Assembly (NCBI RefSeq): GCF_023734095.1 | Contig: NZ_AP024620.1 | Coordinates: forward strand, 2,104,501-2,168,500 | Direction of reading: 5' to 3' | DNA length: 64,000 nucleotides | From: Moorella sp. Hama-1 | GTDB lineage: Bacteria; Bacillota; DSM-521; Neomoorellales; Neomoorellaceae | Shown here: piece after piece, positions 1-64,000 of the stretch | Layout: every line of letters begins with the position of its first letter | How positions within the stretch are numbered: position 1 is the first letter of the stretch | Notes under the pieces: model-generated | Database searches by the model: none | Told to the model about the DNA's origin: nothing | What the model saw: the letters and a program-made list of their open reading frames with translations, nothing else | Translations under genes and position numbers: made by a program

Positions 1-172
1 GCGCATAAGCCCCTTTTAAATCCCCTTTAAGCCCCTCATAGGACGGCGGGGTCTGGAAGGGGTTTTCTTTGATAATTTTTAGTAGCTCTTTGGCTTTTCT
101 GTCCAGACCTGCCTGTTCCAATTTCCTGGCGTCTTTTTCCGCCTGCCTGGTATAGATTAATTTATATCCCAT
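1..172 (-). CDS. Txe/YoeB-type mRNA interferase toxin (partial)
   Basis: The ATG at 172-170 opens a frame that runs off the window edge (57 codons seen). It begins MGYKLIYTRQAEKDARKLEQ and continues with a helix rich in basic residues and a Pro-Phe-Gln stretch, which fits the Txe/YoeB/RelE fold of ribosome-dependent endoribonucleases. It overlaps the 3' end of the antitoxin gene by 16 bp in another frame, the usual translational coupling. The catalytic C-terminus lies outside the window, so activity cannot be judged. Confidence 0.75.
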   Translation of the reverse strand, partial: MGYKLIYTRQAEKDARKLEQAGLDRKAKELLKIIKENPFQTPPSYEGLKGDLKGAYA

Positions 173-408
173 CCAATATCCTCTACGCATTCGCTAACAG
201 GCGTATTCATACCTTTGATAATTGATTCCCTCATGCCCGGAATGGATACTAAATACAGAGTTTCCTGGATGGCCCGCCAATCGGCTTCGGATACCAGGAC
301 CACATTGCCCTTTTTAGCCGTAATCTGCACCGGCTCGCTGGAAACAATCGTCTCATCAATTAAGCGATATATATTTTGCCTGGCCTGGGTGGCATTTACT
401 ACCTTCAT
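157..408 (-). CDS. Phd/YefM-family antitoxin
   Basis: The 83-aa protein starts MKVVNATQARQNIYRLIDE, the typical Phd/YefM dimerisation and DNA-binding N-terminus, followed by the conserved (P)V.I..K.GN.VL(V)S block and an acidic C-terminus that should wrap the toxin. GGAGG lies 8 nt before the ATG at 408, which I prefer to the GTG three codons upstream. It is the first gene of an operon with the Txe-type toxin. A strong promoter containing a palindrome lies directly upstream, as expected for an autoregulated module. Confidence 0.85.
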   Translation of the reverse strand: MKVVNATQARQNIYRLIDETIVSSEPVQITAKKGNVVLVSEADWRAIQETLYLVSIPGMRESIIKGMNTPVSECVEDIGWDIN

Positions 409-429
409 ATCACCCACCTCCTGGTACTA

Positions 430-458
430 ATTATATCGTACGTGTCAACGTACGTCAA
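430..458 (-). promoter_or_regulatory. Promoter and putative operator of the Phd/Txe module
   Basis: On the minus strand, TTGACG (458-453), a 17-bp spacer and TATAAT (435-430). The spacer contains two CGTACG half-sites (437-442 and 449-454) separated by 6 bp, a palindrome well placed for repression by the antitoxin complex. Confidence 0.7.
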
Positions 459-530
459 TAAAAGTTCTCTGGCATTCTGGCACCACTCGCATAATCAGCA
501 GACCGGTATCATTACCTGCTGCTCTTCTAA

Positions 531-559
531 AAAGCCTTCCCAACGGGAAGACTTTTTTA
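531..559. terminator. Bidirectional intrinsic terminator
   Basis: An inverted repeat built on CTTCCC/GGGAAG with a 3-base loop is flanked by A-tracts on one side and T-tracts on the other. It can end pfkA transcription on the minus strand. It is also the landing site of the intron remnant that starts at the next base. Confidence 0.6.
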
Positions 560-755
560 GTGCGCCCGGCAGGGGCGCTGACCTGGTGGTGAAAGTCCAC
601 TACAGGCCAGGCAGCACCAGCCTGCTAGCGTACTCAGTCTGCCAGGCCGGTCGCCCCTTTAACGAAAGCCCAAGAAGCCTGTGCATTATCCAGGCTTGGC
701 GGGTCCTACAGCATCGTGCAATAGCATCGGTTAAGATCGGCGGTGGTCTGAATAG
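560..755 (+). mobile_element. 5' fragment of a group II intron (class C type)
   Basis: The segment starts with GTGCGCCCGGC immediately after the T-tract of an intrinsic terminator and continues with a CTGGTGGTGAAAGTCCAC block and a CTAGC..GTCTGCC segment, all typical of domain I of bacterial group II introns. Class C introns insert just downstream of terminator hairpins. No reverse-transcriptase frame, domain V or domain VI follows; the pfkA 3' end begins at 774. This is therefore a truncated remnant with an approximate right edge. Confidence 0.6.
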
Positions 756-773
756 TTACCCTGTATGATTGAG

Positions 774-1856
774 CTACTCCCCAAAACTGATGCCAATCGC
801 CCGGGCCGTGGCCAGGAGCTGGTGGTCCTCGGGGATGGTCCGGGGCTTACCGACGGCGTCCTCCAGGGGTACATGGGCGATGTCATTGCCCCGCAGGCAG
901 ACCATAACGCCGTGCACACCCTTTACGGCCAGGCCGGCGGCAGCCACACCGAAACGGGTGGCCAGGACCCGGTCGTAGGATGACGGCGAACCGCCCCGTT
1001 GGATATGGCCCAGGACGGTCACCCGGGTTTCAATACCGCTTTGTTCTTCAATCATCTGGCCTACCATCTGGCCGATGCCGCCCAAGCGCACCTTCTCCAC
1101 GCTGCCCTCCACCCGACGCTGGACGACCAGTTCCCCGGCCTGTGACTTAACCCCTTCGGCGACCACGACGATGCTGAAGGGCTTGCCCTCGGCCCGGCGG
1201 GCCTCGATCTTGGCCAGCACGCCCTCAATCCGCCAGGGAATCTCCGGTATTAAAATTACATCGGCACCTCCGGCCAGCCCGCTGTAAAGGGCGATCCAGC
1301 CGGCATAGCGGCCCATGAGCTCCAGGACCATGACCCGGTGGTGGGACTCGGCTGTGGTATGGAGTTTATCCAGGGCGTCGGTGGCCGTCCGGACGGCCGT
1401 GTCGAAGCCGAAGGTCTGGTCGGTGGCCGCCAGGTCATTGTCAATGGTCTTGGGGACGCCGATGACCCGGGCCCCTTTGGCCTTAAAATCCCGTGCCCCG
1501 GCTAGCGTCCCGTCACCGCCGACTACCAGTAAGGCCTCGATGGCCATCTCTTCTAGGCGGGCCACAGCCCGGTCCGACAGGTCCCGGTAAATAATCTCGC
1601 CGTTTTCCCGCACCGGGAAATAAAAGGGATTGCTGCGGTTGTTGGTCCCCAGGATAGTGCCGCCCCGGTGCAGGAGGCCGGAGATAGCCGGCCGGTCCAG
1701 CTTGATGTAACGGCCCTCCACCACGCCGGTATAACCATCCAGGAAGCCAATCATTTCGTAACCGTGGCTGAAGGCCGTTTTGGTGGCCGCGCGGATTACG
1801 GCGTTGAGACCAGGGCAGTCACCGCCGCCGGTGAGGATACCTAAGCGTTTGGGCAA
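774..1856 (-). CDS. pfkA: 6-phosphofructokinase (donor specificity ambiguous)
   Basis: The 360-aa PFK-family protein phosphorylates fructose 6-phosphate in glycolysis. Visible motifs are GGDCPGLNAVIR at the N-terminus (nucleotide or PPi loop), VVGGDGTL (Gly at the E. coli 104 position), PKTIDND (catalytic Asp, but Lys at the 124 position), MGRYAGWIAL and GHIQRGGSPS. Gly104 plus Lys124 is the group III pattern, in which both ATP- and PPi-dependent enzymes occur, so the donor cannot be called. The start is TTG at 1856 after AAGGATGG. It is a stand-alone gene; the bidirectional hairpin at 531-559 probably ends its transcript. Confidence 0.93.
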   Translation of the reverse strand: MPKRLGILTGGGDCPGLNAVIRAATKTAFSHGYEMIGFLDGYTGVVEGRYIKLDRPAISGLLHRGGTILGTNNRSNPFYFPVRENGEIIYRDLSDRAVARLEEMAIEALLVVGGDGTLAGARDFKAKGARVIGVPKTIDNDLAATDQTFGFDTAVRTATDALDKLHTTAESHHRVMVLELMGRYAGWIALYSGLAGGADVILIPEIPWRIEGVLAKIEARRAEGKPFSIVVVAEGVKSQAGELVVQRRVEGSVEKVRLGGIGQMVGQMIEEQSGIETRVTVLGHIQRGGSPSSYDRVLATRFGVAAAGLAVKGVHGVMVCLRGNDIAHVPLEDAVGKPRTIPEDHQLLATARAIGISFGE

Positions 1857-2023
1857 GGTTATCCATCCTTCTCTTATTTTGGTAACATCATACCAGCTTT
1901 ACCGGGTGAAAGCAAGCGGGCGGTAAGTTGCCCGGAATGAGGGTAAACCCACCTACCCCAGCGTTCCCCGGAGATCGCGCCTGCCTTACCTGGACAGCGT
2001 GCGTTTTAGGCGTACGTCAATAA

Positions 2024-2725
2024 CTATTTTCCCAACTCCTCAACGGGGTGGGTCTCAGCCAATTTCTCCCGGTAAACCGTCCAGCGCTCCTGTAGTAATT
2101 CCCGCAGGTAGGGTTCTAAATTGCGCCCATTGACCAGGCGCCCCAGCCAGCGACAGGCTGCTTCATAATTGCCCAGCCGTCCTTCCAGTTCACCGATGAG
2201 GTAGCTAATCAAGTTGGGGCTCTTGCCCCCGCCCGTCCCACTCTCCTTTTCATAGGCCTTCTGGTAAAGGTCGCAGGCATAGCGGAGGTACTTTTTTTCT
2301 TCCCCTTCGTCATGGTTGTAGCGGTAAAACCAGGCAATATGTAAACAAAGGCCCGCAATGACCGAGGGTTTTTCCTGGTTCAAGTTCCCGCACAATAAGG
2401 CCAGTTTATAGACATTGAGGGCCTCCTCCAGGGTACGGGGACCGGTGTAGTCTTTCCGGGAGATCTTGCTGATATATTCCTCCTTTATCGCTTCCCGGTG
2501 TTCCTTTTTTACCGGGCTGGAGGTGGCGGTAAAGGCGTAACCGCAGTGGGGGCAAACCATCACTTCATAAAAGTAGGGGTTTTCCCCCTCAAAGTAGGCG
2601 CATAAATCACTATCGCGCCGTACCTGGCGTATCCGGCTTAGGCGCAGCTTTTTATTGGTAAATTCCCGACCGCAGAAAAGACACTGATAACGCTTATTAT
2701 AAAGGGGCTCAACAGGGGCTGCCAT
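2024..2725 (-). CDS. DUF2225 zinc-ribbon protein
   Basis: The 233-aa protein has two N-terminal CxxC pairs (CLFCG and CPHCGYAF) that probably form a zinc ribbon, followed by a helical region (about residues 85-225) resembling TPR-like repeats (LALLCGNL, ACDLYQKAYE, AACRWLGRLV). This is the DUF2225 layout, common in spore-forming Firmicutes and of unknown function. I chose the ATG at 2725, which has GGGAGGG nine bases upstream, over a weaker start further out. It is divergent from motA. Confidence 0.75.
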   Translation of the reverse strand: MAAPVEPLYNKRYQCLFCGREFTNKKLRLSRIRQVRRDSDLCAYFEGENPYFYEVMVCPHCGYAFTATSSPVKKEHREAIKEEYISKISRKDYTGPRTLEEALNVYKLALLCGNLNQEKPSVIAGLCLHIAWFYRYNHDEGEEKKYLRYACDLYQKAYEKESGTGGGKSPNLISYLIGELEGRLGNYEAACRWLGRLVNGRNLEPYLRELLQERWTVYREKLAETHPVEELGK

Positions 2726-2915
2726 TATTATCATCCCTCCCAGGGTTTCCCGAAGAACAGTTAACATATTCTACGCAGGTCACCAACTTCCTACCGCTGT
2801 AAATATGATTTTTCGCCTCATCCTCAACTTTTTTATACAATAGTCGATTACATAATTATGTAGGGAAAACACTCAAGGGAGGGTAGTCCGGCCCTTCATC
2901 GTTGCCGGACACTTT

Positions 2916-3677
2916 ATGGATCTGGCAAGTATTCTCGGACTCATTACGGCCGTCGCGGCCATCCTCATCGCCCTGCTCATGGAAGGAAACAGCCTGGCCG
3001 CCCTGCTCAATATTCCGGCGATAATCATTATCCTGGGCGGTACCATCGGCGCCACCGCTTTCTCCTGCCGCCCGAAGGAACTGCGCCGCGTCCCCGAGCT
3101 CCTGGTCCAGGTATTCCAGGACAGCCACGCCGATTTTGAAAATATCATTAACACCCTGGTCAACCTGGCCGAAACCGCCCGCCGGGAAGGGTTACTCGCC
3201 CTTGAGAGCCGTGCCCAGCAATTTGATGACAGCCTCCTGCGCCATGGCCTGTCCTTCGCCGTTGACGGCATTGACCCGGAGGAGATCCGCCGGATTATGG
3301 AAAACGAAATCATACGCCGGCAGCAAGAATATAAGTCCGGCGCCGGCATCTTCGAGACTGCCGGAGGTTACGCCCCCACCATGGGCATTATCGGCACGGT
3401 TATCGGCCTGGTACATGTCTTGAGCAACATCAGTGACACCACCAAACTGGCTGCCGCCATTGCCGTAGCCTTCCTGGCCACCCTGTACGGCATCGCCAGT
3501 GCCAACATCCTCTGGCTACCCATGGCCGCCAAGCTCAAAGCCCGGGCCGGCGAAAAAATGGTAGTCGATCAGATCATCATGGAAGGCATCCTCGGCATCG
3601 TCCAGGGGAAAAACCCGCGTTTAATCCAGCGGGAGCTGGGAACCCTGGCTGGGCTGGAATCAGCCAACGAAGTATAG
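2916..3677 (+). CDS. motA: Flagellar motor stator protein MotA
   Basis: The 253-aa inner-membrane protein has four hydrophobic segments: two at the N-terminus (about residues 5-22 and 33-50) and two near residues 150-200, with a large cytoplasmic loop between. The loop carries the RREGLLALE block and the family-typical GYAPTMGIIGTVIGLVHVL precedes TM3. It forms the ion channel of the flagellar stator with MotB, encoded 190 bp downstream. The ATG at 2916 has only a weak ribosome-binding site (GGAC), but no better start is in frame. Confidence 0.93.
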   Translation: MDLASILGLITAVAAILIALLMEGNSLAALLNIPAIIIILGGTIGATAFSCRPKELRRVPELLVQVFQDSHADFENIINTLVNLAETARREGLLALESRAQQFDDSLLRHGLSFAVDGIDPEEIRRIMENEIIRRQQEYKSGAGIFETAGGYAPTMGIIGTVIGLVHVLSNISDTTKLAAAIAVAFLATLYGIASANILWLPMAAKLKARAGEKMVVDQIIMEGILGIVQGKNPRLIQRELGTLAGLESANEV

Positions 3678-3867
3678 CAGCCTGGGGGGCTTGACCTATG
3701 GGGCACCCGGCTCCCCCGGACGGCATAAAACGTAAAAGAGACGTTTGACGGTCAGGGCTTCCTATACGCTTCCGTACTCCCTTCCCCTTATGGTTTGTTT
3801 CCCGGCCGCTAATCTCTGGAGTATAACCGGCAGGGTTTTTTCCTTTTAAAGAAAGGAAAGGTAAAGG

Positions 3868-4620
3868 ATGTCTGTCTTCAAAAAAATCCAGTCAGAGGAT
3901 GAGAATAATGCCAGCAGCCATGGCGGTGCGGGTAGTATGCGCTGGCTGTTGACCTATGCCGACCTGATTACCCTCTTGATGGCCTTTTTTATCGTTATGT
4001 ACGCTGTTTCCAAGGTTGATATGGTTCGCTACCAGCAGCTGGCCCAGGCTCTGGGCCAGATCTTTAACAGCAGCGCCGGCAGCATGATCCTCCCCGAACC
4101 GGGCAGCGGCGAGCAGGTGGTGCCGCCGGATGAATTGACCGGTATCAGCAGCGAGCTGCAAGCCTACCTGGCACAACAGGGTTTAAAAGACCAGGTCTTT
4201 GTCACCTCTACCAGCCAGGGACTGATTATCAGCTTTACCGGCTCCGTCCTTTTCGACCGGGGCCAGGCCACCCTGCACCCTGAGGCCGTGCCGATTTTAC
4301 AAAAAATCAGCGGTTACCTGCAGCAGGTACCCAATTATATCGGCGTCGCCGGTTCTACCGATGACCTGCCCATCAACACCTCCCAGTTTCCCAGCAACTG
4401 GGAACTATCCGCCGTCCGGGCGACGACGGTGATCCGCTATTTCACCGAAACCGCCGGCCTGGCGCCCTCCCGCTTCATCGCCCTGGGCTATGGCGAATAC
4501 CATCCCCTGTTCCCCAATACCAGTGAAGACGGTCGCCGCCAAAACCGCCGGGTCGATGTGATTATCTACCGGCAAAACCCCTTCGCCACCCAGGGGAAAG
4601 GAAATAGCCCCGCTGGTTAG
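3868..4620 (+). CDS. motB: Flagellar motor stator protein MotB
   Basis: The 250-aa protein has a short cytoplasmic head, one TM helix (about residues 26-47) with the ion-binding Asp32 in TYADLITLLMAFF, a periplasmic linker and an OmpA-type peptidoglycan-binding domain (about 110-240; VLFDRGQATLHPEA, ANTS..NWELSAVRA and GRRQNRRVDV motifs). It anchors the stator to the cell wall. GGAAAGG precedes the ATG. The 190-bp gap from motA holds no recognisable gene or riboswitch. Confidence 0.93.
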   Translation: MSVFKKIQSEDENNASSHGGAGSMRWLLTYADLITLLMAFFIVMYAVSKVDMVRYQQLAQALGQIFNSSAGSMILPEPGSGEQVVPPDELTGISSELQAYLAQQGLKDQVFVTSTSQGLIISFTGSVLFDRGQATLHPEAVPILQKISGYLQQVPNYIGVAGSTDDLPINTSQFPSNWELSAVRATTVIRYFTETAGLAPSRFIALGYGEYHPLFPNTSEDGRRQNRRVDVIIYRQNPFATQGKGNSPAG

Positions 4621-4967
4621 GCTTCGCGCGGGCTGCGGTACAGGCTTCAGGATCCGGTGGTTCTGGGGTAGGAAAGTTGGCGCTCAGTTGCTTAAGCGGC
4701 GGGAGGGGTGGCTCTGCTTTGCTGAGTTTCCTTACGCCTCGAATTAAATCGCCCCCCCTGCTTGTAGCCTCCAGCCTCTACTAAGACCTGCATTTTTTAT
4801 ACCTTAGTATTGGAGCGCTAGCCCCCATGAGGGCTCTACTAAAGAAGTCTCCCTATAAGGGGAGACTTCTTTGCTATGTCCGTAGGCTAGCACTATTGCA
4901 TTCGTTGCCGGTATCCGCGCACTAAAGGACGGCACCAGATGCAGGCAGCTGGAAGTTACGGCGGAGT
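4621..4967. other. Intergenic region with diverged repeat and convergent terminator
   Basis: There is no gene here. The stretch from about 4710 to 4845 resembles the pheT-pheS intergenic segment at about 13555-13690 (shared blocks GCCTCG, AA(A/G)TCGCC, CTGCATTTT and GCCCCCATGAGGG), which suggests a decayed dispersed repeat. It ends in the hairpin at 4841-4873. Confidence 0.45.
4841..4873. terminator. Bidirectional terminator between motB and dacF
   Basis: AAAGAAGTCTCCC and its complement GGGAGACTTCTTT flank a TATA(A) loop, with A/T tracts on both sides. It lies between convergent genes and can serve both. Confidence 0.7.
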
Positions 4968-6488
4968 TTATAAAGCCTTCCACGGCTGCACCCGGCTCGC
5001 TGCCATACTCTGCCGTTGTCGCCGGGCCTGCATCAGACGGTAGGAGCCGTACGCCAGGGCCAGCACCAGGCCGGTTAGCATCCCCCATTGCCCCAGGCCC
5101 AGGGGCCGGGCGGGTATCGACTGGCGGTTGGTCACATCGACGCGGCCGATAACTTCTCCATTCTGCTGAAAAACTATCTCCCCGATCCGGGTCCCGGCCG
5201 GCAGTGGTCTTTGATAGGGGAAAAGGTACAGCTGGCCGCCGGGCCAGGTGCCGTCGTTCTTAGGGCTGACGATAGCCAGGTCACTGGCAGCAGTCAATTC
5301 CACCCTTTGGGTGTTATCCAGGTGCAGGGCTCCCACCACCTCTCCCTGGTGGACCAGCTGGAAGGTTTGAAAGCCGTTAAAGCCGTAATCCAGCAGGGCG
5401 GCGGCGTCCTTATCGGCAATCCTGCCGCCGGGTTCATCCAGGACGACCACGATAAAGGTCTGGCCCTGCCGGGTGGCCGAGCCCACCAGGGTAAAATGGG
5501 CTTCGGAGGTATAGCCCGTCTTGATGCCATCAGCGCCTTCATAGTTCCAGAGGAGTTTGTTCTGGTTGACCAGGCTCGTCTCCCATTCTTTACCGTGCCA
5601 GGGCCGGGTTTTAGTAGCTACTATCCGGCGAAAGGTCTCATTCTGCATAGCCGCCCGGGCGATGACGGCCAGGTCACGGGCGGTGGTGTAGTGGTTGGGG
5701 TCCGGCAAACCGTTGGGAGTCACAAAGTGGGAGTTCACGGCCCCCAGGGCGGCGGCTTTTTCGTTCATCATCCGGGCAAAGCCTTCTGCCGAGCCGCCGT
5801 AGTGCTCGGCAATGGCCAGGGCGGCGTCGTTGCCGGAGTTAAGGAGCATCCCGTAAAGGAGATTCTCCAGGGTAACCTGCTCGCCTTCCACCAGGTACAC
5901 CCGGGTGCCGTCTACCCGGGGCGGGTTGGGACCGACGGTAATCACGTCGTCCAGGTGACCCTTTTCCAGGGCGATCAGGGCGGTGAGGATCTTGGTAGTG
6001 CTGGCCGGGGCCAGGTGCTCGTCAGGGTTTTTGGCGTAGAGTACCTTGCCGGTGGTTAGATCCATTAATACCGCTCCCCGGGCGGTAAGCTGGGGTGGCG
6101 GGGCCAGGCCGGCAGCATTTGGCGAGGCGGCCGCCGTGTTCCCGGTAGGGGTATTCGCGGCCGGATTGTCGTTAGCAGTGTTAGTAGCCATCTTCACGCC
6201 GGTGCCCCGCGCGGTACTGGCGAGGGCAGCCCGCACGGAGCTGCTGACGTCAGTTCGCGGGACAGCGGTGGTGCCAGTAACAGCACCATTGGCATTATTC
6301 GTGTCCGGGGCGTCGGCAACGGTGATGCCAGGTAAAGTAACCTCCACGGTGCTACCCTGCGCAGCCCCGGTAGTAATACTCTTCGTGGCCGCGGTATTGG
6401 CGGCTGCGCCCGGTATTATCGTTGTCAACGTAAGTAAAGCGATAACCGTAACTAAGTAGATTCCTTTAGCCAATCTGTGCGGTGGCAT
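4968..6488 (-). CDS. dacF: D-alanyl-D-alanine carboxypeptidase (DacF/PBP5 type)
   Basis: The 506-aa secreted penicillin-binding protein removes the terminal D-Ala of peptidoglycan stem peptides. It has a signal peptide (residues 1-30, ending GAAA), an unusual Ala/Thr/Asn-rich linker (about 31-130), an S11 peptidase domain with STTK (163-166), SGN (218-220) and KTG (323-325), a C-terminal PBP5-like beta domain, and a final TM segment (about 470-490) with a basic tail. The roughly 100-residue low-complexity linker is longer than usual and may carry the catalytic domain away from the membrane. Confidence 0.92.
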   Translation of the reverse strand: MPPHRLAKGIYLVTVIALLTLTTIIPGAAANTAATKSITTGAAQGSTVEVTLPGITVADAPDTNNANGAVTGTTAVPRTDVSSSVRAALASTARGTGVKMATNTANDNPAANTPTGNTAAASPNAAGLAPPPQLTARGAVLMDLTTGKVLYAKNPDEHLAPASTTKILTALIALEKGHLDDVITVGPNPPRVDGTRVYLVEGEQVTLENLLYGMLLNSGNDAALAIAEHYGGSAEGFARMMNEKAAALGAVNSHFVTPNGLPDPNHYTTARDLAVIARAAMQNETFRRIVATKTRPWHGKEWETSLVNQNKLLWNYEGADGIKTGYTSEAHFTLVGSATRQGQTFIVVVLDEPGGRIADKDAAALLDYGFNGFQTFQLVHQGEVVGALHLDNTQRVELTAASDLAIVSPKNDGTWPGGQLYLFPYQRPLPAGTRIGEIVFQQNGEVIGRVDVTNRQSIPARPLGLGQWGMLTGLVLALAYGSYRLMQARRQRQSMAASRVQPWKAL

Positions 6489-6674
6489 TTATCCCGATAA
6501 ACTCCTTCCCCGAAAAAACGAATTTACACATTTTCCTTTCCTACCCTGAAAATAATGCCATTTACCATTTTCATCCTTTTGCTGGTGCCGAGCCAGCGGC
6601 ATGGGCGTCTCTCTTAATTTCTACGTCCTACGTTGATTTTCCTGTCGCCCGCAGTTTTTTACCTTGCCGCCGGG

Positions 6675-6700
6675 ACAAAAAAGCCTGCCAGATGGCAGGC
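6675..6700 (-). terminator. Intrinsic terminator after the PIN gene
   Basis: On the minus strand the perfect stem GCCTGCCA/TGGCAGGC is followed by TTTTTTG. It ends the HTH-PIN operon. Confidence 0.75.
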
Positions 6701-6727
6701 CTCGCACAGCATCGCCCCGTTACAGAT

Positions 6728-7183
6728 TTAAGCAAATTCGCTAAGGAGATGAACATAAGGCAACCTGCCCTTGACGCTATTATACAGCCGTTCATCAGAT
6801 GTCCAAAAATCGCAGTTGCGCAACTCGGCTAACGCCATGTAGTGGCTATCATAAACGACAGGTAAATTTAACTCTTTGGCTAGTTCCCATCCTCGATGCC
6901 GCTGACCCGGTACACTAAGGGTTTTCAAGGGAATAGCTTGTACGGCTGCAAAGGCAGCTTCCGCTTGGTCTAATGTCAGTCTTTCTTCCGGGTTAGTTAT
7001 AATAGTCCTGCGCCTGATGACACTATCTATTTCTACAGGACAAAAGAGAGGGGCTATTAATTGCATTCCCTGTTCCTGCCACCAGGTAAACAGGGCATCC
7101 GCCAGCGGGCTATCTGGTTCATTTATAACCAGTTTGATTACCAGGCAGGCATCAACGCAAACTTCTTTTATTCGCAGAGCCAT
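6728..7183 (-). CDS. PIN-domain toxin (VapC-like)
   Basis: The 151-aa protein has an acidic-residue pattern typical of PIN ribonucleases: an early Asp (CVDACLVIKLV), a mid Glu (CPVEIDSVIRR) and C-terminal Asp residues (VVYDSHYMALAE, DFWTSDERL). It lies 5 bp downstream of a small HTH protein that probably acts as antitoxin. The target RNA cannot be predicted. Confidence 0.75.
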   Translation of the reverse strand: MALRIKEVCVDACLVIKLVINEPDSPLADALFTWWQEQGMQLIAPLFCPVEIDSVIRRRTIITNPEERLTLDQAEAAFAAVQAIPLKTLSVPGQRHRGWELAKELNLPVVYDSHYMALAELRNCDFWTSDERLYNSVKGRLPYVHLLSEFA

Positions 7184-7188
7184 CTTGT

Positions 7189-7473
7189 TCAGCGACCCGC
7201 CCTATCTAAACGGATCTGCCGCAGAATTTTAACGCTATCCCCTCTTAAGGGCATCATGGTCCGCGTGGCCCGGCATTTTGCCAGCCAATCGCTGTTAGAC
7301 GACCCATTGGCTACCGGGCGTCCCAATTTTTCCACTGCGCTCATCGGTATGCGCAGTTGTCGCCCATAGCGTAAGGCTGGCAAATCTCCTTTCTGCACCC
7401 AACGTCTGATAGTACGCTCGCTGACTTTAAGTATTCTAGCTAATTCCGCCGGTGGATAAAAAATTTCGGTCAT
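7189..7473 (-). CDS. Excisionase/MerR-type HTH antitoxin candidate
   Basis: The 94-aa protein has an N-terminal winged HTH of the excisionase (HTH_17) type: YPPAELARILKVSERTIRRW followed by VQKGDLPALRYGRQLRIP. The C-terminal tail is short and basic. I take the ATG at 7473, preceded by GAAGGGG, rather than the upstream in-frame ATG. Pairing with the downstream PIN gene suggests a TA module with an HTH_17 antitoxin. Confidence 0.7.
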   Translation of the reverse strand: MTEIFYPPAELARILKVSERTIRRWVQKGDLPALRYGRQLRIPMSAVEKLGRPVANGSSNSDWLAKCRATRTMMPLRGDSVKILRQIRLDRAGR

Positions 7474-7571
7474 TTTATATACCCCTTCCCCGGGGATCAT
7501 TGCTTCCCTTATGTCAAATTATAGGCCCCTATGGCCGCTATGTCAACAGCAACAGGCCCGGGGTTTGAGTG

Positions 7572-7600
7572 TTGACTTAGTCCACAGCTTAGTCTATATT
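7572..7600 (+). promoter_or_regulatory. Sigma-A-type promoter of the Phd/PIN module
   Basis: TTGACT (7572-7577), a 17-bp spacer and TATATT (7595-7600), about 24 bp before the antitoxin start. Confidence 0.65.
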
Positions 7601-7623
7601 GGTTATAACGGAGGTGATTAGCA

Positions 7624-7860
7624 ATGTCATTACAAGTAAACATTCATGAAGCCAAGACCCATTTTTCCAAGCTCTTAACCCAGGTTCAGGAAGGAAGGGA
7701 GGTTATTATTGCCAAAGCCGGTAAACCCGTAGCTCGCCTGGTCCCGGTAATAAGCGACAAACCCGAACGTACTCCTGGAAGCGCCCGGGGAAAAATTACC
7801 ATAGCTCCGGATTTTGATGCACCTCTACCGGAATTAATCCTTAAGGAGTTTGAAGAATGA
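7624..7860 (+). CDS. Phd-family antitoxin
   Basis: The 78-aa protein MSLQVNIHEAKTHFSKLL..V..G.EVIIAKAGKPVARLVPV carries the full Phd/VapB-type N-terminal domain and a Pro-rich acidic C-terminus. It has a strong ribosome-binding site (CGGAGGTGATT) and overlaps the toxin start by four bases (ATGA), so the two are translationally coupled. Confidence 0.88.
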   Translation: MSLQVNIHEAKTHFSKLLTQVQEGREVIIAKAGKPVARLVPVISDKPERTPGSARGKITIAPDFDAPLPELILKEFEE

Positions 7861-8243
7861 AGGCCCTCCTGGACACCCATACTTTTTTATGGTGGATAAC
7901 CGAGGATCCCAGGTTATCATCGCGGGTTCGCCAAATAATGAGCGATAGCGATAATATCTTATATCTCAGTGCTGCCAGCTGTTGGGAAATGGCCATTAAA
8001 GCCCGGCTGGGTAAACTAGAACTGCCGGCTAATATTTCATCCTTTATCCCCGACCAGCTGGTTATCAATGCCATTACTCCCCTGCCAATAGAAATGAGCC
8101 ATGCCCTGCATGTTTATAACCTCCCGGACTATCATCGCGATCCTTTCGACCGGCTTCTCGTTGCCCAGGCCCAGATAGACAACCTGCCTATCCTAACCGC
8201 TGATCCTCAAATTGCCCGCTACAGTGTAAACGTAATCTGGTAA
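7857..8243 (+). CDS. PIN-domain toxin
   Basis: The 128-aa PIN protein of the type paired with Phd antitoxins: MKALLDTHTFLWW with the first catalytic Asp, a central Glu in CWEMAIK, and DRLLVAQAQ plus LTADPQIARY at the C-terminus with the remaining acidic residues. All expected acidic positions seem present, so it is probably active as an endoribonuclease. Confidence 0.88.
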   Translation: MKALLDTHTFLWWITEDPRLSSRVRQIMSDSDNILYLSAASCWEMAIKARLGKLELPANISSFIPDQLVINAITPLPIEMSHALHVYNLPDYHRDPFDRLLVAQAQIDNLPILTADPQIARYSVNVIW

Positions 8244-8362
8244 TGGCGGACTGCTAACAACTTTAGCCGGGACAGTCGGGTTTCTGGTGCCTGTTCGCTA
8301 ATTATTTTAATAATACTGCGATAAAACCCGCAGCCTCTTTAGAAAAATTATTTTTGGGCTTC

Positions 8363-10360
8363 CTAGCGGTTCCGCTTCAGCCGGGCCAGCAGTTGGTCCA
8401 GCTCCCAGGTGTTGACCACATCCCCCGGTTCCAGCCAACCGCGCCGGGCGGTGAGGACGCCGTACTCCATATCCGCCAGGCGGTGGGGGTCGTGGGCGTC
8501 GGTATTAATGGCGATGGGCACGCCGTGTTCCTTGGCCAGGCGGGCGGATTCGTCATTGAGATCCAGGCGCTCGGGGCTGGCGTTGATCTCCAGGATGGTT
8601 CCCGTTGCCGCGGCCAGTTCGATGACCCGGTTTATGTCCACGGCGTAGGGACGCCGCCGGCCGAGCATGCGGCCGGTGGGATGGCCCAGGATGTCCACAT
8701 AGGGGTGGCGCAGGGCCGCCTCCAGCCGGGCCATGATCTGCTCCCCTTCCTGGCGGAAGCCGGAGTGGATGGAGGCGATGACCAGGTCGAATTCCTTTAA
8801 GACCTCGTCCTCGTAATCCAGGCGGCCGTCGGCCAGGATGTCGACCTCGACCCCGGCCAGGATGGTGATGCCTTCCAGTTCTTCATTCAGCCGGTCAATT
8901 TCCTGCCGCTGGGCCTTTAACTCCTCCAGGCTCAGGCCCCGGGCCACCACCAGGGAACGGGAGTGATCGGTAATGGCGATATAACGGTAACCCCGCTCTT
9001 TGGCCGCCGCGGCCATGGCGGCTATGGTCGCCACGCCGTCGCTATAACGGCTGTGCATATGCAGGTCACCGCGGATGGCGGCCAGGGTTACTATATCCGG
9101 CAGTTCTCCCCGTAAAGCGGCTTCAATTTCTCCCCGGTCTTCCCGCAGCTCCGGGACGATGTAGGGTAAACCCAGGCGCTGGTAGAAGGCGGCTTCTACC
9201 TGCTCCCCCGCCCCCGCCGTCATGCTGCCAGGGCTTACCGTGGTAGTGACGGTAGGACCGGTGACGGCTGCCGGGGAACTTGCCTCTGGGTGGGCACCGA
9301 GAGCAGGGCCTGCCGGTGAAACCGCGGTCTCATGGCCGGCGGTATCCGCGCCAGCATCGTTTTCCTCACTACCGCCTGTACCTGGGAGTGGCTTATCGTT
9401 CGTCTCCGGCGCCCCGTTTTGTCGTACCAGGAGCCGGGCATCGCCTGCGGTCCGCCCGCTCCCGGACAGCAGCTCTTCTTCCTCTGCCAGCCAGCGGGAG
9501 GTGGTCAGGCCCAGGTCGGCCGCGGCCAGGCCGCGTGCGGCGGCCTGGCGGAGCAGGGCGCAGCGGTGGGCCCGGGAGCCGGTGGCGTAGAACAGGGTCG
9601 CCGGGAAAGCCGCCGGGGCGACCATGATGATTTCAATCTTAACGCCCAGGTTTGCCTGCAAGGCCAGGCGGTCCGGTTCCTGCGCCAGGACCTCTTTCAC
9701 CTGGGGGTGACGGGCCATAACCTCTGCCACCTGGTGACCCGGCTGCACGGCTGCGACCAGGTCGATATCACCCACCATTTCTTTACCACGCCGGACACTC
9801 CCGGCGATCGCCGCCGCAATTACCCCCGGCAGGGCCAGGAGCTGTTTCTGGAAAAGCAGGGCCAGGGGCCGGGCCACCCCCAGAGGTACCTGGTCCTTGA
9901 CCTCCTGGAGCATCTCCAGGCCGCGGAGGATGGCCAGTTCCGTCTTGCTGCCCAGCCCGGGCAGGGTGCGAATGCGCTTTTCCCGGGCCGCCTTTTCCAG
10001 TTCCACCAGGGTCGAGATACCCAGGCCCTGGTGGATCTGGCGAATGGTACGGCTGCCCAGGCCGGGGATGGCCAGCATCGCCAGCAGGTCCGGAGGCATC
10101 TCCTGGCGCAGGTTGTCCAGAAAGGTGGAGTGCCCGGTGGTCAGGAGCTCGGCCAGCTTCTTGGCCAGGTTTTTACCTACCCCCGGTATCTCTTCCAGGG
10201 CACCGCGGGCGTAGAGGTCGGACGCCTCTTCGGCCAGGTTCTCCAGGGAGCGGGCAGCACGGTGGTAGGCCCGCACCTTGAAGGGTTCTTCACCCTTTAA
10301 TTCCAGCAAATCGCCCATCTCGGTGAGGGCCCAGGCCAGCTCCAGGTTGGTCAAGGTCAA
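8363..10360 (-). CDS. polX: DNA polymerase/3'-5' exonuclease PolX
   Basis: The 665-aa protein joins a family X polymerase core (residues 1 to about 315: helix-hairpin-helix motifs LEEIPGVGKNLAKKL and LPGLGSKT, and nucleotidyltransferase Asp pair in GDIDLVAAV) to a C-terminal PHP domain (about 430-660: DLHMHSRYSDG, ITDHS, EVDIL, DAHDP). It fills gaps in base-excision repair. Between the halves sits a low-complexity insert of roughly 90-100 residues (about 320-415), making it longer than the usual 570 or so. It overlaps zapA by 4 bp. Confidence 0.92.
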   Translation of the reverse strand: MTLTNLELAWALTEMGDLLELKGEEPFKVRAYHRAARSLENLAEEASDLYARGALEEIPGVGKNLAKKLAELLTTGHSTFLDNLRQEMPPDLLAMLAIPGLGSRTIRQIHQGLGISTLVELEKAAREKRIRTLPGLGSKTELAILRGLEMLQEVKDQVPLGVARPLALLFQKQLLALPGVIAAAIAGSVRRGKEMVGDIDLVAAVQPGHQVAEVMARHPQVKEVLAQEPDRLALQANLGVKIEIIMVAPAAFPATLFYATGSRAHRCALLRQAAARGLAAADLGLTTSRWLAEEEELLSGSGRTAGDARLLVRQNGAPETNDKPLPGTGGSEENDAGADTAGHETAVSPAGPALGAHPEASSPAAVTGPTVTTTVSPGSMTAGAGEQVEAAFYQRLGLPYIVPELREDRGEIEAALRGELPDIVTLAAIRGDLHMHSRYSDGVATIAAMAAAAKERGYRYIAITDHSRSLVVARGLSLEELKAQRQEIDRLNEELEGITILAGVEVDILADGRLDYEDEVLKEFDLVIASIHSGFRQEGEQIMARLEAALRHPYVDILGHPTGRMLGRRRPYAVDINRVIELAAATGTILEINASPERLDLNDESARLAKEHGVPIAINTDAHDPHRLADMEYGVLTARRGWLEPGDVVNTWELDQLLARLKRNR

Positions 10361-10632
10361 CCGCGCTTCTCCTCCTGTATTAGTTTCACCAGGGTTTCGT
10401 AATCCTGCTGGACTTTATACAACTCATCGGTAATATTCAGGGCGGCGAGGACGGCGACCTTTACCGGGGGGTAGTTGGGAAACCTCTGGCTGACCTGGCG
10501 CATCCTTTTATCGACATAGGCGGCCAGCATCTGGATATATTCCGGCGCTTCCCCTTTCACCACGTAGTCCTGACCGTTGATGTTCACCGTGGTGCGGTCC
10601 GGAGTTGTTAATTCCCCTTCAGCCTGGGGCAA
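10357..10632 (-). CDS. zapA: Cell-division protein ZapA
   Basis: The 91-aa ZapA-like protein (TTVNINGQDYVVKGEAPEYIQMLAAYVDKRM, then a C-terminal coiled coil VLAALNITDELYKVQQDYE) bundles FtsZ filaments. I use TTG at 10632 because GGGAGG lies 7 nt upstream and the length fits; upstream in-frame starts have no ribosome-binding site. It lies between pheT and polX, an order common in Firmicutes. Confidence 0.85.
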   Translation of the reverse strand: MPQAEGELTTPDRTTVNINGQDYVVKGEAPEYIQMLAAYVDKRMRQVSQRFPNYPPVKVAVLAALNITDELYKVQQDYETLVKLIQEEKRG

Positions 10633-10725
10633 GCTAATCCCTCCCTTTTCCCAGCAACTTTTGCTACCTTTTTCGCTCCCTGGCGGGTAAAATCCTGCCA
10701 GCAACCCGAAACGGCACGGTAAAAT

Positions 10726-13260
10726 TTACTGCCGCAGGGTAGCCCCCAGGCGTTCCTTTAAAGCCCCCTGGATCCGCTCCTGGGCGGCGTTGACCTCGGC
10801 GTCGGTCAGGGTCCGGCCGGGCAATTGGTAACGGAGGGAATAAGCCAGGCTCTTGTAACCCGCAGGGATCGGGGAGCCCTGGTAGACATCGAAGAGGGTG
10901 ACCGCCTGCAGGAGCTCGCCTCCGGCGGCCCTGATTACACCGGCCACCGTCGCCGCCGGGGTGGCCGCCGGTACCACCACCGCCAGGTCCCGGTCCACGG
11001 CCGGAAAGCGAGGCAGGGGTTCGTAGCTCGGGTTATTCCGGGCCAGGTCGCCGGCAGCCTCCCAGTCCAGCTCAAAGACGCAGGCGCGTTCTGGCAGGTC
11101 CGCCGCCGCCAGGACGTTCGGGTGCAACTCGCCCAGGTAACCCAGGACGGTTTGGCCGGCCCGGATGACTGCCGCCCGGCCGGGATGGAGGAAGGGATAG
11201 GTGTCAGCCGCAGTCCAGGAAACATCCGCCACTCGCAGGCGAGCCAGGATATTTTCGACGATGCCTTTCAGGTAATAGAAATCCATTGCCCCAGCCGGCC
11301 AGCTCCACCCCCGGCCGGTTGTCCCCATGACCAGCCCGCCCAAGCGCAGGGGTTCATCGGGCAGGGGTGCGGCCGTGGGTATAAAGACCCGCCCCATTTC
11401 GTAGATGGCCACCGGCAGTACCCGACGGCTGGCGTTGCGGGCGGCCACCTCCAGCAAGCCTGGTAACAGGGAAGTCCGCAGCAGGCTCTGCTCTTCCCGC
11501 AGGGGGTTCTGGATGGCTACCGTCCGGCGCCAGGGGTGGTCGGCAGGGAGCCGCAACTGGTCCAAGGACCGGGGGCCGATAAAGCTGTAAGTTACTACTT
11601 CCGCCAGGCCGGCCGCTGCCGCCGCTTCCCTACCGGCCTCTTCCCAGAGCTGGGAGGGGGTCTGTTTCTCCCGACCCGAGATATTGCCCGGCAGGGTCGC
11701 AGGAATCTGGTTATAACCGTACAAGCGAGCGATCTCCTCCACCAGGTCGATCTCCGAGGTTAAATCCCCCCGGTAGGCCGGCACGGCCACCCTTAAAGTA
11801 GAAGTGGGAAGTGGGATGTGGGAGGCGGGAGACTTGTGTTCGTGGCAGGCGTCAACTCTAACTTGGGCGGCTGCCTTTGATAGGTCTTCGGCCTGAACGT
11901 CTGCCGCCGGTGGTTCCTTGACCTGCACCTCCAGGTGCAACCGCTCCAACAGTTCCTTCATGGCCGCCGGGGCGATGTCCGTCCCCAGGAGGTAGTTTAC
12001 CCTTTCCGGCCGCAGCTCAATAGTGAAGGGCCGGCGGGGCTTCACATAGCGGTCAATGCGGCCCCGGGCCACCCGGCCTCCGGCGAGTTGGGCCATAAGC
12101 AGGGCCGCCCGGTCGGCCGCCGCCGGCGCGCCCTCCAGGTTGACGCCCCGCTCGAAGCGGGTCGAGGCCTCCGAGCGCAGGCCCAGCCGCCGCGATGTAT
12201 GGCGGATGGAGGCGCCGTCGAAGTGGGCCGACTCGATGAGAATGCTGGCGGTGGCCGGGGTAACCTCCGTCTCCCGGCCGCCCATGACGCCGGCAATGGC
12301 CACCGGCCGGGTGGCGTCGGCGATGACCAGCATCTCCGGGTCCAGTTCCCGGTCCACCTCGTCCAGGGTCGTCATTTTCTCCCCTGGCTGGGCCCGGCGG
12401 GCTATAACCCGGTGCTCCTCCAGGCGGTCGTAATCAAAAGCGTGGAGGGGCTGGCCCATCTCCAGCATGATAAAGTTGGTGATATCCACCACGTTATTGA
12501 TGGGACGCATGCCGGCGGCCCGCAGGCAGGCCTGGAGCCAGGCCGGGGAGGGGCCGATGCGCACCCCCTGCACCACCCGGGCCACGTAGCGGGCGCAGAG
12601 GTCCGGGGCGGCGATCTCTACCGCCGCCAGGCCGGCAATCTCCGGGCCCTCCTCCGGGGGGGCGGTCGCCGGCAGGTGCAGGGGGGCACCGGTAAGGGCG
12701 GCCACTTCCCGGGCGACGTTAATAATGCTCAGGCAGTCGGCCCGGTTGGGGGTGAGTTCCAGCACCAGGACTACATCCCTGAGGCCCAGCACCTGGCTGA
12801 CATCCTCGCCCGGGGGGGCGTCCGGGGGCAGGGTGATGATGCCTTCCCGGTCTTCCGGGGAGATGAGGGCCACATCCAGTCCCAGCTCCTGGGCCGAGCA
12901 AAGCATCCCCGCCGAGGCCACCCCGCGGAAGGTGGCCCGTTTGATCTGCCGCCCTCCGGGCAGGCGGGCGCCTTCCCGGGCGACGGCCACCACCTGGCCT
13001 TCGTAGACGTTGGGCGCGCCGGTGACCAATTGCAACTCCCGGCCGGCCGGGCCGGCGTCCACCTGGCAGACGACCAGGTGGTCGGAGTTGGGATGGGGGT
13101 TGATGGCCGTGATCCTGCCGGCTACCACGCCCTGGAAGTCCGGGGTCAACTCTTCGATGCCTTCCACCGCCAGGCCGGCCATGGTGAGCTGCCTGGCCAT
13201 CTCCTCCGGCGGCAGGTCTACATCAACGTATTGCTTGAGCCATTTATAGGGAACGCGCAT
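10726..13260 (-). CDS. pheT: Phenylalanyl-tRNA synthetase beta subunit
   Basis: The 844-aa subunit carries an N-terminal tRNA-binding OB fold (about residues 40-150), B3/B4 editing domain (about 210-380), B5 domain, a catalytic-like core and a C-terminal ferredoxin-anticodon-binding domain (FPAVDRDLAVVVP, SLAYSLRYQ). The ATG at 13260 is preceded by GAGGAG. An in-frame insert around residues 443-487 is encoded partly by G-rich heptamer tandem repeats. It is separated from pheS by 424 bp holding a long palindrome. Confidence 0.95.
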   Translation of the reverse strand: MRVPYKWLKQYVDVDLPPEEMARQLTMAGLAVEGIEELTPDFQGVVAGRITAINPHPNSDHLVVCQVDAGPAGRELQLVTGAPNVYEGQVVAVAREGARLPGGRQIKRATFRGVASAGMLCSAQELGLDVALISPEDREGIITLPPDAPPGEDVSQVLGLRDVVLVLELTPNRADCLSIINVAREVAALTGAPLHLPATAPPEEGPEIAGLAAVEIAAPDLCARYVARVVQGVRIGPSPAWLQACLRAAGMRPINNVVDITNFIMLEMGQPLHAFDYDRLEEHRVIARRAQPGEKMTTLDEVDRELDPEMLVIADATRPVAIAGVMGGRETEVTPATASILIESAHFDGASIRHTSRRLGLRSEASTRFERGVNLEGAPAAADRAALLMAQLAGGRVARGRIDRYVKPRRPFTIELRPERVNYLLGTDIAPAAMKELLERLHLEVQVKEPPAADVQAEDLSKAAAQVRVDACHEHKSPASHIPLPTSTLRVAVPAYRGDLTSEIDLVEEIARLYGYNQIPATLPGNISGREKQTPSQLWEEAGREAAAAAGLAEVVTYSFIGPRSLDQLRLPADHPWRRTVAIQNPLREEQSLLRTSLLPGLLEVAARNASRRVLPVAIYEMGRVFIPTAAPLPDEPLRLGGLVMGTTGRGWSWPAGAMDFYYLKGIVENILARLRVADVSWTAADTYPFLHPGRAAVIRAGQTVLGYLGELHPNVLAAADLPERACVFELDWEAAGDLARNNPSYEPLPRFPAVDRDLAVVVPAATPAATVAGVIRAAGGELLQAVTLFDVYQGSPIPAGYKSLAYSLRYQLPGRTLTDAEVNAAQERIQGALKERLGATLRQ
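11800..11831. repeat. Heptanucleotide tandem repeat inside pheT
   Basis: Four consecutive 7-mers of form GA(A/T/G)GYGG (GAAGTGG, GAAGTGG, GATGTGG, GAGGCGG). They encode part of a low-complexity insert in PheT. Related heptamers (GATATGG, GAAGTGG) occur at about 19702-19715 in the infC leader. Confidence 0.7.
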
Positions 13261-13684
13261 TCGTAGTTCACTCCTCAATCAACATGGTTCTGCTAAAATG
13301 GGTTGCTAGTGGCTATATGCTGTAGGGGTGAGGCAGGTTCCCTCCGGGCGCTGGTTGGCCTTATACTTGTACGAACTCGGCCGGCTTCGGGCGCGGCCTT
13401 AACTCGCCCTTCGGGCTTTAAACTTGCGGCCGCGCTTATCCTCAGCCGGCCTCGTTCTTCTGATACTCACGCGCCAAGGCGCCCTCCGGCAACCTGCCTC
13501 ACCCCTACCATAACGCTTACGTTACGATCCCCATCCCATCCACCACCGCGAAGCTCAAGGCTTCGCTAAATTTGCTAACGCCTCGGACCAAGTCGCCTTC
13601 CGCCTGGACCTGCCAGCCCCTGCCTCCAACTGCATTTTAAGTCCTTCGCGGTGGGGGCGCCCGCCCCCATGAGGGGGCTCTTTG
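13261..13684. other. pheT-pheS intergenic region
   Basis: The 424 bp contain no gene. They hold the 187-bp imperfect palindrome (13322-13508) and, from about 13555 to 13690, a segment similar to the intergenic region at about 4710-4845. Transcription from the pheS promoter probably crosses this region to reach pheT. Confidence 0.6.
13322..13508. repeat. 187-bp nested palindrome
   Basis: The outer arms match perfectly for 18 bp (GTAGGGGTGAGGCAGGTT at 13322-13339 against its complement at 13491-13508). The pairing continues imperfectly inward through GGCGC, GAAC..GGCCGGCT and GCGCGGCC to a small GCCCTTCGGGC hairpin at the centre. It could be a MITE-like element or a large RNA hairpin between pheS and pheT. 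Confidence 0.8.
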
Positions 13685-14707
13685 CTAAAACTGCCGTAAA
13701 AAGCGCAGGTCGTTTTCATAGAAGAGGCGCAGGTCGTCGATGCCGTACTTCAGCATGGCCACCCGTTCCACCCCCAGGCCGAAGGCAAAGCCGCTGACCT
13801 CTTCCGGGTCGTAGCCGGACATGCTTAAGACCTTCGGGTGGACCAGGCCGCAGCCCAGGATCTCCAGCCAGCCGGTGTGGGAACAGACCCGGCAGCCGCT
13901 GCCGCCGCACATGACGCAGGAGATATCCACCTCGGCGCTGGGTTCGGTAAAGGGGAAATAGCTGGGCCGGAAGCGCACCCCGACACCAGCGCCAAAGATC
14001 TGTTGTAAAAAGGCCATCATGGTTCCCTTCAGGTCGCCGAAGGTCACCCGCCGGTCCACCAGCAGGCCCTCTACCTGGTGGAAGAGGGGCGAGTGGGTGG
14101 CGTCGTCGTCGCGGCGGTAGACCTTGCCCGGCGCGATGATGCGGATGGGTACCTGGGGCCGCCGCGCCTCCATAACCCGCGCCTGCACCGGGGAGGTATG
14201 GGTACGCAGGAGAACGTCTTCGGTGATGTAAAAGGAATCCTGCATATCCCGGGCCGGGTGGTCCTTGGGCAGGTTCAGGGCTTCAAAGTTATAGTAGTCG
14301 CTCTCTACTTCCGGCCCTTCGGCCACGTCGAACCCCAGGCCGATAAAGACGGCCTTGATTTCATTTAATACCTGGTACAGGGGATGCCTGTGGCCGCCGG
14401 TTACCGGCCGGCCCGGCAGGGTAACGTCAATGGCTTCCGCCCGCAGGCGCTGCTCCTGTTCCCGGCGGGAGAGGTTTTCACCGGCCTCCCGCAGGGCCTT
14501 TTCCAGTTCCTCCCGCACCTGGTTGGCCAGTTGCCCCACCCGGGGCCGCTCTTCGGGAGGGAGCTTGCCCATACCCCGTAAGACCTGGGTCAGTTCGCCC
14601 TTCTTGCCCAGGTACTGGACCCTTAGAGTTTCCAGTTCTTCGCTGGTGGTGGCGGCCGCCACCCGGGCCAGGGCCGCCCCGCGGATAGCCTCGATAGCTG
14701 CTAACAT
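13685..14707 (-). CDS. pheS: Phenylalanyl-tRNA synthetase alpha subunit
   Basis: The 340-aa class II synthetase has an N-terminal coiled coil (about residues 1-90) and a catalytic domain with motif 2 ([21 protein letters not shown]) and motif 3 ([18 protein letters not shown]). It also has the bacterial [12 protein letters not shown] four-cysteine insert. The ATG at 14707 with GAGGTG six bases upstream is preferred to the GTG three codons earlier. A Phe T-box leader precedes it. Confidence 0.95.
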
Positions 14708-14719
14708 CCTGGTCACCTC

Positions 14720-15126
14720 ATTCTGGCAAAATAAAAAGCCTTTGCCCCCTTCGGGACAAAAGCCACATCACATCCTGGAACCACCCCAAGTTTTCCGGCA
14801 CTATCATGCCGTTCCCCTCTAACGGCGGGAACACCGGCCCGGCCTACTCTCCCCTTTCAGCCTGCTGCTCCCGGGCGAACTTCATCCGGCCTTCCCCCGG
14901 CAGCGCTTCCAGTCAATGACGCCGCCTCCCTGTGGGTTCCGTACCGGCTACTTTGCCCGTTCATGGCATTTACGCTATTAAAATTTTCAGCCTACTGCAG
15001 TACCATCCGCCTATAGAGGATGTAGGCAGTGATGGAGCCTGTTCTTTCAAAAAGCCTCCAAAAGAACTCCGCCGACAGGAACACCCTATCACGCCCTTTC
15101 CAGGAGCTTTTGGGGGTAACCTCACA
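14720..15126 (-). ncRNA. T-box leader of pheST (Phe)
   Basis: The leader RNA runs from the promoter at 15133-15161 to pheS. It contains a T-box-like sequence (GGGGTGGTTCC, 14773-14788), a terminator hairpin GCTTTTGTCCC/GGGGGCAAAGGC followed by TTTTTATTTT (14731-14763), and a candidate specifier UUC in GAAGTTCGCC. The T-box differs by one base from the usual UGGUACC. Binding of uncharged tRNA-Phe should favour antitermination. Confidence 0.75.
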
Positions 15127-15132
15127 GGAGTA

Positions 15133-15161
15133 ATTATAGCATAGGCCCCTGAGCGTGGCAA
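15133..15161 (-). promoter_or_regulatory. Promoter of the pheST leader
   Basis: TTGCCA (15161-15156), a 17-bp spacer and TATAAT (15138-15133) on the minus strand, just upstream of the T-box RNA. Confidence 0.75.
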
Positions 15162-15173
15162 GGCGTAATGGAA

Positions 15174-15473
15174 CTATTTATACAGCAGCGTGGCTATGGT
15201 GCCGATAAAGCCGACGGCAATGGTAATGACGGCGCCGATGGCCCAAAACTTTATACTGTTCAGCTTGTCATCCATTTTGTCAATGCGCTGGGTAAGCTTT
15301 TGCTCCACCGCGTCGATGCGTTCTTCCGATCTTTGATCTCCATCCCGGATTTCTTTCGTTAATTTCTCATCCAGCCGGTCAATACGTTGTAAGAGAAAGA
15401 AGAATTCCGGTGATGCCAGGGTATGGGGCGGTTCGTTAGTGGCGGCTATTTCCCGCCAACTCTCCTCCGGCAT
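15174..15473 (-). CDS. Small coiled-coil membrane protein
   Basis: The 99-aa protein is not a family I can name. Residues 25-70 form a charged coiled coil (RIDRLDEKLTKEI.D.....RIDAVEQKLTQRIDKMDDKL) followed by one C-terminal TM helix (FWAIGAVITIAVGFIGTIATLLY). This layout resembles small tail-anchored proteins related to hemolysin XhlA, but the match is only topological. It stands alone between pheS and the methyltransferase gene. Confidence 0.55.
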   Translation of the reverse strand: MPEESWREIAATNEPPHTLASPEFFFLLQRIDRLDEKLTKEIRDGDQRSEERIDAVEQKLTQRIDKMDDKLNSIKFWAIGAVITIAVGFIGTIATLLYK

Positions 15474-15570
15474 GGCGCTCCCCTGCCTTTACCTCCATTC
15501 TAGCCCAAAGTTTTCCTGAAAGCAACGATTTCTATCTGGGGTTTCCCTCTATATTATATGTGCCCGATAG

Positions 15571-16389
15571 TTATGTCCCCTGCCGCTGGCGCAGGGCTTC
15601 ATAGAGGAGGAGGGCGGCGGCCACGGCAGCGTTCAGGGAATCAACCGGACCTACCAGGGGGATGCCCACCCGAGCGGTAGCCGCCGCCAGCAGTTCCGGT
15701 CCGGGCCCGTGGTTCTCGCTGCCCACTACCAGGGCCAGGGGCGGGCGCAGGTCCGCCTGCCAGAGGGTTAAAGGCGCGCCGACGTCAGCGACTACCAGTG
15801 GCAACCCGGCCCCCCGGAGTTCCCGGGCCAGCAGGGCGGGCTCTATGCCACCGGCCACCGGCAACCGGAAAGTGGCGCCCATGGCCGCCCGGACCACCTT
15901 GGGGTTATAGGGGTCTACGGAGCCGCGAGTTAGAATTAAGCCCGTCGCCCCGGCTCCCAGGGCCGTGCGCCAGATAGTCCCCAGATTCCCCGGGTCCTGG
16001 ATGCCGGCGGCGATCATCAGTAAGGGGGAGGTTGGTTGGGGGCGCGCTACCGCCAGGAGGTCGGGTAGGGATCTTTCTCGTCTGGGAGCGATGGCCACAA
16101 TTCCCGGCGGCGTCATGGTGCTGCTGATGCCGGCCATGAGCTCCTCCGTTACCGCCAGGCACTGGTAGCCGGCCCTTTGCAGGCCGGCTACCAGTTTTTC
16201 GCCCCGGGGGTTATTAAAAATGCGGGGACTATGTAAAACCACTTCTAAGGACGCGGCGGCCTGCAGGGCTTCTTCCAGCAGGTGGACGCCCTCGATGAGA
16301 TAAAGGCCCTTCTTGGCCCGCCAGGAACGGTCCTGCAGGGAGCGGGCCAGCTTCACGTAGCGATTAGCTGCAGATGTAATTAGCTCCAT
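15571..16389 (-). CDS. SpoU/TrmH-family RNA 2'-O-methyltransferase
   Basis: The 272-aa protein has an N-terminal L30e-like substrate-binding domain (LIEGVHLLEEALQ at about residue 30) and a SPOUT domain: QDPGNLGTIWRTA (motif 1, about 130), VVGSENHGP (motif 2) and IPLVGPVDSLNAAVAAALLLYEA (motif 3, the SAM knot). It probably methylates a ribose in 23S rRNA. It starts one base after the trkA stop, with AGGAG before the ATG. In many Firmicutes such a gene precedes pheS. Confidence 0.88.
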   Translation of the reverse strand: MELITSAANRYVKLARSLQDRSWRAKKGLYLIEGVHLLEEALQAAASLEVVLHSPRIFNNPRGEKLVAGLQRAGYQCLAVTEELMAGISSTMTPPGIVAIAPRRERSLPDLLAVARPQPTSPLLMIAAGIQDPGNLGTIWRTALGAGATGLILTRGSVDPYNPKVVRAAMGATFRLPVAGGIEPALLARELRGAGLPLVVADVGAPLTLWQADLRPPLALVVGSENHGPGPELLAAATARVGIPLVGPVDSLNAAVAAALLLYEALRQRQGT

Positions 16390-17037
16390 TTAGCTCTCCT
16401 GCAGCCGCTCCAGGGCCTTATTCCGGCCTACCAGGACCAGAACATCCCCTTCTTGCACCACGTCGCCGGCGCCGGGGGCGGCCAGGATCTGGTTTTCCCG
16501 TTTGATGGCCATGACACTGACCCCATGCTGGGCGCGCAGGTTCAATTGCCCCAGGGTCTTGCCGGCCACCCTGGCGGGGGCGACAATCTCAACGATGCTG
16601 AATTCCGGTGAGAGGTCGATATGCTCCAGGACGTTACCGGAAGCCAGGGTGTGGGCCACCCTGACCCCCATATCCCGTTCCGGGTAGACTATCCGGTCGG
16701 CGCCGATTTTGGCCAGGACTTTTCCATGCTGGTCGTTAATGGCCTTGGCTACCACGCACTTGAGGCCCAATTCTTTAACGATGAGGGTTACCAGGATGTT
16801 GGCCTCGACGTTTTCCCCAATGGCGACAATGGCAACGTCGACGTTGCGGACACCCGCCGCTTTTAAGGCTTCCCCATCCCGGGCATCGGCCTGGATGGCG
16901 GTGGTTACTTCGTTCATCATGGCCTCGACCTTAGCCTCATCGCTATCAATGGCGATAACCTGGTGTCCCAGGCGGGCCAGGGTGCGGGCCACACTGGAAC
17001 CAAAACGGCCCAGGCCGATCACGGCAAACTGTTTCAC
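16390..17037 (-). CDS. ktrA: K+ uptake regulatory subunit TrkA/KtrA
   Basis: The 215-aa cytoplasmic gating subunit has an RCK_N Rossmann domain (QFAVIGLGRFGSSVARTLARLG with GxGxxG, Asp at the end of beta 2) and an RCK_C domain (about residues 135-215). ATP or NADH binding controls the partner membrane subunit encoded just upstream. I prefer GTG at 17037 (after GGGGAG), which gives the family's usual MKQFAVIGLGRFG start. A TTG at 17058 with its own ribosome-binding site is possible and would overlap trkH by 8 bp. Confidence 0.9.
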   Translation of the reverse strand: MKQFAVIGLGRFGSSVARTLARLGHQVIAIDSDEAKVEAMMNEVTTAIQADARDGEALKAAGVRNVDVAIVAIGENVEANILVTLIVKELGLKCVVAKAINDQHGKVLAKIGADRIVYPERDMGVRVAHTLASGNVLEHIDLSPEFSIVEIVAPARVAGKTLGQLNLRAQHGVSVMAIKRENQILAAPGAGDVVQEGDVLVLVGRNKALERLQES

Positions 17038-17050
17038 AGTTTTACTCCCC

Positions 17051-18382
17051 TTAGCCAATAATTACACCCTCCTCAGGGTAGTGCTTGATTCCCTGGCGAC
17101 CCAGGCGCTGGGCAATGGCGAAGGCCAGGGTCAAAGGCCCCACCCTGCCGATGTACATGGTCAGGCTAATCAGTAATTTGCCGGCAACCGTCAGTTTGGG
17201 AGTGAGTCCAGCCGTCAGGCCTACCGTACCAAAGGCCGAAACTACTTCAAAGAGGACGAGTTCCAGTTCCGCCTTTTCGGTAACTAGCAAAATTCCGGTT
17301 ACGGTAATTACCAGGAGCATGGATACTGCTGCTACCGCCAGGGCTTTCAGGACCGTACCCCGGGGCAGGCGCCGGCCGAAGATCTCGATATCCATCTTAC
17401 CCTTGATAATCGACCAGACGGCCGCGGCGATGGTGGCAAAGGTGGAAGTCTTGATGCCACCGCCGGTGGAGCCCGGCGAAGCACCGATAAACATAAGGAC
17501 GATCATGAAAAGCAGGGTCACCGGCCTTAAATCGCCGATGTTGAGGGTATTAAATCCGGCCGTCCGGGGCGTGACGGCCTGGAAATAGGAGGCCAGGAGC
17601 TTTTCCCCTACGGGCAGGGGCATCAGGCTCTTGCCGTTGGTGTATTCCAGGGCCAAAATCAAAAGTGTCCCCCCGGCAAGCAATAAAAGCGTAGTGCGGA
17701 TGACAATCTTGCTGTGCAATGACAGGCGTTGCCAGGAGCGTTTGGTATAAATATCGGCGACGACACTGAAACCCAGGCCGCCGAAGATTATCAAAGTAGT
17801 AATGACCAGGTTGACCAGCAGGTCGCCCCGGTAATCAACCAGGTTGGCGGAAAACAGGGAGAAACCGGCGTTACAAAAAGCCGAAACGGCATGGAAAAAG
17901 CCGAAATAAAGGGCCTGTCCCACGGGCATATCCCGGCTGAAGCGGGCGGCCAGGAGCAGCCCCCCGGTACTTTCCGCCAGCAGGGTAAACCCCAGGACGT
18001 ACCTGCTCAGGCGCACCACCCCAGCTACCGTGAGCTGGTTTAAGGCTTCCTGCATGACCAGCCTTTCTTTTATGGTGATGCGCTTGCCCAGGAGCAGGGC
18101 CACCAGAGTGGACAGGGTCATAAAACTCAGCCCGCCGGTTTGAATCAAGGCCAGGATAACAAGTTCCCCAAATAAAGAAAATGTTGTGGGCGTATCCACC
18201 GTATTCAAACCGGTCACAGCTGTGGCCGAGGTGGCTGTAAACAGGGCATCGACTACGCTTACCGGTTGCCCGGTTTCACTGGCCACCGGCAGGGTTAAAA
18301 GGAGGGTACCGATGGCAATGACGATGGCAAAGCCCAGGACCAGGACTTGCGGCGGCCGCAGACGAAAGGGCCACTCCTGCAC
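17051..18382 (-). CDS. ktrB: K+ transporter membrane subunit TrkH/KtrB
   Basis: The 443-aa protein has four M1-P-M2 repeats of the K+-channel type. The selectivity-filter glycines are visible in SATAVTGLNTVDTP, VSAFCNAGFSLF, VTPRTAGFNTLNI and VSAFGTVGLTAGL. It forms the K+ path with the KtrA subunit in the same operon. The start is GTG without a clear ribosome-binding site, so the first few residues are uncertain. Confidence 0.92.
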   Translation of the reverse strand: MQEWPFRLRPPQVLVLGFAIVIAIGTLLLTLPVASETGQPVSVVDALFTATSATAVTGLNTVDTPTTFSLFGELVILALIQTGGLSFMTLSTLVALLLGKRITIKERLVMQEALNQLTVAGVVRLSRYVLGFTLLAESTGGLLLAARFSRDMPVGQALYFGFFHAVSAFCNAGFSLFSANLVDYRGDLLVNLVITTLIIFGGLGFSVVADIYTKRSWQRLSLHSKIVIRTTLLLLAGGTLLILALEYTNGKSLMPLPVGEKLLASYFQAVTPRTAGFNTLNIGDLRPVTLLFMIVLMFIGASPGSTGGGIKTSTFATIAAAVWSIIKGKMDIEIFGRRLPRGTVLKALAVAAVSMLLVITVTGILLVTEKAELELVLFEVVSAFGTVGLTAGLTPKLTVAGKLLISLTMYIGRVGPLTLAFAIAQRLGRQGIKHYPEEGVIIG

Positions 18383-18498
18383 AATACTCGTACTCTTTCA
18401 CCCTTTTTTCACGTTATAGAGAGAGTAAATATAGGTACAACGGTATCGTCAAGCTGAAAGCCCGGCGCAGGTTACTCTGGACACGTTAATATAGTTAA

Positions 18499-18529
18499 GG
18501 GGCCAAATAGCTCAGGTCTAATTGGCCCC
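18499..18529 (-). terminator. Terminator of the infC-rpmI-rplT operon
   Basis: Stem GGGGCCAAtTAG/CTAtTTGGCCCC followed on the minus strand by TTAACTATATT, a weak U-tract, just beyond rplT. Confidence 0.6.
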
Positions 18530-18542
18530 GGTTAGACACGGG

Positions 18543-18908
18543 TCAGGCTCCCAGCCCCAACTGCTCCTTGGCCATGTCCACCAGGCGGTTAAAACCGGCC
18601 TGGTCGTTGATGGCCATCTCGGCCAGCATCTTACGGTTGATCTCTACGCCGGCCTTTTTTAAGCCATTGACCAGGCGGCTGTAAGTAAGGCCGTTCATCC
18701 TGGCGGCGGCGTTAATGCGGGCAATCCAGAGTTTACGGAAGTCGCCCTTGCGCTGCCGCCGGTGGGCGTAGGCGTAGGCCAGGGACTTGATCACCTGTTC
18801 GTTGGCCGGCCGGAAGAGCTTGGATTTGGCGCCAAAGTACCCTTTGGCCAGCTTCAGGATCTTTTTATGGCGCTGGTGTTTGGTTACACCCCGTTTTACG
18901 CGTGCCAT
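18543..18908 (-). CDS. rplT: 50S ribosomal protein L20
   Basis: The 121-aa protein is canonical L20: [19 protein letters not shown] with its basic N-terminal extension, [20 protein letters not shown], and a C-terminal globular domain ending in KEQLGLGA. L20 nucleates 50S assembly and represses its own operon by binding the leader RNA, which is visible upstream of infC. It lies 15 bp after rpmI. Confidence 0.98.
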
Positions 18909-18923
18909 CTCTTTTACCTCCCT

Positions 18924-19124
18924 TTAGGCTTCATACGGCAGCAACCTGGCAACCCGCCGCCGGTCAGTAGCATCAACCAGGGTCGCATGGCGCAGGCGCC
19001 GCTTTTGTTTGGGTGTCTTGCTGGCGAGCAAATGGCTCTTATAGGCCCGGAAACGCTTGACTTTTCCCGAGGCCGTGACCTTCAGCCTTTTGGCCGTACC
19101 CCGGTGGGTTTTCATCTTGGGCAT
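18924..19124 (-). CDS. rpmI: 50S ribosomal protein L35
   Basis: The 66-aa protein [45 protein letters not shown]... (seen in segments) is a standard bacterial L35. It is the middle gene of infC-rpmI-rplT, 25 bp after infC. Confidence 0.98.
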
Positions 19125-19149
19125 GGTTTATCACCTCATAAGTTTTTCT

Positions 19150-19662
19150 TTACGACTTGGGAGCCAGAATCATGGTCATATTACGTCCCTCTACCTTGGG
19201 CGGTTTTTCAATGGAGGCAAGGTCCGCTACCTGATCAGCCACCCGATGGCACAGCTTCAGGCCCAGGTCGGCATGGGCAATCTCGCGGCCACGGAACATA
19301 ATGGTCACCTTAACCTTATCGCCATCCTCCAAAAAACGAATGGCGTTGCGCGTTTTGACCTGGAAGTCGTGTTCCTCGATATTCGGGCGCAGTTTGACCT
19401 CTTTAATATTTATTATGCGCTGTTTTTTCCTGGCCTCGCGCTCCCGTTTGCTCTGCTCGTATTTATACTTGCCAAAATCCATAATACGGCAAACCGGCGG
19501 TCGCGCCGTAGGGGCCACTTCTACCAGATCCATACCCTGCTCCTGGGCTAGCCGCAGGGCTTCCCGCGTCGGCATGATACCAAGTTGCTGGCCGTCGGCA
19601 CCAACCAGGCGCACATCCCGGGTCCGGATTTCTCCATTGACCCTTAAATCCTTGCTGATAAT
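19150..19662 (-). CDS. infC: Translation initiation factor IF-3
   Basis: The 170-aa factor prevents premature subunit joining and proofreads start codons. The start is the rare codon ATT at 19662, with GGAGGTG upstream, giving the N-terminus (M)ISKDLRVNGEIRTRDVRLVG. This matches other Firmicute IF-3 proteins and the known use of AUU in infC, through which IF-3 represses itself. Later ATG/GTG codons would cut off the N-domain. The linker and C-domain (KREREARKKQ, RPNIEEHDF, VTIMFRGREIAH) are intact. Confidence 0.95.
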   Translation of the reverse strand: MISKDLRVNGEIRTRDVRLVGADGQQLGIMPTREALRLAQEQGMDLVEVAPTARPPVCRIMDFGKYKYEQSKREREARKKQRIINIKEVKLRPNIEEHDFQVKTRNAIRFLEDGDKVKVTIMFRGREIAHADLGLKLCHRVADQVADLASIEKPPKVEGRNMTMILAPKS

Positions 19663-19744
19663 GCGTCACCTCCAGCTAAATTTACCGCCCAGCAAAAGTG
19701 AGATATGGGAAGTGGGCTTGCGGCTGGTTGCCGCTAAGACTAGT

Positions 19745-19862
19745 TTCCCAAAAAAGCAGGCGGGTGGACTAAAGCATCCACCCGCCATGTAAAGACCTTT
19801 TCCTGGGCAAACCCTACCGGCCTGCAAGCCGTAAGGTGAGAAGCGGATGGCTTCTACTTCCT
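19745..19862 (-). ncRNA. L20 leader (autoregulatory, with terminator)
   Basis: The RNA contains GAAGCCATCCGCTTCTCACC, the signature of the Firmicute L20 leader. This is followed by a strong terminator hairpin GGCGGGTGGA..TCCACCCGCC with a CTTTTTT tail (19750-19796). L20 binding should promote termination before infC. Confidence 0.85.
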
Positions 19863-19867
19863 GGAAG

Positions 19868-19896
19868 AGTATATCACAGGACCGGCAGGGCGTCAA
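19868..19896 (-). promoter_or_regulatory. Promoter of infC-rpmI-rplT
   Basis: TTGACG (19896-19891), a 17-bp spacer and TATACT (19873-19868), directly ahead of the L20 leader. Confidence 0.75.
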
Positions 19897-19911
19897 TACA
19901 TTTTTGCGGGG

Positions 19912-21813
19912 TTACCGCCGCTCCCGGATCTCCCGGACCACCCTGGCGGCAAAGGCCGCTACCGGTTCGCTGCCGGTATCCCCGGCGCGGCGCTCCCGTA
20001 CAGCCACAGTGCCCTTGGCGGCCTCCTTATCCCCCACGACCAGCATATAGGGGATCTGCTCCACCTGGGCGGCGCGGATCTTGTAGCCGATTTTGTCGTT
20101 GCGGTCGTTGACTTCAGCCCGGATGCCGGCCCGGACCAGTTCATCTTTCACTTTATAGGCATATTCATTGTGACGGTCGGTGATGGGCAGCACCCGCGCC
20201 TGGACCGGCGCCAGCCAGACCGGAAAGGCCCCGCCGTAGTGTTCAATAAGGATGCCGATAAAGCGTTCAATACTGCCGAAAACCACCCGATGGATCATTA
20301 CCGGACGGTGTTTCTGGCCGTCCGCGGCCGTATAGTTCAGGTCGAACTTCTCCGGCATCAAGAAGTCCAGCTGGATGGTGCCGCACTGCCAGGTCCGGCC
20401 CAGGGAGTCCTCCAGGTGAAAGTCGATCTTGGGGCCATAGAAGGCGCCATCGCCTTCATTGACGGCGTAAGGCATACCCTGGGCCTCCAGGGCCTGGCGC
20501 AGGGCGCTGGTAGCCGTTTCCCAGATCTCCGCCGAGCCCATGGCGTTGTCCGGCCGGGTGGAAAGCTCGACGTGGTACTTGAAGCCGAAAAGGTGGTAGA
20601 AACGGTCCACCAGGTCGATAACCCCCTGGATCTCGCCGGTAATCTGGGAGGGCAGCATAAAGATGTGGGAATCGTCCTGGGTGAAGGCCCGTACCCGCAT
20701 CAGGCCGTGGAGAACGCCGGACTTTTCATGGCGGTGGACCAGGCCCAGCTCGGCCAGGCGCAGGGGGAGGTCGCGGTAGCTGTGTTGTTCGCTCTTATAG
20801 ACCAGGATCGCCCCCGGGCAGTTCATGGGTTTAATGGCGTAGTCGACGTCGTCGATCTTGGTGAAATACATATTCTCCCGGTAGTGCTCCCAGTGGCCTG
20901 ACTGCTCCCAGAGGGAACGGCTCAGGATAACCGGGGTGCGGATCTCCAGGTAACCGGCACGCCGGTGTTCCTCCCGCCAGAATTGTTCCAGCTCGTTACG
21001 GATGATCATGCCTTTCGGATGGAAGAACGGGAAGCCGGGCCCTTCCTCGTGGAGGCTGAAGAGCCCCAGCTGGGCTCCCAGGCGGCGGTGGTCCCTTTTG
21101 CGGGCCTCTTCCAGGCGGTGCAGGTACTCTTCCAGGTCTTTAGCCTTAGGGAAAGCCGTCCCGTAAATACGCTGCAGCATGGGGTTGGCCTCGCTGCCGC
21201 GCCAGTAGGCCCCGGCCAGGCTGGTGAGTTTGACTGCCTTCAAGTAGCCGGTGCTGGGCAGGTGGGGGCCGGCGCAAAGGTCAAGGAAATCGCCCTGGCG
21301 ATAGGTGCTGATGGGCACCCCTGCCGGCAGGTCGTTGATTAGCTCAACCTTGTAGTGCTCACCCTGCCGCCGGAAAAGCTCCAGGGCCTCCTCCCGGCTC
21401 ACCTCCCGCCGTTCCAGGGGCAGGTCGGCTTTGATGATCCTCTGCATCTCGGCCTCGATAGCGGCCAGGTCTTCGGGGGTAAATTTATGCTCGCTATCAA
21501 AGTCGTAATAAAACCCGTCGGTGATAGCCGGGCCGATGCCCAGCTCGGTACCGGGGAAGAGGTGCTTGACGGCCTGGGCCAGGACGTGGGATGCTGTGTG
21601 GCGGTAGGTCAGGCGCCCGCCTTCATCGTCAAAGGTAAGGATCTCCAGTTGACATTCCTCCGGCAGGGGCCGGGTCAGGTCCCAGACCTCACCGTTGACC
21701 CGCGCCGCCAGGGCCTCCCGGGCGAGGCGGGGCGAGATGTCCCGGGCCACCGCCAGGGCCGTGGTGCCGGGGGCGTAATCCTTGACGCTACCATCGGGTA
21801 GGGTTACGTGCAT
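19912..21813 (-). CDS. thrS: Threonyl-tRNA synthetase
   Basis: The 633-aa class II enzyme carries an N-terminal TGS domain (residues 1-60), an editing domain with HxxxH (HTASHVLAQAVKHLFP) and the downstream zinc-type Cys/His pair, a catalytic core with motif 2 (FRSHRHEKSGVL-like LVHRHEKSGVLHGLMRVR) and zinc ligands (MNCPGAILVYKS, Cys), and a C-terminal anticodon domain. The ATG has AGGAGG upstream. It is controlled by a T-box leader and its own promoter. Confidence 0.97.
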   Translation of the reverse strand: MHVTLPDGSVKDYAPGTTALAVARDISPRLAREALAARVNGEVWDLTRPLPEECQLEILTFDDEGGRLTYRHTASHVLAQAVKHLFPGTELGIGPAITDGFYYDFDSEHKFTPEDLAAIEAEMQRIIKADLPLERREVSREEALELFRRQGEHYKVELINDLPAGVPISTYRQGDFLDLCAGPHLPSTGYLKAVKLTSLAGAYWRGSEANPMLQRIYGTAFPKAKDLEEYLHRLEEARKRDHRRLGAQLGLFSLHEEGPGFPFFHPKGMIIRNELEQFWREEHRRAGYLEIRTPVILSRSLWEQSGHWEHYRENMYFTKIDDVDYAIKPMNCPGAILVYKSEQHSYRDLPLRLAELGLVHRHEKSGVLHGLMRVRAFTQDDSHIFMLPSQITGEIQGVIDLVDRFYHLFGFKYHVELSTRPDNAMGSAEIWETATSALRQALEAQGMPYAVNEGDGAFYGPKIDFHLEDSLGRTWQCGTIQLDFLMPEKFDLNYTAADGQKHRPVMIHRVVFGSIERFIGILIEHYGGAFPVWLAPVQARVLPITDRHNEYAYKVKDELVRAGIRAEVNDRNDKIGYKIRAAQVEQIPYMLVVGDKEAAKGTVAVRERRAGDTGSEPVAAFAARVVREIRERR

Positions 21814-21838
21814 AACTTGTTCCTCCTAGAAAAAATAA

Positions 21839-22063
21839 CCCCCGTCCCGCAAAGGGACGGGGTCTACTCCCGTGGTTCCACCCTTCTTTGGGGGAGCAAG
21901 CCCCCCTCCGCTGCTGATAACGGTAGCTTACCGGCCGGGCTTACTCTTTTTCAGCCCGGCAGCTCCGGAGTGGTCCGGCTCCCTGCCGTCACCCGGGACG
22001 CTTGCAGCCAGGGCGTCCCTCTCTGGGGGGTTGTACAGGGGCCCTCTCTCCTTCTTCGCCGTT
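21839..22063 (-). ncRNA. T-box leader of thrS (Thr)
   Basis: A canonical T-box AAGGGTGGAACCACG (minus strand, 21869-21885) is followed by terminator stem ACCCCGTCCC/GGGACGGGGG and a T-rich tail (21830-21863). A candidate ACC (Thr) specifier lies in GCCGGACCACTCC. Confidence 0.92.
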
Positions 22064-22069
22064 AGGTAC

Positions 22070-22099
22070 ATTATAGCGATTGCAGCCGGAAACTGTCAA
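22070..22099 (-). promoter_or_regulatory. Promoter of thrS
   Basis: TTGACA (22099-22094), an 18-bp spacer and TATAAT (22075-22070). Confidence 0.8.
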
Positions 22100-22103
22100 G
22101 GTT

Positions 22104-22691
22104 TTACCAGCCGGCCAGGAGGGCCTGAATCAGGCCGATCAAGAAGCCCAGGAGGCCGCCCAGCCATTCGATATAACGCAATTCCCGGCCGGCTACTTCG
22201 ACAACTACCTCTTCCACCTGTTCCAGGTTTAATTTATTAAACTTATCCGCCACTACGCTTCCTAGGGAAAAGACTCCCGGCATCCGGCCAATCTCCGCCA
22301 CTAATTCCCCGATGGCCGACGGCATCTCCCGCCGCAGGGTTTCTTCCATTGACCTGCCCGCCGCTTCTTTTAACCCCGAGGGAATAAAGGAGGGTAGGCG
22401 TTCCAGCAGGCGCCGCCGGGCTACTTCTATCACCATAGTAGTCAGGCGGTCCTCCAGGGCCGGAGTGTGTAGTCGTTCCAGCACTTCTTGCCAAGGCAGC
22501 AGGTCTTTATCAACGACACCGGCTATATTGGCCGCTATCTCCGCCTGGCGTTTAGGAATAAGTCCCTGTAGGGTCCAGAATAATATCTTCACCGGCCGGC
22601 GGGGCCGGAAAAGCATCCTGATGGCGACCACATTGGTCAGCCAGCCGATAAAGGCTCCGATAAGAGGGATTAAAACCCACCTGGCAAGCAT
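22104..22691 (-). CDS. DUF445-family membrane protein
   Basis: The 195-aa protein begins with a TM segment containing the family signature PLIGAFIGWLTNVVAIRMLFRP. It continues with an amphipathic helical region and ends with a second TM helix (YIEWLGGLLGFLIGLIQALL). This is the short form of the DUF445/YheB family, of unknown function and often found near sporulation or envelope genes. Confidence 0.8.
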   Translation of the reverse strand: MLARWVLIPLIGAFIGWLTNVVAIRMLFRPRRPVKILFWTLQGLIPKRQAEIAANIAGVVDKDLLPWQEVLERLHTPALEDRLTTMVIEVARRRLLERLPSFIPSGLKEAAGRSMEETLRREMPSAIGELVAEIGRMPGVFSLGSVVADKFNKLNLEQVEEVVVEVAGRELRYIEWLGGLLGFLIGLIQALLAGW

Positions 22692-22842
22692 TTTATTTCA
22701 CCCCATCGAAGGTGATAATAACAAAAGCCAGGCTAAAATACAAGGTGCCCGGCCTTAGTTGAAATTTTAGGTAATAACGTTTTCGCGTTTGTTCATACTC
22801 GACCCGGAGCCGATTCCAGGCAAACTCTTGAAACGACATCCC

Positions 22843-23712
22843 CTAACGCTTTTGCAGGGGTTGTAAGCAGCGACTGCACCCGTTACACTGGATAACTCGT
22901 TCACCAAAGACACTCTTAATCGTAGTGATGGTATTGCGACTGCGCCCTTTATCTACTGCATGGAGGATTACCTGGCGGGGGGAAATGGTTATCAGGGCGC
23001 TGATTAACAGATCCTCATAATTTAAATCGCCATCCGCCATATCTACCATAAAACCCTCCAGGTACTCACCGTTGAGATTGCGATTCTCGCCGTCATAGAG
23101 CTGGAAACCACCGCCGGGACTCAAGATCACATGGACCTTTTCCACCCGGGGTTCCTGGGCTTCGACAAAATAACGTAGGAGGCGGACAAATTCATCGTAC
23201 TCCTTTTCCATTAAGAATTCATCGACGGCTTCTTCCAGGGCTTGATCCAGTTCCATGAGGTAGTCCGGCAGGCGGAAACGCACAAAACCATCGATATTCA
23301 ACCAGTTGCTCTCCTGGAAATACTCCAGTACCCGGTCATAGATGGCCTCGCCCCGACCCTGCTGGACCTGGAGGTAACTGCTTTCCCCTTGATCAAGGAT
23401 GGCCTGGGCCCGCCGGCAGATTTCACCGATGGCTTCTTCATCCAAGCCTTCGTATTCGCTGGTAAGGAGGCTCTCCAGCAGGTCCCTTTCCCATCTTTCG
23501 ACAATAAAAGTGGCCACAATTTCGGCCACCTGTTCCTGAAAGCGTTTGATATCCCTTTTCGAAGGTCGACCCCGCCCTGTCTCCAGGAAGCAGCGAAAGA
23601 AGTTTACTCCTCCAGCCTGCCACAGGTGGAGGCCAATTGTGTAGTTAAATCTATGGTTAAACTCGGCCTGCAAAAAATCTATCGGCCTGGCAGTAATGAG
23701 CGTAATGTTCAT
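22843..23712 (-). CDS. ytxC: YtxC-like sporulation protein
   Basis: The 289-aa protein resembles the YtxC family found in spore formers: MNITLITARPIDFLQAEFN, a central FVRFRLPDYLMELDQALEEAVDEFLMEKEYDEFVRLLRYFVEAQEP block, and a C-terminal CNGCSRC cysteine motif. The function is unknown. I use the ATG at 23712 after AAGGGGGTG; an upstream in-frame start would add 24 residues without a ribosome-binding site. Confidence 0.75.
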   Translation of the reverse strand: MNITLITARPIDFLQAEFNHRFNYTIGLHLWQAGGVNFFRCFLETGRGRPSKRDIKRFQEQVAEIVATFIVERWERDLLESLLTSEYEGLDEEAIGEICRRAQAILDQGESSYLQVQQGRGEAIYDRVLEYFQESNWLNIDGFVRFRLPDYLMELDQALEEAVDEFLMEKEYDEFVRLLRYFVEAQEPRVEKVHVILSPGGGFQLYDGENRNLNGEYLEGFMVDMADGDLNYEDLLISALITISPRQVILHAVDKGRSRNTITTIKSVFGERVIQCNGCSRCLQPLQKR

Positions 23713-23854
23713 GGGCCTTGCACCCCCTTGTGCTGCTATTATATGTGCCGCCCATGATTTGTATACAAGGCTGCTCTTATACATGCCTTAAAAAGCGAGG
23801 AATCCCAAGGCCTCAGGTTACGGCTGAAATTGGCATGGAGTTAATTTTTGCTAA

Positions 23855-23889
23855 CAAAAAAGACCCTTGCTTTAGGCAAAGGCCCTCTT
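23855..23889 (-). terminator. Terminator after tRNA-Val
   Basis: A hairpin GGGCCTTTGC/GCAAGGGTC followed by TTTTTTG lies just downstream of the tRNA on the minus strand. Confidence 0.65.
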
Positions 23890-23897
23890 TACTGAAT

Positions 23898-23972
23898 TGG
23901 TGGGTCCGGCAGGGATTGAACCTGCGACCCCCTCCGCGTCAAGGAGGTGCTCTCCCACTGAGCTACGAACCC
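23898..23972 (-). tRNA. tRNA-Val (anticodon GAC)
   Basis: A 75-nt cloverleaf: acceptor GGGTTCG/CGGACCC with one T-G pair, D arm GCTC..GAGC, anticodon stem CCTCC/GGAGG with loop TTGACGC (anticodon GAC), T arm with GGTTCAATCC, discriminator A and encoded CCA. It has its own promoter and terminator. Confidence 0.95.
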
Positions 23973-24039
23973 GTTTGTATTGCTTTCCCGCGCGGCAAAA
24001 TTGATGACTCACCTGCATCTCACCGCGCTGACAATGCTT

Positions 24040-24068
24040 ATTATGCCGCAAAAAAGCCGGGATGTCAA
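24040..24068 (-). promoter_or_regulatory. Promoter of tRNA-Val
   Basis: TTGACA (24068-24063), a 17-bp spacer and CATAAT (24045-24040) on the minus strand. Confidence 0.75.
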
Positions 24069-24120
24069 GGGGTAAGAAACAGCTTAGCAGCGAGCCTGTA
24101 CTTTAGCGTACATTTTTTCT

Positions 24121-25014
24121 TTATAGTTTTACCCCGGCCACCTGCTCGCTAAACGCGGCGGCGTGGTAAGAGCTGCGGACGTAGGGTTCGGAGGCCACAT
24201 AGAGGAAGCCCTGCTCCTTCCCCTTTTCCGCATACCAGGCAAAGGTCTCCGGGGTGACGAATTCTTTAATTTCCAGGTGCTGCGGGGAGGGCCGCAGGTA
24301 CTGGCCGATGGTCAGGATGTCACACTGCACGGCCCGCAGGTCGGCCATGACTGCCAGGACTTCTTCTCTAGTCTCCCCCAGGCCGACCATCAGGCCGGAT
24401 TTGGTATAGATGCTGGCGTCAAGTTCTTTCATTTCTTTGAGGACCTCCAGGCTGCGGCAATAATCAGCCTGGGGCCGGACCTCTGGATAAAGGCGGGGCA
24501 CTGTTTCGACGTTGTGGTTAAAGATATCCGGCTTCGCCCGGGCAACAATGGTCAGGGCGTCACGGCTGCCGCGGAAGTCCGGGGTCAATACTTCGATATA
24601 GGCCCCCGGCAGGGCTTCCCGCAGGGCTCTAATAGTGGCGGCAAAGTGGCCGGCGCCGCCGTCGGGCAGGTCGTCCCTGGTCACCGAGGTGACGACGACG
24701 TGCCTAAGCCCCAGACGCCGGGCCGCCTCGGCCACGCGGCGGGGTTCATCCTGGTCCACGGTTCCCGGCCGGCCGTGCTCGACGGCGCAGAAGCGGCAGT
24801 TACGGGTGCAGGTGTTGCCCAGGATCATAAAGGTGGCCGTCCGGTGGGCGAAACACTCCCCTTGGTTGGGGCAGCGGGCGCTCTGGCAGACGGTGTTGAG
24901 GTGCAGGTCGGCCAGGAGCCGCCTGGTGGACTCGATATCCCCGGATGCCGGCAGGCGTTTGTGGAGCCAGGGCGGCATGGGCCGCTTACCGGTTGTTTCA
25001 GATGAATTGACCAT
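24121..25014 (-). CDS. lipA: Lipoyl synthase
   Basis: The 297-aa radical SAM enzyme inserts two sulfurs into octanoyl-protein to form lipoyl groups. It has the auxiliary cluster motif [12 protein letters not shown], the SAM cluster motif CTRNCRFC and the C-terminal RSSYHA with its serine ligand. It precedes, but is probably not cotranscribed with, the lipoamide dehydrogenase gene. A GGGAGG lies somewhat far (about 15 nt) from the ATG. Confidence 0.96.
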
Positions 25015-25164
25015 TGCTGTCTGCTACCTACCTCCCAAAAATCCCTTCTCAGTATTTTGCTTACTGTCTTTGGTCCAAAGGGGCTTCTGCATCTAAATTA
25101 TAGCAAATTATCAAGGGTACTTCGTCCCTGGTTTGAACGGCGGGCAGGAGGAACCTGGAGTTAA

Positions 25165-25181
25165 GGGGGCTTTCAGCCCCC
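25165..25181 (-). terminator. Hairpin after lpdA
   Basis: The perfect stem GGGGGC/GCCCCC with a short loop, and a weak TTAACT tail on the minus strand, lies 46 bp past the lpdA stop. Confidence 0.45.
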
Positions 25182-25226
25182 GCGATATTAGCTTCTGTGG
25201 GAAGTCCCGGATAATTTTTACGACCG

Positions 25227-26606
25227 CTACGAATGGATGCTCATTCCGTGGACAGCCTCAGCGGCCTCCATGACAGCTTCGGAAAGGGTGGGATGGGCAT
25301 GGATTGTCGCCGCCAGTTCAGTGGCGGTAACCCCCTGGCTCACGGCCAGGGCGCCTTCGGCGATGAGCTCGGTGGCGTGGGGGCCCATGATGAAGACCCC
25401 GACGACCCGGTCGCTCCCTTCCTCGGCGATGACCTTGACCATGCCTTCCGTCTCGCCGCTGCACAGGGCCTTGCCGCTGGCCAGGAAGGGGAATTTACCG
25501 ACCTTGACCTTTATTCCCCGTTCTTCGGCCGCTTCTTTGGTCAGGCCGGCGCCGGCGATCTCCGGCAGGGTGTAGATGCAGTTGGGTACGGCGTCATAGT
25601 TGACTTTCGTCGGACGGCCCATGATGGTAGCCACTGCCGCCAGGCCCTGGGCCGAGGCGACGTGGGCGAGCTGGATCTTGTTGGTGACGTCGCCGATGGC
25701 GTAGATGCCGGGGACGCTGGTGCGCAGGTAGTCGTCGACGACGATTTCACCCTTCGGCCCCAGGGTGACGCCGGCTTCTTCTAACCCCAGGCCGCGGGTG
25801 TTGAACTGGCGGCCGATGGAGATGAGTACTCTGTCGGCGGCTATAGTCTGGCCGTCGGCCAAAGTGGCCTGGACCCGGCCGCCGTCTTCCGTAACTGCGG
25901 TAATCTGGGCCTTCGTTTTGATCTCGACCCCGGCTTTTTTGAGCACCATGCTGAAGCGCCGGGCGATCTCGCTGTCGACCATGGGCAGGATGGTGGGCAT
26001 CATCTCGACGATGGTGACCTTGCTCCCCAGGGTGGCGAAGAGGGTGGCAAACTCGCAGCCGATAACCCCGCCGCCGATTACCAGGAGTTCGGCCGGCGCC
26101 TCCGTCCAGGCCAGGGCTTCGGTGCTGGTGACCACAGTTTGGCCGTTATAGCCCAGGGCTTTGATGAGGGCCGGCTCCGACCCGGTGGCCAGGATGATGT
26201 TTTCGGCCGTGATGTTCTCCAGGGTGCCTTCCGCGGTGGCTACTTCAATCTGGCCAGGTCCTTTCAGGAACCCGCGTCCCTGGATAAAGTCGACTTTGTT
26301 CTTTTTGAATAAGTAGGCGATGCCCCCAGTCAGTTGCTTGACCACGGCGTCTTTGCGCGCCGCCAGGCGGCTGTAGTCGACGCTGTAATCTTTGACGTCG
26401 ATGCCAAAGGCTGCCGCTCCCTGGATACCCTTCACCAGGGCCGCCCCGGCCAGCAGGGCCTTGGTGGGGATGCAGCCCCGGTTGAGGCAGGTGCCGCCCA
26501 GGGTGTCCTGCTCGATGACAACAACTTTCGCCCCCAGCTGGGCCGCCCGGATGGCGGCTACGTAACCCCCCGGGCCACCGCCCAGGATAGCTATTTGATA
26601 GTTCAT
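25227..26606 (-). CDS. lpdA: Dihydrolipoyl dehydrogenase
   Basis: The 459-aa flavoprotein reoxidises dihydrolipoyl groups of glycine cleavage H protein or 2-oxoacid complexes. It has an FAD loop (ILGGGPGGYVAAIRAAQLG), redox disulfide GGTCLNRGCIPTK, NAD loop (VIGGGVIGCEFA), the second FAD motif (PGIYAIGDVT) and the C-terminal catalytic His-Glu in HAHPTLSEAVMEAA. It lies 15 bp downstream of glnA and may share its transcript. Confidence 0.95.
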   Translation of the reverse strand: MNYQIAILGGGPGGYVAAIRAAQLGAKVVVIEQDTLGGTCLNRGCIPTKALLAGAALVKGIQGAAAFGIDVKDYSVDYSRLAARKDAVVKQLTGGIAYLFKKNKVDFIQGRGFLKGPGQIEVATAEGTLENITAENIILATGSEPALIKALGYNGQTVVTSTEALAWTEAPAELLVIGGGVIGCEFATLFATLGSKVTIVEMMPTILPMVDSEIARRFSMVLKKAGVEIKTKAQITAVTEDGGRVQATLADGQTIAADRVLISIGRQFNTRGLGLEEAGVTLGPKGEIVVDDYLRTSVPGIYAIGDVTNKIQLAHVASAQGLAAVATIMGRPTKVNYDAVPNCIYTLPEIAGAGLTKEAAEERGIKVKVGKFPFLASGKALCSGETEGMVKVIAEEGSDRVVGVFIMGPHATELIAEGALAVSQGVTATELAATIHAHPTLSEAVMEAAEAVHGMSIHS

Positions 26607-26621
26607 GGGAAACCCCTCCTC

Positions 26622-27950
26622 TTAAAACTTGGTCAGGTAGTGCTCGATCTCCCACTGGTGCACCCGGGTGCGGTATTCCTCACACTCGATACGCTTAGCT
26701 TCGATGAACCGCTGGTAGATATGGGGACCCAGGGCTTCGCGGATAACGGCGTCTTTCTCTAACTCCGCCAGGGCTTCATCCAGGGTGCCCGGTAAAAGGC
26801 CGATACCCTCTGCCTGTAAGCGGGCCGCTTCCATATGGAAGATATTAGCGTTAATGGGCGCCGGGGGCTGGATGCGATTTTTAATCCCGTCCAGGCCGGC
26901 CTTCAACATGACGGCAATGGCCAGGTAGGGGTTGGTCGAGGGGTCGGGATGGCGTACCTCCAGCCGCGTTGACAGGCCCCGTTTAGCCGGGATACGGATC
27001 AAGGGGCTGCGGTTCTGGGGCGACCAGGCTATATAAACCGGGGCTTCATAGCCCGGTACCAGGCGCTTGTAGGAATTCACCGTGGGATTGGTAATAGCCG
27101 TCATACCCCGGGCGTGGGCTATCAGGCCGCCGATAAAGTAGTAGGCGACCTGGCTCAGCTGGAGATCGCCATCAGGGTCATAGAAGGCATTCTGGCCGTT
27201 GCGGAAAAGGGAGATATTGCAGTGCATGCCCGAACCGGCGATACCGTAAATGGGCTTGGGCATAAAGGTGGCGTGGAGGCCGTGGCGCTGGGCGATGGTC
27301 CGCACCACGAACTTGAAGGTGGCGATATTATCGGCCGTCCGCAGGGCGTCGGCGTATTTAAAGTCAATCTCATGCTGCCCGGGTGCTACCTCGTGATGGG
27401 AGGCCTCAATTTCAAACCCCATCTGCTGCAGAGTAAGGACCATATCCCGCCGGGCGTCCTCCCCCAGGTCCACCGGGGTTAGGTCAAAGTAACCGGCGCG
27501 ATCGTGGGTCTCCAGGGTCGGCCGGCCGCTGGCGTCGGTGTGAAAGAGGAAAAACTCGGCCTCCGGGCCGACGTTCATGGTATAACCCAGGGCCTCGGCC
27601 TCGGCGATGGCCCGCCGCAGGGTTCCTCGGGGACAACCGATAAAAGGCGTGCCGTCAGCGTTATAAACGTCGCAGATTAAGCGCGCCACGGCATCGCCGT
27701 TAGGTTTCCAGGGAAAGATGGTAAAGGTGGCGGGGTCCGGGCATAGGTACATATCGGATTCTTCAATACGGACGAAACCCTCGATGGAAGAACCGTCAAA
27801 CATCAACTCGTTGTTCAAGGCCTTGGGGAGCTGGTCCGGGGTAATTGCTACATTCTTCAGCACCCCGAAGATATCGGTAAATTGCAGGCGAATAAATTTT
27901 ACTCCCAGGTCGGCAACTTGCTGTAAAATGGTTTCCCGACTATCCGCCAT
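26622..27950 (-). CDS. glnA: Glutamine synthetase (type I)
   Basis: The 442-aa enzyme makes glutamine from glutamate, ammonia and ATP. Visible motifs are FDGSSIEGF(V)[51 protein letters not shown] and [26 protein letters not shown]. The length and the absence of the adenylylation-site insert fit the GSI-alpha form of Firmicutes. The ATG at 27950 follows GGAGGG by 12 nt, a slightly long spacing. Regulation is suggested by a promoter, a leader hairpin and two 23-bp direct repeats upstream. Confidence 0.95.
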
Positions 27951-27983
27951 AGGTAGGCTTTTCCCTCCTGATAAACTCCGAAT

Positions 27984-28014
27984 CAAAAGGAAAGCGTCCC
28001 GGTAAAAGGACGCC
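27984..28014 (-). terminator. Attenuator-like hairpin in the glnA leader
   Basis: The stem GGCGTCC/GGGACGC with a 6-7-base loop is followed on the minus strand by TTTCCTTTTG. It lies between the glnA promoter and its ribosome-binding site. Confidence 0.5.
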
Positions 28015-28028
28015 TTGTTACCTCTTAG

Positions 28029-28057
28029 ATTATAACATTGTCCCCGACGGCTTTCAA
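28029..28057 (-). promoter_or_regulatory. glnA promoter
   Basis: TTGAAA (28057-28052), a 17-bp spacer and TATAAT (28034-28029). Confidence 0.75.
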
Positions 28058-28094
28058 CATTTTTTACTTATGGACGCAGGAAACACAGGTCTGC

Positions 28095-28181
28095 AGTATC
28101 GTCCAAACTATATACCTAAAACCCTCGAGTTACCAGCAGTCCTCACGGCGCCTGGGGTAGTATCGTCCAAACTATATACCT
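28095..28181. repeat. 23-bp direct repeat pair upstream of glnA
   Basis: Identical 23-mers at 28095-28117 and 28159-28181, 64 bp apart start to start. Each reads AGTATCGTCCAAACTATATA plus CCT. They lie 37 and 101 bp upstream of the -35 box of glnA, a position suited to an activator or repressor. Confidence 0.85.
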
Positions 28182-28273
28182 GAGTCCTGGTAGTACTAGC
28201 GGACACCCCCCTCTGCGTTAAATCCGCCGCCATTTCTCCAGCTATTTTACATTTTCACGTTTCCAGGGCGCTC

Positions 28274-29674
28274 CTACTTTCTAAGACCGATAAAAACCGG
28301 CGAGGTCAGGACTTGATCCGGCCCGCTTACGTATAACCAGTAATAGGAAGGTTCTCCCGGAGCAGATAATTTAAAAGTCCAGGTATATCTTTTACCGGTA
28401 CCGGTGGCTTCTGCTTGCCAGACAGGACCTTCACTATGGTTTCCCTGAAAAAGAAAAAGCTGATGTTTACCGGCGACTATTCCCTGCCAGGCGATCTCGA
28501 TCTCCATAACCGCCCCCGGCGGTAGGTTGATTAGCGCCCCCGGCGGCTGGCCGTTGATTAAAAAATAACCCAGGCCGCCGTGGTGGCTGGCTACCGTGTG
28601 CCCCCGGCGCAGGGCCAGGTCCAGTAAGTATTTCTTGGCATCCCAGGGTAACCCGGCCCACCCCTCCGGCAGGTAAACATAGGTTACATATCCCTGGTAA
28701 GGCAGTATCTGGTGCCAGTCGCTCCCCGCCCGGGCGGAAGGGAAAAAACCCGTCTGCGCTATCCTCCCCGCCAGGCGGGCCACCTCCAGGCGCCACAGCT
28801 CCAGGGGCCGCGACTGCAGGTCGAAGTGCCATTGCAGTCCAGAGAAAACCTCCAGGCCGCTGTAGTTTAGCACCGGTTCGGTTTCCCAGGGCCAGGGCGG
28901 GCGGCCGAAGGGATGGGATATGGTGACCGAGGCGCTAAAGCCCGGCAGGCTGTTAACCCGATCAATAATCTCCTGGCCGGGGTCCCTGGCATTCTCCCAG
29001 CCCTCCACGTCTGCCAGGCCGTAAAGAAGCAGGTGGCCGGCGCTGTTCCGGGTGGCCAGCTCCAGACCAGGAAAGACCGCTATGATGCCCGACAACTCCC
29101 GGCAGCGACCGGCAAAGCCCTCCCAGAAACCAGCAAGCAAATCGGCATGGGGGGTAAAGTAGAGGGCGCGGTAACCCCGGTCGGCCAGTTCCTTTACTAT
29201 GGCCGCCGGTGGCCAGTGGCCGTCGTCGTGGCAGGCGTTATGCATCTGCAACTCTACTGGCTGCCAGCGGGGATGAACCGGCAGGGGAGCCACCAGGATA
29301 GTGGTGGCGGCCCGGTAAAGGCGGCCGCCAAAGGTAACGAATTCTAATTCCAGGGTATGCCCCCCGCCGGCAACCTGCAGACCCGGCAGACCGGCTGCCT
29401 TAATAAACAACCATGAGCAAGGGTAGCGATTATCCCCTGCCGCCAGGGTCCGCAGGAAGGCCAAAGGGTCGGCGGTGCCGGCCCGGGCCGGCAAGAGGTA
29501 AACCGGCAGGACCAGGGGAAAGATAATATTATAGCGGTCGATGGGACGACCATCCAGCCATACTCGCCGCAAGCGGAGGTGCCGGCCCGGCTCCCGACCC
29601 CAGGCGCTAACCGGGATGGCCCACTGGTCCACCCCCGGTTGCCAGCGTAAAAACTCGGGTAGGATAATCTGCAT
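28274..29674 (-). CDS. PHP-domain metallohydrolase (CehA/McbA-like)
   Basis: The 466-aa protein has an N-terminal beta-rich region (about 1-150) and a PHP-type metal-binding module (HNACHDDGHWPPAAIVKELADRGYRALYFTPHADLL, then FPGLELATRNSAGHLLLYG and ISHPFGRP). Late Asp/His residues (ARAGSDWHQ) complete a likely binuclear site. A C-terminal immunoglobulin-like beta domain follows. The substrate is unknown. The ATG at 29674 with GGAGTG upstream is preferred to distant starts. It lies 31 bp downstream of the P-loop ATPase gene. Confidence 0.75.
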   Translation of the reverse strand: MQIILPEFLRWQPGVDQWAIPVSAWGREPGRHLRLRRVWLDGRPIDRYNIIFPLVLPVYLLPARAGTADPLAFLRTLAAGDNRYPCSWLFIKAAGLPGLQVAGGGHTLELEFVTFGGRLYRAATTILVAPLPVHPRWQPVELQMHNACHDDGHWPPAAIVKELADRGYRALYFTPHADLLAGFWEGFAGRCRELSGIIAVFPGLELATRNSAGHLLLYGLADVEGWENARDPGQEIIDRVNSLPGFSASVTISHPFGRPPWPWETEPVLNYSGLEVFSGLQWHFDLQSRPLELWRLEVARLAGRIAQTGFFPSARAGSDWHQILPYQGYVTYVYLPEGWAGLPWDAKKYLLDLALRRGHTVASHHGGLGYFLINGQPPGALINLPPGAVMEIEIAWQGIVAGKHQLFLFQGNHSEGPVWQAEATGTGKRYTWTFKLSAPGEPSYYWLYVSGPDQVLTSPVFIGLRK

Positions 29675-29705
29675 CCGCGTAACACTCCGGAGGAAGCCAT
29701 TTGTA

Positions 29706-30839
29706 TTACGCCTGACCCAGGACCTCAGCCGCATAGCCCAGGATGCGCTGGAGGATCTCTTCCCGTTTGGCGTCAATGGCCTCAAAATTCATGGCCGGGA
29801 TATAGTATCCCTCCATGTGGTCATGGGTGATCTTTGCCTCGCGGATATGGGCGATGGCCCGGTCCAGGGCCGCCTGGTAGCGCACGACGGCGCTGGCAAT
29901 CTCATTACCGTAGAGATTTAAATGCTCCCGGTCAATAAAGCGGTTTAAATCCAAAGCCATGGCCACCTGAAGATTGGGAATGGCCTGTAGGTCGATATCG
30001 TGGGGCGGCTGCCAGTTCATAACCGCCGCCTGGATCTCCGGGATAATGACCATGTCAATATTATTGGGATCAAAGGGGCAGTGGTAGACCTCGGTGTAGA
30101 GGCCCCTTTCGTGGGCCACCCGGGCCGCTGTGGCCAGAATACCGTATACGCCGCTGCCCGGATCCCCGGCTACCGTAAAGAGGCGCCGTACATCCTGGAG
30201 CAGGGTTTCCAGGTTACCGCTTACCAGGCCCCGGGGGGTCAAGGCGGTGGCAAAGAGGTGCCGTTCCCGGGCCGGCTGGTTATAACGGGGACGTACACCG
30301 GCAAAAATAGCCTCAAGGAGTTCGGCTTTAACCTGGTAGACCCGGGGCCAGAGCATGCTCTCGGCGACGTAGCTTTCCCACTCGTCCCGGATGACCTTAG
30401 CTTCCTTCAGGGCGCTGTAGGCGATGCGGTACAGGCGGCTGATGCGCTGGTTATCCTGGAGGACCTCTTCCTTGCTGGCCCGCATCTTGCCTTCATCCCA
30501 GTAATCACCCAGGTGGATAATCTCATCTACGGCCCCGGGGTTCTTGGGGTCAACGATGTGGGGGGCAGTGCCGTCGATAATGGCCACCCGGATCTTGGGA
30601 ATGACCACGCCGTCCAGGGATTCGTTATCCGAGGAACAGCAGTGGAACTCCACGTCAAAGCCACGCTCCAGCATGGCTTCGCCGATTTTACGCATAAAGG
30701 TCGACTTCCCCACGCCGGGACCGCCCTTAACGACAAAGATGCGGGTGGCATCAGGTTCAATAATGAAATCATAAAAAGAATAGAAGCCCATATAGGTATT
30801 CCCGCCGGGGAAAACCTTTTTTAACTTGCCCCTGGGCAT
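29706..30839 (-). CDS. P-loop ATPase (PRK06851-like)
   Basis: The 377-aa protein resembles the Firmicute PRK06851 family of unknown function. It has a Walker A loop GGPGVGKST (about residue 38), a conserved VEFHCCSSDNESLDGVVIP segment and a second loop-like VAGDPGSGVYGIL (about 230). There the Walker lysine is replaced by Val, so the second site is probably inactive or altered. GGGAGGG lies six bases before the ATG at 30839. Confidence 0.75.
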   Translation of the reverse strand: MPRGKLKKVFPGGNTYMGFYSFYDFIIEPDATRIFVVKGGPGVGKSTFMRKIGEAMLERGFDVEFHCCSSDNESLDGVVIPKIRVAIIDGTAPHIVDPKNPGAVDEIIHLGDYWDEGKMRASKEEVLQDNQRISRLYRIAYSALKEAKVIRDEWESYVAESMLWPRVYQVKAELLEAIFAGVRPRYNQPARERHLFATALTPRGLVSGNLETLLQDVRRLFTVAGDPGSGVYGILATAARVAHERGLYTEVYHCPFDPNNIDMVIIPEIQAAVMNWQPPHDIDLQAIPNLQVAMALDLNRFIDREHLNLYGNEIASAVVRYQAALDRAIAHIREAKITHDHMEGYYIPAMNFEAIDAKREEILQRILGYAAEVLGQA

Positions 30840-31165
30840 GGCTGTCCCTCCCGTGCCGGCCCGATGTACCTGCACAGCCGGCTACTATACATGTTATGCG
30901 GCCGGGGGCGGGACTTTCGGGGGCGGCGAGAGGGAATAAATGGAATTCATAGGGGCACCTCAGGGGGGGACTGACGCCCGCTCCATAAAGACAGCCACCC
31001 CCGCCGCTTAAGCACCCGGAGCCCGGAGGATGTACCTCAAGCCCCAGGGCAGCTAACAATAATTGTTTGGTTAAACTTTATTTGCGGAAGAGTACCTCGA
31101 TGGCAGGTTTCGGTTTAGCCCCGGAGAGAACGCGAGAACTTAGAAAAGTAAACGGAGGGTAGCCT
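30840..31165. other. Divergent intergenic region
   Basis: The 326 bp separate divergently transcribed genes. Apart from a possible -10 (TATAGT) for the ATPase gene near 30885, I see no gene, RNA family or repeat. Confidence 0.4.
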
Positions 31166-31654
31166 TTGGACATCGGTGAAAGCCTGGTCGGCTCTTATTT
31201 TAAATACGTCCTGGGTTGCAAGATCGTGGTCTACAACTGCCACCTGGACGGTGGCGGCGAACTCGACGTCGTCGCCCTGGACCCGGACGGCAAAAAAATC
31301 TACCTCTGCGAGGTGGCCACCCACCTGCGCGGCCTCCTCTATGGCGACAGCAACGCTGCCACCGTAGAGCGGGTCAGCCACAAAATCAAAAGGGCGGCCG
31401 CCTTTGCTGCCGCCAACTTCCCCGACCGGGAACCGGTCTTCATGCTCTGGGCGCCGGCCGTTTCCCGGGGCCTGGTTCAAGACCTGCTCCGCCTCCAGCC
31501 AGATCCCGGCACTCAGAAAATTGCCCTCAAATTTATTTTCAATCACGATTATACCGCCCGCATCCGCCGCCTGCGGGATATCGCCCGGCAAAACATTAAA
31601 ACCACCGACGAACCGGCCTTCCGGCTTTTGCAGATCCTGGAGCATCTGCGGTAA
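31166..31654 (+). CDS. PD-(D/E)XK-like nuclease-fold protein
   Basis: The 162-aa protein starts with TTG after GGAGGG. The segment GGELDVVALDPDGKKIYLCE followed by VATH matches the beta-hairpin core of PD-(D/E)XK proteins such as the YraN or archaeal Hjc groups (E-x-D ... E-x-A/K), but the catalytic Lys is not present at the expected place. The rest is helical and basic. Function is unknown; it may be a resolvase relative that binds without cutting. It is followed convergently by a TA module. Confidence 0.5.
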   Translation: MDIGESLVGSYFKYVLGCKIVVYNCHLDGGGELDVVALDPDGKKIYLCEVATHLRGLLYGDSNAATVERVSHKIKRAAAFAAANFPDREPVFMLWAPAVSRGLVQDLLRLQPDPGTQKIALKFIFNHDYTARIRRLRDIARQNIKTTDEPAFRLLQILEHLR

Positions 31655-31666
31655 AGCAACCGGTTT

Positions 31667-32074
31667 TCATGGCAACATTGTAAAACCGGCTACTTTAAAA
31701 TGAACATCAAAGGCAAAAGCTTCTTCAATCCCACCACGTTCCATAACTTTAAACGAAACAGCATCGGTCAAGGAGAAGGTTTGATCGTCGAACTTGCGCA
31801 ATAGCTTGACAGCTTCTGTTGTAATATCTGGATCTATATAGACAACCTGGATTTTCAGTGAGGTACTTATTTTCTCCCACCAGCCCAGCGCTACATCCAG
31901 ACCGCTATCGAGGCGCAATAAAACATAGGTTTCAGCAGCCACCAGATTAGTCGTTAGAAGCTGTCCATAGTTTTTCAATGCTTTTTTATAAAAGGGGACC
32001 GCAATGGTATGGTACTGATCCCGGCGGTTGACTACTGCTACCCAGGCCGAAGTATCTACAAACAACTTCTTCAC
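31667..32074 (-). CDS. PIN-domain toxin
   Basis: The 135-aa protein MKKLFVDTSAWVAVVNRRDQYH has the first PIN Asp, a central Glu (AAETYVLLR), and C-terminal FSLTDAVSFKVMERGGIEEAFAFDVHF with the remaining acidic residues. This arrangement is typical of PIN toxins paired with ribbon-helix-helix antitoxins. Its start overlaps the antitoxin stop by 4 bp. Confidence 0.85.
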   Translation of the reverse strand: MKKLFVDTSAWVAVVNRRDQYHTIAVPFYKKALKNYGQLLTTNLVAAETYVLLRLDSGLDVALGWWEKISTSLKIQVVYIDPDITTEAVKLLRKFDDQTFSLTDAVSFKVMERGGIEEAFAFDVHFKVAGFTMLP

Positions 32075-32322
32075 TCTTTCCAGGTCTCCCTTTCCCGTAG
32101 AACGAAATAGTGATCATGCCTTTGAGCCATATCGGGAGTTTTTCCCGTTCCCATACCGATAATATCCAGGGCTGGATCCTCCCCACCTAGATCTTCCTCG
32201 AGACCACGGTAAAGATAATTTCTCACCAGGTCGGACTTGGATACCTTTTTTTTCTTCGCCACCTGCCTTAACCGTTCATGAACTCTTTGATCCAGATATA
32301 CCTGTAAAGGAACTTTATTCAT
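32071..32322 (-). CDS. Ribbon-helix-helix-type antitoxin
   Basis: The 83-aa protein MNKVPLQVYLDQRVHERLRQ with a basic AKKKKVSKSDLVRNYLYRGLE segment is a ribbon-helix-helix-like DNA-binding protein with an acidic toxin-binding tail. I use the ATG at 32322, ten bases after GGAGGT. It is coupled to the PIN toxin downstream. Confidence 0.8.
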   Translation of the reverse strand: MNKVPLQVYLDQRVHERLRQVAKKKKVSKSDLVRNYLYRGLEEDLGGEDPALDIIGMGTGKTPDMAQRHDHYFVLRERETWKE

Positions 32323-32453
32323 GAGATACACTACCTCCAATTGAGTCTTCATGTTAATATTATACATGAATATATTCCTTTATGCCAGCATACCTTATTT
32401 GTAATAGCTCTGTACATTCCGCTCATTATGTGCTAAAATGGAGGTGCGGAGGG

Positions 32454-32882
32454 ATGAGTATGCTGGCTGAATATCAATTTACGGAGGCGCGCAAGGACTT
32501 TTCCGGCCTTTATAACCTGGTTTTTAACGCCCTGACGCCAGTTGTTATCCGCAGGAAGCAAAACGAAAAGGTGCTGGTCATCAGGCCGGACCTGGAACAG
32601 GAAATCCTGACCCGGTACTCTCTGAAACCCGAGGTTATCCCGGAAGATGATGGCTCCATTACCCTGGCCCTGGATGACCTGGAACTGGCTGTCAATGCCC
32701 CTACTAAAGACGAGGCCATTCGGGAACTGGTGGCCGATCTTAAATTATACGCCCGCGATTTTATGGAACGCTCCCAGCTCTTCCTTAATTCGCCCAATCG
32801 TCGCCAGCATCTACCTTATCTATTACGGGTATTGCTCTGTAATTCCGACGCAGAAATTCGTTCCCTCCTGGAGCTAGATTAA
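32454..32882 (+). CDS. HicB/Phd-like antitoxin
   Basis: The 142-aa protein combines a Phd-like N-terminus (YQFTEARKDFSGLYNLVFNA..PVVIRRKQNEKVLVI) with a HicB-like segment (DDGSITLALDDLELAVNAPTKDEAIREL). The ATG at 32454 follows GGAGGTG. It is immediately followed, without spacing, by a HicA-type toxin gene, so it should be the antitoxin and autorepressor of that pair. Confidence 0.7.
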   Translation: MSMLAEYQFTEARKDFSGLYNLVFNALTPVVIRRKQNEKVLVIRPDLEQEILTRYSLKPEVIPEDDGSITLALDDLELAVNAPTKDEAIRELVADLKLYARDFMERSQLFLNSPNRRQHLPYLLRVLLCNSDAEIRSLLELD

Positions 32883-33107
32883 ATGCCGCCTACCTACAGG
32901 GAATTAAAGCGCTACTGCGACAAAAACGGTTGGGTGTTAGTTCGCGATAGCGATCACTGCTACTACGAGAAAACGCAGGCCGACGGCACCATCCTGCGGA
33001 CCAAAGTCAGCCATGCCCTGGCCAAAGAGATACCGAAACACCTGTGGACCAGGATTCTCAAGTACCAGTTAAAGATCACGGAAAAAGAGTTCTGGCAGAA
33101 CTTATAA
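32883..33107 (+). CDS. HicA-like mRNA interferase toxin
   Basis: The 74-aa protein MPPTYRELKRYCDKNGWVLV with SDHCYYEK and TKVSHALAKEIPKHLWTRILKYQLKIT matches the small double-stranded-RNA-binding-like fold of HicA toxins. The usual catalytic His is represented by H of SDHCYYEK. A strong terminator follows directly. Confidence 0.75.
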   Translation: MPPTYRELKRYCDKNGWVLVRDSDHCYYEKTQADGTILRTKVSHALAKEIPKHLWTRILKYQLKITEKEFWQNL

Positions 33108-33141
33108 AAGCGCCCCGGGGACTTCCCCGGAGCGCTTATCT
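33107..33141 (+). terminator. Terminator after the HicA-like gene
   Basis: Stem AAGCGCCCCGGGG/CCCCGGAGCGCTT, starting at the toxin stop codon. Confidence 0.75.
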
Positions 33142-33224
33142 TATGGCCATCCTCAAAAACTATGCGCCCATGGCTTATCCGGTACCCCAAGGGGTGGCCG
33201 GCTGGCGGCATGAGGCCTAATCGT

Positions 33225-33455
33225 CTATTGGGGAATAGTACCGATGACGCCTTCAACAAACCAATTCATGCCCTGCATATCTGCGTCGCTCATTTTATCT
33301 CCTTTAGCAACCTTTACTTGCCCTTTTTGATCTTTTATTTCGCCCCAGAAAACGTCCCCTTTGCCGGCAGCTATCTCTTGCTTTTTCTGCTCCACTAAAT
33401 CACGTACATCCTGGGGCACCATTTCACCAAACGGAGCCAGGCCTACTATACCTTC
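33225..33455 (-). pseudogene. C-terminal remnant of a BMP-family ABC substrate-binding protein
   Basis: About 76 codons read EGIVGLAPFGEMVPQDVRDL, then VEQKKQEIAAGKGDVF, IKDQKG and NWFVEGVIGTIPQ before a stop. This is the characteristic C-terminus of Med/PnrA-type (BMP) binding proteins for nucleosides. The N-terminal three quarters is missing: upstream sequence switches frame into an M24-peptidase remnant. No start or ribosome-binding site is evident. Confidence 0.75.
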
Positions 33456-33456
33456 G

Positions 33457-33577
33457 CCAGTAGATGAGGTTCTCCCGGTTGATCACCAGGAGCAGATCCA
33501 GGCCCTTCTCGGCCATCAACAGCCGGGCTTTTGTAAACCGGTTAGCAAAACGGGGCGCCAAGACTGTCACCCCACCT
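33457..33577 (-). pseudogene. N-terminal remnant of an M24 (Xaa-Pro-type) peptidase
   Basis: The frame reads VTVLAPRFANRFTKARLLMA, then EKGLDLLLVINRENLIYW. This is the N-terminal creatinase-fold start of M24 peptidases. It breaks off at 33457, where the BMP remnant begins in another frame. The M24 gene further upstream (34685-35630) lacks just this kind of N-terminus. Confidence 0.65.
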
Positions 33578-33748
33578 GGTAGTCTTCTTACACCATTAAA
33601 TATACCACTGTCTTTTAGAAGTGCAATCGTTACTGTACAATTACTGTAGGATAGACTGACGGAACTGGAATATTGACTTTCAGCGGGGCCTAAGGTTCAT
33701 CCAGCGGCGGTACAACCAGGGTGATTAAAGCGGACTCGGCCCTTTTGA

Positions 33749-34108
33749 TCATCTAGTAATGGCGGTCGTGATAGACCAGGATATACCCGGCAGAAGAATG
33801 GCGCTGGCAATCAAAACGTCTATCAGCGGCAGATTTAGCCCCTGACGCCGCAAGGTAAAATTCAGGCGAGCCGCTTTTTCCCATACCTCATCCTGGCGTT
33901 CCTGCATTGCTACGGCATCGAGCTCCCTCTGCAACCTGTTAAACTGCTTTTCATTGATCGCTCCTGAGAGGATTTCTGCTTTAACAGGGGGTACAATAGC
34001 TACCTCCTCTTGCAGCAGAGATGCCTTAAGCCATTCCCTCGCCACCGGGTTACCCCGGCGGTGCAGAGCTTCAATCCAGGTAGAGGTATCCACTAGATAT
34101 TTATTCAT
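33749..34108 (-). pseudogene. PIN-domain toxin with C-terminal frameshift
   Basis: The 119-aa frame MNKYLVDTSTWIEALHRRGN..VPPVKAEILSGAI..LIDVLIASAILL is a VapC-type PIN protein, but the end (PGISWSITTAITR) is out of register. In another frame, from 33787, the same DNA reads AGYILVYHDRHY and a stop, which is the expected last strand with its final acidic residue. A one-base deletion near 33785-33790 therefore explains the loss of that catalytic Asp. The toxin is probably inactive or weakened. Confidence 0.65.
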
Positions 34109-34304
34109 CGCGCCGTAACTGCTCCAGTCCTGCCTGGGTCAGGTTAAGTTCCAAAGTCCCCAAACGTGAAGCCAACTCTTCCATCTTCCGGCGGTAAACA
34201 AACTCGGCTAAAGCCAGGTTAACGGTTTCAGTCATTTTCTTGACATTTGCCAGGCGCATGGCTTCTTTGAGCAGCTTACGATTGACATATAACGTCGTCC
34301 TCAT
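34101..34304 (-). CDS. VapB-type antitoxin
   Basis: The 67-aa protein MRTTLYVNRKLLKEAMRLAN..KMTETVNLALAEFV is a ribbon-helix-helix antitoxin of the VapB group. AGAGGT precedes the ATG. It overlaps the PIN gene by 8 bp. Confidence 0.8.
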   Translation of the reverse strand: MRTTLYVNRKLLKEAMRLANVKKMTETVNLALAEFVYRRKMEELASRLGTLELNLTQAGLEQLRRDE

Positions 34305-34490
34305 TATACACTACCTCTTGACATATATAATAGCAAAAACCCGGAACAAAACAAAGGGAGGGAGACCTGAAAAACCCTAAATACCTTTGTCCTGCTATTA
34401 TAGTTGCCCTCAGGGTTTTAATCTGGGCAGCAGTTAAGATGTAAGCGAATGGCATTATGTATCCTTCAACCAGTGTGGAAAAAGACGCTA

Positions 34491-34531
34491 AAGAAAAAGG
34501 CGCCTATCCTCCCCTGAGAGGTATAGACGCC
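34491..34531 (-). terminator. Terminator below the M24 and ThDP remnants
   Basis: Stem GGCGTCTATACCTC/GAGGATAGGCGCC followed by TTTTTCTTT on the minus strand. Confidence 0.75.
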
Positions 34532-34546
34532 TGCGCAGGCTAATAG

Positions 34547-34680
34547 CACATACCCCTGTCACCAGGTTGGTGGCCCCGGGGCCGGTGGTGGCCAGGCAGA
34601 GGCCCGGTTTGCCTGTTAGTTTGGCGTAGGCGTCGGCCATATAGGCCGCACATTGCTCGTGCCGGACTAATTTACCTGTA
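34547..34680 (-). pseudogene. Fragment of a thiamine-diphosphate enzyme (acetolactate-synthase type)
   Basis: About 45 codons read [20 protein letters not shown], then [22 protein letters not shown]. This is the PYR-domain signature of acetolactate synthase-like ThDP enzymes, where Glu of RHEQ activates the cofactor. There is no start, stop or remainder of the enzyme; a terminator follows. Confidence 0.75.
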
Positions 34681-34684
34681 GTAG

Positions 34685-35630
34685 CTACACCCGAATCAAT
34701 TCCCGCGGGTATTCCGTCAGGACCTCATTCTTATCCTCCCCGACGTAAATGACGTCTGTTACCCGTGGCCCACCGATGCCGGTACGGTAGATAGTAGGTA
34801 GCAGTAAATCTACCACCATACCGGCCTCGATAACATCCTCCCGCCCTTTACCGATAATGGGGTAGAACTCCGACTGGCGCAGGCCGACGCCGTAACCTAC
34901 CAAGTCCAGGTAGCTATCACCGTAGCCAGCCTTTGCCACTACCTCTCGGGCGGCGGCATCCACCTCTCCGGCCGTGGCCCCGGGCCTTAAAGCAGCTATC
35001 GCCCGGCCCTGGGCCTCCAGCAAGACCTGATAGACCCGCTCCTGCTCCAACGGGATCTCCCCTACGGCTACAGTGCGGCACATCTTGGCACAGTAACCCT
35101 CATACGTGGCTCCCAGGTGAATGACTACCACCTCTCCGGCGGCTATCTTCTTATTGCTGGCGCATGGGTGGGTCAGGAGAGCCCGTTCCCCGGAGACCAC
35201 CTGGGGCCGGAAGGAAGAGCCGCCGGAGCCGGCTTTCAACATGGCGTATTCCGCCTCGGCCAGGATGTCCAGCTCCGTGACCCCCGGCCGGACGCTTTCG
35301 ACGGCCGCTTCCATGCCTTGGCAGGCGACCGTCGCCGCCCGCCGCAGGAGATCTACTTCCGCTGGTTCTTTAATGGAGCGAAGGCGATAAAAGAGATCGC
35401 TTGCCCCGGTAAAGCTGGCCTCCGGGAAGGCCTGGCGCAGGCCGTCGTAGACGGCGAAATCGACAAAGTAGCGTTCAAAGCCTATACGCGGTTCCTTAAA
35501 ACCGTACGCCTTGATGCGTTCCACGACCTTGCTGGCCAGGCTCTCCCGCGGGAAGAGATAGCCATAGGTTGTGAGCCCTGACTCCCGTTCTACATAATCA
35601 GCATCCAGCCAGAGGGTTATATAGCAAACA
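34685..35630 (-). pseudogene. M24-family peptidase (Xaa-Pro type), 5'-truncated
   Basis: An open frame of about 315 codons: the end of the creatinase N-domain (ITLWLDADYVERESGLTTYG, about 35530-35630) and a complete catalytic pita-bread domain. The usual metal-ligand Asp and His positions are partly replaced (VVIHLGATYEGYCAKMCRTV where ..D.G....GY..D.TRT is expected), so it may not be a metallopeptidase. About 60-70 N-terminal residues are missing and a stop precedes the frame. A GTG at 35524 could start a 279-aa product. It is not clear whether the gene is expressed. Confidence 0.65.
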
Positions 35631-35644
35631 TAGGATTACTGGTA

Positions 35645-36895
35645 CTATTTATCCGTAGCAACTAATCGAAAATCCCCTTTCTCTATAAGAACCGATACCA
35701 GGATACCGAAAACAATTGCCCAAAATGGTGCCCCAATATTTAAAAGTGACACATTAGAAGCTGCAACAAAAAAGGATACCATCGCTCCCCTGCGAAACTT
35801 CTGGTTGAATGCCCCTTCAAAAACGCTGATAAATACATCAAACATAGCTAAACCCGCCACTACTTGCATAAATTCCGCCGGCACAAGATTTGCGCTTTCC
35901 ACCCCAACCTTAGCCAGCAATCCAACTATGACCCAAAAAATACCTTCAAAAAAGGAGGCTATCCATCGATATTCTTTTGTTCCGGCTATATCACTAGAAC
36001 AGATTGCAGTGCTGGGTCCAGCAGTTACTGCTGCATGGCCGGCAAAAATAGCATTAAAGAAAGTTGCAATCGACGGTATTGTATACATAGCATTTACAGG
36101 AGGATTATAACCGCGTGACAATAACACCCCGATAGCCTGGACATTCTGCACACCGACTACCATAAAAAAGAGCGGGATTCCCAATTCTATAAGACTTTTT
36201 ATATCGAATTCCGGAGAAATCAAAACCGGTTTGGAAACCTCCCAAACAATAGGGGCCGATTTCGTTAACCCGCTAACTTTCAACATTATTGCGCCAACTA
36301 TCAAGGCTACTACAACGCCCGGTATCTTACTTGAAAAACTTTTAAAATAGTACCAGGCAAAAAAGATTATAACCATTAAACCATATATCGGCGGAACCTT
36401 TAAAGCATTAGTAAAGGTATTAAGACCGTAACTCAAAAGCACCCCGGCTACCATTCCTAACATAATGGGTAAAGGAATACGCTCGATAATTTTCTTAATT
36501 ACTCCAGTACCTGTTAGTATCAAAACTACTGCGGCTATTATTATATAAACTCCTACCGCGTCATAGATATTTCCTCCGCCTGCCAAGTACTTACCAATAA
36601 GGGCGGCACCAGGAATACTGAAGGCAATCACAATGGGAGTACGATAGTAAAGCGACATAAACATTGTAGCCAGGCCGGCAAAAAAGAAGATAGCAAATAT
36701 CCAAGATACAGCAATGCCGTCGGAAAGCTTCCCTTGTTTAGCCGCATTCATCACAATCATCCCAGGCCCCATGCTGCTAAATAGCGCTCCAATTAAACCA
36801 GTAGTAACACGAGGTAAGGAAAGATTTTTGCATAATTCTTTAAAGCTCTCAATTACATTAAACCCGTTTTCCAAAAGCACTTTTTCGTTTGCCAT
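35645..36895 (-). CDS. BenE-family (benzoate/H+ symporter-like) transporter
   Basis: The 416-aa membrane protein has about 12 hydrophobic segments and matches the BenE branch of the nucleobase-ascorbate-type fold (GLIGALFSSMGPGMIVMNAA, GIPLFFMVVGVQN, FFNAIFAGHAAVTAGPSTAI). Its substrate could be an aromatic acid or another organic acid used by the adjacent catabolic genes. Codon use is AT-richer than the neighbours, a hint of transfer. The ATG at 36895 is 14 nt from GGAGGG, rather far. Confidence 0.8.
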   Translation of the reverse strand: MANEKVLLENGFNVIESFKELCKNLSLPRVTTGLIGALFSSMGPGMIVMNAAKQGKLSDGIAVSWIFAIFFFAGLATMFMSLYYRTPIVIAFSIPGAALIGKYLAGGGNIYDAVGVYIIIAAVVLILTGTGVIKKIIERIPLPIMLGMVAGVLLSYGLNTFTNALKVPPIYGLMVIIFFAWYYFKSFSSKIPGVVVALIVGAIMLKVSGLTKSAPIVWEVSKPVLISPEFDIKSLIELGIPLFFMVVGVQNVQAIGVLLSRGYNPPVNAMYTIPSIATFFNAIFAGHAAVTAGPSTAICSSDIAGTKEYRWIASFFEGIFWVIVGLLAKVGVESANLVPAEFMQVVAGLAMFDVFISVFEGAFNQKFRRGAMVSFFVAASNVSLLNIGAPFWAIVFGILVSVLIEKGDFRLVATDK

Positions 36896-37057
36896 AACGA
36901 CTTTTCTTTCCCTCCTAAATAAATATAATTGCATATAATCAATTCAAAAAATCTATTATTGTTTCTGTTTCGTTTTGACCAATTTTCCTTTCCAAAAATG
37001 ATCTCCTTATCCTAGTTTTTAACTACACCAGTAATTAAAAGATATTTTTTCTTAGTT

Positions 37058-37095
37058 GGGTCTAGATTTCCAAAAAGGAGATCTAGACCCTTTTT
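37058..37095 (+). terminator. Hairpin with T-tract on the plus strand
   Basis: Perfect stem GGGTCTAGAT/ATCTAGACCC followed by TTTTT on the plus strand; the minus-strand side lacks a U-tract. No plus-strand gene feeds it, so its role is unclear. Confidence 0.5.
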
Positions 37096-37119
37096 CTCCA
37101 GCAAAAAACACTTTATATT

Positions 37120-38550
37120 TTAAGTAATGAACAAATCCACCCCCCGTTGCCGCAACCACTTGGGCAGCAATTCATTGTCCACCCGCTCGCTCACGGCCGG
37201 TGCTTTCTTTAACAGCAACTCCGCCAGGGGCTCGCTGACGTTGATACCGCCCATGGCGCCGTCGAAGATAATGACCTTCCGGGTGCCGGTTGTCTTGTAG
37301 GCAAACTCCATAGCCGCCTTTGTGCTATCCGCCACCACAGCGTGTTGCATATAGGTCAGATTCTGAGGGTCACGATTAAAGAGATCCGCCTGCTCCTGGC
37401 CCACCACCACCGTGGGGATGTGCTCGCTGAAGAAGGCACTGGGATAACCCGTCCAGGCGTAGTTGTGGACGCACATCTTGATGGCCGGGTTCACCGGTGG
37501 TATATCCTCCAGGAGCGGCCTGCCCGCCTTGCCGTAGAAGGCTTCCGTATACCAGGTATAGGCCGGCAGGGGCGCATCCAGGTCGTACAGGTCTGTATTG
37601 GCCCCGGCGAAGTTGGCGTAGATGACCCCGGCCGAGAAGACATAGACCACCGGGCAGGGGAAATCCAGGGCGGCAATGCACTCGTCGATCTCCCCAAAGA
37701 GGGTCATCATCTTGCCGTAGTAACGGCAGCCGATCTGGGTCACCCGGTCGTTGAGGGCGTAGAGGTCGTTGTCGGCGTCGACGCCGATGATACCGTTGGG
37801 CGCCACCGTCAGGAAGGAAGCAAAGGCGAATTTGCTCTGGACAAAGGGCGAGTCGAAGATGGCCCTGGCAGTGAAGTTGGCCGCCCGCGGCCCCAGGTTC
37901 TGGTGGTAGGTGGACCGGGTCTCGATACGGGCGTAGGACATGCCGAAGGGCTTCACGGCCCGGTCTACCTGGCGGTGGAAGTGGACCTCCCGCACGTCGC
38001 TGTTATGGGCGTGGACGATCCAGTCCGCATCATAAATCTTGCGGATGCCATAGAGGGTTCCAACTTCCGTTTCTATGGGTATACCCTGGTCGATGGGGGC
38101 CACGCCAATGGCCTTGCCGCCGAAGTGTTTATCCAACCCGTAACGCTTGATATACTCTTCCGTCTCCCGGAAGCGCAGGCCCACCCCCGCCCGCAGGCGG
38201 ATATTTTTACACCCCGTCCGGGTTTCGATAACGTCTTTGAGGGTCTTCAGCATTTCGGCGTAGGGTTCGCCACCCATCAAGGTAAAGCCATGGTGGGAGG
38301 CCAGGATATTGACCGAGTGTTCCGGCTTAATCTTGCTCATATCGATTTTAGCCAGGGCTGCTTCCGTGGCTTTCCTTACAGCAGCCACTCCCTCGGCGCC
38401 GGGATAAATTACTTCCGGCAGGTCGGGAAAGAGTTCTTTTAGCAAAACTGAGGTCATACCCGGCAGCTCACTTACACGGGTTTTGACCAGGGATGGTTCA
38501 ATGCCGTACTGGGACTGGCGTGGCGGTATGGGTTTAATGGGAGAACGCAT
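37120..38550 (-). CDS. Unrecognised 476-aa protein of the catabolic island
   Basis: I cannot assign a family. The protein is soluble, without signal peptide or TM helix. Notable blocks are NILASHHGFTLMGGEPYAEM (about 85-105), a GIRKIYDADWIVHAHNSDVR stretch followed by EVHFHRQ (about 170-200, His-rich), ETRSTYHQNLGPRAANF and a Gly-rich late region. The clustering of His, Asp and Glu suggests a metal site. The order of elements is loosely like LarA-type (DUF2088) proteins, but this is only a guess. A good ribosome-binding site (GGAGGG, 7 nt) and a 1-bp overlap with the ferredoxin gene show it belongs to the operon. Confidence 0.6.
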   Translation of the reverse strand: MRSPIKPIPPRQSQYGIEPSLVKTRVSELPGMTSVLLKELFPDLPEVIYPGAEGVAAVRKATEAALAKIDMSKIKPEHSVNILASHHGFTLMGGEPYAEMLKTLKDVIETRTGCKNIRLRAGVGLRFRETEEYIKRYGLDKHFGGKAIGVAPIDQGIPIETEVGTLYGIRKIYDADWIVHAHNSDVREVHFHRQVDRAVKPFGMSYARIETRSTYHQNLGPRAANFTARAIFDSPFVQSKFAFASFLTVAPNGIIGVDADNDLYALNDRVTQIGCRYYGKMMTLFGEIDECIAALDFPCPVVYVFSAGVIYANFAGANTDLYDLDAPLPAYTWYTEAFYGKAGRPLLEDIPPVNPAIKMCVHNYAWTGYPSAFFSEHIPTVVVGQEQADLFNRDPQNLTYMQHAVVADSTKAAMEFAYKTTGTRKVIIFDGAMGGINVSEPLAELLLKKAPAVSERVDNELLPKWLRQRGVDLFIT

Positions 38551-39170
38551 CAGGAATCCCTCCTTCCCTGTACAGGTGCTGCCACTACCCGGTCCAAAAG
38601 TTTGATGTCCTCGTCAAAGTAAAAGCCGCGGGTAGCATACTTGTGCTTGACTTCCTCAGGTATCTCCCACACCGTTACCGTCCGGCCGTACCACTGCCAG
38701 CCATCTTTAGGCGGTTCCGGTTTAACGCCGGCAGCTTCCAGAAGACGCAGGATGGGCTGGATACATTCAACTTTGCACCCTGTTCGGGCCCCGGTAAGGA
38801 AGGAGACTTCCTCTGGCGACTTGGCCCCCTGCAAAATGGCGGCAGCAACTTCTTCGCCCCGGGTGGCAGTACAATAACAGATAATTTGTTCCGGGTTAAG
38901 TTTGGCCCGGCGGCAGAGTTCTTCTATCTGGCCATAGTCGACGGCGCTGACATCTACTTTGACCACAATCGGTTGCTCGCGTTTCACCATGGTAATGGCG
39001 TAGTCCGGGCAACGTTGCTCACAGGCGGCACAGCCGCGGCAGCGTTCTGCATCAACGATAGCTTTTTTGTTTTCTACCTTGATGGCCAGTACCGGGCACA
39101 CCTTTTCACAGGTTTTACAACCCCGGCACTTGCCGGCATCAACCACGGCCAGCAAATTAACTACCTTCAA
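38550..39170 (-). CDS. Ferredoxin with 2x[4Fe-4S] and BFD-like domain
   Basis: The 206-aa protein starts with a dicluster ferredoxin: C15-C18-C21-C25 and C44-C47-C50-C54, each followed by P. A BFD-like [2Fe-2S] domain follows (C98-x-C100 and C132-x3-C136, with AAAILQGAKSPEEVSFLTGA between). The C-terminal 60 residues are unassigned. It likely passes electrons to or from an enzyme of the cluster, perhaps the 476-aa protein whose gene overlaps it. Confidence 0.8.
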   Translation of the reverse strand: MKVVNLLAVVDAGKCRGCKTCEKVCPVLAIKVENKKAIVDAERCRGCAACEQRCPDYAITMVKREQPIVVKVDVSAVDYGQIEELCRRAKLNPEQIICYCTATRGEEVAAAILQGAKSPEEVSFLTGARTGCKVECIQPILRLLEAAGVKPEPPKDGWQWYGRTVTVWEIPEEVKHKYATRGFYFDEDIKLLDRVVAAPVQGRRDS

Positions 39171-39172
39171 AC

Positions 39173-40189
39173 TTAGGCTCCTCCTTTCCCTTGTGCCAGT
39201 TGATAAGCGACGTCGATAATCATATCCTCCTGACCGCCGACCATGCGCCTCCTTCCCAGTTCTACCAGGATATCCCGGGGGTCAAGGTTGAACTTCTCGG
39301 CCGCCCGGTAGGTGTGGAGCAGGAAACTGGAGTAAACACCGGCATAGCCCAGCATAAGCGGGGCGTTACGCACTACCTGGGGCCGGTGCATAATAGGCTC
39401 CACGATGTCTTCAGCCACATCCATGATTTTGTAGAAATCAACACCAGTCCGGTACCCCAGCTTGTCCAGAACACCAACTAAAGCCTCTGTCTGGGCATTG
39501 CCGGCCCCGGCGCCCAGGCCCCGCAAGGCTCCGTCCAGGAAGGTTGCCCCCGCTTCTAAGGCGGCCAGGGCATTGGCCGTGGCCAGGGTCAGGTTGTTGT
39601 GGGCATGGAAGCCAACGGGAATCTTGACGGCTTCGACCACGGCACCCACCCGGGCCTTGACGTCTTCCGGCAGCATGGCTCCGGCCGAGTCAGCGACGTT
39701 GATATAGTCGGCGCCATAGGACTCAAAGAGTTTGGCCTGCTCGACCACCTTTTCCGGCAGGGCCATATGACACATCATCAGGAAACCGACGGCCATCATC
39801 CCCATTTTCTTGGCTATACCGATGTGCTGCTCGCCGATATCGGCCTCGGTAACGTGGGTGGCCACCCGGACGACTTTAGCGCCGCAGTCGGCTGCCAGCT
39901 GCAGGTCTTCGATGGTGCCGATGCCCGGCAGGAGCAGGACGGTTAGTTTCCCCTTCTTGATAGCCCCGGCCGCCGCCCGGAGCATCTCTTCATCGCTTAT
40001 GGTGGCCCAGCCGTAGTTGTAGGAAGAACCGGCCAGGCCGTCACCGTGGGAAACCTCGATATACTCCACCCCGGCCGCGTCCAGGCCGCCGGCAATGGCA
40101 CTCACCTGCTCGGCAGTAAACTCGTGGCTGACAGCATGGCTGCCATCCCGTAAAGTTGTGTCGACAATGTTAATAAATTTTGCGCTCAT
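39173..40189 (-). CDS. dmpG: 4-hydroxy-2-oxovalerate aldolase
   Basis: The 338-aa protein of the HMG-CoA-lyase/DmpG family cleaves 4-hydroxy-2-oxopentanoate to pyruvate and acetaldehyde. Motifs are [17 protein letters not shown] (metal Asp, Arg), [38 protein letters not shown] (His metal ligands) and [17 protein letters not shown]. Its start overlaps the acetaldehyde dehydrogenase stop by 4 bp, matching the known tight DmpG-DmpF complex that channels acetaldehyde. Confidence 0.95.
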
Positions 40190-41067
40190 GCTACCCCTTC
40201 CTTTACCTGCAGCTCCTGGGCCAGCTTTTCCGCCACCGCTACGGCTGCCGCGGTAATGATGTCCAGGTTACCGGAGTACTTGGGCAGGAAATCGCCCGCC
40301 CCTTCGACTTGAACGGCTACCGTTACTTTGTTGCCGTCGATAATAGGCGGCACTACCAGCTGGTACCCGGGAACATAGCTCTGGATTTCCTTGACCATGG
40401 CCGCTACTGAGGCCTGGATAGCCTTGAGGTCCGGCTTTTCCACCTCAACGTAGACGGTGTTGTGCATCATGATGGGGGGCTCGGCCGGGTTCAGGATGAT
40501 AATGGCTTTACCCTTTTTCGCCCCGCCGACGACCTCCAGGGCTTTGGCCGTGGTCTGGGTGAACTCGTCGATGTTCTGGCGGGTGCCCGGCCCGGCGCTT
40601 TTGGAGGCGATGCAGGCGACAATCTCCGCATACCTGGCCCCAGCCACCCGGTTAATGGCATAGACAATGGGTACCGTGGCCTGGCCGCCGCAGGTCACCA
40701 TGTTCAGGTTGGGCTCGGCCTTAACCTTCTCCAGGTTAACACAGGGAACCACGTAGGGACCTACGGCTGCCGGCGTCAGATCGATGGCGATCTTACCCGC
40801 TGCTTTCAGTAGGGGCGCGTTATGCAGGTGAGGTTTAGCCCCGGTGGCGTCGAAGACGATTTTTATATCCTCCTCGGCCAAGACGGCCTCCACCCCCTGG
40901 ATAGAGGTCTTGATACCCATCTTGCGCGCCCGTTTGATGCCCTCGGATTCGATGATGCCGGTCATGAGGGCCATCTCCAGGTTCTGGCTGCGCAGGATCT
41001 TGTACATCAGGTCGGATCCGATGTTACCCGGGCCGATGACGGCCACTTTTACTTTGTCCACACTCAC
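40186..41067 (-). CDS. dmpF: Acetaldehyde dehydrogenase (CoA-acylating)
   Basis: The 293-aa enzyme oxidises acetaldehyde to acetyl-CoA with NAD. It has a Rossmann loop ([18 protein letters not shown]), catalytic Cys in [17 protein letters not shown], and [17 protein letters not shown]. It works with the aldolase encoded next. The start is GTG; a second GTG two codons later has a better-spaced AGGGG. Confidence 0.95.
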
Positions 41068-41181
41068 ATCCCCTTGCGAAGTAAATAATTTTTTTGTTTC
41101 CTCGACGGTGCTTACCCCCGGCCCACCAATGGCCTGCCGGCAATTCGCACCGCCCTTACGCCTTTCACTGTGGAATTCAGT

Positions 41182-41643
41182 TTAGATAAACTTCAGGTTT
41201 AAGGTACCCAGGCCATGGAAGGAAACGGTAAAGACGTCGCCGGCGTGGGCGTCTTCGGCGGCGGTGACGGCCCCGGACAGGATGATCTCCCCGGCCTCCA
41301 GGGCGATGTCAAAGGCGGCCAGCTTGTTGGCCAGCCAGGCCACGGCTGCGGCCGGGTTGCCCCAGACGGCGGCCCCGGCGCCGCTGCTGACCATTTCGCC
41401 GTTCTTCTCCAGGACCATGCCGGTAAGGCGCAGGTCCAGGTCTTTGATGGGGACCATCCGGCTGCCCAGGACCAGGCGGGCGCTGGAGGCGTTGTCGGCA
41501 ATGGTATCCGGCAGTTTAATCCTCCAGTCGCGGATGCGGCTGTCGACGATTTCAAAGGCCGGCATGATGCCTTCCGTGGCCCGGTAGACGTCGGCGATGG
41601 TCACCCCGGGGCCTTTGAGGGTGTCTTTGAGGATGAAGGCCAT
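41182..41643 (-). pseudogene. C-terminal part of 2-hydroxypenta-2,4-dienoate hydratase
   Basis: About 155 codons, from VEGEMAFILKDTLKGPGVTI through AFEIVDSRIRDW, PDTIADNASSARLVLG and WLANKLAAFDIALEAGEIIL to the stop, match the C-terminal 60% of DmpE/MhpD-type hydratases, including the metal-binding E.E region. The N-terminal 100 or so residues are absent; the 5' side is fused out of frame to an unrelated gene at about 41650-41660. The hydratase would supply substrate to the aldolase, so the pathway seems broken here unless another hydratase exists. Confidence 0.85.
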
Positions 41644-41654
41644 CTCGCCCTCGA

Positions 41655-42092
41655 CCCGTTATCCTTAATCTTACCGGCGATGACCTCGGCCCCGGAGGCA
41701 AAGACCATGGCCCGCCGGGCCACGGCCCGGCTGATATCCCCGGCCAGGGTTGCCGACTCTTCCAGCACCCGGGCGGCCTCTTCCGGTTCCAGAGCGATGA
41801 GGCCCAGGACGCCTTCGGAGTGGACGGCCGCTTCCGGCCCCAGGGTTACCCCGGGTAGTCCGGCCAGCCGCCGCAGGATCTCCTGCTCTTTACCGGCCAC
41901 GGCTTCGGCTTTTACCCGGCGCCTGAGGATGTCGAAGGCCACCAGGCCCGGGCGCACGTCGACAACCATCACTTCTTTCTCCGGCAGTTCCAGGGCTGCG
42001 GCGGCAACGGCGGCCACCTGACCTAAATCAGCGCCAGCCAGGTCGATGTCGTCGATCCAGAAGGTTGTTTTCTCCAGCAAATCCCATTCCAT
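41655..42092 (-). pseudogene. N-terminal part of a molybdopterin-binding-like (MoCF/CinA-type) protein
   Basis: About 145 codons: an N-terminal domain of unknown type followed by ARRAMVFASGAEVIAGKIKD, which looks like the start of a MoCF domain (normally ...G.I.DTN). Coding homology stops exactly there and the frame continues for about 16 codons in hydratase DNA out of frame. The ATG at 42092 has an AAGGAGG-type site upstream. Family assignment rests on this one motif. Confidence 0.55.
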
Positions 42093-42415
42093 GGGGGTTA
42101 TCCCTCCTTCCTATGGCCGTCCTCTGTTCCCATCCTCCCCCGGTGTCATGAGAGCACCAGGGTTACTGGACTGTTGAGCTGCTACCTAAGCTTTCCAGCA
42201 GGATGTTAGGGGCATTACTACGGTTTGGGGACCCGGGAAACAGGATCAAGTTTGGCCTAGTTGGAATCTATAGTAAATTGTTATGGTTTTATCTGTTTCT
42301 ATCTAACTGATTACTACTGTTACTGTATTCACTATTACCTATTATTCCCCGGCGAGAGCCCGGCCGGCTGACATTCTCCACCTCAACATCGCCTCCGGGT
42401 GCAGGCGGACATGGT
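42093..42415. other. Intergenic region in the catabolic island
   Basis: The 323 bp between the NadC-like gene and the truncated MoCF-like gene include a locally AT-rich stretch (about 42250-42345). I see no gene, RNA family or clear terminator. Confidence 0.4.
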
Positions 42416-43237
42416 TTATTTTGATCCTGGCCATAATCTCTCCCTTTCTACATCCAGGCTCAGGTCCAGGAGGGGCGCATCAATGATGGCCCGGCCGACG
42501 TCGACGATGTCGGCACCGGCAGCGATAACCGCTTCCAGTTCCTCCTGGGTAACGCCGCCGGCAAAGGCTATCTGGACCCGCTCCCGCCACCCGCTGGCCC
42601 GGGCTGTGGCCACTACTGTTTCCAGGTCCCCCAGGTTCCCAGTATCCACCATCAGGATGCCGGCCCCGGCCCTGACGGCCGCCGCGGCCTCGTCCGCTAC
42701 AGGTTGGCCTTCACCCCGGAGTTGAACAGTGATGATCCTTTCCGAGGCGTAGGCCCGGGCCCGGGCAACGGCCGGTCCGACACCGCCCAGGAGGCGGACG
42801 TAGTTTTTATCCAGGTAGATAAAAGGGCGGTCAGTGATACGCACCCCGGCCCCGCCGGTGGCTATAGCCCGGCGCAGGTCAGGCCTTATTTCCGGGGCTA
42901 CTTTCTTCCAGGCACCGCAGACTATCTTCAGGCGCCCGGCGGCCCGGCGGACAAAAGTGGCTGCCGCCGTGGCTACCCCGGAGGGCTTGCCGATAAGGCC
43001 GGGGAGCATTTCCTCAGCCAGGATGATTTCTGCCGCCCGACCCCGGCCCCGGAGGAGGCAGCTTCCCGGTTCCAGGGTTTCTCCCTCGGCGACCAGGAGC
43101 GCAGCCTGAAGGCCCAGTTCAGCCGCCTCCTGTTCCAGCCGCCCAGCTCCGGAGAAAATCCCCTTTTCCCGGGCCGTTATTTGAAAAGTAAACTCCTGCC
43201 CCTCCAGGGGGGCAAAGAGGAATTCCCTAAGCTCCAC
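42416..43237 (-). CDS. NadC/ModD-like phosphoribosyltransferase-fold protein
   Basis: The 273-aa protein has the two-domain fold of quinolinate phosphoribosyltransferase: an N-terminal sandwich (GIFSGAGRLEQEAAELG..), then IGKPSGVATAAATFVRRA and the barrel with LDKNYVRLLGGVGPAVARAR and MVDTGNLGDLETVV..FAGGVTQEELEA. The substrate signature DTRKTTPG.R of true NadC is altered (CGAWKKVAPEIR), as in ModD-like paralogues, so it is unlikely to make NAD. The GTG at 43237 follows GGGAGGTG. It overlaps the iclR-type gene by 11 bp. Confidence 0.75.
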   Translation of the reverse strand: MELREFLFAPLEGQEFTFQITAREKGIFSGAGRLEQEAAELGLQAALLVAEGETLEPGSCLLRGRGRAAEIILAEEMLPGLIGKPSGVATAAATFVRRAAGRLKIVCGAWKKVAPEIRPDLRRAIATGGAGVRITDRPFIYLDKNYVRLLGGVGPAVARARAYASERIITVQLRGEGQPVADEAAAAVRAGAGILMVDTGNLGDLETVVATARASGWRERVQIAFAGGVTQEELEAVIAAGADIVDVGRAIIDAPLLDLSLDVERERLWPGSK

Positions 43238-44045
43238 TGGCGTCACCTCCCAAAGCGGACCGGTAACCCAGCCCGGCGGAAATCTCCGCCGCCGTCCTGG
43301 TAAGATGCTCGATGGCCAGCTGCAGCCTTTCCCCTTCCATCCGGGCGGCCGGACCGGAGACGCTGATGGCCGCACAGACCTGGCCGTTGTGATCCCTTAG
43401 GGGCGCGGCCACGCAGCGCAGGCTCTCCATGATCTCTTCATTATCTACGGCATAACCTAGTTGCCGTATCCGGGTCAGCTCTGCTTCTAACCGGTTTAAA
43501 TCAGTAATGGTGTTTTTGGTATAACGGGTTAATCCTTTGGCGGCGACAATCTGCCGCACCCGGGCAGGATGCAGGTAAGCCAGGAGAACCTTACCTACGC
43601 CGGTGCAGTGGGCCGGCAGGCGCATACCTACCTGGGAGACAATCCGCAGGGACTGGTGGCTCTCCCGCTTATCAATATAGAGGACTTCGCCTTTATCCAG
43701 GATAACCAGGTGCACTGTTTCCCCCAGCTCATCCACCAGGCGTTGAATGTGGGGGGCGGCCACCCGGCGGACATCCCAGTTGTTGGCAACAGCATTGCCA
43801 ATTTCGAAAAGGTGTACACCCAGCCGGTAGCGACCGTCGAAGGCCGATTGCTCGATGTAACCGAAGTCCCGCAGGGTCGAGAGTAGCCCGTGCAGGGTGC
43901 TCTTAGGCAGATCCAACTCCCGGGCTATCTCCGCCAGGGACATCTCCCCCTGGCGGGCCGCCAGGAGATCCAGGATCATCAAAGCCTTGGCCAGGGAGCG
44001 GATCTGGGGCGAGTGGTTTTGCTTCTCCGGTTTTTTTACTGTCAT
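43227..44045 (-). CDS. IclR-family transcriptional regulator
   Basis: The 272-aa protein has an N-terminal winged HTH (LAKALMILDLLA..LAEIARELDLPKSTLHGLLSTLRDFGYIE) and a C-terminal IclR effector domain (GMRLPAHCTGVGKVLLAYL, YAVDNEEIMESLRCVAAPLRD). Members respond to aromatic or small organic acids, consistent with control of the downstream catabolic genes on the same strand. Two 17-bp palindromes lie upstream of its start. Confidence 0.93.
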   Translation of the reverse strand: MTVKKPEKQNHSPQIRSLAKALMILDLLAARQGEMSLAEIARELDLPKSTLHGLLSTLRDFGYIEQSAFDGRYRLGVHLFEIGNAVANNWDVRRVAAPHIQRLVDELGETVHLVILDKGEVLYIDKRESHQSLRIVSQVGMRLPAHCTGVGKVLLAYLHPARVRQIVAAKGLTRYTKNTITDLNRLEAELTRIRQLGYAVDNEEIMESLRCVAAPLRDHNGQVCAAISVSGPAARMEGERLQLAIEHLTRTAAEISAGLGYRSALGGDASGA

Positions 44046-44387
44046 TGGGAATGGCCTCCATTCGGCTATTTCGAATAGTGTTCGTTAATTCAAGTATACA
44101 ATATTTAATCCCGCAAAACCACCCTAATACGGCTGGCAATATTCGGCATAAACGAATGCCGTTCCCCTTTTACTTTACATGTTAAGAATTCGCTATTTTA
44201 TTTGGTATTCCTGCTGTACCGACCGTTTCTTTGTTCGGTATGGTCGTAAATTTAGCGGCTATAATGAACATGCAGATCCGGCTCCCAGGTAACGCCCCCT
44301 GGTCCCCCGCGCCCCTTCCTGGCATATCCTGGTGGTAGAAGGGAACAATAAATTAAACTGATTTATTTTTGCAGGAGGTATCCCGCC
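44046..44387. promoter_or_regulatory. Divergent control region with two 17-bp palindromes
   Basis: Two similar palindromes, ATTCGGCTATTTCGAAT (44060-44076) and ATTCGGCATAAACGAAT (44141-44157), share ATTCGGC(T/A)(A)..CGAAT and lie 81 bp apart, just upstream of the IclR gene. They are good candidates for its operator. The rest, up to the plus-strand protease gene, shows a possible TATAAT at about 44259-44264 without a clear -35. Confidence 0.55.
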
Positions 44388-45218
44388 GTGGATTTCCTGA
44401 ATATCATCTGGATTATTTTCTTTATCATGGCCTTCTTGCCCATGCTGCACCAGCGGCGTATCGAAGCGGCCCGCCTGCACCTCATTAAGACCTTTGAAAA
44501 AAAGCGAAACTCCCGCCTGGTCACCCTCATCCACCGCCAGGAAGCCCTGAGCCTCCTGGGCATCCCCTTGAGCAGGTATATTAATATAGAAGACTCGGAA
44601 CAGCTCCTGCGGGCCATCCGCTTGACCCCCGACGATATGCCCATTGACCTGGTTCTGCATACCCCCGGCGGCCTGGTCCTGGCGGCCGAGCAGATCGCCC
44701 ACGCCATCTTAAAGCACCCGGGCAAAGTAACCGTCTACGTGCCCCACTACGCCATGTCCGGGGGCACCCTCATCGCCCTGGCCGCCGATGAGATTATCAT
44801 GGACGAAAACGCCGTCCTGGGGCCGGTGGACCCCCAGCTGGGTGAGTACCCAGCCGCCTCGATTATCAAGGTTGTCGAGGAAAAGGATAAAAATAAAATC
44901 GATGACCGCACCCTCATCCTGGCGGATATCGCCCGCAAGGCCATGAGGCAAGTGCGGGAGAGCCTGATAGAGCTCCTGGCGGAAAAAATGGAGCGGCAGC
45001 AGGCCGAGGAACTGGCTACGACCCTGAGCGAGGGCCGCTGGACCCACGACTACCCCATTGGCGTCGAAGAATTAACCGCCATGGGTTTACCGGTTAAAAC
45101 CGGCCTGCCCCGGGAGATTTACCAGCTCATGGAACTCTACCCCCAGCCGGCCGGCCGCCGGCCGTCGGTCCAGTACGTGCCCCTGCCCTACAGCCGCCGG
45201 GAAGGGCAACGGGGTTAG
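44388..45218 (+). CDS. SDH-family Clp-fold serine protease
   Basis: The 276-aa protein has one N-terminal TM helix (IIWIIFFIMAFLPML) and a ClpP/crotonase-like protease domain (DLVLHTPGGLVLAAEQIAHA, YVPHYAMSGGTLIALAADEIIM with the nucleophile Ser in MSGG, then a GPVDPQLG block). It resembles membrane-anchored SppA relatives (SDH_protease). GCAGGAGG precedes the GTG start. A strong bidirectional terminator follows. Confidence 0.88.
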   Translation: MDFLNIIWIIFFIMAFLPMLHQRRIEAARLHLIKTFEKKRNSRLVTLIHRQEALSLLGIPLSRYINIEDSEQLLRAIRLTPDDMPIDLVLHTPGGLVLAAEQIAHAILKHPGKVTVYVPHYAMSGGTLIALAADEIIMDENAVLGPVDPQLGEYPAASIIKVVEEKDKNKIDDRTLILADIARKAMRQVRESLIELLAEKMERQQAEELATTLSEGRWTHDYPIGVEELTAMGLPVKTGLPREIYQLMELYPQPAGRRPSVQYVPLPYSRREGQRG

Positions 45219-45270
45219 TATTACTAGCAGGGAGCGACCAGTTACAGAGAAAACAACGAACAGATCGGTT

Positions 45271-45307
45271 AAAAAGTAACCCCCGTATCTCCGGGGGTTA
45301 CTTTTTA
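45271..45307. terminator. Bidirectional terminator
   Basis: Stem GTAACCCCC/GGGGGTTAC with A-tract before and TTTTT after, between convergent genes. Confidence 0.85.
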
Positions 45308-45326
45308 AATCTGCTGTTTTTGGCTG

Positions 45327-45671
45327 TTAAATCCGGTACTGGGGTATGCCGCCCATACCGGCCTGTCCCATATTGAAGCCACCCGCCATGCCACCCTGCA
45401 GCAGGCGCTGGTGCTCCTGCTGCATCCTTTGGGACAACTGGCTGATCTCCTGCTGGTTGGCCATATCGAGCTGGTACCAACCCCTGGTATGCATCACATC
45501 CCAGACTGCCTTCAGGCAGTTCTGTTCATCCTGGTAGACGGCCATAAAGTCCCGCCGCAGCTGGTCGTTGGCACTCTCGGTAATAGCGGTGTTGTAACAA
45601 CTGGTCAGGAGCTTCTCGCTGGCCAGGCAATCGCTGCAGATGGTTTTGTCATCGAATCCCTGAATAGGCAT
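45327..45671 (-). CDS. Spore coat protein (CotF-like)
   Basis: The 114-aa protein of the coat F type: CSDCLASEKLLTSCYNTAIT, SANDQLRRDFMAVYQDEQNC and WDVMHTRGWYQLDMA, an all-helical bundle, with a Gly/Met-rich tail. It probably belongs to the spore surface. It is cotranscribed with a shorter relative 12 bp upstream. Confidence 0.8.
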   Translation of the reverse strand: MPIQGFDDKTICSDCLASEKLLTSCYNTAITESANDQLRRDFMAVYQDEQNCLKAVWDVMHTRGWYQLDMANQQEISQLSQRMQQEHQRLLQGGMAGGFNMGQAGMGGIPQYRI

Positions 45672-45683
45672 GTACTTCCCTCC

Positions 45684-45881
45684 CTACATCATTTGCTGTC
45701 CGCCCAGGTGGCGAATCAAGGTGTTGTAATGGCGCTGGTGGGCCTGCTGCACCGAAGTAAGGACGTTCCGTAACTGGGGATCGGTGCACTGGGAAGCAAA
45801 GACCCCGAACTTCTGGATCATGAGCATCTCGTTGCTCAGGTTCTCCCGGAGCTGCATGAGCTCCGTCTGGGTCAAACTCAT
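45684..45881 (-). CDS. Small spore-coat-related protein
   Basis: The 65-aa protein MSLTQTELMQLRENLSNEML with CTDPQLRNVLTSVQQAHQRH is a helical relative of the CotF-type partner downstream; such pairs are common in Clostridia. AAGGAGG lies 7 nt before the ATG at 45881. Confidence 0.75.
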   Translation of the reverse strand: MSLTQTELMQLRENLSNEMLMIQKFGVFASQCTDPQLRNVLTSVQQAHQRHYNTLIRHLGGQQMM

Positions 45882-45969
45882 ACGGCATCCTCCTTTGTAA
45901 AAATCTATCAATCGCTTATCATTTTTCCCTGCTGCCCTTAATCTATGCACCTCGCGGAGCCCAAAGAAA

Positions 45970-46001
45970 GAAAAAAACCAGGCCGGGGCGAGGCCCCGGC
46001 C
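45970..46001 (-). terminator. Terminator of the selenocysteine glutaredoxin gene
   Basis: Stem GGCCGGGGC/GCCCCGGCC followed by TGGTTTTTTT on the minus strand. Confidence 0.8.
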
Positions 46002-46091
46002 GATACAAAAATTTTGGCACGCTACCGTTTCAGGATAGCTCCCAGGATAAATAAACGGTGGGTAGCAAAGGGTTGAAGGATGGTACGTCCC

Positions 46092-46325
46092 TTAGTGCAG
46101 GATCTTTTGCAGGCGCGTTTCATCAAAGCCAATCATCACCTGGCCGTTGGCTACCAGGGTGGGTACCGCCATCCGGCCTGTGCGCCGGTACATCTCTTCG
46201 CGAGCCTGTTCATCGGTGGTGATATCCTTTTCCTCGTAACCAACACCATGCTGGGAAAGATACTCTTTCACCGCAGCGCAGCTGGGTCACGTCGGCGTGG
46301 TATAAACAACGACGTTTTCCGGCAT
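46092..46325 (-). CDS. Selenocysteine-containing glutaredoxin-like protein
   Basis: Reading through one in-frame TGA (46289-46287, codon 13) gives a 77-aa glutaredoxin/NrdH-like protein: MPENVVVYTTPT-U-PSC, then AAVKEYLSQHGVGYEEKDI, RMAVPTLV and GFDETRLQKIL. The TGA replaces the first Cys of the CPxC active site; the rest of the fold, including cis-Pro in VPTLV, is intact to TAA at 46092. A SECIS-like hairpin follows the UGA by 23 nt. The ATG is 16 nt from AGGAGG, somewhat far. The alternative is a pseudogene with a nonsense mutation, less likely given the hairpin. Confidence 0.85.
46250..46286 (-). promoter_or_regulatory. SECIS-like element of the Sec glutaredoxin
   Basis: Downstream of UGA the RNA forms GAAAGA-GUA-UCUUUC (46269-46255), with an outer GCUG/CAGC helix (46277-46274 with 46253-46250). 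The loop starts with G and lies 23 nt after UGA. Confidence 0.75.
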
Positions 46326-46393
46326 AGTTAAAATTACTTGCACCTCCTGGTGACTTTTTAATTAGTCTGCCAGGAAGGGAAAACAATTATGCC

Positions 46394-47806
46394 TTACCTG
46401 CGTTTCAACAGGGCACCCAGGGCGGTCCGGGTGCTGCTCAGGGTTACCCCCAGGAAGCCGTGGCCGCGGATAACGCTCTCCAGGGCTTTTAATAAGTAAT
46501 CAATCTCCTCCTCGCTGACAATCAGGGGCGGTTCCAGGCGGATGACGTTAGGATTGTTCAGGGTATAGGCGGTTATTATCTGGTGTTTATTTAAAAGCTC
46601 ACCGGCCACCAGGGAGCCAAAGTACTCGCCTGCCAGTTCGTTGACCTTGCCCCGGGTAAGTTTGTCCAACAGGCCACCCACCGGCTGGTTGAACTCCAGG
46701 CCGATAATCAGGCCGCGGCCACGCACGTCTTTTATTAGATCATATTTTTCCTTTAGCTGCCGCAGCCGCTCCAGGAAATACTCGCCCCGGGCCGCCGCCC
46801 GGCCGGCCAGGTCCTGGTCGAGGATGGCCTGCAGGGCCGCCAGGCCGGCAGCCGCCGCCAGGCTGTTGCCGCCGAAGGTAGAGGTGTGGAGCAGGGCTTT
46901 ATCCATACCGCCATAGGCCCTGTCCCAGACGGCGGCCCGGGCGATGTAAGCACCGATGGGCATGACGCCGCCGCCCAGGGACTTGGCCAGGCACATAATA
47001 TCCGGGACCACCCCTTCATGTTCGCAGGCAAAGAGATAACCCGTGCGGCCGAAGCCCGTCTGGATCTCATCAAAAAGCAGCAGGCTGCCGTAGCGGTCGC
47101 AGAGTTCCCGCGCCCCTTTGAGATAACCGTCATGGGGGACAATTACCCCACCCTCACCCTGGATGGGCTCGACGATAAAGGCGGCCGCGTCCTGGCGCGC
47201 GAGTTTGGCCTCCAGGGCCTCCAGGTCGTCAAAGGGGACGGCCTCACAGCCGGGCAGCAAGGGCCTGAAGGGACGCTGATACTTCTCACGCCCGGTGACG
47301 GACAGGGAACCAAAACTCTTGCCATGAAAGGAATTATGGCAGTAAATTATCTTCTCCCGGCCGGTGGCCGCCCGGGCGAGCTTCAGGGCGCCTTCTACCG
47401 TCTCGGTACCGCTGTTGCTGAAAAAAACCCGCTCCAGGTCGCCAGGGGTAATCATGGCCAGGTTATGGGCCAGGGCCGCCGCCAGGGGATTCAAGGAGGC
47501 CTGGAGCAAATTGGGCCGGCCCATGGCCTCTTTAACTGCCGCCAGGACCGCCGGCGGGTTATGGCCCAAATTCAGGGCGCCGTAGCCGCCCAGGAAATCC
47601 AGGTAACGCTTACCATCGCGATCCCAGACTGCCATCCCCTCGGCCCGGACATAGGCCTTGTCAAAATCCAGCAGGCCCAGCATGCCGGCCAGGCCGGGGT
47701 TGATATAATGGTGGTAAAGATCTCGCGTTTCCTGGCGGCTGAATTTCATGGCCGCCTCCAGCTCGATTAGATTCTTGGCTGTCAATCCTCCCACTTGCCT
47801 TTCCAT
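46394..47806 (-). CDS. Class III aminotransferase (putrescine aminotransferase-like)
   Basis: The 470-aa PLP enzyme has FFSNSGTETVEGALKLARAATG, HNSFHGKSFGSLSVTG, IVEPIQGEGGVIVPHDGYL, LLFDEIQTGFGRTG and the PLP lysine in CLAKSLGGGVMPIGA, with HTSTFGGNSLAAAAGLAAL downstream. The pattern fits putrescine/diamine or 4-aminobutyrate aminotransferases. The start is uncertain: ATG at 47806 lacks a ribosome-binding site, and the ATG of MKFSRQE about 30 codons later has GGAGG five bases upstream. Confidence 0.88.
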   Translation of the reverse strand: MERQVGGLTAKNLIELEAAMKFSRQETRDLYHHYINPGLAGMLGLLDFDKAYVRAEGMAVWDRDGKRYLDFLGGYGALNLGHNPPAVLAAVKEAMGRPNLLQASLNPLAAALAHNLAMITPGDLERVFFSNSGTETVEGALKLARAATGREKIIYCHNSFHGKSFGSLSVTGREKYQRPFRPLLPGCEAVPFDDLEALEAKLARQDAAAFIVEPIQGEGGVIVPHDGYLKGARELCDRYGSLLLFDEIQTGFGRTGYLFACEHEGVVPDIMCLAKSLGGGVMPIGAYIARAAVWDRAYGGMDKALLHTSTFGGNSLAAAAGLAALQAILDQDLAGRAAARGEYFLERLRQLKEKYDLIKDVRGRGLIIGLEFNQPVGGLLDKLTRGKVNELAGEYFGSLVAGELLNKHQIITAYTLNNPNVIRLEPPLIVSEEEIDYLLKALESVIRGHGFLGVTLSSTRTALGALLKRR

Positions 47807-47979
47807 TGAATGTAGGGGAAGCGCCCGCTCATGTCCCTCATGGGTATCAGCCGGTGACCGGGGCGGCGTAAAAAAATAAATGACCCTAAAGGGCCTTCCC
47901 TTTAAGGCCATTTTACCATTCCTACCCTGGCCTGTTCAATGGGTCCTGGGGGATGCGGCCGGGGCAGCCCGGCTCCGGG

Positions 47980-49368
47980 TCAATGAGCCCGGCAGCCCTC
48001 ACCTGCAGTCGCCGCCTCGGCACCAACCGGCCCCTGTTGTTGCCAGATCTGGTCGGCGACTTCTCCCCACTCCCGGGCGTAGGGGGCCAGCTTGGCGGCG
48101 AACTCCGCTGCCGTCTCGTCGGTGTGGACCTGGGTCGCCCGGGCGCCGGACTCGGCCACCATCTCCCGCAGCATCTCCGGGTTATCAATCAGGGGACAGG
48201 GCCGGCGCAGGTTGGTGTTAAAGGGTTGGCGCGCCTGGTAAGCGCGAAAGAGGGGATTCTGCAGGGCTTCCACCAGGCTGACATCCTTGATATTGCAGGT
48301 GCTGTAGTGGACAAAGGCGCAGGGCTCTACCTCCCCGGCGGCGTTGATGTGGAAGTAACGCCGGCCGCCGGCGATACAGCCGTTGCTGGCCTCGCCGTCG
48401 TTCCAGAAGTCCACCAGGAAGATGGGTTTGGTCTGACGGAAATACTGGATGCGGTCAAACATCCAGGCCCGCTGCTCCGGGGTGGCCATCATCTCCAGAT
48501 CTACGTCTTTGCCGATAGGGATATAGGTAAAATACCAGCCAAAGGCCACGCCTTTATCTACCAGCATATCAAGAAACTCGTCACTGCCCAGTTCGGCGGT
48601 GTTATTACGGCTGTAGGTAACCGATACGCCGTAAACAACCCCCGCCGCCCGCATGAGGTCCATGGCCTGCATCACCCGGGCAAAAACGCCTTTACCCCGG
48701 CGGGCATCGGTCTTTTCCTCGAAACCCTCCAGGCTGAGGGCGACAGTAATGTTGCCCAGGCGGACCATATCATCTACAAAGGCCCGGTCAATCAAAGTAC
48801 CGTTGGTAAAGAGGTGGAAAACCTGGTCGGGGTGCTTCTCCGCCAGGCGGACAATGTCCCGCCGCCTTACCAGGGGTTCCCCGCCGGAAAGGACGATAAA
48901 GTTAATGCCCAGCTTTTCTCCCTCAGTAATCACCCGGTCCATGGTCGCCAGATCCAGCTCCTGGGTGCGCTGGTAATCGCCGGCCCAACAGCCCAAGCAG
49001 CGCAGGTTACACCTTTCCGTCGGGTCCATGAGGATGGCCCAGGGCACCGCGACTCCCAGTTTGGCCGACCATTCCTTTTGCCGGGGCACACCAACAAAAG
49101 TGGAATTGATAAAAAAGTCCATGGCCAGGCGCTGGCGGATATTGGGATGGGTGGTGGTCAGCAGCCGCCGGGCAAACTGGTACCAGTTGCTTTCCTTATT
49201 CTTCAGTACTTTTTTAACGTTAGCCACCATCTCCCGATGGTAGGGATCCCTTGCCAGCTTTTCGGCCAGGTTAACCAGGCGCGGAATATTCTTTTCGGGG
49301 TTATGGAGAATCAACTTTACCCCCTGCTCCAGCACCTTTTCGCCAACATAGGTTGCCGCCAGGTTCAC
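47980..49368 (-). CDS. Radical SAM protein with C-terminal SPASM-like region
   Basis: The 462-aa protein has the CxxxCxxC motif CNLRCLGC, then LSGGEPLVRR, the THNG-like LFTNGTLID, and a C-terminal region with GCIAGG..INAAGEVEPCAFVHYSTC, suggesting an auxiliary cluster. About 130 N-terminal residues precede the SAM domain. The family is seen in Clostridia but the product is unknown. I chose GTG at 49368, which has AGGAGG 8 nt upstream. Confidence 0.8.
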   Translation of the reverse strand: MNLAATYVGEKVLEQGVKLILHNPEKNIPRLVNLAEKLARDPYHREMVANVKKVLKNKESNWYQFARRLLTTTHPNIRQRLAMDFFINSTFVGVPRQKEWSAKLGVAVPWAILMDPTERCNLRCLGCWAGDYQRTQELDLATMDRVITEGEKLGINFIVLSGGEPLVRRRDIVRLAEKHPDQVFHLFTNGTLIDRAFVDDMVRLGNITVALSLEGFEEKTDARRGKGVFARVMQAMDLMRAAGVVYGVSVTYSRNNTAELGSDEFLDMLVDKGVAFGWYFTYIPIGKDVDLEMMATPEQRAWMFDRIQYFRQTKPIFLVDFWNDGEASNGCIAGGRRYFHINAAGEVEPCAFVHYSTCNIKDVSLVEALQNPLFRAYQARQPFNTNLRRPCPLIDNPEMLREMVAESGARATQVHTDETAAEFAAKLAPYAREWGEVADQIWQQQGPVGAEAATAGEGCRAH

Positions 49369-49605
49369 GATCAAAACCTCCTTTACCCCAGGAATAAAAC
49401 ACAAAAGGTTGGCACCAACGTTTTTAACGTTAGCTACCACCCCCCCGAAATACCCAAAAGACCAATTTTTGTTTTTATTATATGCCTGCAACTAAATTTG
49501 GTCAAGACCTCCCTAAAGGGTAAAAATTGTTCCTTATTATTACCTCCAACCAGGGTAAAACTAAGAAACGCACAGGGACCAAAACTGCAAAGGAGGCTGC
49601 ATCCC

Positions 49606-49839
49606 ATGACCATTGGTACCCAGATGCACCAGACCCTCACCAGCCTGGAAGGCGCCGTAGCCGACCTGAAGTCCTATGCCCTGCAAACCGAGGACAAAAC
49701 CGCCAAGAAGCAGTTCACCGACTACGCCAACCAGCTCGATAGTATCACCCAGGGCTTAAAGGGCCGGGTCAACTACCTGGAAAGCCAGGAACCCCAGTAC
49801 AAGGTCTTCCAGCAGGCGCAGCAATCCCAGCAGCAGTAG
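49606..49839 (+). CDS. DUF1657 small protein
   Basis: The 77-aa helical protein MTIGTQMHQTLTSLEGAVAD with KSYALQTEDKTAKKQFTDYA and a Gln-rich end is of the DUF1657 type. This family occurs in spore formers, often expressed late in sporulation, and its function is unknown. AAAGGAGG precedes the ATG and a strong terminator follows. Confidence 0.8.
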   Translation: MTIGTQMHQTLTSLEGAVADLKSYALQTEDKTAKKQFTDYANQLDSITQGLKGRVNYLESQEPQYKVFQQAQQSQQQ

Positions 49840-49853
49840 CGTCCCTTTGAGCA

Positions 49854-49880
49854 TAGCCCCCGCCGGTGCGGGGGCTTTTA
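49854..49880 (+). terminator. Terminator after the DUF1657 gene
   Basis: Stem GCCCCCGC/GCGGGGGC followed by TTTTA. Confidence 0.85.
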
Positions 49881-50002
49881 GTAGCTTTAAACGTTGGTTA
49901 CGGATAATCTACTGGATACAGGTACTCTCGGTAAAACATATGCCGGAATGGAAAGGGTTAGAAGTAACCGGCCGGTTACACCAGGCAATCTCCCTTATTT
50001 TG

Positions 50003-51286
50003 TTATTTTGCCGCCAGGGCCGGCAGCCAGTAGTCCGCGATGATGCTCTGGCCGTAGGTTGTACCGGGAACCGCCCAGCGGGCGTTGAGCCCCTGCCAGG
50101 TAGGGGCGGAGCCGCGCTGCACCAGGTTGAAGCGCGGGTCATAGAGTTTTTTGCCCGGGGGTAAGGGCTTATTAGTGGCGTAGGCGTAAAGGTGCTGGAT
50201 GTGGGCTTCGACACCCACCTCCGGGGAGGCGAAGATGGCGCCATGAACGCCTGGGGCGAACCGGACTTTAGTGGGGTCGGCGCCATTCAAGGGCTCCTGG
50301 CCGGTGTTGGGGCTGCCGGTGGCCCCGAGGCCGCAGTAGTTATTCTGGTCGGGCTGGACGCTACCGGTGAACTGCCAATAGAAGGTCTCCTTGGCTGCCT
50401 GGGCAAAGGCGATGTCGCCCCGGATGCCGTATTCAGTGCCGATACGGATGTAGAGATCCGCCAGATCGGGGATGGGGAGCAGGTTCCGGTTGTACTGTTG
50501 CCGCAGCTTGGCCTGCAGGCGCGGCTTCTCCCCTTCAATCCAGGCCCGCAGCTGGGCGGCGCTGGCCACTGCCGGCCCCTGGATGGTGAGGTCGGCCATA
50601 TTTAATGCCGTACCGTCGGGTAGCTTGACCTGCTGGTCGTACTTGCTCAGGTCCTGAGCATAAGAACGAAACTGCTGCAGTTGCTCCTGACTCCAGGTTG
50701 ATGTATCCTTTTGGAGAAGTTCAGCGGAGTTGATTACCTTCCCGTCCAGCAACTTCAGGTTGGTCCGGTACCCGGCCAGCTCTACCAGGAGTTTGTAGGT
50801 GGCGGATTTAATATCTACCGTATTGCTGGCGCCCAGCCAGTTGACCTCGCAGCCCAGGGCTTCACCCACTGCCCGCAGGGGGACCACCGTACGTCCCGCA
50901 GGGGTTATGTAAGGCTGGCCATAACCGGCCGGGATTTTTAAAACTTGGCCGTCGATAACAATCTGCACTGCCGCCGGTACCAGGCCTGGATTACCCGGGG
51001 GTGTCACCGCCGTTGAGTCAGGGGTGGTGATAACGACCCGGTTAGCCTCCGGCTGCCAGTCTACCCGGGCGCCCAGTTTTTCGCTGATAATCCGCAAGGG
51101 AACGTAGGTCCGGTCTCCCTTTATAAAGGCCCCCTGGTCCCCCGCCGGTATAACCAGGGGCTTATTGTCCAGCACCAGCTTCACGGCTTCCCCGGCGGCC
51201 GCCGGCACCGGCATGGCTAACAGGGGACTGACACATAAAAGCAAGGTGGCGATCTTCTTCCCGACACAGCGATTAATGGCAGGCAC
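50003..51286 (-). CDS. Secreted glucosaminidase with copper-amine-oxidase-N repeats
   Basis: The 427-aa protein has a signal peptide (residues 1-31, ending PAAAG) and two stalk repeats of the copper amine oxidase N-terminal type (KGDRTYVPLRIISEKLGARVDW and AGRTVVPLRAVGEALGCEVNWL). A linker leads to a glucosaminidase domain (about 270-427: YGIRGDIAFAQAAKETFYW with catalytic Glu, NNYCGLGATG, GVEAHIQHLYAYA). It should cut peptidoglycan glycan strands, perhaps in growth or sporulation. Confidence 0.85.
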   Translation of the reverse strand: MPAINRCVGKKIATLLLCVSPLLAMPVPAAAGEAVKLVLDNKPLVIPAGDQGAFIKGDRTYVPLRIISEKLGARVDWQPEANRVVITTPDSTAVTPPGNPGLVPAAVQIVIDGQVLKIPAGYGQPYITPAGRTVVPLRAVGEALGCEVNWLGASNTVDIKSATYKLLVELAGYRTNLKLLDGKVINSAELLQKDTSTWSQEQLQQFRSYAQDLSKYDQQVKLPDGTALNMADLTIQGPAVASAAQLRAWIEGEKPRLQAKLRQQYNRNLLPIPDLADLYIRIGTEYGIRGDIAFAQAAKETFYWQFTGSVQPDQNNYCGLGATGSPNTGQEPLNGADPTKVRFAPGVHGAIFASPEVGVEAHIQHLYAYATNKPLPPGKKLYDPRFNLVQRGSAPTWQGLNARWAVPGTTYGQSIIADYWLPALAAK

Positions 51287-51374
51287 ACCCTTTCCTGAAG
51301 GTTGTTATGATTAAGTAGCTATTCGCCACTCAACCTAGATTTTCCTGCCCGCCGGGTTAAGGCCCGTCAAAGTA

Positions 51375-51408
51375 AAAACAAAAACCCCGGTAGTCAAACT
51401 ACCAGGGT
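51375..51408 (-). terminator. Terminator after the ferritin gene
   Basis: Stem ACCCTGGTAG/CTACCGGGGT followed by TTTTGTTTTT on the minus strand. Confidence 0.8.
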
Positions 51409-51422
51409 TGGTATAACCGCCA

Positions 51423-51956
51423 CTATTGATTTTTAGGCCCGGCGCCCGGCAGTCCTGCCGGCGGCGTGTAAACCCTTTGAGCCAGCTCACTATCCAGCAT
51501 CAACAAGCCCATACCGTCATTACCAATGAGGTCCAGCTTATGCAGGATCTTGACCAGGGTCTCCTCTTCCTCGGCCTGCTCGGTGATATACCATTGCAGG
51601 AAGGTACTGGTGGTATGATCCCGGACCGCCACGGCAGCCTCATAGAGTTCGTAAAAGGCGGCGGTCACTGTTCTTTCATGGGCCAGGGCGGCTTTAAATA
51701 CCGCCGCCGGATCCTGGTAAGCGGCCTCCGGTTGCGGGATCGCCCCCAGGGTGACCTGGCCGCCGATTTTATGGACATAATTAAATAGATTCACGCCATG
51801 ATCCAGCTCCTCCTGGAACTGGACATGAAAGAAATGGGCCATGCCGTCCAGGTTTTTGTTGGCTAGATATGCCTCCATGGCCAGGTACAGGTAGGCGGAA
51901 TAGAATTCCCTGGTTATCTGTTCATTTAATTGGGCCAGCAACTTGGCATCAGCCAT
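51423..51956 (-). CDS. ftn: Non-heme ferritin
   Basis: The 177-aa ferritin has the four-helix di-iron site: Glu in NEQITREFYSAYLYLAMEAY, the EELDHG pair in FQEELDHGVNLFNYVH, AHERTVTAAFYELYEAA and QWYITEQAEEEETL. It stores iron and limits Fenton chemistry, in keeping with the surrounding redox genes. Confidence 0.93.
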   Translation of the reverse strand: MADAKLLAQLNEQITREFYSAYLYLAMEAYLANKNLDGMAHFFHVQFQEELDHGVNLFNYVHKIGGQVTLGAIPQPEAAYQDPAAVFKAALAHERTVTAAFYELYEAAVAVRDHTTSTFLQWYITEQAEEEETLVKILHKLDLIGNDGMGLLMLDSELAQRVYTPPAGLPGAGPKNQ

Positions 51957-52056
51957 ACTAACAGATCCTTTCTTGATTGCCTTGTTTTAAGATGCCGCCC
52001 GGCGGCGGATGTCCTGTTTATTATGCGCGGGCAAGTTATAGCTATACTTGCCGGCA

Positions 52057-52482
52057 CTACTTCACAATCGTTACCGGCACCTTGACGTTATGCAACACTT
52101 TGTAGGTGACACTGCCCAGGATCATCCCCTTGAAGGGGCTTAACCCCCTGCTGCCCATGACCACCCTGTCAATGGCATTATCCTCAACGTAAGCGGTAAT
52201 GGCCGTCCCCGGGTCGCCGGTTACCATCTCCGTTTTTACTTCCACCCCGGCGTCTTTAAAAACCTGGCGCGCCTTGACCAGGACCTCCCCGAATTGTTCC
52301 TGGCATTGCTTGCTCAATAATTCACCATCCAGGGCATAGCCTTCAATATAGCGGGTTTCGTAGTGGCAGGCCACCGCCAGCAACGTTACTTCCACCGTAG
52401 GATGGTTTTTGACCATCTGCAGGGCATAATCTACCGCCCGCATGGAGTTATCGGAACCATCAACCGGAACCAGTACTTTCAT
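52057..52482 (-). CDS. Universal stress protein UspA
   Basis: The 141-aa UspA-fold protein has KVLVPVDGSDNSMRAVDYAL at the N-terminus and the ATP-binding GSRGLSPFKGMILGSVTYKVL at the C-terminus. It is preceded, about 115 nt upstream, by a sigma-H-like promoter that it shares in sequence with the glutaredoxin-FTR operon. Confidence 0.92.
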   Translation of the reverse strand: MKVLVPVDGSDNSMRAVDYALQMVKNHPTVEVTLLAVACHYETRYIEGYALDGELLSKQCQEQFGEVLVKARQVFKDAGVEVKTEMVTGDPGTAITAYVEDNAIDRVVMGSRGLSPFKGMILGSVTYKVLHNVKVPVTIVK

Positions 52483-52585
52483 CTTGAATTGCTCCTTTCG
52501 CTGCTAATTATGAGGTAAAATAGTTAATCTCCTGGAAGTCCGGTCCCTTGCTACGGTGCCGTTACCTTCCCTTTTTTAGTAGGAG

Positions 52586-52630
52586 TTACTATTTGCATTT
52601 ACTATTCGGCGCCAATCCTCTTTTTCCTGC
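52586..52630 (-). promoter_or_regulatory. Sigma-H-like promoter of uspA with 13-bp element
   Basis: Minus strand: GCAGGAAAA (52630-52622), 11 bp, GCCGAATAG (52610-52602), matching sigma-H consensus RnAGGAwWW-N11/12-RnnGAATww. Directly downstream is ATGCAAATAGTAA (52598-52586), also found at the glutaredoxin promoter. Confidence 0.7.
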
Positions 52631-52679
52631 TGGTTGATAAAAATTTTTTCGGCTCAGGTCTTTGCTGATTATTCCCCAG

Positions 52680-53201
52680 CTACCCTTCTTGTTCATCAGC
52701 GGCGAAAAGCTGCTGAATTAGCGCCCCACCAAAGGCAGGTAAATCGCTCGGCTGGCGCGAGGTGACCAGCCTGCCGTCGATTACCACCTGCTGGTCGACA
52801 ACGATCGCCCCTGCCTGCCGCAGCTCCGCCTGGACGCTGCGATAAGCCGTCATTTTACGACCGGCCGCCAGGCCGGCGCTGATTAACACCTGGGGACCGT
52901 GGCAAATGGCGGCAATTAATTTCTCCTGCTGGTAAAAGGCCCGGGTCAAGTCAATTACGGCCTGGTTGGTGCGGAGGGCTTGCGGCGCCCGGCCGCCGGG
53001 GATTACCAAAGCGTCGTAAAGACCAGGATCTACATCTGCCAGGGCCAGGTTGGCCGGGCATTGATAGCCATGCTTGCCTTTAATGGTCCGGGCCTGGTCG
53101 GTCGCTAGATCTACTTCCAGGCCGGCTTCCTGTATACGGTAATAAGGGTAAAACAGCTCTAGATCCTCAAAACCGTCAGCGCTAAGCAGCAAAACGCGCA
53201 A
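52680..53201 (-). CDS. DJ-1/PfpI-family protein
   Basis: The 173-aa protein has the nucleophile elbow AAICHGPQVLISAG (Cys-His), an early Glu in GFEDLELFYPYY and DALVIPGGRAPQ. It is close to the PfpI/YhbO group, which acts as glyoxalase- or deglycase-like stress proteins; the exact activity is unsettled. Confidence 0.9.
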   Translation of the reverse strand: MRVLLLSADGFEDLELFYPYYRIQEAGLEVDLATDQARTIKGKHGYQCPANLALADVDPGLYDALVIPGGRAPQALRTNQAVIDLTRAFYQQEKLIAAICHGPQVLISAGLAAGRKMTAYRSVQAELRQAGAIVVDQQVVIDGRLVTSRQPSDLPAFGGALIQQLFAADEQEG

Positions 53202-53422
53202 GAATAATCATCCTCCTCCAGGGGTAGCATTACCTCTTGAATCATCACCCTGGTAATTCTCCGGCGAATTGGTAGTATGGCTTCGAGAAAAAATTTCACG
53301 CGCTCCGGGAGCCGCAGTTCTGGCTGGTCGCAGGGAATAGGCTGCCGGAGCCACGCAACTCTTCCCTGTCTGATCTCAGCATAGTGGCTTGCTACCTTAG
53401 CGGCAGAAAGGGGTGCCCAATC

Positions 53423-53785
53423 TTAGGCAAGCCCCAAATACTCTTTATACCGCGCTGCCTCAAAACCAACCAGTAGGCTGGTACCTTCACTCAGGAGCGG
53501 GCGGACCATTATCCGGGGATAGTCGTGGATTAACTGGGCGATCTCTTCCGCCCCCATGTGTTCCAGGTCCGGTTGGACCTTTTTAAATAGTTGACTCTTA
53601 GTATTAACCATACCGGCGGCCGGAAAACCTCCCCGGGCCGCCAGTTCCAGTACTTCGGCAACGGCCAGGGGCTCTTTCTCCAGATCCCGGTAAGTGTAGC
53701 GCACGTTATTAGCGGAAAGCCACGCTTTCGCCTTCTGGCAGGTCGTTCACCTGCTTACGCAGTAAAAGACGAATTCTTTGGCCAT
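53423..53785 (-). CDS. Selenocysteine-containing ArsC/Spx-like protein
   Basis: Reading through the in-frame TGA at 53749-53747 (codon 13) yields 120 aa: MAKEFVFYCVSR-U-TTC, then QKAKAWLSANNVRYTYRDLE, NTKSQLFKKV, RPLLSEGTSLLVGFEAARY. This is a complete ArsC/Spx fold in which Sec takes the place of the catalytic Cys of the CxxC motif. The ATG has GAGGAG 8 nt upstream, better than any start after the TGA, which would remove the active site. A SECIS-like hairpin follows. The role is likely thiol reduction of arsenate or protein disulfides. Confidence 0.85.
53712..53746 (-). promoter_or_regulatory. SECIS-like element of the Sec ArsC/Spx protein
   Basis: The hairpin GAAAGC-GUG-GCUUUC (53729-53715), extended by GC/GC pairs after a bulge, begins its loop 23 nt after the UGA. 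It matches the glutaredoxin element with one compensatory pair change. Confidence 0.75.
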
Positions 53786-53913
53786 TGCTATCACTCCTCA
53801 ATCTCATTCTCCCCTTCCGGAAATCTGGTGCCATGGTAATCTGCTTGCAAGCGGTCAACCAGACCATCGCAGCGAGGGCGACTGGCGGGAATCCTGGTAG
53901 CGAGTCAGGATGC

Positions 53914-54336
53914 TTACCGGGCTGGTGCGCGCCCGGCCGGGCCGGGCAGGTTAAACAGTCCACACCAGCAGCGGCCCTCTTTATGCACCCTGTTCGACCG
54001 GGCGTCGAGGCAGGGACAGATATTTTCCGGCACGTTATCATAACGGCAGGGACAGAAAAAATCACCGTAGCGTTGCTGTTTCTTCAATAGACCGTCGATG
54101 AACAACTCCTTGTCTTCGTTAAAAACATAACCGCGTAACCGGGCGAAGTTGTCAACCCGCGCAGTTATTTCCGTCCTGGGAGCCTGGGGCAGTTTGCGGA
54201 CCTGTAGTTCCGGCGCCCCAGTCGTTATTTCCAAACTGGCGCCGCATATGGGGCAGATCAACACCTGACCGGGTCCCCCGGCATCCCGAAAGACGAACGT
54301 CGCCCTGCACACAGGGCAAAAAATTTTACTGCTCAT
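53914..54336 (-). CDS. Ferredoxin:thioredoxin reductase-like protein with zinc ribbon
   Basis: The 140-aa protein fuses an N-terminal zinc-ribbon or rubredoxin-like knuckle (CPVC at 7-10, CPIC at about 28-31) to a domain with three CxC pairs: FFCPCR, ICPC and RCWCGLF. The latter is the arrangement of the FTR catalytic subunit, whose [4Fe-4S] cluster and disulfide pass ferredoxin electrons to a thiol protein. It overlaps the glutaredoxin gene by 11 bp, so the glutaredoxin is the probable partner. Confidence 0.8.
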   Translation of the reverse strand: MSSKIFCPVCRATFVFRDAGGPGQVLICPICGASLEITTGAPELQVRKLPQAPRTEITARVDNFARLRGYVFNEDKELFIDGLLKKQQRYGDFFCPCRYDNVPENICPCLDARSNRVHKEGRCWCGLFNLPGPAGRAPAR

Positions 54337-54577
54337 TGCTTAGCGCCGCCAGGATTTCCTCCCGGTGATAACCCCTGATCACCCTATCGTTGATCACGAT
54401 TACCGGGAAGGATTGCTGGCCGGTCAATTTCCGCACCTCCTCCAGCGCCCTGGCCGCCACCTCATCCGGGGCCAGGTCAACGTCGATCAAATCATAGGTA
54501 GCCCCTTGCTCGTTAAGCAATTGCTTGGTCTTCATACAGTACGGGCAGGTACTCAGGGCATAAAGTTTAATGGTCAT
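54326..54577 (-). CDS. Glutaredoxin
   Basis: The 83-aa protein has the CPYC active site (LYALSTCPYCMKTKQLL), the cis-Pro in SFPVIVI and RGYHREEI at the end. The ATG at 54577 follows a GGAGAG-type site. It probably takes electrons from the FTR-like protein encoded just downstream. Its promoter is sigma-H-like. Confidence 0.9.
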   Translation of the reverse strand: MTIKLYALSTCPYCMKTKQLLNEQGATYDLIDVDLAPDEVAARALEEVRKLTGQQSFPVIVINDRVIRGYHREEILAALSNEQ

Positions 54578-54705
54578 GATTCTCTCTCCTTTAGGCTCGT
54601 GGTGCCCCAGATAGTTGTTTATAGTTGCTCCGGTAGTATTAAGCTCGAAGCCGGAGCTCCGGGCCTGGTGTTTCCGGGTTCTCCTTTCGGGCTGGGTAGT
54701 AAAAA

Positions 54706-54749
54706 TTACTATTTGCATCTATATTCGCTGTCAACTTCTTTTTTCCTGC
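54706..54749 (-). promoter_or_regulatory. Sigma-H-like promoter of the glutaredoxin-FTR operon
   Basis: Minus strand: GCAGGAAAA (54749-54741), 11 bp, AGCGAATAT (54729-54721), then the shared element ATGCAAATAGTAA (54718-54706). Confidence 0.7.
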
Positions 54750-54890
54750 CGGCCAGCTTACAAATTTTTTGTGGTTCTCTTTTTACCGCGCTTCTAACCG
54801 AGCCCGGTGAGCTTCATGACCTATTATTGTTTTCAACCCATGCTGGTGTAGTCGGGGCGGTATGGACAAGATTTTAGTAATCAGCTCTTC

Positions 54891-54919
54891 TTGACTTCCT
54901 AACTTTGGTAAGGTAAAAT
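54891..54919 (+). promoter_or_regulatory. Promoter of the rubrerythrin gene
   Basis: TTGACT (54891-54896), a 17-bp spacer and TAAAAT (54914-54919). Confidence 0.65.
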
Positions 54920-54949
54920 AGCATCATATTAGTAAAAGGAGTGATTCCT

Positions 54950-55525
54950 ATGTCCTCCCTCAAGGGAACCCGCACGGAGAAAAACCTCCTGACCGCCTTT
55001 GCCGGTGAGTCCCAGGCGCGCAACCGCTATACCTACTTTGCCAGCCAGGCCAAAAAGGAGGGCTACGAACAGATCGCCGCCATCTTCCTGGAAACGGCCG
55101 ACAATGAAAAAGAGCATGCTAAAAGGATTTTTAAATTTCTGGAGGGCGGCGAGGTGGAAATTAGCGCCGCTTTCCCGGCCGGTACCATTGCCAGCACGAC
55201 GGTGAACCTGGGGGCCGCCGCCGCCGGGGAGAATTACGAACATACCATCATGTACCCTGGATTTGCCAATGTCGCCGAGGAGGAAGGTTTTACCGAAATC
55301 GCCGCCGTACTGCGGGCCATCGCCCGGGCGGAAAGGGGCCACGAGGAACGTTACCGCGCCCTGCTGGCCAATATCGAAACCGGCCGTGTTTTTAAACGCG
55401 CGGGGAAGGTATTCTGGCGCTGCCGCAACTGTGGTTACATCCATGAAGGCGACGCCGCGCCGGCGGTATGCCCGGCCTGCGCCCATCCTCAGGCATTCTT
55501 TGAATTACAAGCCCTAAATTATTGA
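54950..55525 (+). CDS. rbr: Rubrerythrin
   Basis: The 191-aa peroxidase of anaerobes has an N-terminal di-iron four-helix domain ([55 protein letters not shown]) and a C-terminal rubredoxin domain ([10 protein letters not shown]...CPACAHPQ). It detoxifies H2O2. The ATG at 54950 follows AGGAG by 8 nt. Confidence 0.96.
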
Positions 55526-55639
55526 GCGAATCTAACACCCTGAGTTCCGCGGAAATTCACGGCTGCGGCTAGTGGCTGTTACAGGCTGCAGCCAGTCCTA
55601 CTGGATTAAACAAGAATCTCCAGGTAGGAATATTCTTCT

Positions 55640-55918
55640 ATGAAGAAGGGAACGGTGGGGTCAATGTCCTGTCCGACAGTAATGGCCATTCTGGTGGACA
55701 AACGGCGGGAGACGGCGGTCCGGGTGCAAGAAATCCTCACCAAATACGGCTGTATCATCCGGACGCGCCTGGGTCTCCACGAAACCGAAGCCTGCAGTGA
55801 TGATGGCTTAATTATCCTGCAACTCTGCGCTCCTGAAGCCCAGGTCCAGCAATTTAAGGATGAGCTCAATGCCCTGGAGCGGGTGAAGGCCGAAGTCATC
55901 AGCTTGGCCTTGGATTAA
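55640..55918 (+). CDS. ACT/TM1266-like small regulator
   Basis: The 92-aa protein resembles the TM1266-type family (ferredoxin-like fold sometimes linked with iron-hydrogenase genes): AILVDKRRETAVRVQEILTK, YGCIIRTRLGLHE, GLIILQLC and a final FKDELNALERVKAEVISL. The start could be 55640 or ATG at 55664 (84 aa). No hydrogenase gene is nearby. Confidence 0.65.
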   Translation: MKKGTVGSMSCPTVMAILVDKRRETAVRVQEILTKYGCIIRTRLGLHETEACSDDGLIILQLCAPEAQVQQFKDELNALERVKAEVISLALD

Positions 55919-55980
55919 TATGAAGAACCGTGATATTAAGGCTACCTGGCGGCGACTCGCTATACATCTCCACCTTATAA

Positions 55981-56022
55981 GGGGAGCTACTCCGTTGTCG
56001 GAACGAGGTAGCCCCCCTTTTA
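55981..56022 (+). terminator. Terminator after the TM1266-like gene
   Basis: Stem GGGGAGCTAC/GGTAGCCCCC followed by CTTTTATG. Confidence 0.65.
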
Positions 56023-56049
56023 TGATGCACCTACCCTGGCTAATTATTT

Positions 56050-56310
56050 CACGGTAGAGGGACCCCCCGGGAACTGGCAATAGCCGGCGTCGCTCATTGA
56101 TTTGAGCGCCGGGAGCAGGGTCAATCCCGACAAAGGTGACCAGCAAATCTGGAGGGACGGCATAGGTAAGCCGGGCTTTAAGATGGACGCTGCCCAACCA
56201 ATTGTATGCCCTTACTGTGTCCCCATCAACAAGGCCCTTTTTCTGCGCCACTTGCAGGCGACGCTGGCTCCGGACCAGGAGATATGATATTCCCTCTGAG
56301 GAGATGGTAC
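56050..56310 (-). pseudogene. C-terminal remnant of a molybdopterin oxidoreductase
   Basis: An open stretch reads GISYLLVRSQRRLQ, then KKGLVDGDTVRAYNWLGSVH with LKARLTYAVPPDLL. This resembles the molybdopterin-dinucleotide-binding domain (..GI.DGD.V.....G...LKA.VT..V.PG). No start or upstream catalytic domain is present. Edges are approximate. Confidence 0.55.
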
Positions 56311-56384
56311 GTTTGGTGATCCAGGGAACCTTATACTATCATTTCCGCGATTTCAAGGCTACGGCGATATATCAGATAATCTGT

Positions 56385-56882
56385 TTATGATGTCCCTCGA
56401 GGGAATGTTTTTTGACATTCGCTAAGAAAACCAATCACCTCGCTAAGATCGGGGAGTTCGTGGATTCCATATACTTTTACCCAGATCACCCTGCCGTCTT
56501 CATCAAGAATGACGTTGGCTCTTTCTGAAAAACCTTCTTTATCCCTGAAAAGACCGTATTCTTTAGCCACGCTGCCGTGCGGCCAAAAATCAGCAAGCAA
56601 GGAGACATTGGCGATTTCCAGGTGCTTGGCCCAGGCATTTTTGGTGGGAACGGCATCTACACTCAGCCCTAAAGGCATTGTCTGCAGGTTTTTAAACTCA
56701 GCCAGTTTGTTTTCCAGAGCTTTCATCTGTTCGGCGCAGACGCTGGTCCAGGCCAGTGGGTGCCAGGAGAGTAAAACCTTTTGACCCCGTAATTTGGATA
56801 AATGTATCGGATTGTTTCGGTTATCCATGAGGGTAAAATCTGGCGCCAGCTCTCCTGTTTTAATCCTTCTCACAGCGTTCAT
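56385..56882 (-). CDS. Peroxiredoxin (AhpC/TSA type)
   Basis: The 165-aa redoxin has the peroxidatic site WHPLAWTSVCAEQM (T-x-x-C), a start APDFTLMDNRNNPIHLS and the C-terminal FSERANVILDEDGRVIW. It lacks an obvious resolving Cys near the C-terminus, suggesting 1-Cys chemistry with an external thiol such as a glutaredoxin. Confidence 0.88.
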   Translation of the reverse strand: MNAVRRIKTGELAPDFTLMDNRNNPIHLSKLRGQKVLLSWHPLAWTSVCAEQMKALENKLAEFKNLQTMPLGLSVDAVPTKNAWAKHLEIANVSLLADFWPHGSVAKEYGLFRDKEGFSERANVILDEDGRVIWVKVYGIHELPDLSEVIGFLSECQKTFPRGTS

Positions 56883-56937
56883 ACTACACCCCCCTTATTA
56901 GATGATTAACTTATTCTTCCTGCCTTATGTTGTTACG

Positions 56938-57537
56938 TTAGCAACCTGGCAGGGATTCATTTTTCTCTCGCAGGGTTCTTGTCCAATCTCTTAAAGATAG
57001 TAATAGATTCCGGATACTGTCTCGGGTCCGCTCATCGGTTAATCGACCGTTTTGATCAAATTTTGCCTGAGCAAAGGGAATAAAAACCTCCGGGTTGTTT
57101 AGAGGATACATGTTCAGGATAACACAGACCTGACGCAAATGATATTGTGCCCGGGCAGTGCCAAAATAACCGGTGGAAGCCCCCATAATGGCCACCGGTT
57201 TTCCGAATAGAGGAGATTGGCCTGGCGGGCGGGAGGCCCAGTCAAGGGCGTTCTTAAGCACCCCGGGGAGGGAATAATTATACTCGGGCGTAACGATGAA
57301 CAAAGCATCGGCAGCGGCAATGCGGGCCTTGAATTCCCTTACCGTTTCAGGAAACCCCTCAGTCTCTATATCTTCATTGTAAACAGGAATTGCCAATAGA
57401 TCAAAGATCTCCATGGTCATATCCTCGGGAAGAAGTTCTAAGGCTGCCTGTAACGCCGCCCGGTTATAAGAATTTTTACGCAGGCTGCCGGCAAAACCAA
57501 GGACATGAACCGGCTGGAACAAAGTAGGGGCAGTCAA
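56938..57537 (-). CDS. NAD(P)H-dependent FMN reductase
   Basis: The 199-aa flavodoxin-fold protein has FAGSLRKNSYNRAALQAALE (phosphate loop), LFIVTPEYNYSLPGVLKNALDW and MGASTGYFGTARAQYHLRQ. It belongs to the ArsH/ChrR/SsuE-like family of flavin or quinone reductases. Confidence 0.9.
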   Translation of the reverse strand: MTAPTLFQPVHVLGFAGSLRKNSYNRAALQAALELLPEDMTMEIFDLLAIPVYNEDIETEGFPETVREFKARIAAADALFIVTPEYNYSLPGVLKNALDWASRPPGQSPLFGKPVAIMGASTGYFGTARAQYHLRQVCVILNMYPLNNPEVFIPFAQAKFDQNGRLTDERTRDSIRNLLLSLRDWTRTLREKNESLPGC

Positions 57538-57640
57538 ACGCGTTTCTCCTCCCCGTAAGTTTTTCTCGAAGGCATTTCAAGGTATACAGAATTTCCCTAT
57601 CCCGTCTGTCGCGAGAGGGCAATGCTATCTTCCAGGGTTA

Positions 57641-57716
57641 TTAACTGCAGGCGACGTCAAGGAGCATTACGGTTGCAAAGCCCGTCATAGCGCCCATGAT
57701 GACCAAAGCCGTATCG
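57641..57716 (-). pseudogene. Possible C-terminal tail of a ZIP-type metal transporter
   Basis: About 25 codons reading CGDTALVIMGAMTGFATVML and LDVACS resemble the last TM segment of ZIP transporters (..GF..MM.LDVALG). It has no start and abuts the IscU fusion gene. The call rests on this short match only. Confidence 0.3.
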
Positions 57717-57724
57717 CCGCATGG

Positions 57725-58531
57725 TTAAATACTACAGCCTTCACGCATGATTACTACCGCGTCGACAATCAAATCATAGTCATCATCTTCGGCCAGGTCG
57801 TGGATCAGGACCTGCTCCACTTCCTCGTGTCCCTTGATTTCTTTTAGCTGACTCGCAAAAAGCACTTTAACACCAGCTTGCTTTAAGGAGTCGGTGGTTT
57901 CCGGGGCCGACTCCGGCTTGCCGGCTGTCAGGAATATCACCCGGCCGGTATATTTGGTCAAATCCCGGGCCAGCGTAGCTGCCGCGGGGCCGGTATCCAG
58001 CACCAACACCCGCTGGTCTTGCAATATGGCAGGGTCGTCAACGGCGTAGTACACACCCTTGCCCCGATAGGCATCTTCGCCGGCAAAGTTGTTGGCATCG
58101 GGTAACGCTGCTTTAATATCTGTCTGCACCAGCTGACCTTGCCGGGAGCGGTAATTCTGGATAGCCGCATGCAAGGCGTCAGCAGCCAGATTGGAGCAGT
58201 GCATTTTCCGCGGCGGCAGCCCTTCCAGTTCGGTGGCTACATCCTGCCGGGTAATTCTCATGGCTTCATCCAGGGTCTTGCCCTTGGCCATTTCCGTAAT
58301 CATACTGCTGGTAGCGATCGCTGACCCGCAGCCGAAAGTGCGGAACTTAATATCGGCGATGCGGTCATCGGCCACCTGGATATAAATTTCCATTAAGTCA
58401 CCGCAGACCGGATTACCCACCCTGCCGACGGCCACGTTCTCCCCTTCCAGCGTACCCACATTGCGCGGGTTCTGAAAGTGGTCCATGACCCTGGCTGAAT
58501 AGGTGGTGGGTTTGACCTCCATATTGCTCAC
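57725..58531 (-). CDS. IscU-like scaffold fused to a nucleotide-binding-like domain
   Basis: The 268-aa protein has an IscU domain (residues 10-130) with all three cluster cysteines: C43 (VCGD), C68 (FGCGSAIATSSM) and C112 (HCSNLA). After a linker, residues 173-262 resemble the NAD(P)H domain of thioredoxin reductases (RVLVLDTGPAAATLARDL with TKYTGRVIFLT, then a VKVLFASQLKEIKGH..VEQVLIHDL block), but the GxGxxA loop is changed to DTGPAA. It overlaps the IscS-like gene by 4 bp. Confidence 0.85.
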   Translation of the reverse strand: MSNMEVKPTTYSARVMDHFQNPRNVGTLEGENVAVGRVGNPVCGDLMEIYIQVADDRIADIKFRTFGCGSAIATSSMITEMAKGKTLDEAMRITRQDVATELEGLPPRKMHCSNLAADALHAAIQNYRSRQGQLVQTDIKAALPDANNFAGEDAYRGKGVYYAVDDPAILQDQRVLVLDTGPAAATLARDLTKYTGRVIFLTAGKPESAPETTDSLKQAGVKVLFASQLKEIKGHEEVEQVLIHDLAEDDDYDLIVDAVVIMREGCSI

Positions 58532-59700
58532 CCCTTGTTCCCTTGATATAGTGGCGATAATTTACGCAGCCGTTCGACAATGCCCGGTAGTATCTCTAAT
58601 ACCCGGTCGATATCTTCGGCCCTGGTAAATCGTCCGCAGGTGAATTCCAGGGAGCCATGGGCCTCCTCGTGCAATAAACCGATGGATATGAGTGTATGGG
58701 AAGGTTCCAGGGTCCTGGCCGTACAGGCCGACCCGGTCATAGCTGCTACTCCCTGTTGTTTTAGGGACAACAGCAACGATTCCCCTTCCACCCCCTGGAA
58801 ACGGAAATGGGCATTATTGGCCAGGCGCTCCTGCGGGTGCCCGTTCAAAAAGCTCCGGGGAATAGTTGCCAGGACACCGGTAATTAGCTTATCCCGATAA
58901 CCTCGCAGGCGAGGCACCTCCAAGGCCATTTCCTGGGACATAATCGCCGCCGCCCTGGCCATCCCTACAATTCCCGGGATGTTTTCCGATCCCGATCGCA
59001 ATCCTCTTTCTTGACCGCCACCAATCAGCAATGGTTTCAACCGCAGTCCCCGGCGCACATAAAGCGCCCCCACACCCTTGGGACCGTAAATGTCGTTAGC
59101 AGATAAGGTTAAAAGGTCGATCTGATCCCGCTGCACGTCAAGTGATAGCAAGCCTTCCGCGGCTACCCCATCACAATGGAAGACAATATTTTGGGACCGG
59201 GCCAGGGCGCCGATTGCGGCAATGGGCTGCACCGTACCGATTTCATTGCTGGCATAGCCCACCGAAATCAAAATCGTTTCCGGGGTAATACGTGATTTAA
59301 GCTTACTTAAAGAAACCCGGCCGTACTGGTCCACCGGAACCCGGGAGATTTTGAAACCACTCTGTTCCAGATACTTGGCGATATTATGGATGGAGATATG
59401 TTCGATTTCGGAAATGATAATGTGTTTGCCCTTATCCTGATTACGTAATGCATAACCTATCAGCGCCAGATTGTTGGCTTCCGTTGCCCCGGAGGTGAAA
59501 ATAATCTCATCACTGGTGGCGTTAATCCACGCGGCCACCGTTTCCCGGGCCTCTTCCAGGGCTGCTGTGGCCGCATCCCCTTCGGCGTGCAGTGAGGAAG
59601 GATTGCCAAACTGCTCATGAAAATAAGGCAGCATTGCTGCTAACACGCGGGGGTCCACCGGCTTGGCGGATTGATAGTCCAAATAAATACTCATGGCCAT
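58528..59700 (-). CDS. IscS/NifS-like protein lacking the PLP lysine
   Basis: The 390-aa fold-type I protein aligns end to end with cysteine desulfurases: FTSGATEANNLAL, His101 in SEIEHISI, CDG (Asp177), IYGPKGVGALYVRRG, GSENIPGIVG and the sulfur-carrying loop GSACTARTLEPSH with C326. The Schiff-base lysine motif SAHK is SAND (200-203), so Lys is Asp, and the N-terminal DNAATT is DYQSAK. It resembles the Archaeoglobus IscS, which also has Asp there. It may serve as a cluster-assembly partner of the IscU fusion and not as a desulfurase. Confidence 0.9.
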   Translation of the reverse strand: MAMSIYLDYQSAKPVDPRVLAAMLPYFHEQFGNPSSLHAEGDAATAALEEARETVAAWINATSDEIIFTSGATEANNLALIGYALRNQDKGKHIIISEIEHISIHNIAKYLEQSGFKISRVPVDQYGRVSLSKLKSRITPETILISVGYASNEIGTVQPIAAIGALARSQNIVFHCDGVAAEGLLSLDVQRDQIDLLTLSANDIYGPKGVGALYVRRGLRLKPLLIGGGQERGLRSGSENIPGIVGMARAAAIMSQEMALEVPRLRGYRDKLITGVLATIPRSFLNGHPQERLANNAHFRFQGVEGESLLLSLKQQGVAAMTGSACTARTLEPSHTLISIGLLHEEAHGSLEFTCGRFTRAEDIDRVLEILPGIVERLRKLSPLYQGNKG

Positions 59701-59706
59701 TAACCC

Positions 59707-60069
59707 TTAAAACCACATCGTGGCGTCGACATTTAAAGCCAGGTCGTTCAAAGTGCCTGCCCCCACAATCTTTACGCCGGGAATCAGGTCTACCTTCTCC
59801 CATCCCAGCATCTGTTTCGAGGCTTCGCACGCGTAAAAAGTAACCCCCATGTCCTGAGCCCGGCGAATCATCTGCAGCACGCTGGGGAAGGAACCTAGTT
59901 GCATTTTTTCCGCCGCCCCCGGGAGCAACACCTTTAAGCCCGTGCCCAAGAAATATACACTAGCATCAATATCCATGGCTTTAGCGGTTTGGGCCAGCAC
60001 CAGCGGTGCGTATTGCCGCTCCGGGGCCTCGCTAGTTTGCACATATAAAATGGATTTCTTTTCCGGCAT
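59707..60069 (-). CDS. DsrE-family sulfur-relay protein
   Basis: The 120-aa DsrE/DsrF-like protein: ILYVQTSEAPERQYAPLVLA, a mid MIRRAQDMGVTFYACEASKQ with a Cys in the position of the sulfur-carrier Cys, and a C-terminal GAGTLNDLAL. It lies between TusA and the IscS-like gene, so it likely carries persulfide sulfur. Confidence 0.88.
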   Translation of the reverse strand: MPEKKSILYVQTSEAPERQYAPLVLAQTAKAMDIDASVYFLGTGLKVLLPGAAEKMQLGSFPSVLQMIRRAQDMGVTFYACEASKQMLGWEKVDLIPGVKIVGAGTLNDLALNVDATMWF

Positions 60070-60081
60070 TTGCTTAACCCC

Positions 60082-60324
60082 CTACTCTTTTTTTTTGATA
60101 ATGAAGTGGTTGATCTCTCCCTGTTTGTCGAACTGGATCAGTTCATGACCGGTCCGTTTTACAAAACGCTTGATGTCTTCTTCGGCAGCCGGGTCATCAG
60201 CAAATAACTCCAGGGTCTGCCCGACTTCCAGTTCATCAAGCTTTTCCCTGGTTTGCAAAAGTGGCTGGGGACAATAGAGTCCCAGGCAATCTAGAGATAC
60301 ATCCGGTTCAATTTTATTCGCCAT
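60082..60324 (-). CDS. tusA: TusA-family sulfur carrier
   Basis: The 80-aa protein has the sulfur-carrier motif LDCLGLYCPQPLLQTREKLD (CPxP) and EDIKRFVKRTGHELI. The ATG at 60324 follows GGGGGG, five codons fewer than an upstream alternative. It is the first gene of the TusA-DsrE-IscS-IscU cluster. Confidence 0.92.
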   Translation of the reverse strand: MANKIEPDVSLDCLGLYCPQPLLQTREKLDELEVGQTLELFADDPAAEEDIKRFVKRTGHELIQFDKQGEINHFIIKKKE

Positions 60325-60333
60325 ATAATACAC

Positions 60334-60810
60334 CCCCCTTTACGAAAGTAATCACCAACATTCTTCGCCAACTCAACCGCTAAAGCGCCTTTTTGGGGTT
60401 AGTGTCCTTGTCCCATAGTAAAATCAGGAAACATGAGGGGATTACAGTTTCAGGCGCGCCGCTAATACGACACCCCGGAGTTCGTTATGCACCAGCATCC
60501 TATCGGCGGCTGTTACCAGGTTTGCAACGGGTTATTTATAATTATAATTGATGCTGATACTGTTATGCAATCTCCTTTTTTCTCTTTCTTTCGGTATCCA
60601 TAATGGTTTTGGCCGGCTTTTTGCGAGATAACTCCATATTGGATAATGGGCGATTTTACTTCTTAATCATTTTGTACCTTAGAAAAAAGGAACAGAGCCA
60701 TACTTAAAAGCGATTATCGTTATTTTTATCTCATAGCAGGATTTTTTCATTCTCTGTTTAATCTTTGTAATTAAGAACAGGACTGATTTTTTATTCGTGG
60801 GGGGATAATC
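60334..60810. other. Divergent intergenic region of the sulfur and oxidoreductase operons
   Basis: The 477 bp separate tusA from the 2-oxoacid oxidoreductase genes. I see no RNA family, repeat or convincing gene. Between about 60440 and 60535 the minus strand has a short frame (TAADRMLVHNELRGVVLAAR) that could be a gene remnant but matches nothing I know. Confidence 0.35.
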
Positions 60811-62505
60811 TTGGACATCACTATTAAAATTACTGGGGAAGCGGGGCAGGGGCTGCAGACTGTCGGCCAGCTGCTGGGCAAATACTTCACCCGCCGGGGC
60901 TATTATGTCTTTTGCAACCAGGATAACGAATCCCGTATCCGAGGCGGCCACAACTTTTTCCAGGTACGGGTGGCTACAGATCCAGTGAGTGCTGTGGCGG
61001 ACCGGGTGAACGTATTGGTGCCCCTGGATCGAGCGGGTATCGACCTGCATCTTGACGAGGTGGTGCCGGAAGGTCTGGTATTGCTGGACGAGGGAATGGT
61101 GGATCATCCCCGTCGAGATGGCCGTTTTCTTTTTCTGCCATTAAATGAACTAGCCAGGGAAAAAGGGGGGAGCCTCATCTTTGTTAATGTGGCGGCCACG
61201 GCGGCTGTGCTGGCCCAGCTGGGGCAGGCGATGGAGCCCCTGGCAGGACTCCTGCGGGAAACCTTTCCAGTGGATGCGGGTGAAAAAAATATTCAGGTGG
61301 CCAGTTCCACCTATGAGCTGGCCCTCCGCGGCCGACGCCCGATTACTATGGAAGCGCCGCCCCCTATAGCGGTACCCCGAATGTTCATCAACGGGCACGA
61401 GGCACTGGCCCTGGGGGCGCTGGCAGCAGGATGCAAGTTCATCGCCGCCTATCCTATGAGTCCGTCCACGCCCATTATTACTTATCTTTATCAAATGGCG
61501 GAAAAGTTTGGTCTGGTGGTAGAGCAGGCAGAAGATGAAATTGCCGCCATGAACATGGCCGTGGGGGCGGCCTATACCGGCGTGCGGGCCATGACGGCTA
61601 CTTCCGGTGGCGGTTTTTCCCTGATGGTGGAGGGCTTGGGCCTGGCGGGCATGACCGAGACGCCGGTGGTGGTGGTCAACGCCCAACGGCCCGGCCCGGC
61701 CACCGGCTTACCTACCCGCACAGAACAGGGGGACCTGGAATTTGTCATCCACGCCGCCCAGGGGGAATTTCCCCGTTTTGTCCTGGCCCCCCGCACCATC
61801 CCGGAAGCCTTTTATTTGACCATCCGGGCCTTTAACCTGGCGGAAAAATTTCAGGTGCCGGCTGTTATCCTCACTGACCAGCACTTGGGCGAAGCGTATA
61901 TTTCGGCGGAAAGATTTGATTTGAGCCGGGTGGTTGTGGAGCGATATCTGTTAACCACCCCTTTACCGGCAGGAGAAAGGTATCGTCGCTACCGATTTGC
62001 GGAGAGCGGCCTCTCCCCCCGGGCCATGCCCGGCCTGCCGGGTATGGCCGTCACCCTGGATTCGGACGAACATGATGAGGATGGACGGATTATTGAGGAT
62101 GCCGTCAGCCGCAGGAGGATGGTGGAAAAGCGCCTTGGGAAATGGCCGGCCATGGCAGCAGCCCTGGAACCGCCGGAAATTACCGGTGATATTGATGCAC
62201 GGTGGGTGTTAGTGGGCTGGGGCTCCACCCATGGTGCCCTGGCGGAAGCCTGCGCCCTCCTGCGGCAAAGAGGCGAAAAGGTGCAGATGCGCTGCCTGGT
62301 TGATCTCTGGCCGTTACGCAACGACGTGCTGGCAGATATTCCTGCCGGCGCCAGGCTTGTGGCGGTGGAAGGCAATTACACCGGCCAGCTGGCCCGCCTG
62401 CTGGCGGTGGAAACCGGCCGCCGGGCTGATTACCGCATTAACCGTTATGACGGGCGACCTTTTACGCCGGGCTATATCTTGGAGCACTTTGCCGTCTTTG
62501 AATAA
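60811..62505 (+). CDS. korA: 2-oxoacid:ferredoxin oxidoreductase, fused gamma-alpha subunit
   Basis: The 564-aa subunit joins a gamma domain (residues 1-185: ITGEAGQGLQTVGQLLGKYF, SRIRGGHNFFQVRV) to an alpha domain (195-560: NGHEALALGALAAGCKFIAAYPMSPSTPI, TATSGGGFSLMVEGLGLAGM, RPGPATGLPTRTEQGDL). It forms the CoA-binding half of an enzyme like 2-oxoglutarate or indolepyruvate:ferredoxin oxidoreductase. The start is TTG after GGGGGG. The beta subunit follows after 171 bp. Confidence 0.92.
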   Translation: MDITIKITGEAGQGLQTVGQLLGKYFTRRGYYVFCNQDNESRIRGGHNFFQVRVATDPVSAVADRVNVLVPLDRAGIDLHLDEVVPEGLVLLDEGMVDHPRRDGRFLFLPLNELAREKGGSLIFVNVAATAAVLAQLGQAMEPLAGLLRETFPVDAGEKNIQVASSTYELALRGRRPITMEAPPPIAVPRMFINGHEALALGALAAGCKFIAAYPMSPSTPIITYLYQMAEKFGLVVEQAEDEIAAMNMAVGAAYTGVRAMTATSGGGFSLMVEGLGLAGMTETPVVVVNAQRPGPATGLPTRTEQGDLEFVIHAAQGEFPRFVLAPRTIPEAFYLTIRAFNLAEKFQVPAVILTDQHLGEAYISAERFDLSRVVVERYLLTTPLPAGERYRRYRFAESGLSPRAMPGLPGMAVTLDSDEHDEDGRIIEDAVSRRRMVEKRLGKWPAMAAALEPPEITGDIDARWVLVGWGSTHGALAEACALLRQRGEKVQMRCLVDLWPLRNDVLADIPAGARLVAVEGNYTGQLARLLAVETGRRADYRINRYDGRPFTPGYILEHFAVFE

Positions 62506-62676
62506 TAGTTGTTTGTCATATAAAAATGCAATGACTTAGAAAGCAAAACAGTAAAATGTTGATAGTACCGCTAAGTTATCGGGTTAATCCGGGGAAAGGA
62601 AAAAGCCTTCTATAATTTAAATTTAGCTGCCATATGTGATCTGAGGATTAACAATATTTTTCGGGAGGTATTTTTC

Positions 62677-63531
62677 ATGGTCAATCCCTTTGAAATCACC
62701 ACAGAAACCGCCTGGTGCCCCGGCTGCGGCAACTTTGCCATTATTCAGGCGCTGCAGCAGGCGCTGGGCAGGACCGGCCGGCTGCCCCACCAGGTGCTGC
62801 TGGTATCCGGTATCGGCCAGGCAGCCAAACTGCCTCAGTACATAAACTGCAACTATTTCAACGGCCTGCACGGCCGGACGCTGCCGGCGGCCACAGCAGC
62901 TAAAGCAAGTAACCATGAATTAACTGTTGTCGTCACCACCGGGGACGGCGATTGCTATGGGGAAGGGGGCAACCATCTGATCCATACCATCCGACGCAAC
63001 CCGGATATCACCCTTTTTGTACATAACAATCAGATTTACGGCCTGACCAAAGGGCAGGCCTCGCCCACCAGCGATCCAGGCATGCGCACCAAACTGCAAA
63101 CCCGAGGGGTGACCAACGAATCCTTAAATCCCCTGGCCCTGGCCATTGCCCTGGACATCTCCTTTGTTGCCCGGGGTTTCGCCGGCGATGTGGCACACCT
63201 GGCGGAACTAATGTATCAGGCTATCGCTCACCGAGGTTTTGCCCTGGTAGATATCCTTCAGCCCTGCGTCAGCTTTAATAAACTCAATACTTTCGCCTGG
63301 TACCGGGAACGGGTTTACCGGTTGGAGGAAACCGACTATGATCCCACAGACCGTGCGGCTGCTTTTCGGAAAGCCCAGGAATGGGGCGATCGTATTCCCA
63401 TTGGTGTCGTTTTCCGTCAGGAGCGGCTGGTCTTTGAAGATAACCAGCCGGCTTTGAGACGCGGCCCGCTGGCACACCAGAAAACAGCAGCTATGGCGGA
63501 CGTGTCCGCGGTGCTGGATAGTTTTTGCTGA
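62677..63531 (+). CDS. korB: 2-oxoacid:ferredoxin oxidoreductase, beta subunit
   Basis: The 284-aa ThDP- and [4Fe-4S]-binding subunit: WCPGCGNFAIIQALQQALG, SGIGQAAKLPQYINC, the ThDP motif GDGDCYGEGGNH..HNNQIYGLTKGQASPTS and LQPCVSFN. No ferredoxin-type delta subunit is near, as in KorAB enzymes. GGGAGG precedes the ATG. Confidence 0.93.
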   Translation: MVNPFEITTETAWCPGCGNFAIIQALQQALGRTGRLPHQVLLVSGIGQAAKLPQYINCNYFNGLHGRTLPAATAAKASNHELTVVVTTGDGDCYGEGGNHLIHTIRRNPDITLFVHNNQIYGLTKGQASPTSDPGMRTKLQTRGVTNESLNPLALAIALDISFVARGFAGDVAHLAELMYQAIAHRGFALVDILQPCVSFNKLNTFAWYRERVYRLEETDYDPTDRAAAFRKAQEWGDRIPIGVVFRQERLVFEDNQPALRRGPLAHQKTAAMADVSAVLDSFC

Positions 63532-63689
63532 TACCATGCGCAAAGCACGGATAAATTCCGCCAGCAGACGGTATTCAAAGTCAGCATTGAGGAGCGTCGG
63601 CTAGATGAAGGTTGCTCCCGCCGGCCAGCGCCCGGGCTACGGCTCGGCGGATATAACGCATGACCTTGGCCGAATGGCAACGTTTTGAC

Positions 63690-63839
63690 TAGAATGCGTC
63701 CTACGTTGACACAGGTGCCGCCTAACGCTCTTTCTTCCAGCAGCGCCACTTCCCAGCCGTGGGTCGCGGCTTCCTCGGCAATGGTCAACCCGGCCGTCCC
63801 GCCACCCAAAACCACGAGTTCAAACTTTTTGACCCACAT
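63690..63839 (-). pseudogene. N-terminal remnant of a MerA/Lpd-type flavoprotein
   Basis: The frame reads KKFELVVLGGGTAGLTIAEE, then TCVNVGRILVKTL. This is the FAD-binding start and the redox-site region of mercuric reductase-like enzymes, but the active-site CxxxxC is disrupted (second Cys and PS replaced by RILV). Coding homology fades after about 63690. Downstream sequence to 63532 may hold other scraps. Confidence 0.7.
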
Positions 63840-63921
63840 TTTAACCTCCTCACTTAGCCCGGTTTAGTTCTACCCTGAAAGATCGGGTTCGGAGTTGAAA
63901 AGCCCAAAGGCAAAATAAAAA

Positions 63922-64000
63922 TTATTCAACGGCCAGCCTTTGAGCGTTAAAAGCCACAATAACCGTACTCAACGACATGAGCAAGGCGCCTACAGCCGGG
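63922..64000 (-). CDS. Heavy-metal P-type ATPase (C-terminal end, partial)
   Basis: The last 25 codons (PAVGALLMSLSTVIVAFNAQ RLAVE, stop at 63924-63922) match the final TM helix of Cu/Zn/Cd P1B-type ATPases (ALLMSLSTVIVALNA). The rest lies outside the window. It is upstream of and codirectional with the flavoprotein remnant, suggesting an old metal-resistance cluster. Confidence 0.7.
   Translation of the reverse strand, partial: PAVGALLMSLSTVIVAFNAQRLAVE

Follow-up and report, generated by a model that had tools for sequence, protein, structure and literature searches.

A glutaredoxin gene of Moorella sp. Hama-1 whose in-frame UGA almost certainly encodes an active-site selenocysteine

Selenoprotein glutaredoxins have been reviewed previously (PMC13188914), and a glutaredoxin is among the six selenoproteins reported for Moorella thermoacetica (Zhang et al. 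2006; PMC1794560, Table 3). In Clostridium (Alkaliphilus) oremlandii, cGrx1 (PDB 7C10, 7C12) is a native selenoprotein with catalytic residue 13 and resolving Cys 16 (PMC7642778). Within a window of 64,000 nucleotides from Moorella sp. Hama-1, the whole stretch of DNA analysed here, we identified a minus-strand gene whose product is of the same kind as the glutaredoxin listed for its relative M. thermoacetica. The two are probably orthologous, a claim kept at that strength because Table 3 of the 2006 study gives no sequence. The best structural match to the AlphaFold model of the Hama-1 protein (pLDDT 92) is cGrx1, at 1.0 A and 43-44% identity, and both proteins have Sec13, resolving Cys16 and a UPxC motif. 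They differ in the motif itself, which reads UPHC in cGrx1 and UPSC in the Hama-1 protein, and in that cGrx1 is the proposed reductant of a selenoprotein MsrA, whereas the present analysis identified no partner.

Translated with TGA as selenocysteine (U), the minus-strand product reads MPENVVVYTTPTUPSCAAVKEYLSQHGVGYEEKDITTDEQAREEMYRRTGRMAVPTLVANGQVMIGFDETRLQKILH, followed by TAA; its N-terminal stretch before the selenocysteine is MPENVVVYTTPT, after which the chain continues U-PSCAAVKEYL. This 77-residue frame contains a single TGA, at codon 13 (46289..46287), which replaces the first, catalytic Cys of CPxC, and the plus-strand frame of 46092-46325 is unrelated. The translation agrees with an earlier sequence-only reading, which had placed the TGA on the first Cys of CPxC between the flanks TPT and PSC and had recognised the cis-Pro strand (AVPT in the translation) and the 77-aa length, leaving the DNA strand unstated. 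The Shine-Dalgarno-like AGGAGG lies at a spacing that is long in this genome (17 nt, versus about 8 nt in several relatives), a feature that counts against the Sec-glutaredoxin explanation. In the region 46326-46348 of the same strand, an in-frame ATT at 46334 would provide normal Shine-Dalgarno spacing, so the glutaredoxin could start 3 codons upstream, at that ATT.

Table 1. Features of the Sec-glutaredoxin gene and its neighbourhood, in window coordinates
Feature	Position	Strand	Basis
Sec-glutaredoxin gene, 77 aa	46092..46325	-	TGA=U translation, Pfam PF00462, NCBIfam, AlphaFold
Start ATG; TAA stop	46325; 46094-46092	-	TGA=U translation
UGA codon 13, read as selenocysteine, catalytic residue of UPSC	46287..46289	-	Translation; conserved in 48 loci
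Cys16 codon, resolving Cys	46278..46280	-	Translation; invariant in homologue alignment
AGGAGG, Shine-Dalgarno-like, 17 nt before ATG	46343..46348	-	Sequence
SECIS hairpin GGUGAAAGAGUAUCUUUCCC; bulged U, 6-bp upper stem, apical loop GUA (46263-46261)	46253..46272	-	Folding; frozen synonymous codons; pair conservation
Intrinsic terminator after glutaredoxin, 9 G-C pairs and T run	45981..46001	-	Sequence
Class-III aminotransferase, upstream conserved neighbour	46394..47911	-	PF00202; synteny
Small Coat F-like protein, downstream conserved neighbour	45684..45881	-	Weak match below Pfam cut-off; synteny
Coat F domain protein, downstream conserved neighbour	45327..45671	-	PF07875 E=1e-21; synteny

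Domain analysis matched the 77-aa product to Pfam Glutaredoxin (PF00462, E=6.9e-21). It exceeds both relevant NCBIfam curated cut-offs, those of NF041212, Uxx-star (seleno)protein (69.4 bits vs 66), and of TIGR02196, YruB (92.1 bits vs 88.55), with nothing notable setting it apart from either family, and scores far below the cut-offs of the narrower UXX-star families 1-3 (NF041114, NF041211, NF047338). The thioredoxin fold, [U/C]PxC, cis-Pro and G-[FY] motif that go with a YruB / Uxx-star assignment are all present. The earlier expectation that ordinary gene calling would miss the gene was overstated: annotation need not miss it, because curated family models such as NF041212 exist and a Sec-glutaredoxin had been reported from Moorella as early as 2006.

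When 199 related genomes were searched at the protein level, the gene was recovered in 10/10 other genomes of the genus and in most of the family, and the further frame breaks sought in close relatives were not found, each copy carrying that one TGA and being otherwise free of stops. Among 51 individually examined loci (the Hama-1 locus included, the weaker TGA-bearing matches not all among them), TGA occupies exactly the equivalent of codon 13 in 48, down to about 45% identity, and a Cys codon replaces it in the other three (L040, L058, L060). These three loci and a paralogue, L039, carry TGT or TGC at the Sec codon, thereby supplying the Cys homologues for which the sequence-only reading had proposed a search. 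A conserved redox Cys position that is occupied by an in-frame UGA, and for which Cys homologues exist, is the pattern that marks a bacterial selenoprotein.

Comparison with the two closest relatives gives dN 0.06-0.09 and dS about 0.6 for the codons that follow the TGA; for those that precede it, only 9 in number, dN is 0.05 and dS 0.3-0.6. Because the same codon is TGA in 48 loci, and because dN amounts to about one tenth of dS beyond the TGA and is also lower than dS ahead of it, the TGA does not reflect chance, as had been argued from the sequence. TGA is one base from the Cys codons TGC and TGT, and a single nonsense mutation or miscalled base would suffice to place it in a conventional Cys glutaredoxin gene; such a pseudogene or sequencing error is refuted by recurrence of the TGA in every other genome of the genus and in many other genera, and the low dN beyond the TGA and the SECIS imprint in synonymous sites also weigh against it, leaving it a negligible probability.

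The TGA form is associated with selB. Counting those of the 199 genomes whose match reaches E<=1e-10, selB scores above cut-off in 43/44 with the TGA form, the exception being a 58% complete genome, versus 7/18 with the Cys form (Fisher p=7e-7, a significance inflated because genomes share ancestry). Genus g31 (loci L035, L037) contains both situations: the Sec form occurs together with selB in G041 and G084, and G184 has a Cys glutaredoxin only, with selB not found above cut-off. Because G041 also has a Cys paralogue, this pattern may represent loss rather than conversion.

Under the published bSECIS model (PMC13188914), the loop should carry a G among its first two positions, the stem should span 4-16 bp, the spacing should be 16-37 nt and the MFE should be <= -7.5 kcal/mol; the hairpin downstream of the Hama-1 UGA falls within all of these limits. 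This candidate SECIS, the GAAAGAGUAUCUUUC hairpin, begins 14 nt after the UGA, with a UGA-to-apical-loop distance of 23 nt and a GU-initial loop, and its folding energy is -7.6 kcal/mol for the 25-nt hairpin and -19.0 for 49 nt. Across 40 non-redundant TGA homologues, codons +5 to +11, and exactly these, are frozen at their synonymous sites (GTG 39/39, GAG 40/40, CTT 38/40), whereas the flanking codons vary as expected. Hairpins from 47/48 sequences are more stable than their codon-shuffled (synonymous) versions (p<0.05; mean z -3.6), and five of the six upper-stem pairs are kept in at least 46/48 sequences, the sixth in 44.

Two features of the same 48 sequences count against the Sec explanation, namely the poor conservation of the lower pairs 17-36 and 18-35 and the pairing of the bulged U with A in half of them. 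With so little variation in the hairpin sequence there is almost no covariation, and support for the hairpin therefore comes from synonymous-site freezing and folding energy; an Rfam scan of the glutaredoxin locus returned chance matches only. A sequence constraint that exceeds protein need would also suit a hairpin serving mainly as another RNA signal, for example a regulatory one, with the UGA ending a 12-residue leader. However, the 64 downstream codons are under purifying selection as protein, and the confident AlphaFold fold takes in the 12 N-terminal residues as strand 1, which makes such a leader extremely improbable. The locus L040:3001-3228 of Pelotomaculum sp. PtaU1.Bin035, with TGT (Cys) in place of the Sec codon, still has an intact SECIS-like hairpin, GUGAAGGAGUUUCUUUCAC; Cys probably replaced Sec there recently, leaving the SECIS as a fossil.

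The search for selA, selB and selC suggested by the sequence-only reading located all three in the genome, together with selD. The tRNA-Sec (selC) scores 72.2 bits with ARAGORN anticodon TCA, and SelA, SelB, SelD and tRNA-Sec all lie above curated or gathering cut-offs. Because the tRNA-Sec search has poor specificity below cut-off (14/14 control genomes match), only matches above gathering score, ARAGORN and selB above cut-off were used. SelD is itself interrupted by an in-frame TGA (SCSSG-U-AGK). The C-terminal half of SelB aligns over its full length with the crystal structures 1LVA and 2UWM, and matches the solved fragment 1LVA end to end over 257 residues, with no gaps and many substitutions. 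We take 1LVA to originate from M. thermoacetica; if so, this divergence indicates that the organism studied here is a related but distinct species.

These findings also bear on whether ribosomes might decode the UGA as Cys or Trp, or simply leak past it, with no dedicated insertion of Sec. With Cys in place the protein would be chemically competent, like its Cys homologues, and sulphur can enter the Sec pathway in some organisms. However, generic recoding needs no hairpin, and the complete sel genes, the frozen hairpin and the association of the TGA form with selB point to SelB-directed Sec, so that such a reading has only a very slight chance of being correct.

Collectively, the sel genes, the conserved TGA and the SECIS-like hairpin with its frozen synonymous sites support the selenocysteine glutaredoxin proposed from the sequence, and codon 13 UGA almost certainly specifies the active-site selenocysteine of a small redox protein. 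During translation, SelB with Sec-tRNA(Sec) would bind the hairpin and insert Sec at position 13; the machinery and the hairpin behind this predicted insertion can be read from the sequence. By analogy with cGrx1 and from the UPxC motif, the Sec13 selenolate would attack a substrate disulfide or oxidised thiol, and Cys16 would resolve the mixed bond, giving an Se-S bond. Re-reduction would probably be by a thioredoxin-reductase-type flavoprotein rather than glutathione, because two members of the thioredoxin reductase family score above cut-off in the genome and a gshF-type gene was not found there; a flavoprotein-reduced, glutathione-independent cycle is thus most likely, and glutathione dependence is doubtful. 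Likely clients, the weakest step of this scheme, would be oxidised thiol proteins such as peroxiredoxins, two of which are present in the genome; gene order around the glutaredoxin shows no link to any reductase or client. We consider this explanation highly probable, namely a genuine YruB / Uxx-star selenoprotein with SelB-directed Sec13, a probable re-reduction by a flavoprotein and likely oxidised-thiol clients.

The order aminotransferase / Sec-glutaredoxin / Coat F-like / Coat F (45327-47911) is conserved across the family and recurs in neighbouring families; it holds at L025 and, for the Coat F genes, at L034. Co-transcription of the glutaredoxin with the Coat F genes was set aside as unlikely because a strong terminator separates them. 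That the conserved order reflects a selenoprotein role in spore formation or spore-coat disulfide chemistry is a long shot; if true, it would place a selenoprotein in a new setting. Elsewhere in the window, at 53914-54718 on the minus strand, the gene of another glutaredoxin, this one of Cys type (TCPYC), overlaps one encoding a ferredoxin-thioredoxin-reductase beta-like domain and a LysW-like zinc ribbon, possibly a ferredoxin-driven Cys glutaredoxin pair. The region 51423-59700 carries redox and oxygen-defence genes (ferritin, universal stress protein, DJ-1/PfpI, rubrerythrin, peroxiredoxin, FMN reductase, NifU-like, NifS-like).

The Sec-glutaredoxin is sound but already known, its family, motif, Sec insertion and occurrence in Moorella having been described before, and little therefore changes beyond annotation. 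A selenoprotein call made from raw sequence is nevertheless confirmed by several independent lines, and the synonymous-site imprint provides a clean, widely conserved case of a SECIS overlapping coding sequence.

Follow-up and report, generated by a model that had tools for sequence, protein, structure and literature searches.

Selenocysteine is probably encoded by an in-frame TGA at the catalytic cysteine position of a Moorella ArsC/Spx-fold gene

In the 64,000-nucleotide stretch of Moorella sp. Hama-1 DNA analyzed here (the window), a small gene of the ArsC/Spx fold contains a TGA triplet at the place of its catalytic cysteine, which raises the question of whether this codon ends translation, marks a dead gene, or is read as selenocysteine (Sec). 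The frame is open except for this single TGA, and its N-terminus reads MAKEFVFYCVSR-U-TTCQKAKAWL... when the codon is translated as Sec (U). By the standard code, the same gene is read as a 93-residue fragment without an active site, and this is the open reading frame that mechanical prediction starts at GTG 53704. Such a product would lack the first strand, the first helix, and the active-site loop, and no ribosome-binding site lies in front of the GTG; the preliminary description of this DNA had likewise noted that a late start would leave a protein without an active site. That description instead placed the true start, with a good ribosome-binding site, ahead of the TGA, in agreement with the GAGGAGTGA element that precedes the ATG (Table 1). 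Moreover, conservation at the protein level extends upstream of the TGA: the YC ahead of U is invariant (as FYC or YYC) in a clade of 17 Sec-type sequences described below (the Sec clade), which implies that translation begins upstream of the TGA. We therefore regard initiation at GTG 53704 as highly improbable. The preliminary description also spoke of a second TGA, again at codon 13. This is true of the position, but the partner TGA belongs to a separate gene (ATG 46325; TGA 46289-46287, minus strand), located 7.5 kb from the ArsC/Spx gene. Its product, a UXX-star/YruB glutaredoxin-like protein, scores 69.4 bits against NF041212 (cut-off 66) and is a putative second selenoprotein in the window.

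Table 1. Features of the ArsC/Spx-fold locus and its upstream neighbors (window coordinates).
Feature	Coordinates	Strand	Basis or remark
Putative ArsC/Spx-fold selenoprotein gene, 120 aa	53423..53785	-	ATG 53785, stop 53423-53425; translation with TGA = U
TGA codon 13, predicted Sec at the catalytic Cys position (Spx Cys10, R773 ArsC Cys12)	53747..53749	-	Alignment
Cys16 codon, predicted resolving Cys of UxxC	53738..53740	-	Aligned to Spx Cys13; C in 17/17 Sec-clade rows
Cys9 codon, 4 residues N-terminal of U, within a conserved FYC motif; occupies the R773 ArsC His8 position	53759..53761	-	C in 17/17 Sec-clade rows
Shine-Dalgarno-like GAGGAGTGA ahead of the ATG	53791..53799	-	Sequence
Predicted bacterial SECIS hairpin, GUG loop 53723-53721, core stem GAAAGC/GCUUUC	53713..53731	-	Covariation and synonymous-shuffle test
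Ferredoxin-thioredoxin reductase (FTR) catalytic beta chain with N-terminal zinc ribbon, upstream	53914..54336	-	Pfam FeThRed_B, 2.4e-12
CPYC glutaredoxin-like gene, upstream, overlapping the FTR gene	54326..54577	-	NCBIfam GlrX_YruB, 2.3e-15, below cut-off

A survey of 398 genomes of the same phylum, at a threshold of 1e-9 or better, detected a homolog in 76 genomes. A homolog with one TGA occurred in 28 of these 76 genomes (29 genes, 20 families), and all of the best 16 matches, the window gene counted among them, contain the TGA. Codon-by-codon extraction placed the TGA always exactly in the Cys column, which is encoded by TGT or TGC in the other homologs read. The window TGA itself falls exactly on Cys10 of Spx, such that UxxC, with U for the first C, occupies the CxxC redox center of Spx (residues 10-13). 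Replacement of the catalytic Cys by the TGA had been proposed in the preliminary description, which named residues other than Cys in this column of relatives as a refutation. In 53/53 homologs examined, the column contains only Cys or TGA, and this refutation therefore fails. Alignment of an in-frame UGA with the redox Cys of homologs is the pattern by which selenoprotein genes are recognized.

These results bear on the alternative that a catalytic Cys codon mutated to TGA and left a pseudogene. Both TGT and TGC are one change from TGA, and the gene was present in none of the 10 other sampled genomes of the genus, which implies that it is dispensable there. However, the same TGA recurs across genomes and families, the frame stays intact after it, SelB is present in all TGA genomes, and the hairpin described below covaries. 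The shared TGA column in practice already refutes the pseudogene reading, to which we assign almost no probability.

The host genome possesses the Sec machinery (tRNA-Sec, SelA, and SelB), and its formate dehydrogenase FdhA likewise carries one in-frame TGA. Across the survey, SelB scored over its curated cut-off in 28 of 28 TGA genomes compared to 17 of the 47 genomes with Cys versions (Fisher p 4e-9, among related genomes that are not independent).

A predicted bacterial SECIS hairpin follows the TGA (Table 1). Its GUG loop starts 23 nt past the UGA, and the element resembles described bacterial SECIS elements (PMC1088965) in its location soon after the UGA and in the G of its small apical loop. 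Among 16 Sec genes, two-sided changes were found in 4 of the 8 hairpin pairs, and covariation was 0.276 compared to 0.110 after shuffling, a signal that collapsed when the pairing partner was slid by 1-3 bases. Because the hairpin lies within coding sequence, folding was also compared to that of shuffles made by synonymous-codon replacement. Sec genes gave more stable folds than did their shuffled versions (mean z -1.97), whereas Cys genes did not (+0.36; p 1.5e-7); the window gene's own hairpin showed only a modest gain over its shuffles (p 0.076). The UXX-star gene contains almost the same element (GAAAGA-GUA-UCUUUC), also 23 nt after its UGA. In the ArsC/Spx gene, comparative data support a mechanism in which SelB bearing Sec-tRNA would bind the hairpin just past the UGA and Sec would be inserted at codon 13. 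On these sequence comparisons, the window gene is very probably a real selenoprotein gene that is intact despite its in-frame stop codon.

The kinship to ArsC and Spx claimed in the preliminary description held up. The window protein matches Pfam ArsC (PF03960) at 6.9e-13 and 49.2 bits (gathering score 24), and the solved structures closest to it are those of Spx (~2e-15). Other members of the Sec clade pass the NCBI Spx/MgsR model; the window protein falls below the curated cut-offs. NF041106 (ArsC_rel_Se_1) was rejected as its family, since the window protein scored only 31.8 bits, far under the cut-off of 85, and across 119 genomes of the phylum this model gave no match that reached its cut-off. 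When genome contigs were scanned with the window protein alone, one distant relative was the only hit, and a single-sequence structure prediction of the protein was poor (mean pLDDT 53) and was set aside.

In a tree of 53 homologs, the window gene sits in the all-Sec group of 17 rows, near Cys-type Spx, and most of the remaining Sec genes fall among Cys genes in an ArsC-like group; at least 5 switches between Sec and Cys are required by branches with good support. Support for the Sec clade as a single clade apart from Spx was 88/81 in the first tree and 58/0 in the tree without long rows, where the Sec clade plus Spx separated from the rest at 96/89. From these trees, we claim only that the Sec clade and Spx together stand apart from the other homologs, and the Sec clade alone appears weakly supported. 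The 17 genes of this Sec-only branch come from 12 sampled families. A wider reading is that such a branch, neighboring Spx and spread across many families, performs a selenol redox reaction or sensing that is new to ArsC/Spx, and that Spx arose beside or within it; we consider this unlikely. Elsewhere among the homologs, one genome (G368) contains two Sec ArsC-like genes ~2.7 kb apart (L043, 1-4967), and the ArsC-like Sec proteins of loci L044, L048, L049, L050, L052, and L053 have UxxA, UxxV, or UxxS, and so are without a resolving Cys at that position.

What the protein does was approached through its residues. The Sec clade keeps Cys16 of UxxC, Cys9 (4 residues N-terminal of U), and the equivalent of Arg94/Arg92, the last missing in one truncated row. 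His8, Arg60, and Arg107 of R773 ArsC have roles in arsenate reductase. His8 is replaced by Cys and Arg60 by Asn in 17/17 clade rows, and no residue aligns with Arg107; of the R773 set of Cys12 with Arg60, Arg94, and Arg107, the window protein retains only Arg94. These replacements stand against a genuine, selenium-containing arsenate reductase that supplies the arsenite exporter of the genome, as does the distance of ~750 kb between the window gene and ACR3. In favor of this reading are the ArsC fold, the conserved Arg94, an ArsR-ACR3 pair in the host that is not accompanied by arsC in the stretch examined, a weak phosphatase-like match as the only candidate for a pI258-type reductase, and the fact that the window gene is the sole match to the query in the host genome. 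On balance, we find an arsenate reductase doubtful. Beside the ArsR-ACR3 pair lies a gene with many near-identical repeats (L116, 327-1406, minus strand; RQEMKEGLGSLEGRLNQS).

The Spx-like nearest structures and the clade members that pass the Spx/MgsR model would fit a different role, that of a regulator that senses redox state through its selenol and, like Spx, binds RNA polymerase. However, Gly52, Arg47, and Arg91 of Spx, which we take to be its RNA-polymerase contact residues, are found in only 2/17, 3/17, and 1/17 clade rows, respectively; the window protein has P and A at the Gly52 and Arg47 positions, and the C-terminal tail is absent. A regulator of this kind seems improbable, more so than an arsenate reductase. 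To judge from its residues, the window protein appears to be neither a regulator of the RNA-polymerase-binding Spx kind nor a classical arsenate reductase of the R773 type. Because most of the ArsC arginines and the Spx RNA-polymerase contacts are absent, we infer that a selenol-dependent thiol oxidoreductase is the likeliest function, and we hold this with somewhat more confidence than doubt. In such an oxidoreductase, Sec13 of the small thioredoxin-fold product would attack the substrate, which may be a disulfide, a persulfide, or an oxyanion, and Cys16 would resolve the mixed selenide-sulfide; the enzyme may then be recycled by a glutaredoxin or thioredoxin.

The adjacent glutaredoxin-like (Grx) and FTR genes (Table 1) suggest a shared electron path to the Sec protein, but this is only a suggestion, and the electron donor is a guess, because the Grx-FTR pair recurs in 5 other genomes that each lack the Sec gene and neither the FTR nor the Sec gene was found in the 10 other sampled genomes of the genus. 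Conserved neighborhood was rejected as a functional clue, since contexts vary by genome and the Grx-FTR pair occurs without the Sec gene. Two relatives of the window's FTR beta gene (L112, 4032-4412, and L113, 4035-4430, both minus strand) have an in-frame TGA in their last Cys motif, which reads CYU compared to CWC in the window; a Sec form of FTR (NF041072, CxU) is already listed (PMC13188914). In several relatives (L064, L065, L067, and L069, and in part L068), genes of the AmmeMemoRadiSam type (an AMMECR1/LigB protein and a radical SAM enzyme) are located upstream of the Sec gene, and a functional link between these genes and the Sec gene is possible.

We take cd03032 to be the Spx subfamily of ArsC. 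ArsC-family selenoproteins were described from the Sargasso Sea (PMC1088965) and from genomes, as an ArsC-like protein in Desulfotalea and a distant homolog in Desulfuromonas (PMC1794560). The GOS survey reported UxxS and UxxC forms, the UxxC form as 'arsenate reductase 2', cd03032 (PMC2398784), and a 2026 review lists the ArsC family with the UxxC type under NF041106 (PMC13188914). These selenoproteins were already described in 2005-2008 in UxxS and UxxC forms, so the kind is not new. The preliminary description was therefore supported in where it placed Sec but not in calling Sec unusual for this fold, for which these UxxS and UxxC precedents exist (PMC2398784; PMC1794560; PMC13188914). We found no Sec form of Spx under that name in the literature, and ArsC is absent from the main texts of Deep-Sep and of the 2016 survey. 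The window gene belongs to a new, well-populated branch of the known ArsC-selenoprotein kind that is not captured by the NCBI model. Its recognition adds a widespread Sec-only branch to the ArsC/Spx fold, and the switches between Cys and Sec in the tree provide a natural series for testing how selenium benefits a single active site.

Among known systems, 'arsenate reductase 2' of the GOS survey shares with the window protein the ArsC family and Sec as the first residue of UxxC, but it was described from marine samples, and the window protein scores far below the NF041106 cut-off. Spx and Spx/MgsR proteins (NF002459, TIGR01617) are the best sequence match, have CxxC at the same position, and are adjacent in the tree; the window protein differs in having Sec for Cys10 and in lacking Gly52, Arg47, and the C-terminal tail. 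R773 ArsC (1I9D) has the same fold, catalytic position, and Arg94, but a CxxS instead of the UxxC motif, and its His8, Arg60, and Arg107 are not kept in the window protein. Finally, the UXX-star protein (NF041212) is also a small redox selenoprotein, encoded in the same window with the same hairpin geometry, but it belongs to the glutaredoxin family, whereas the window gene product belongs to ArsC.
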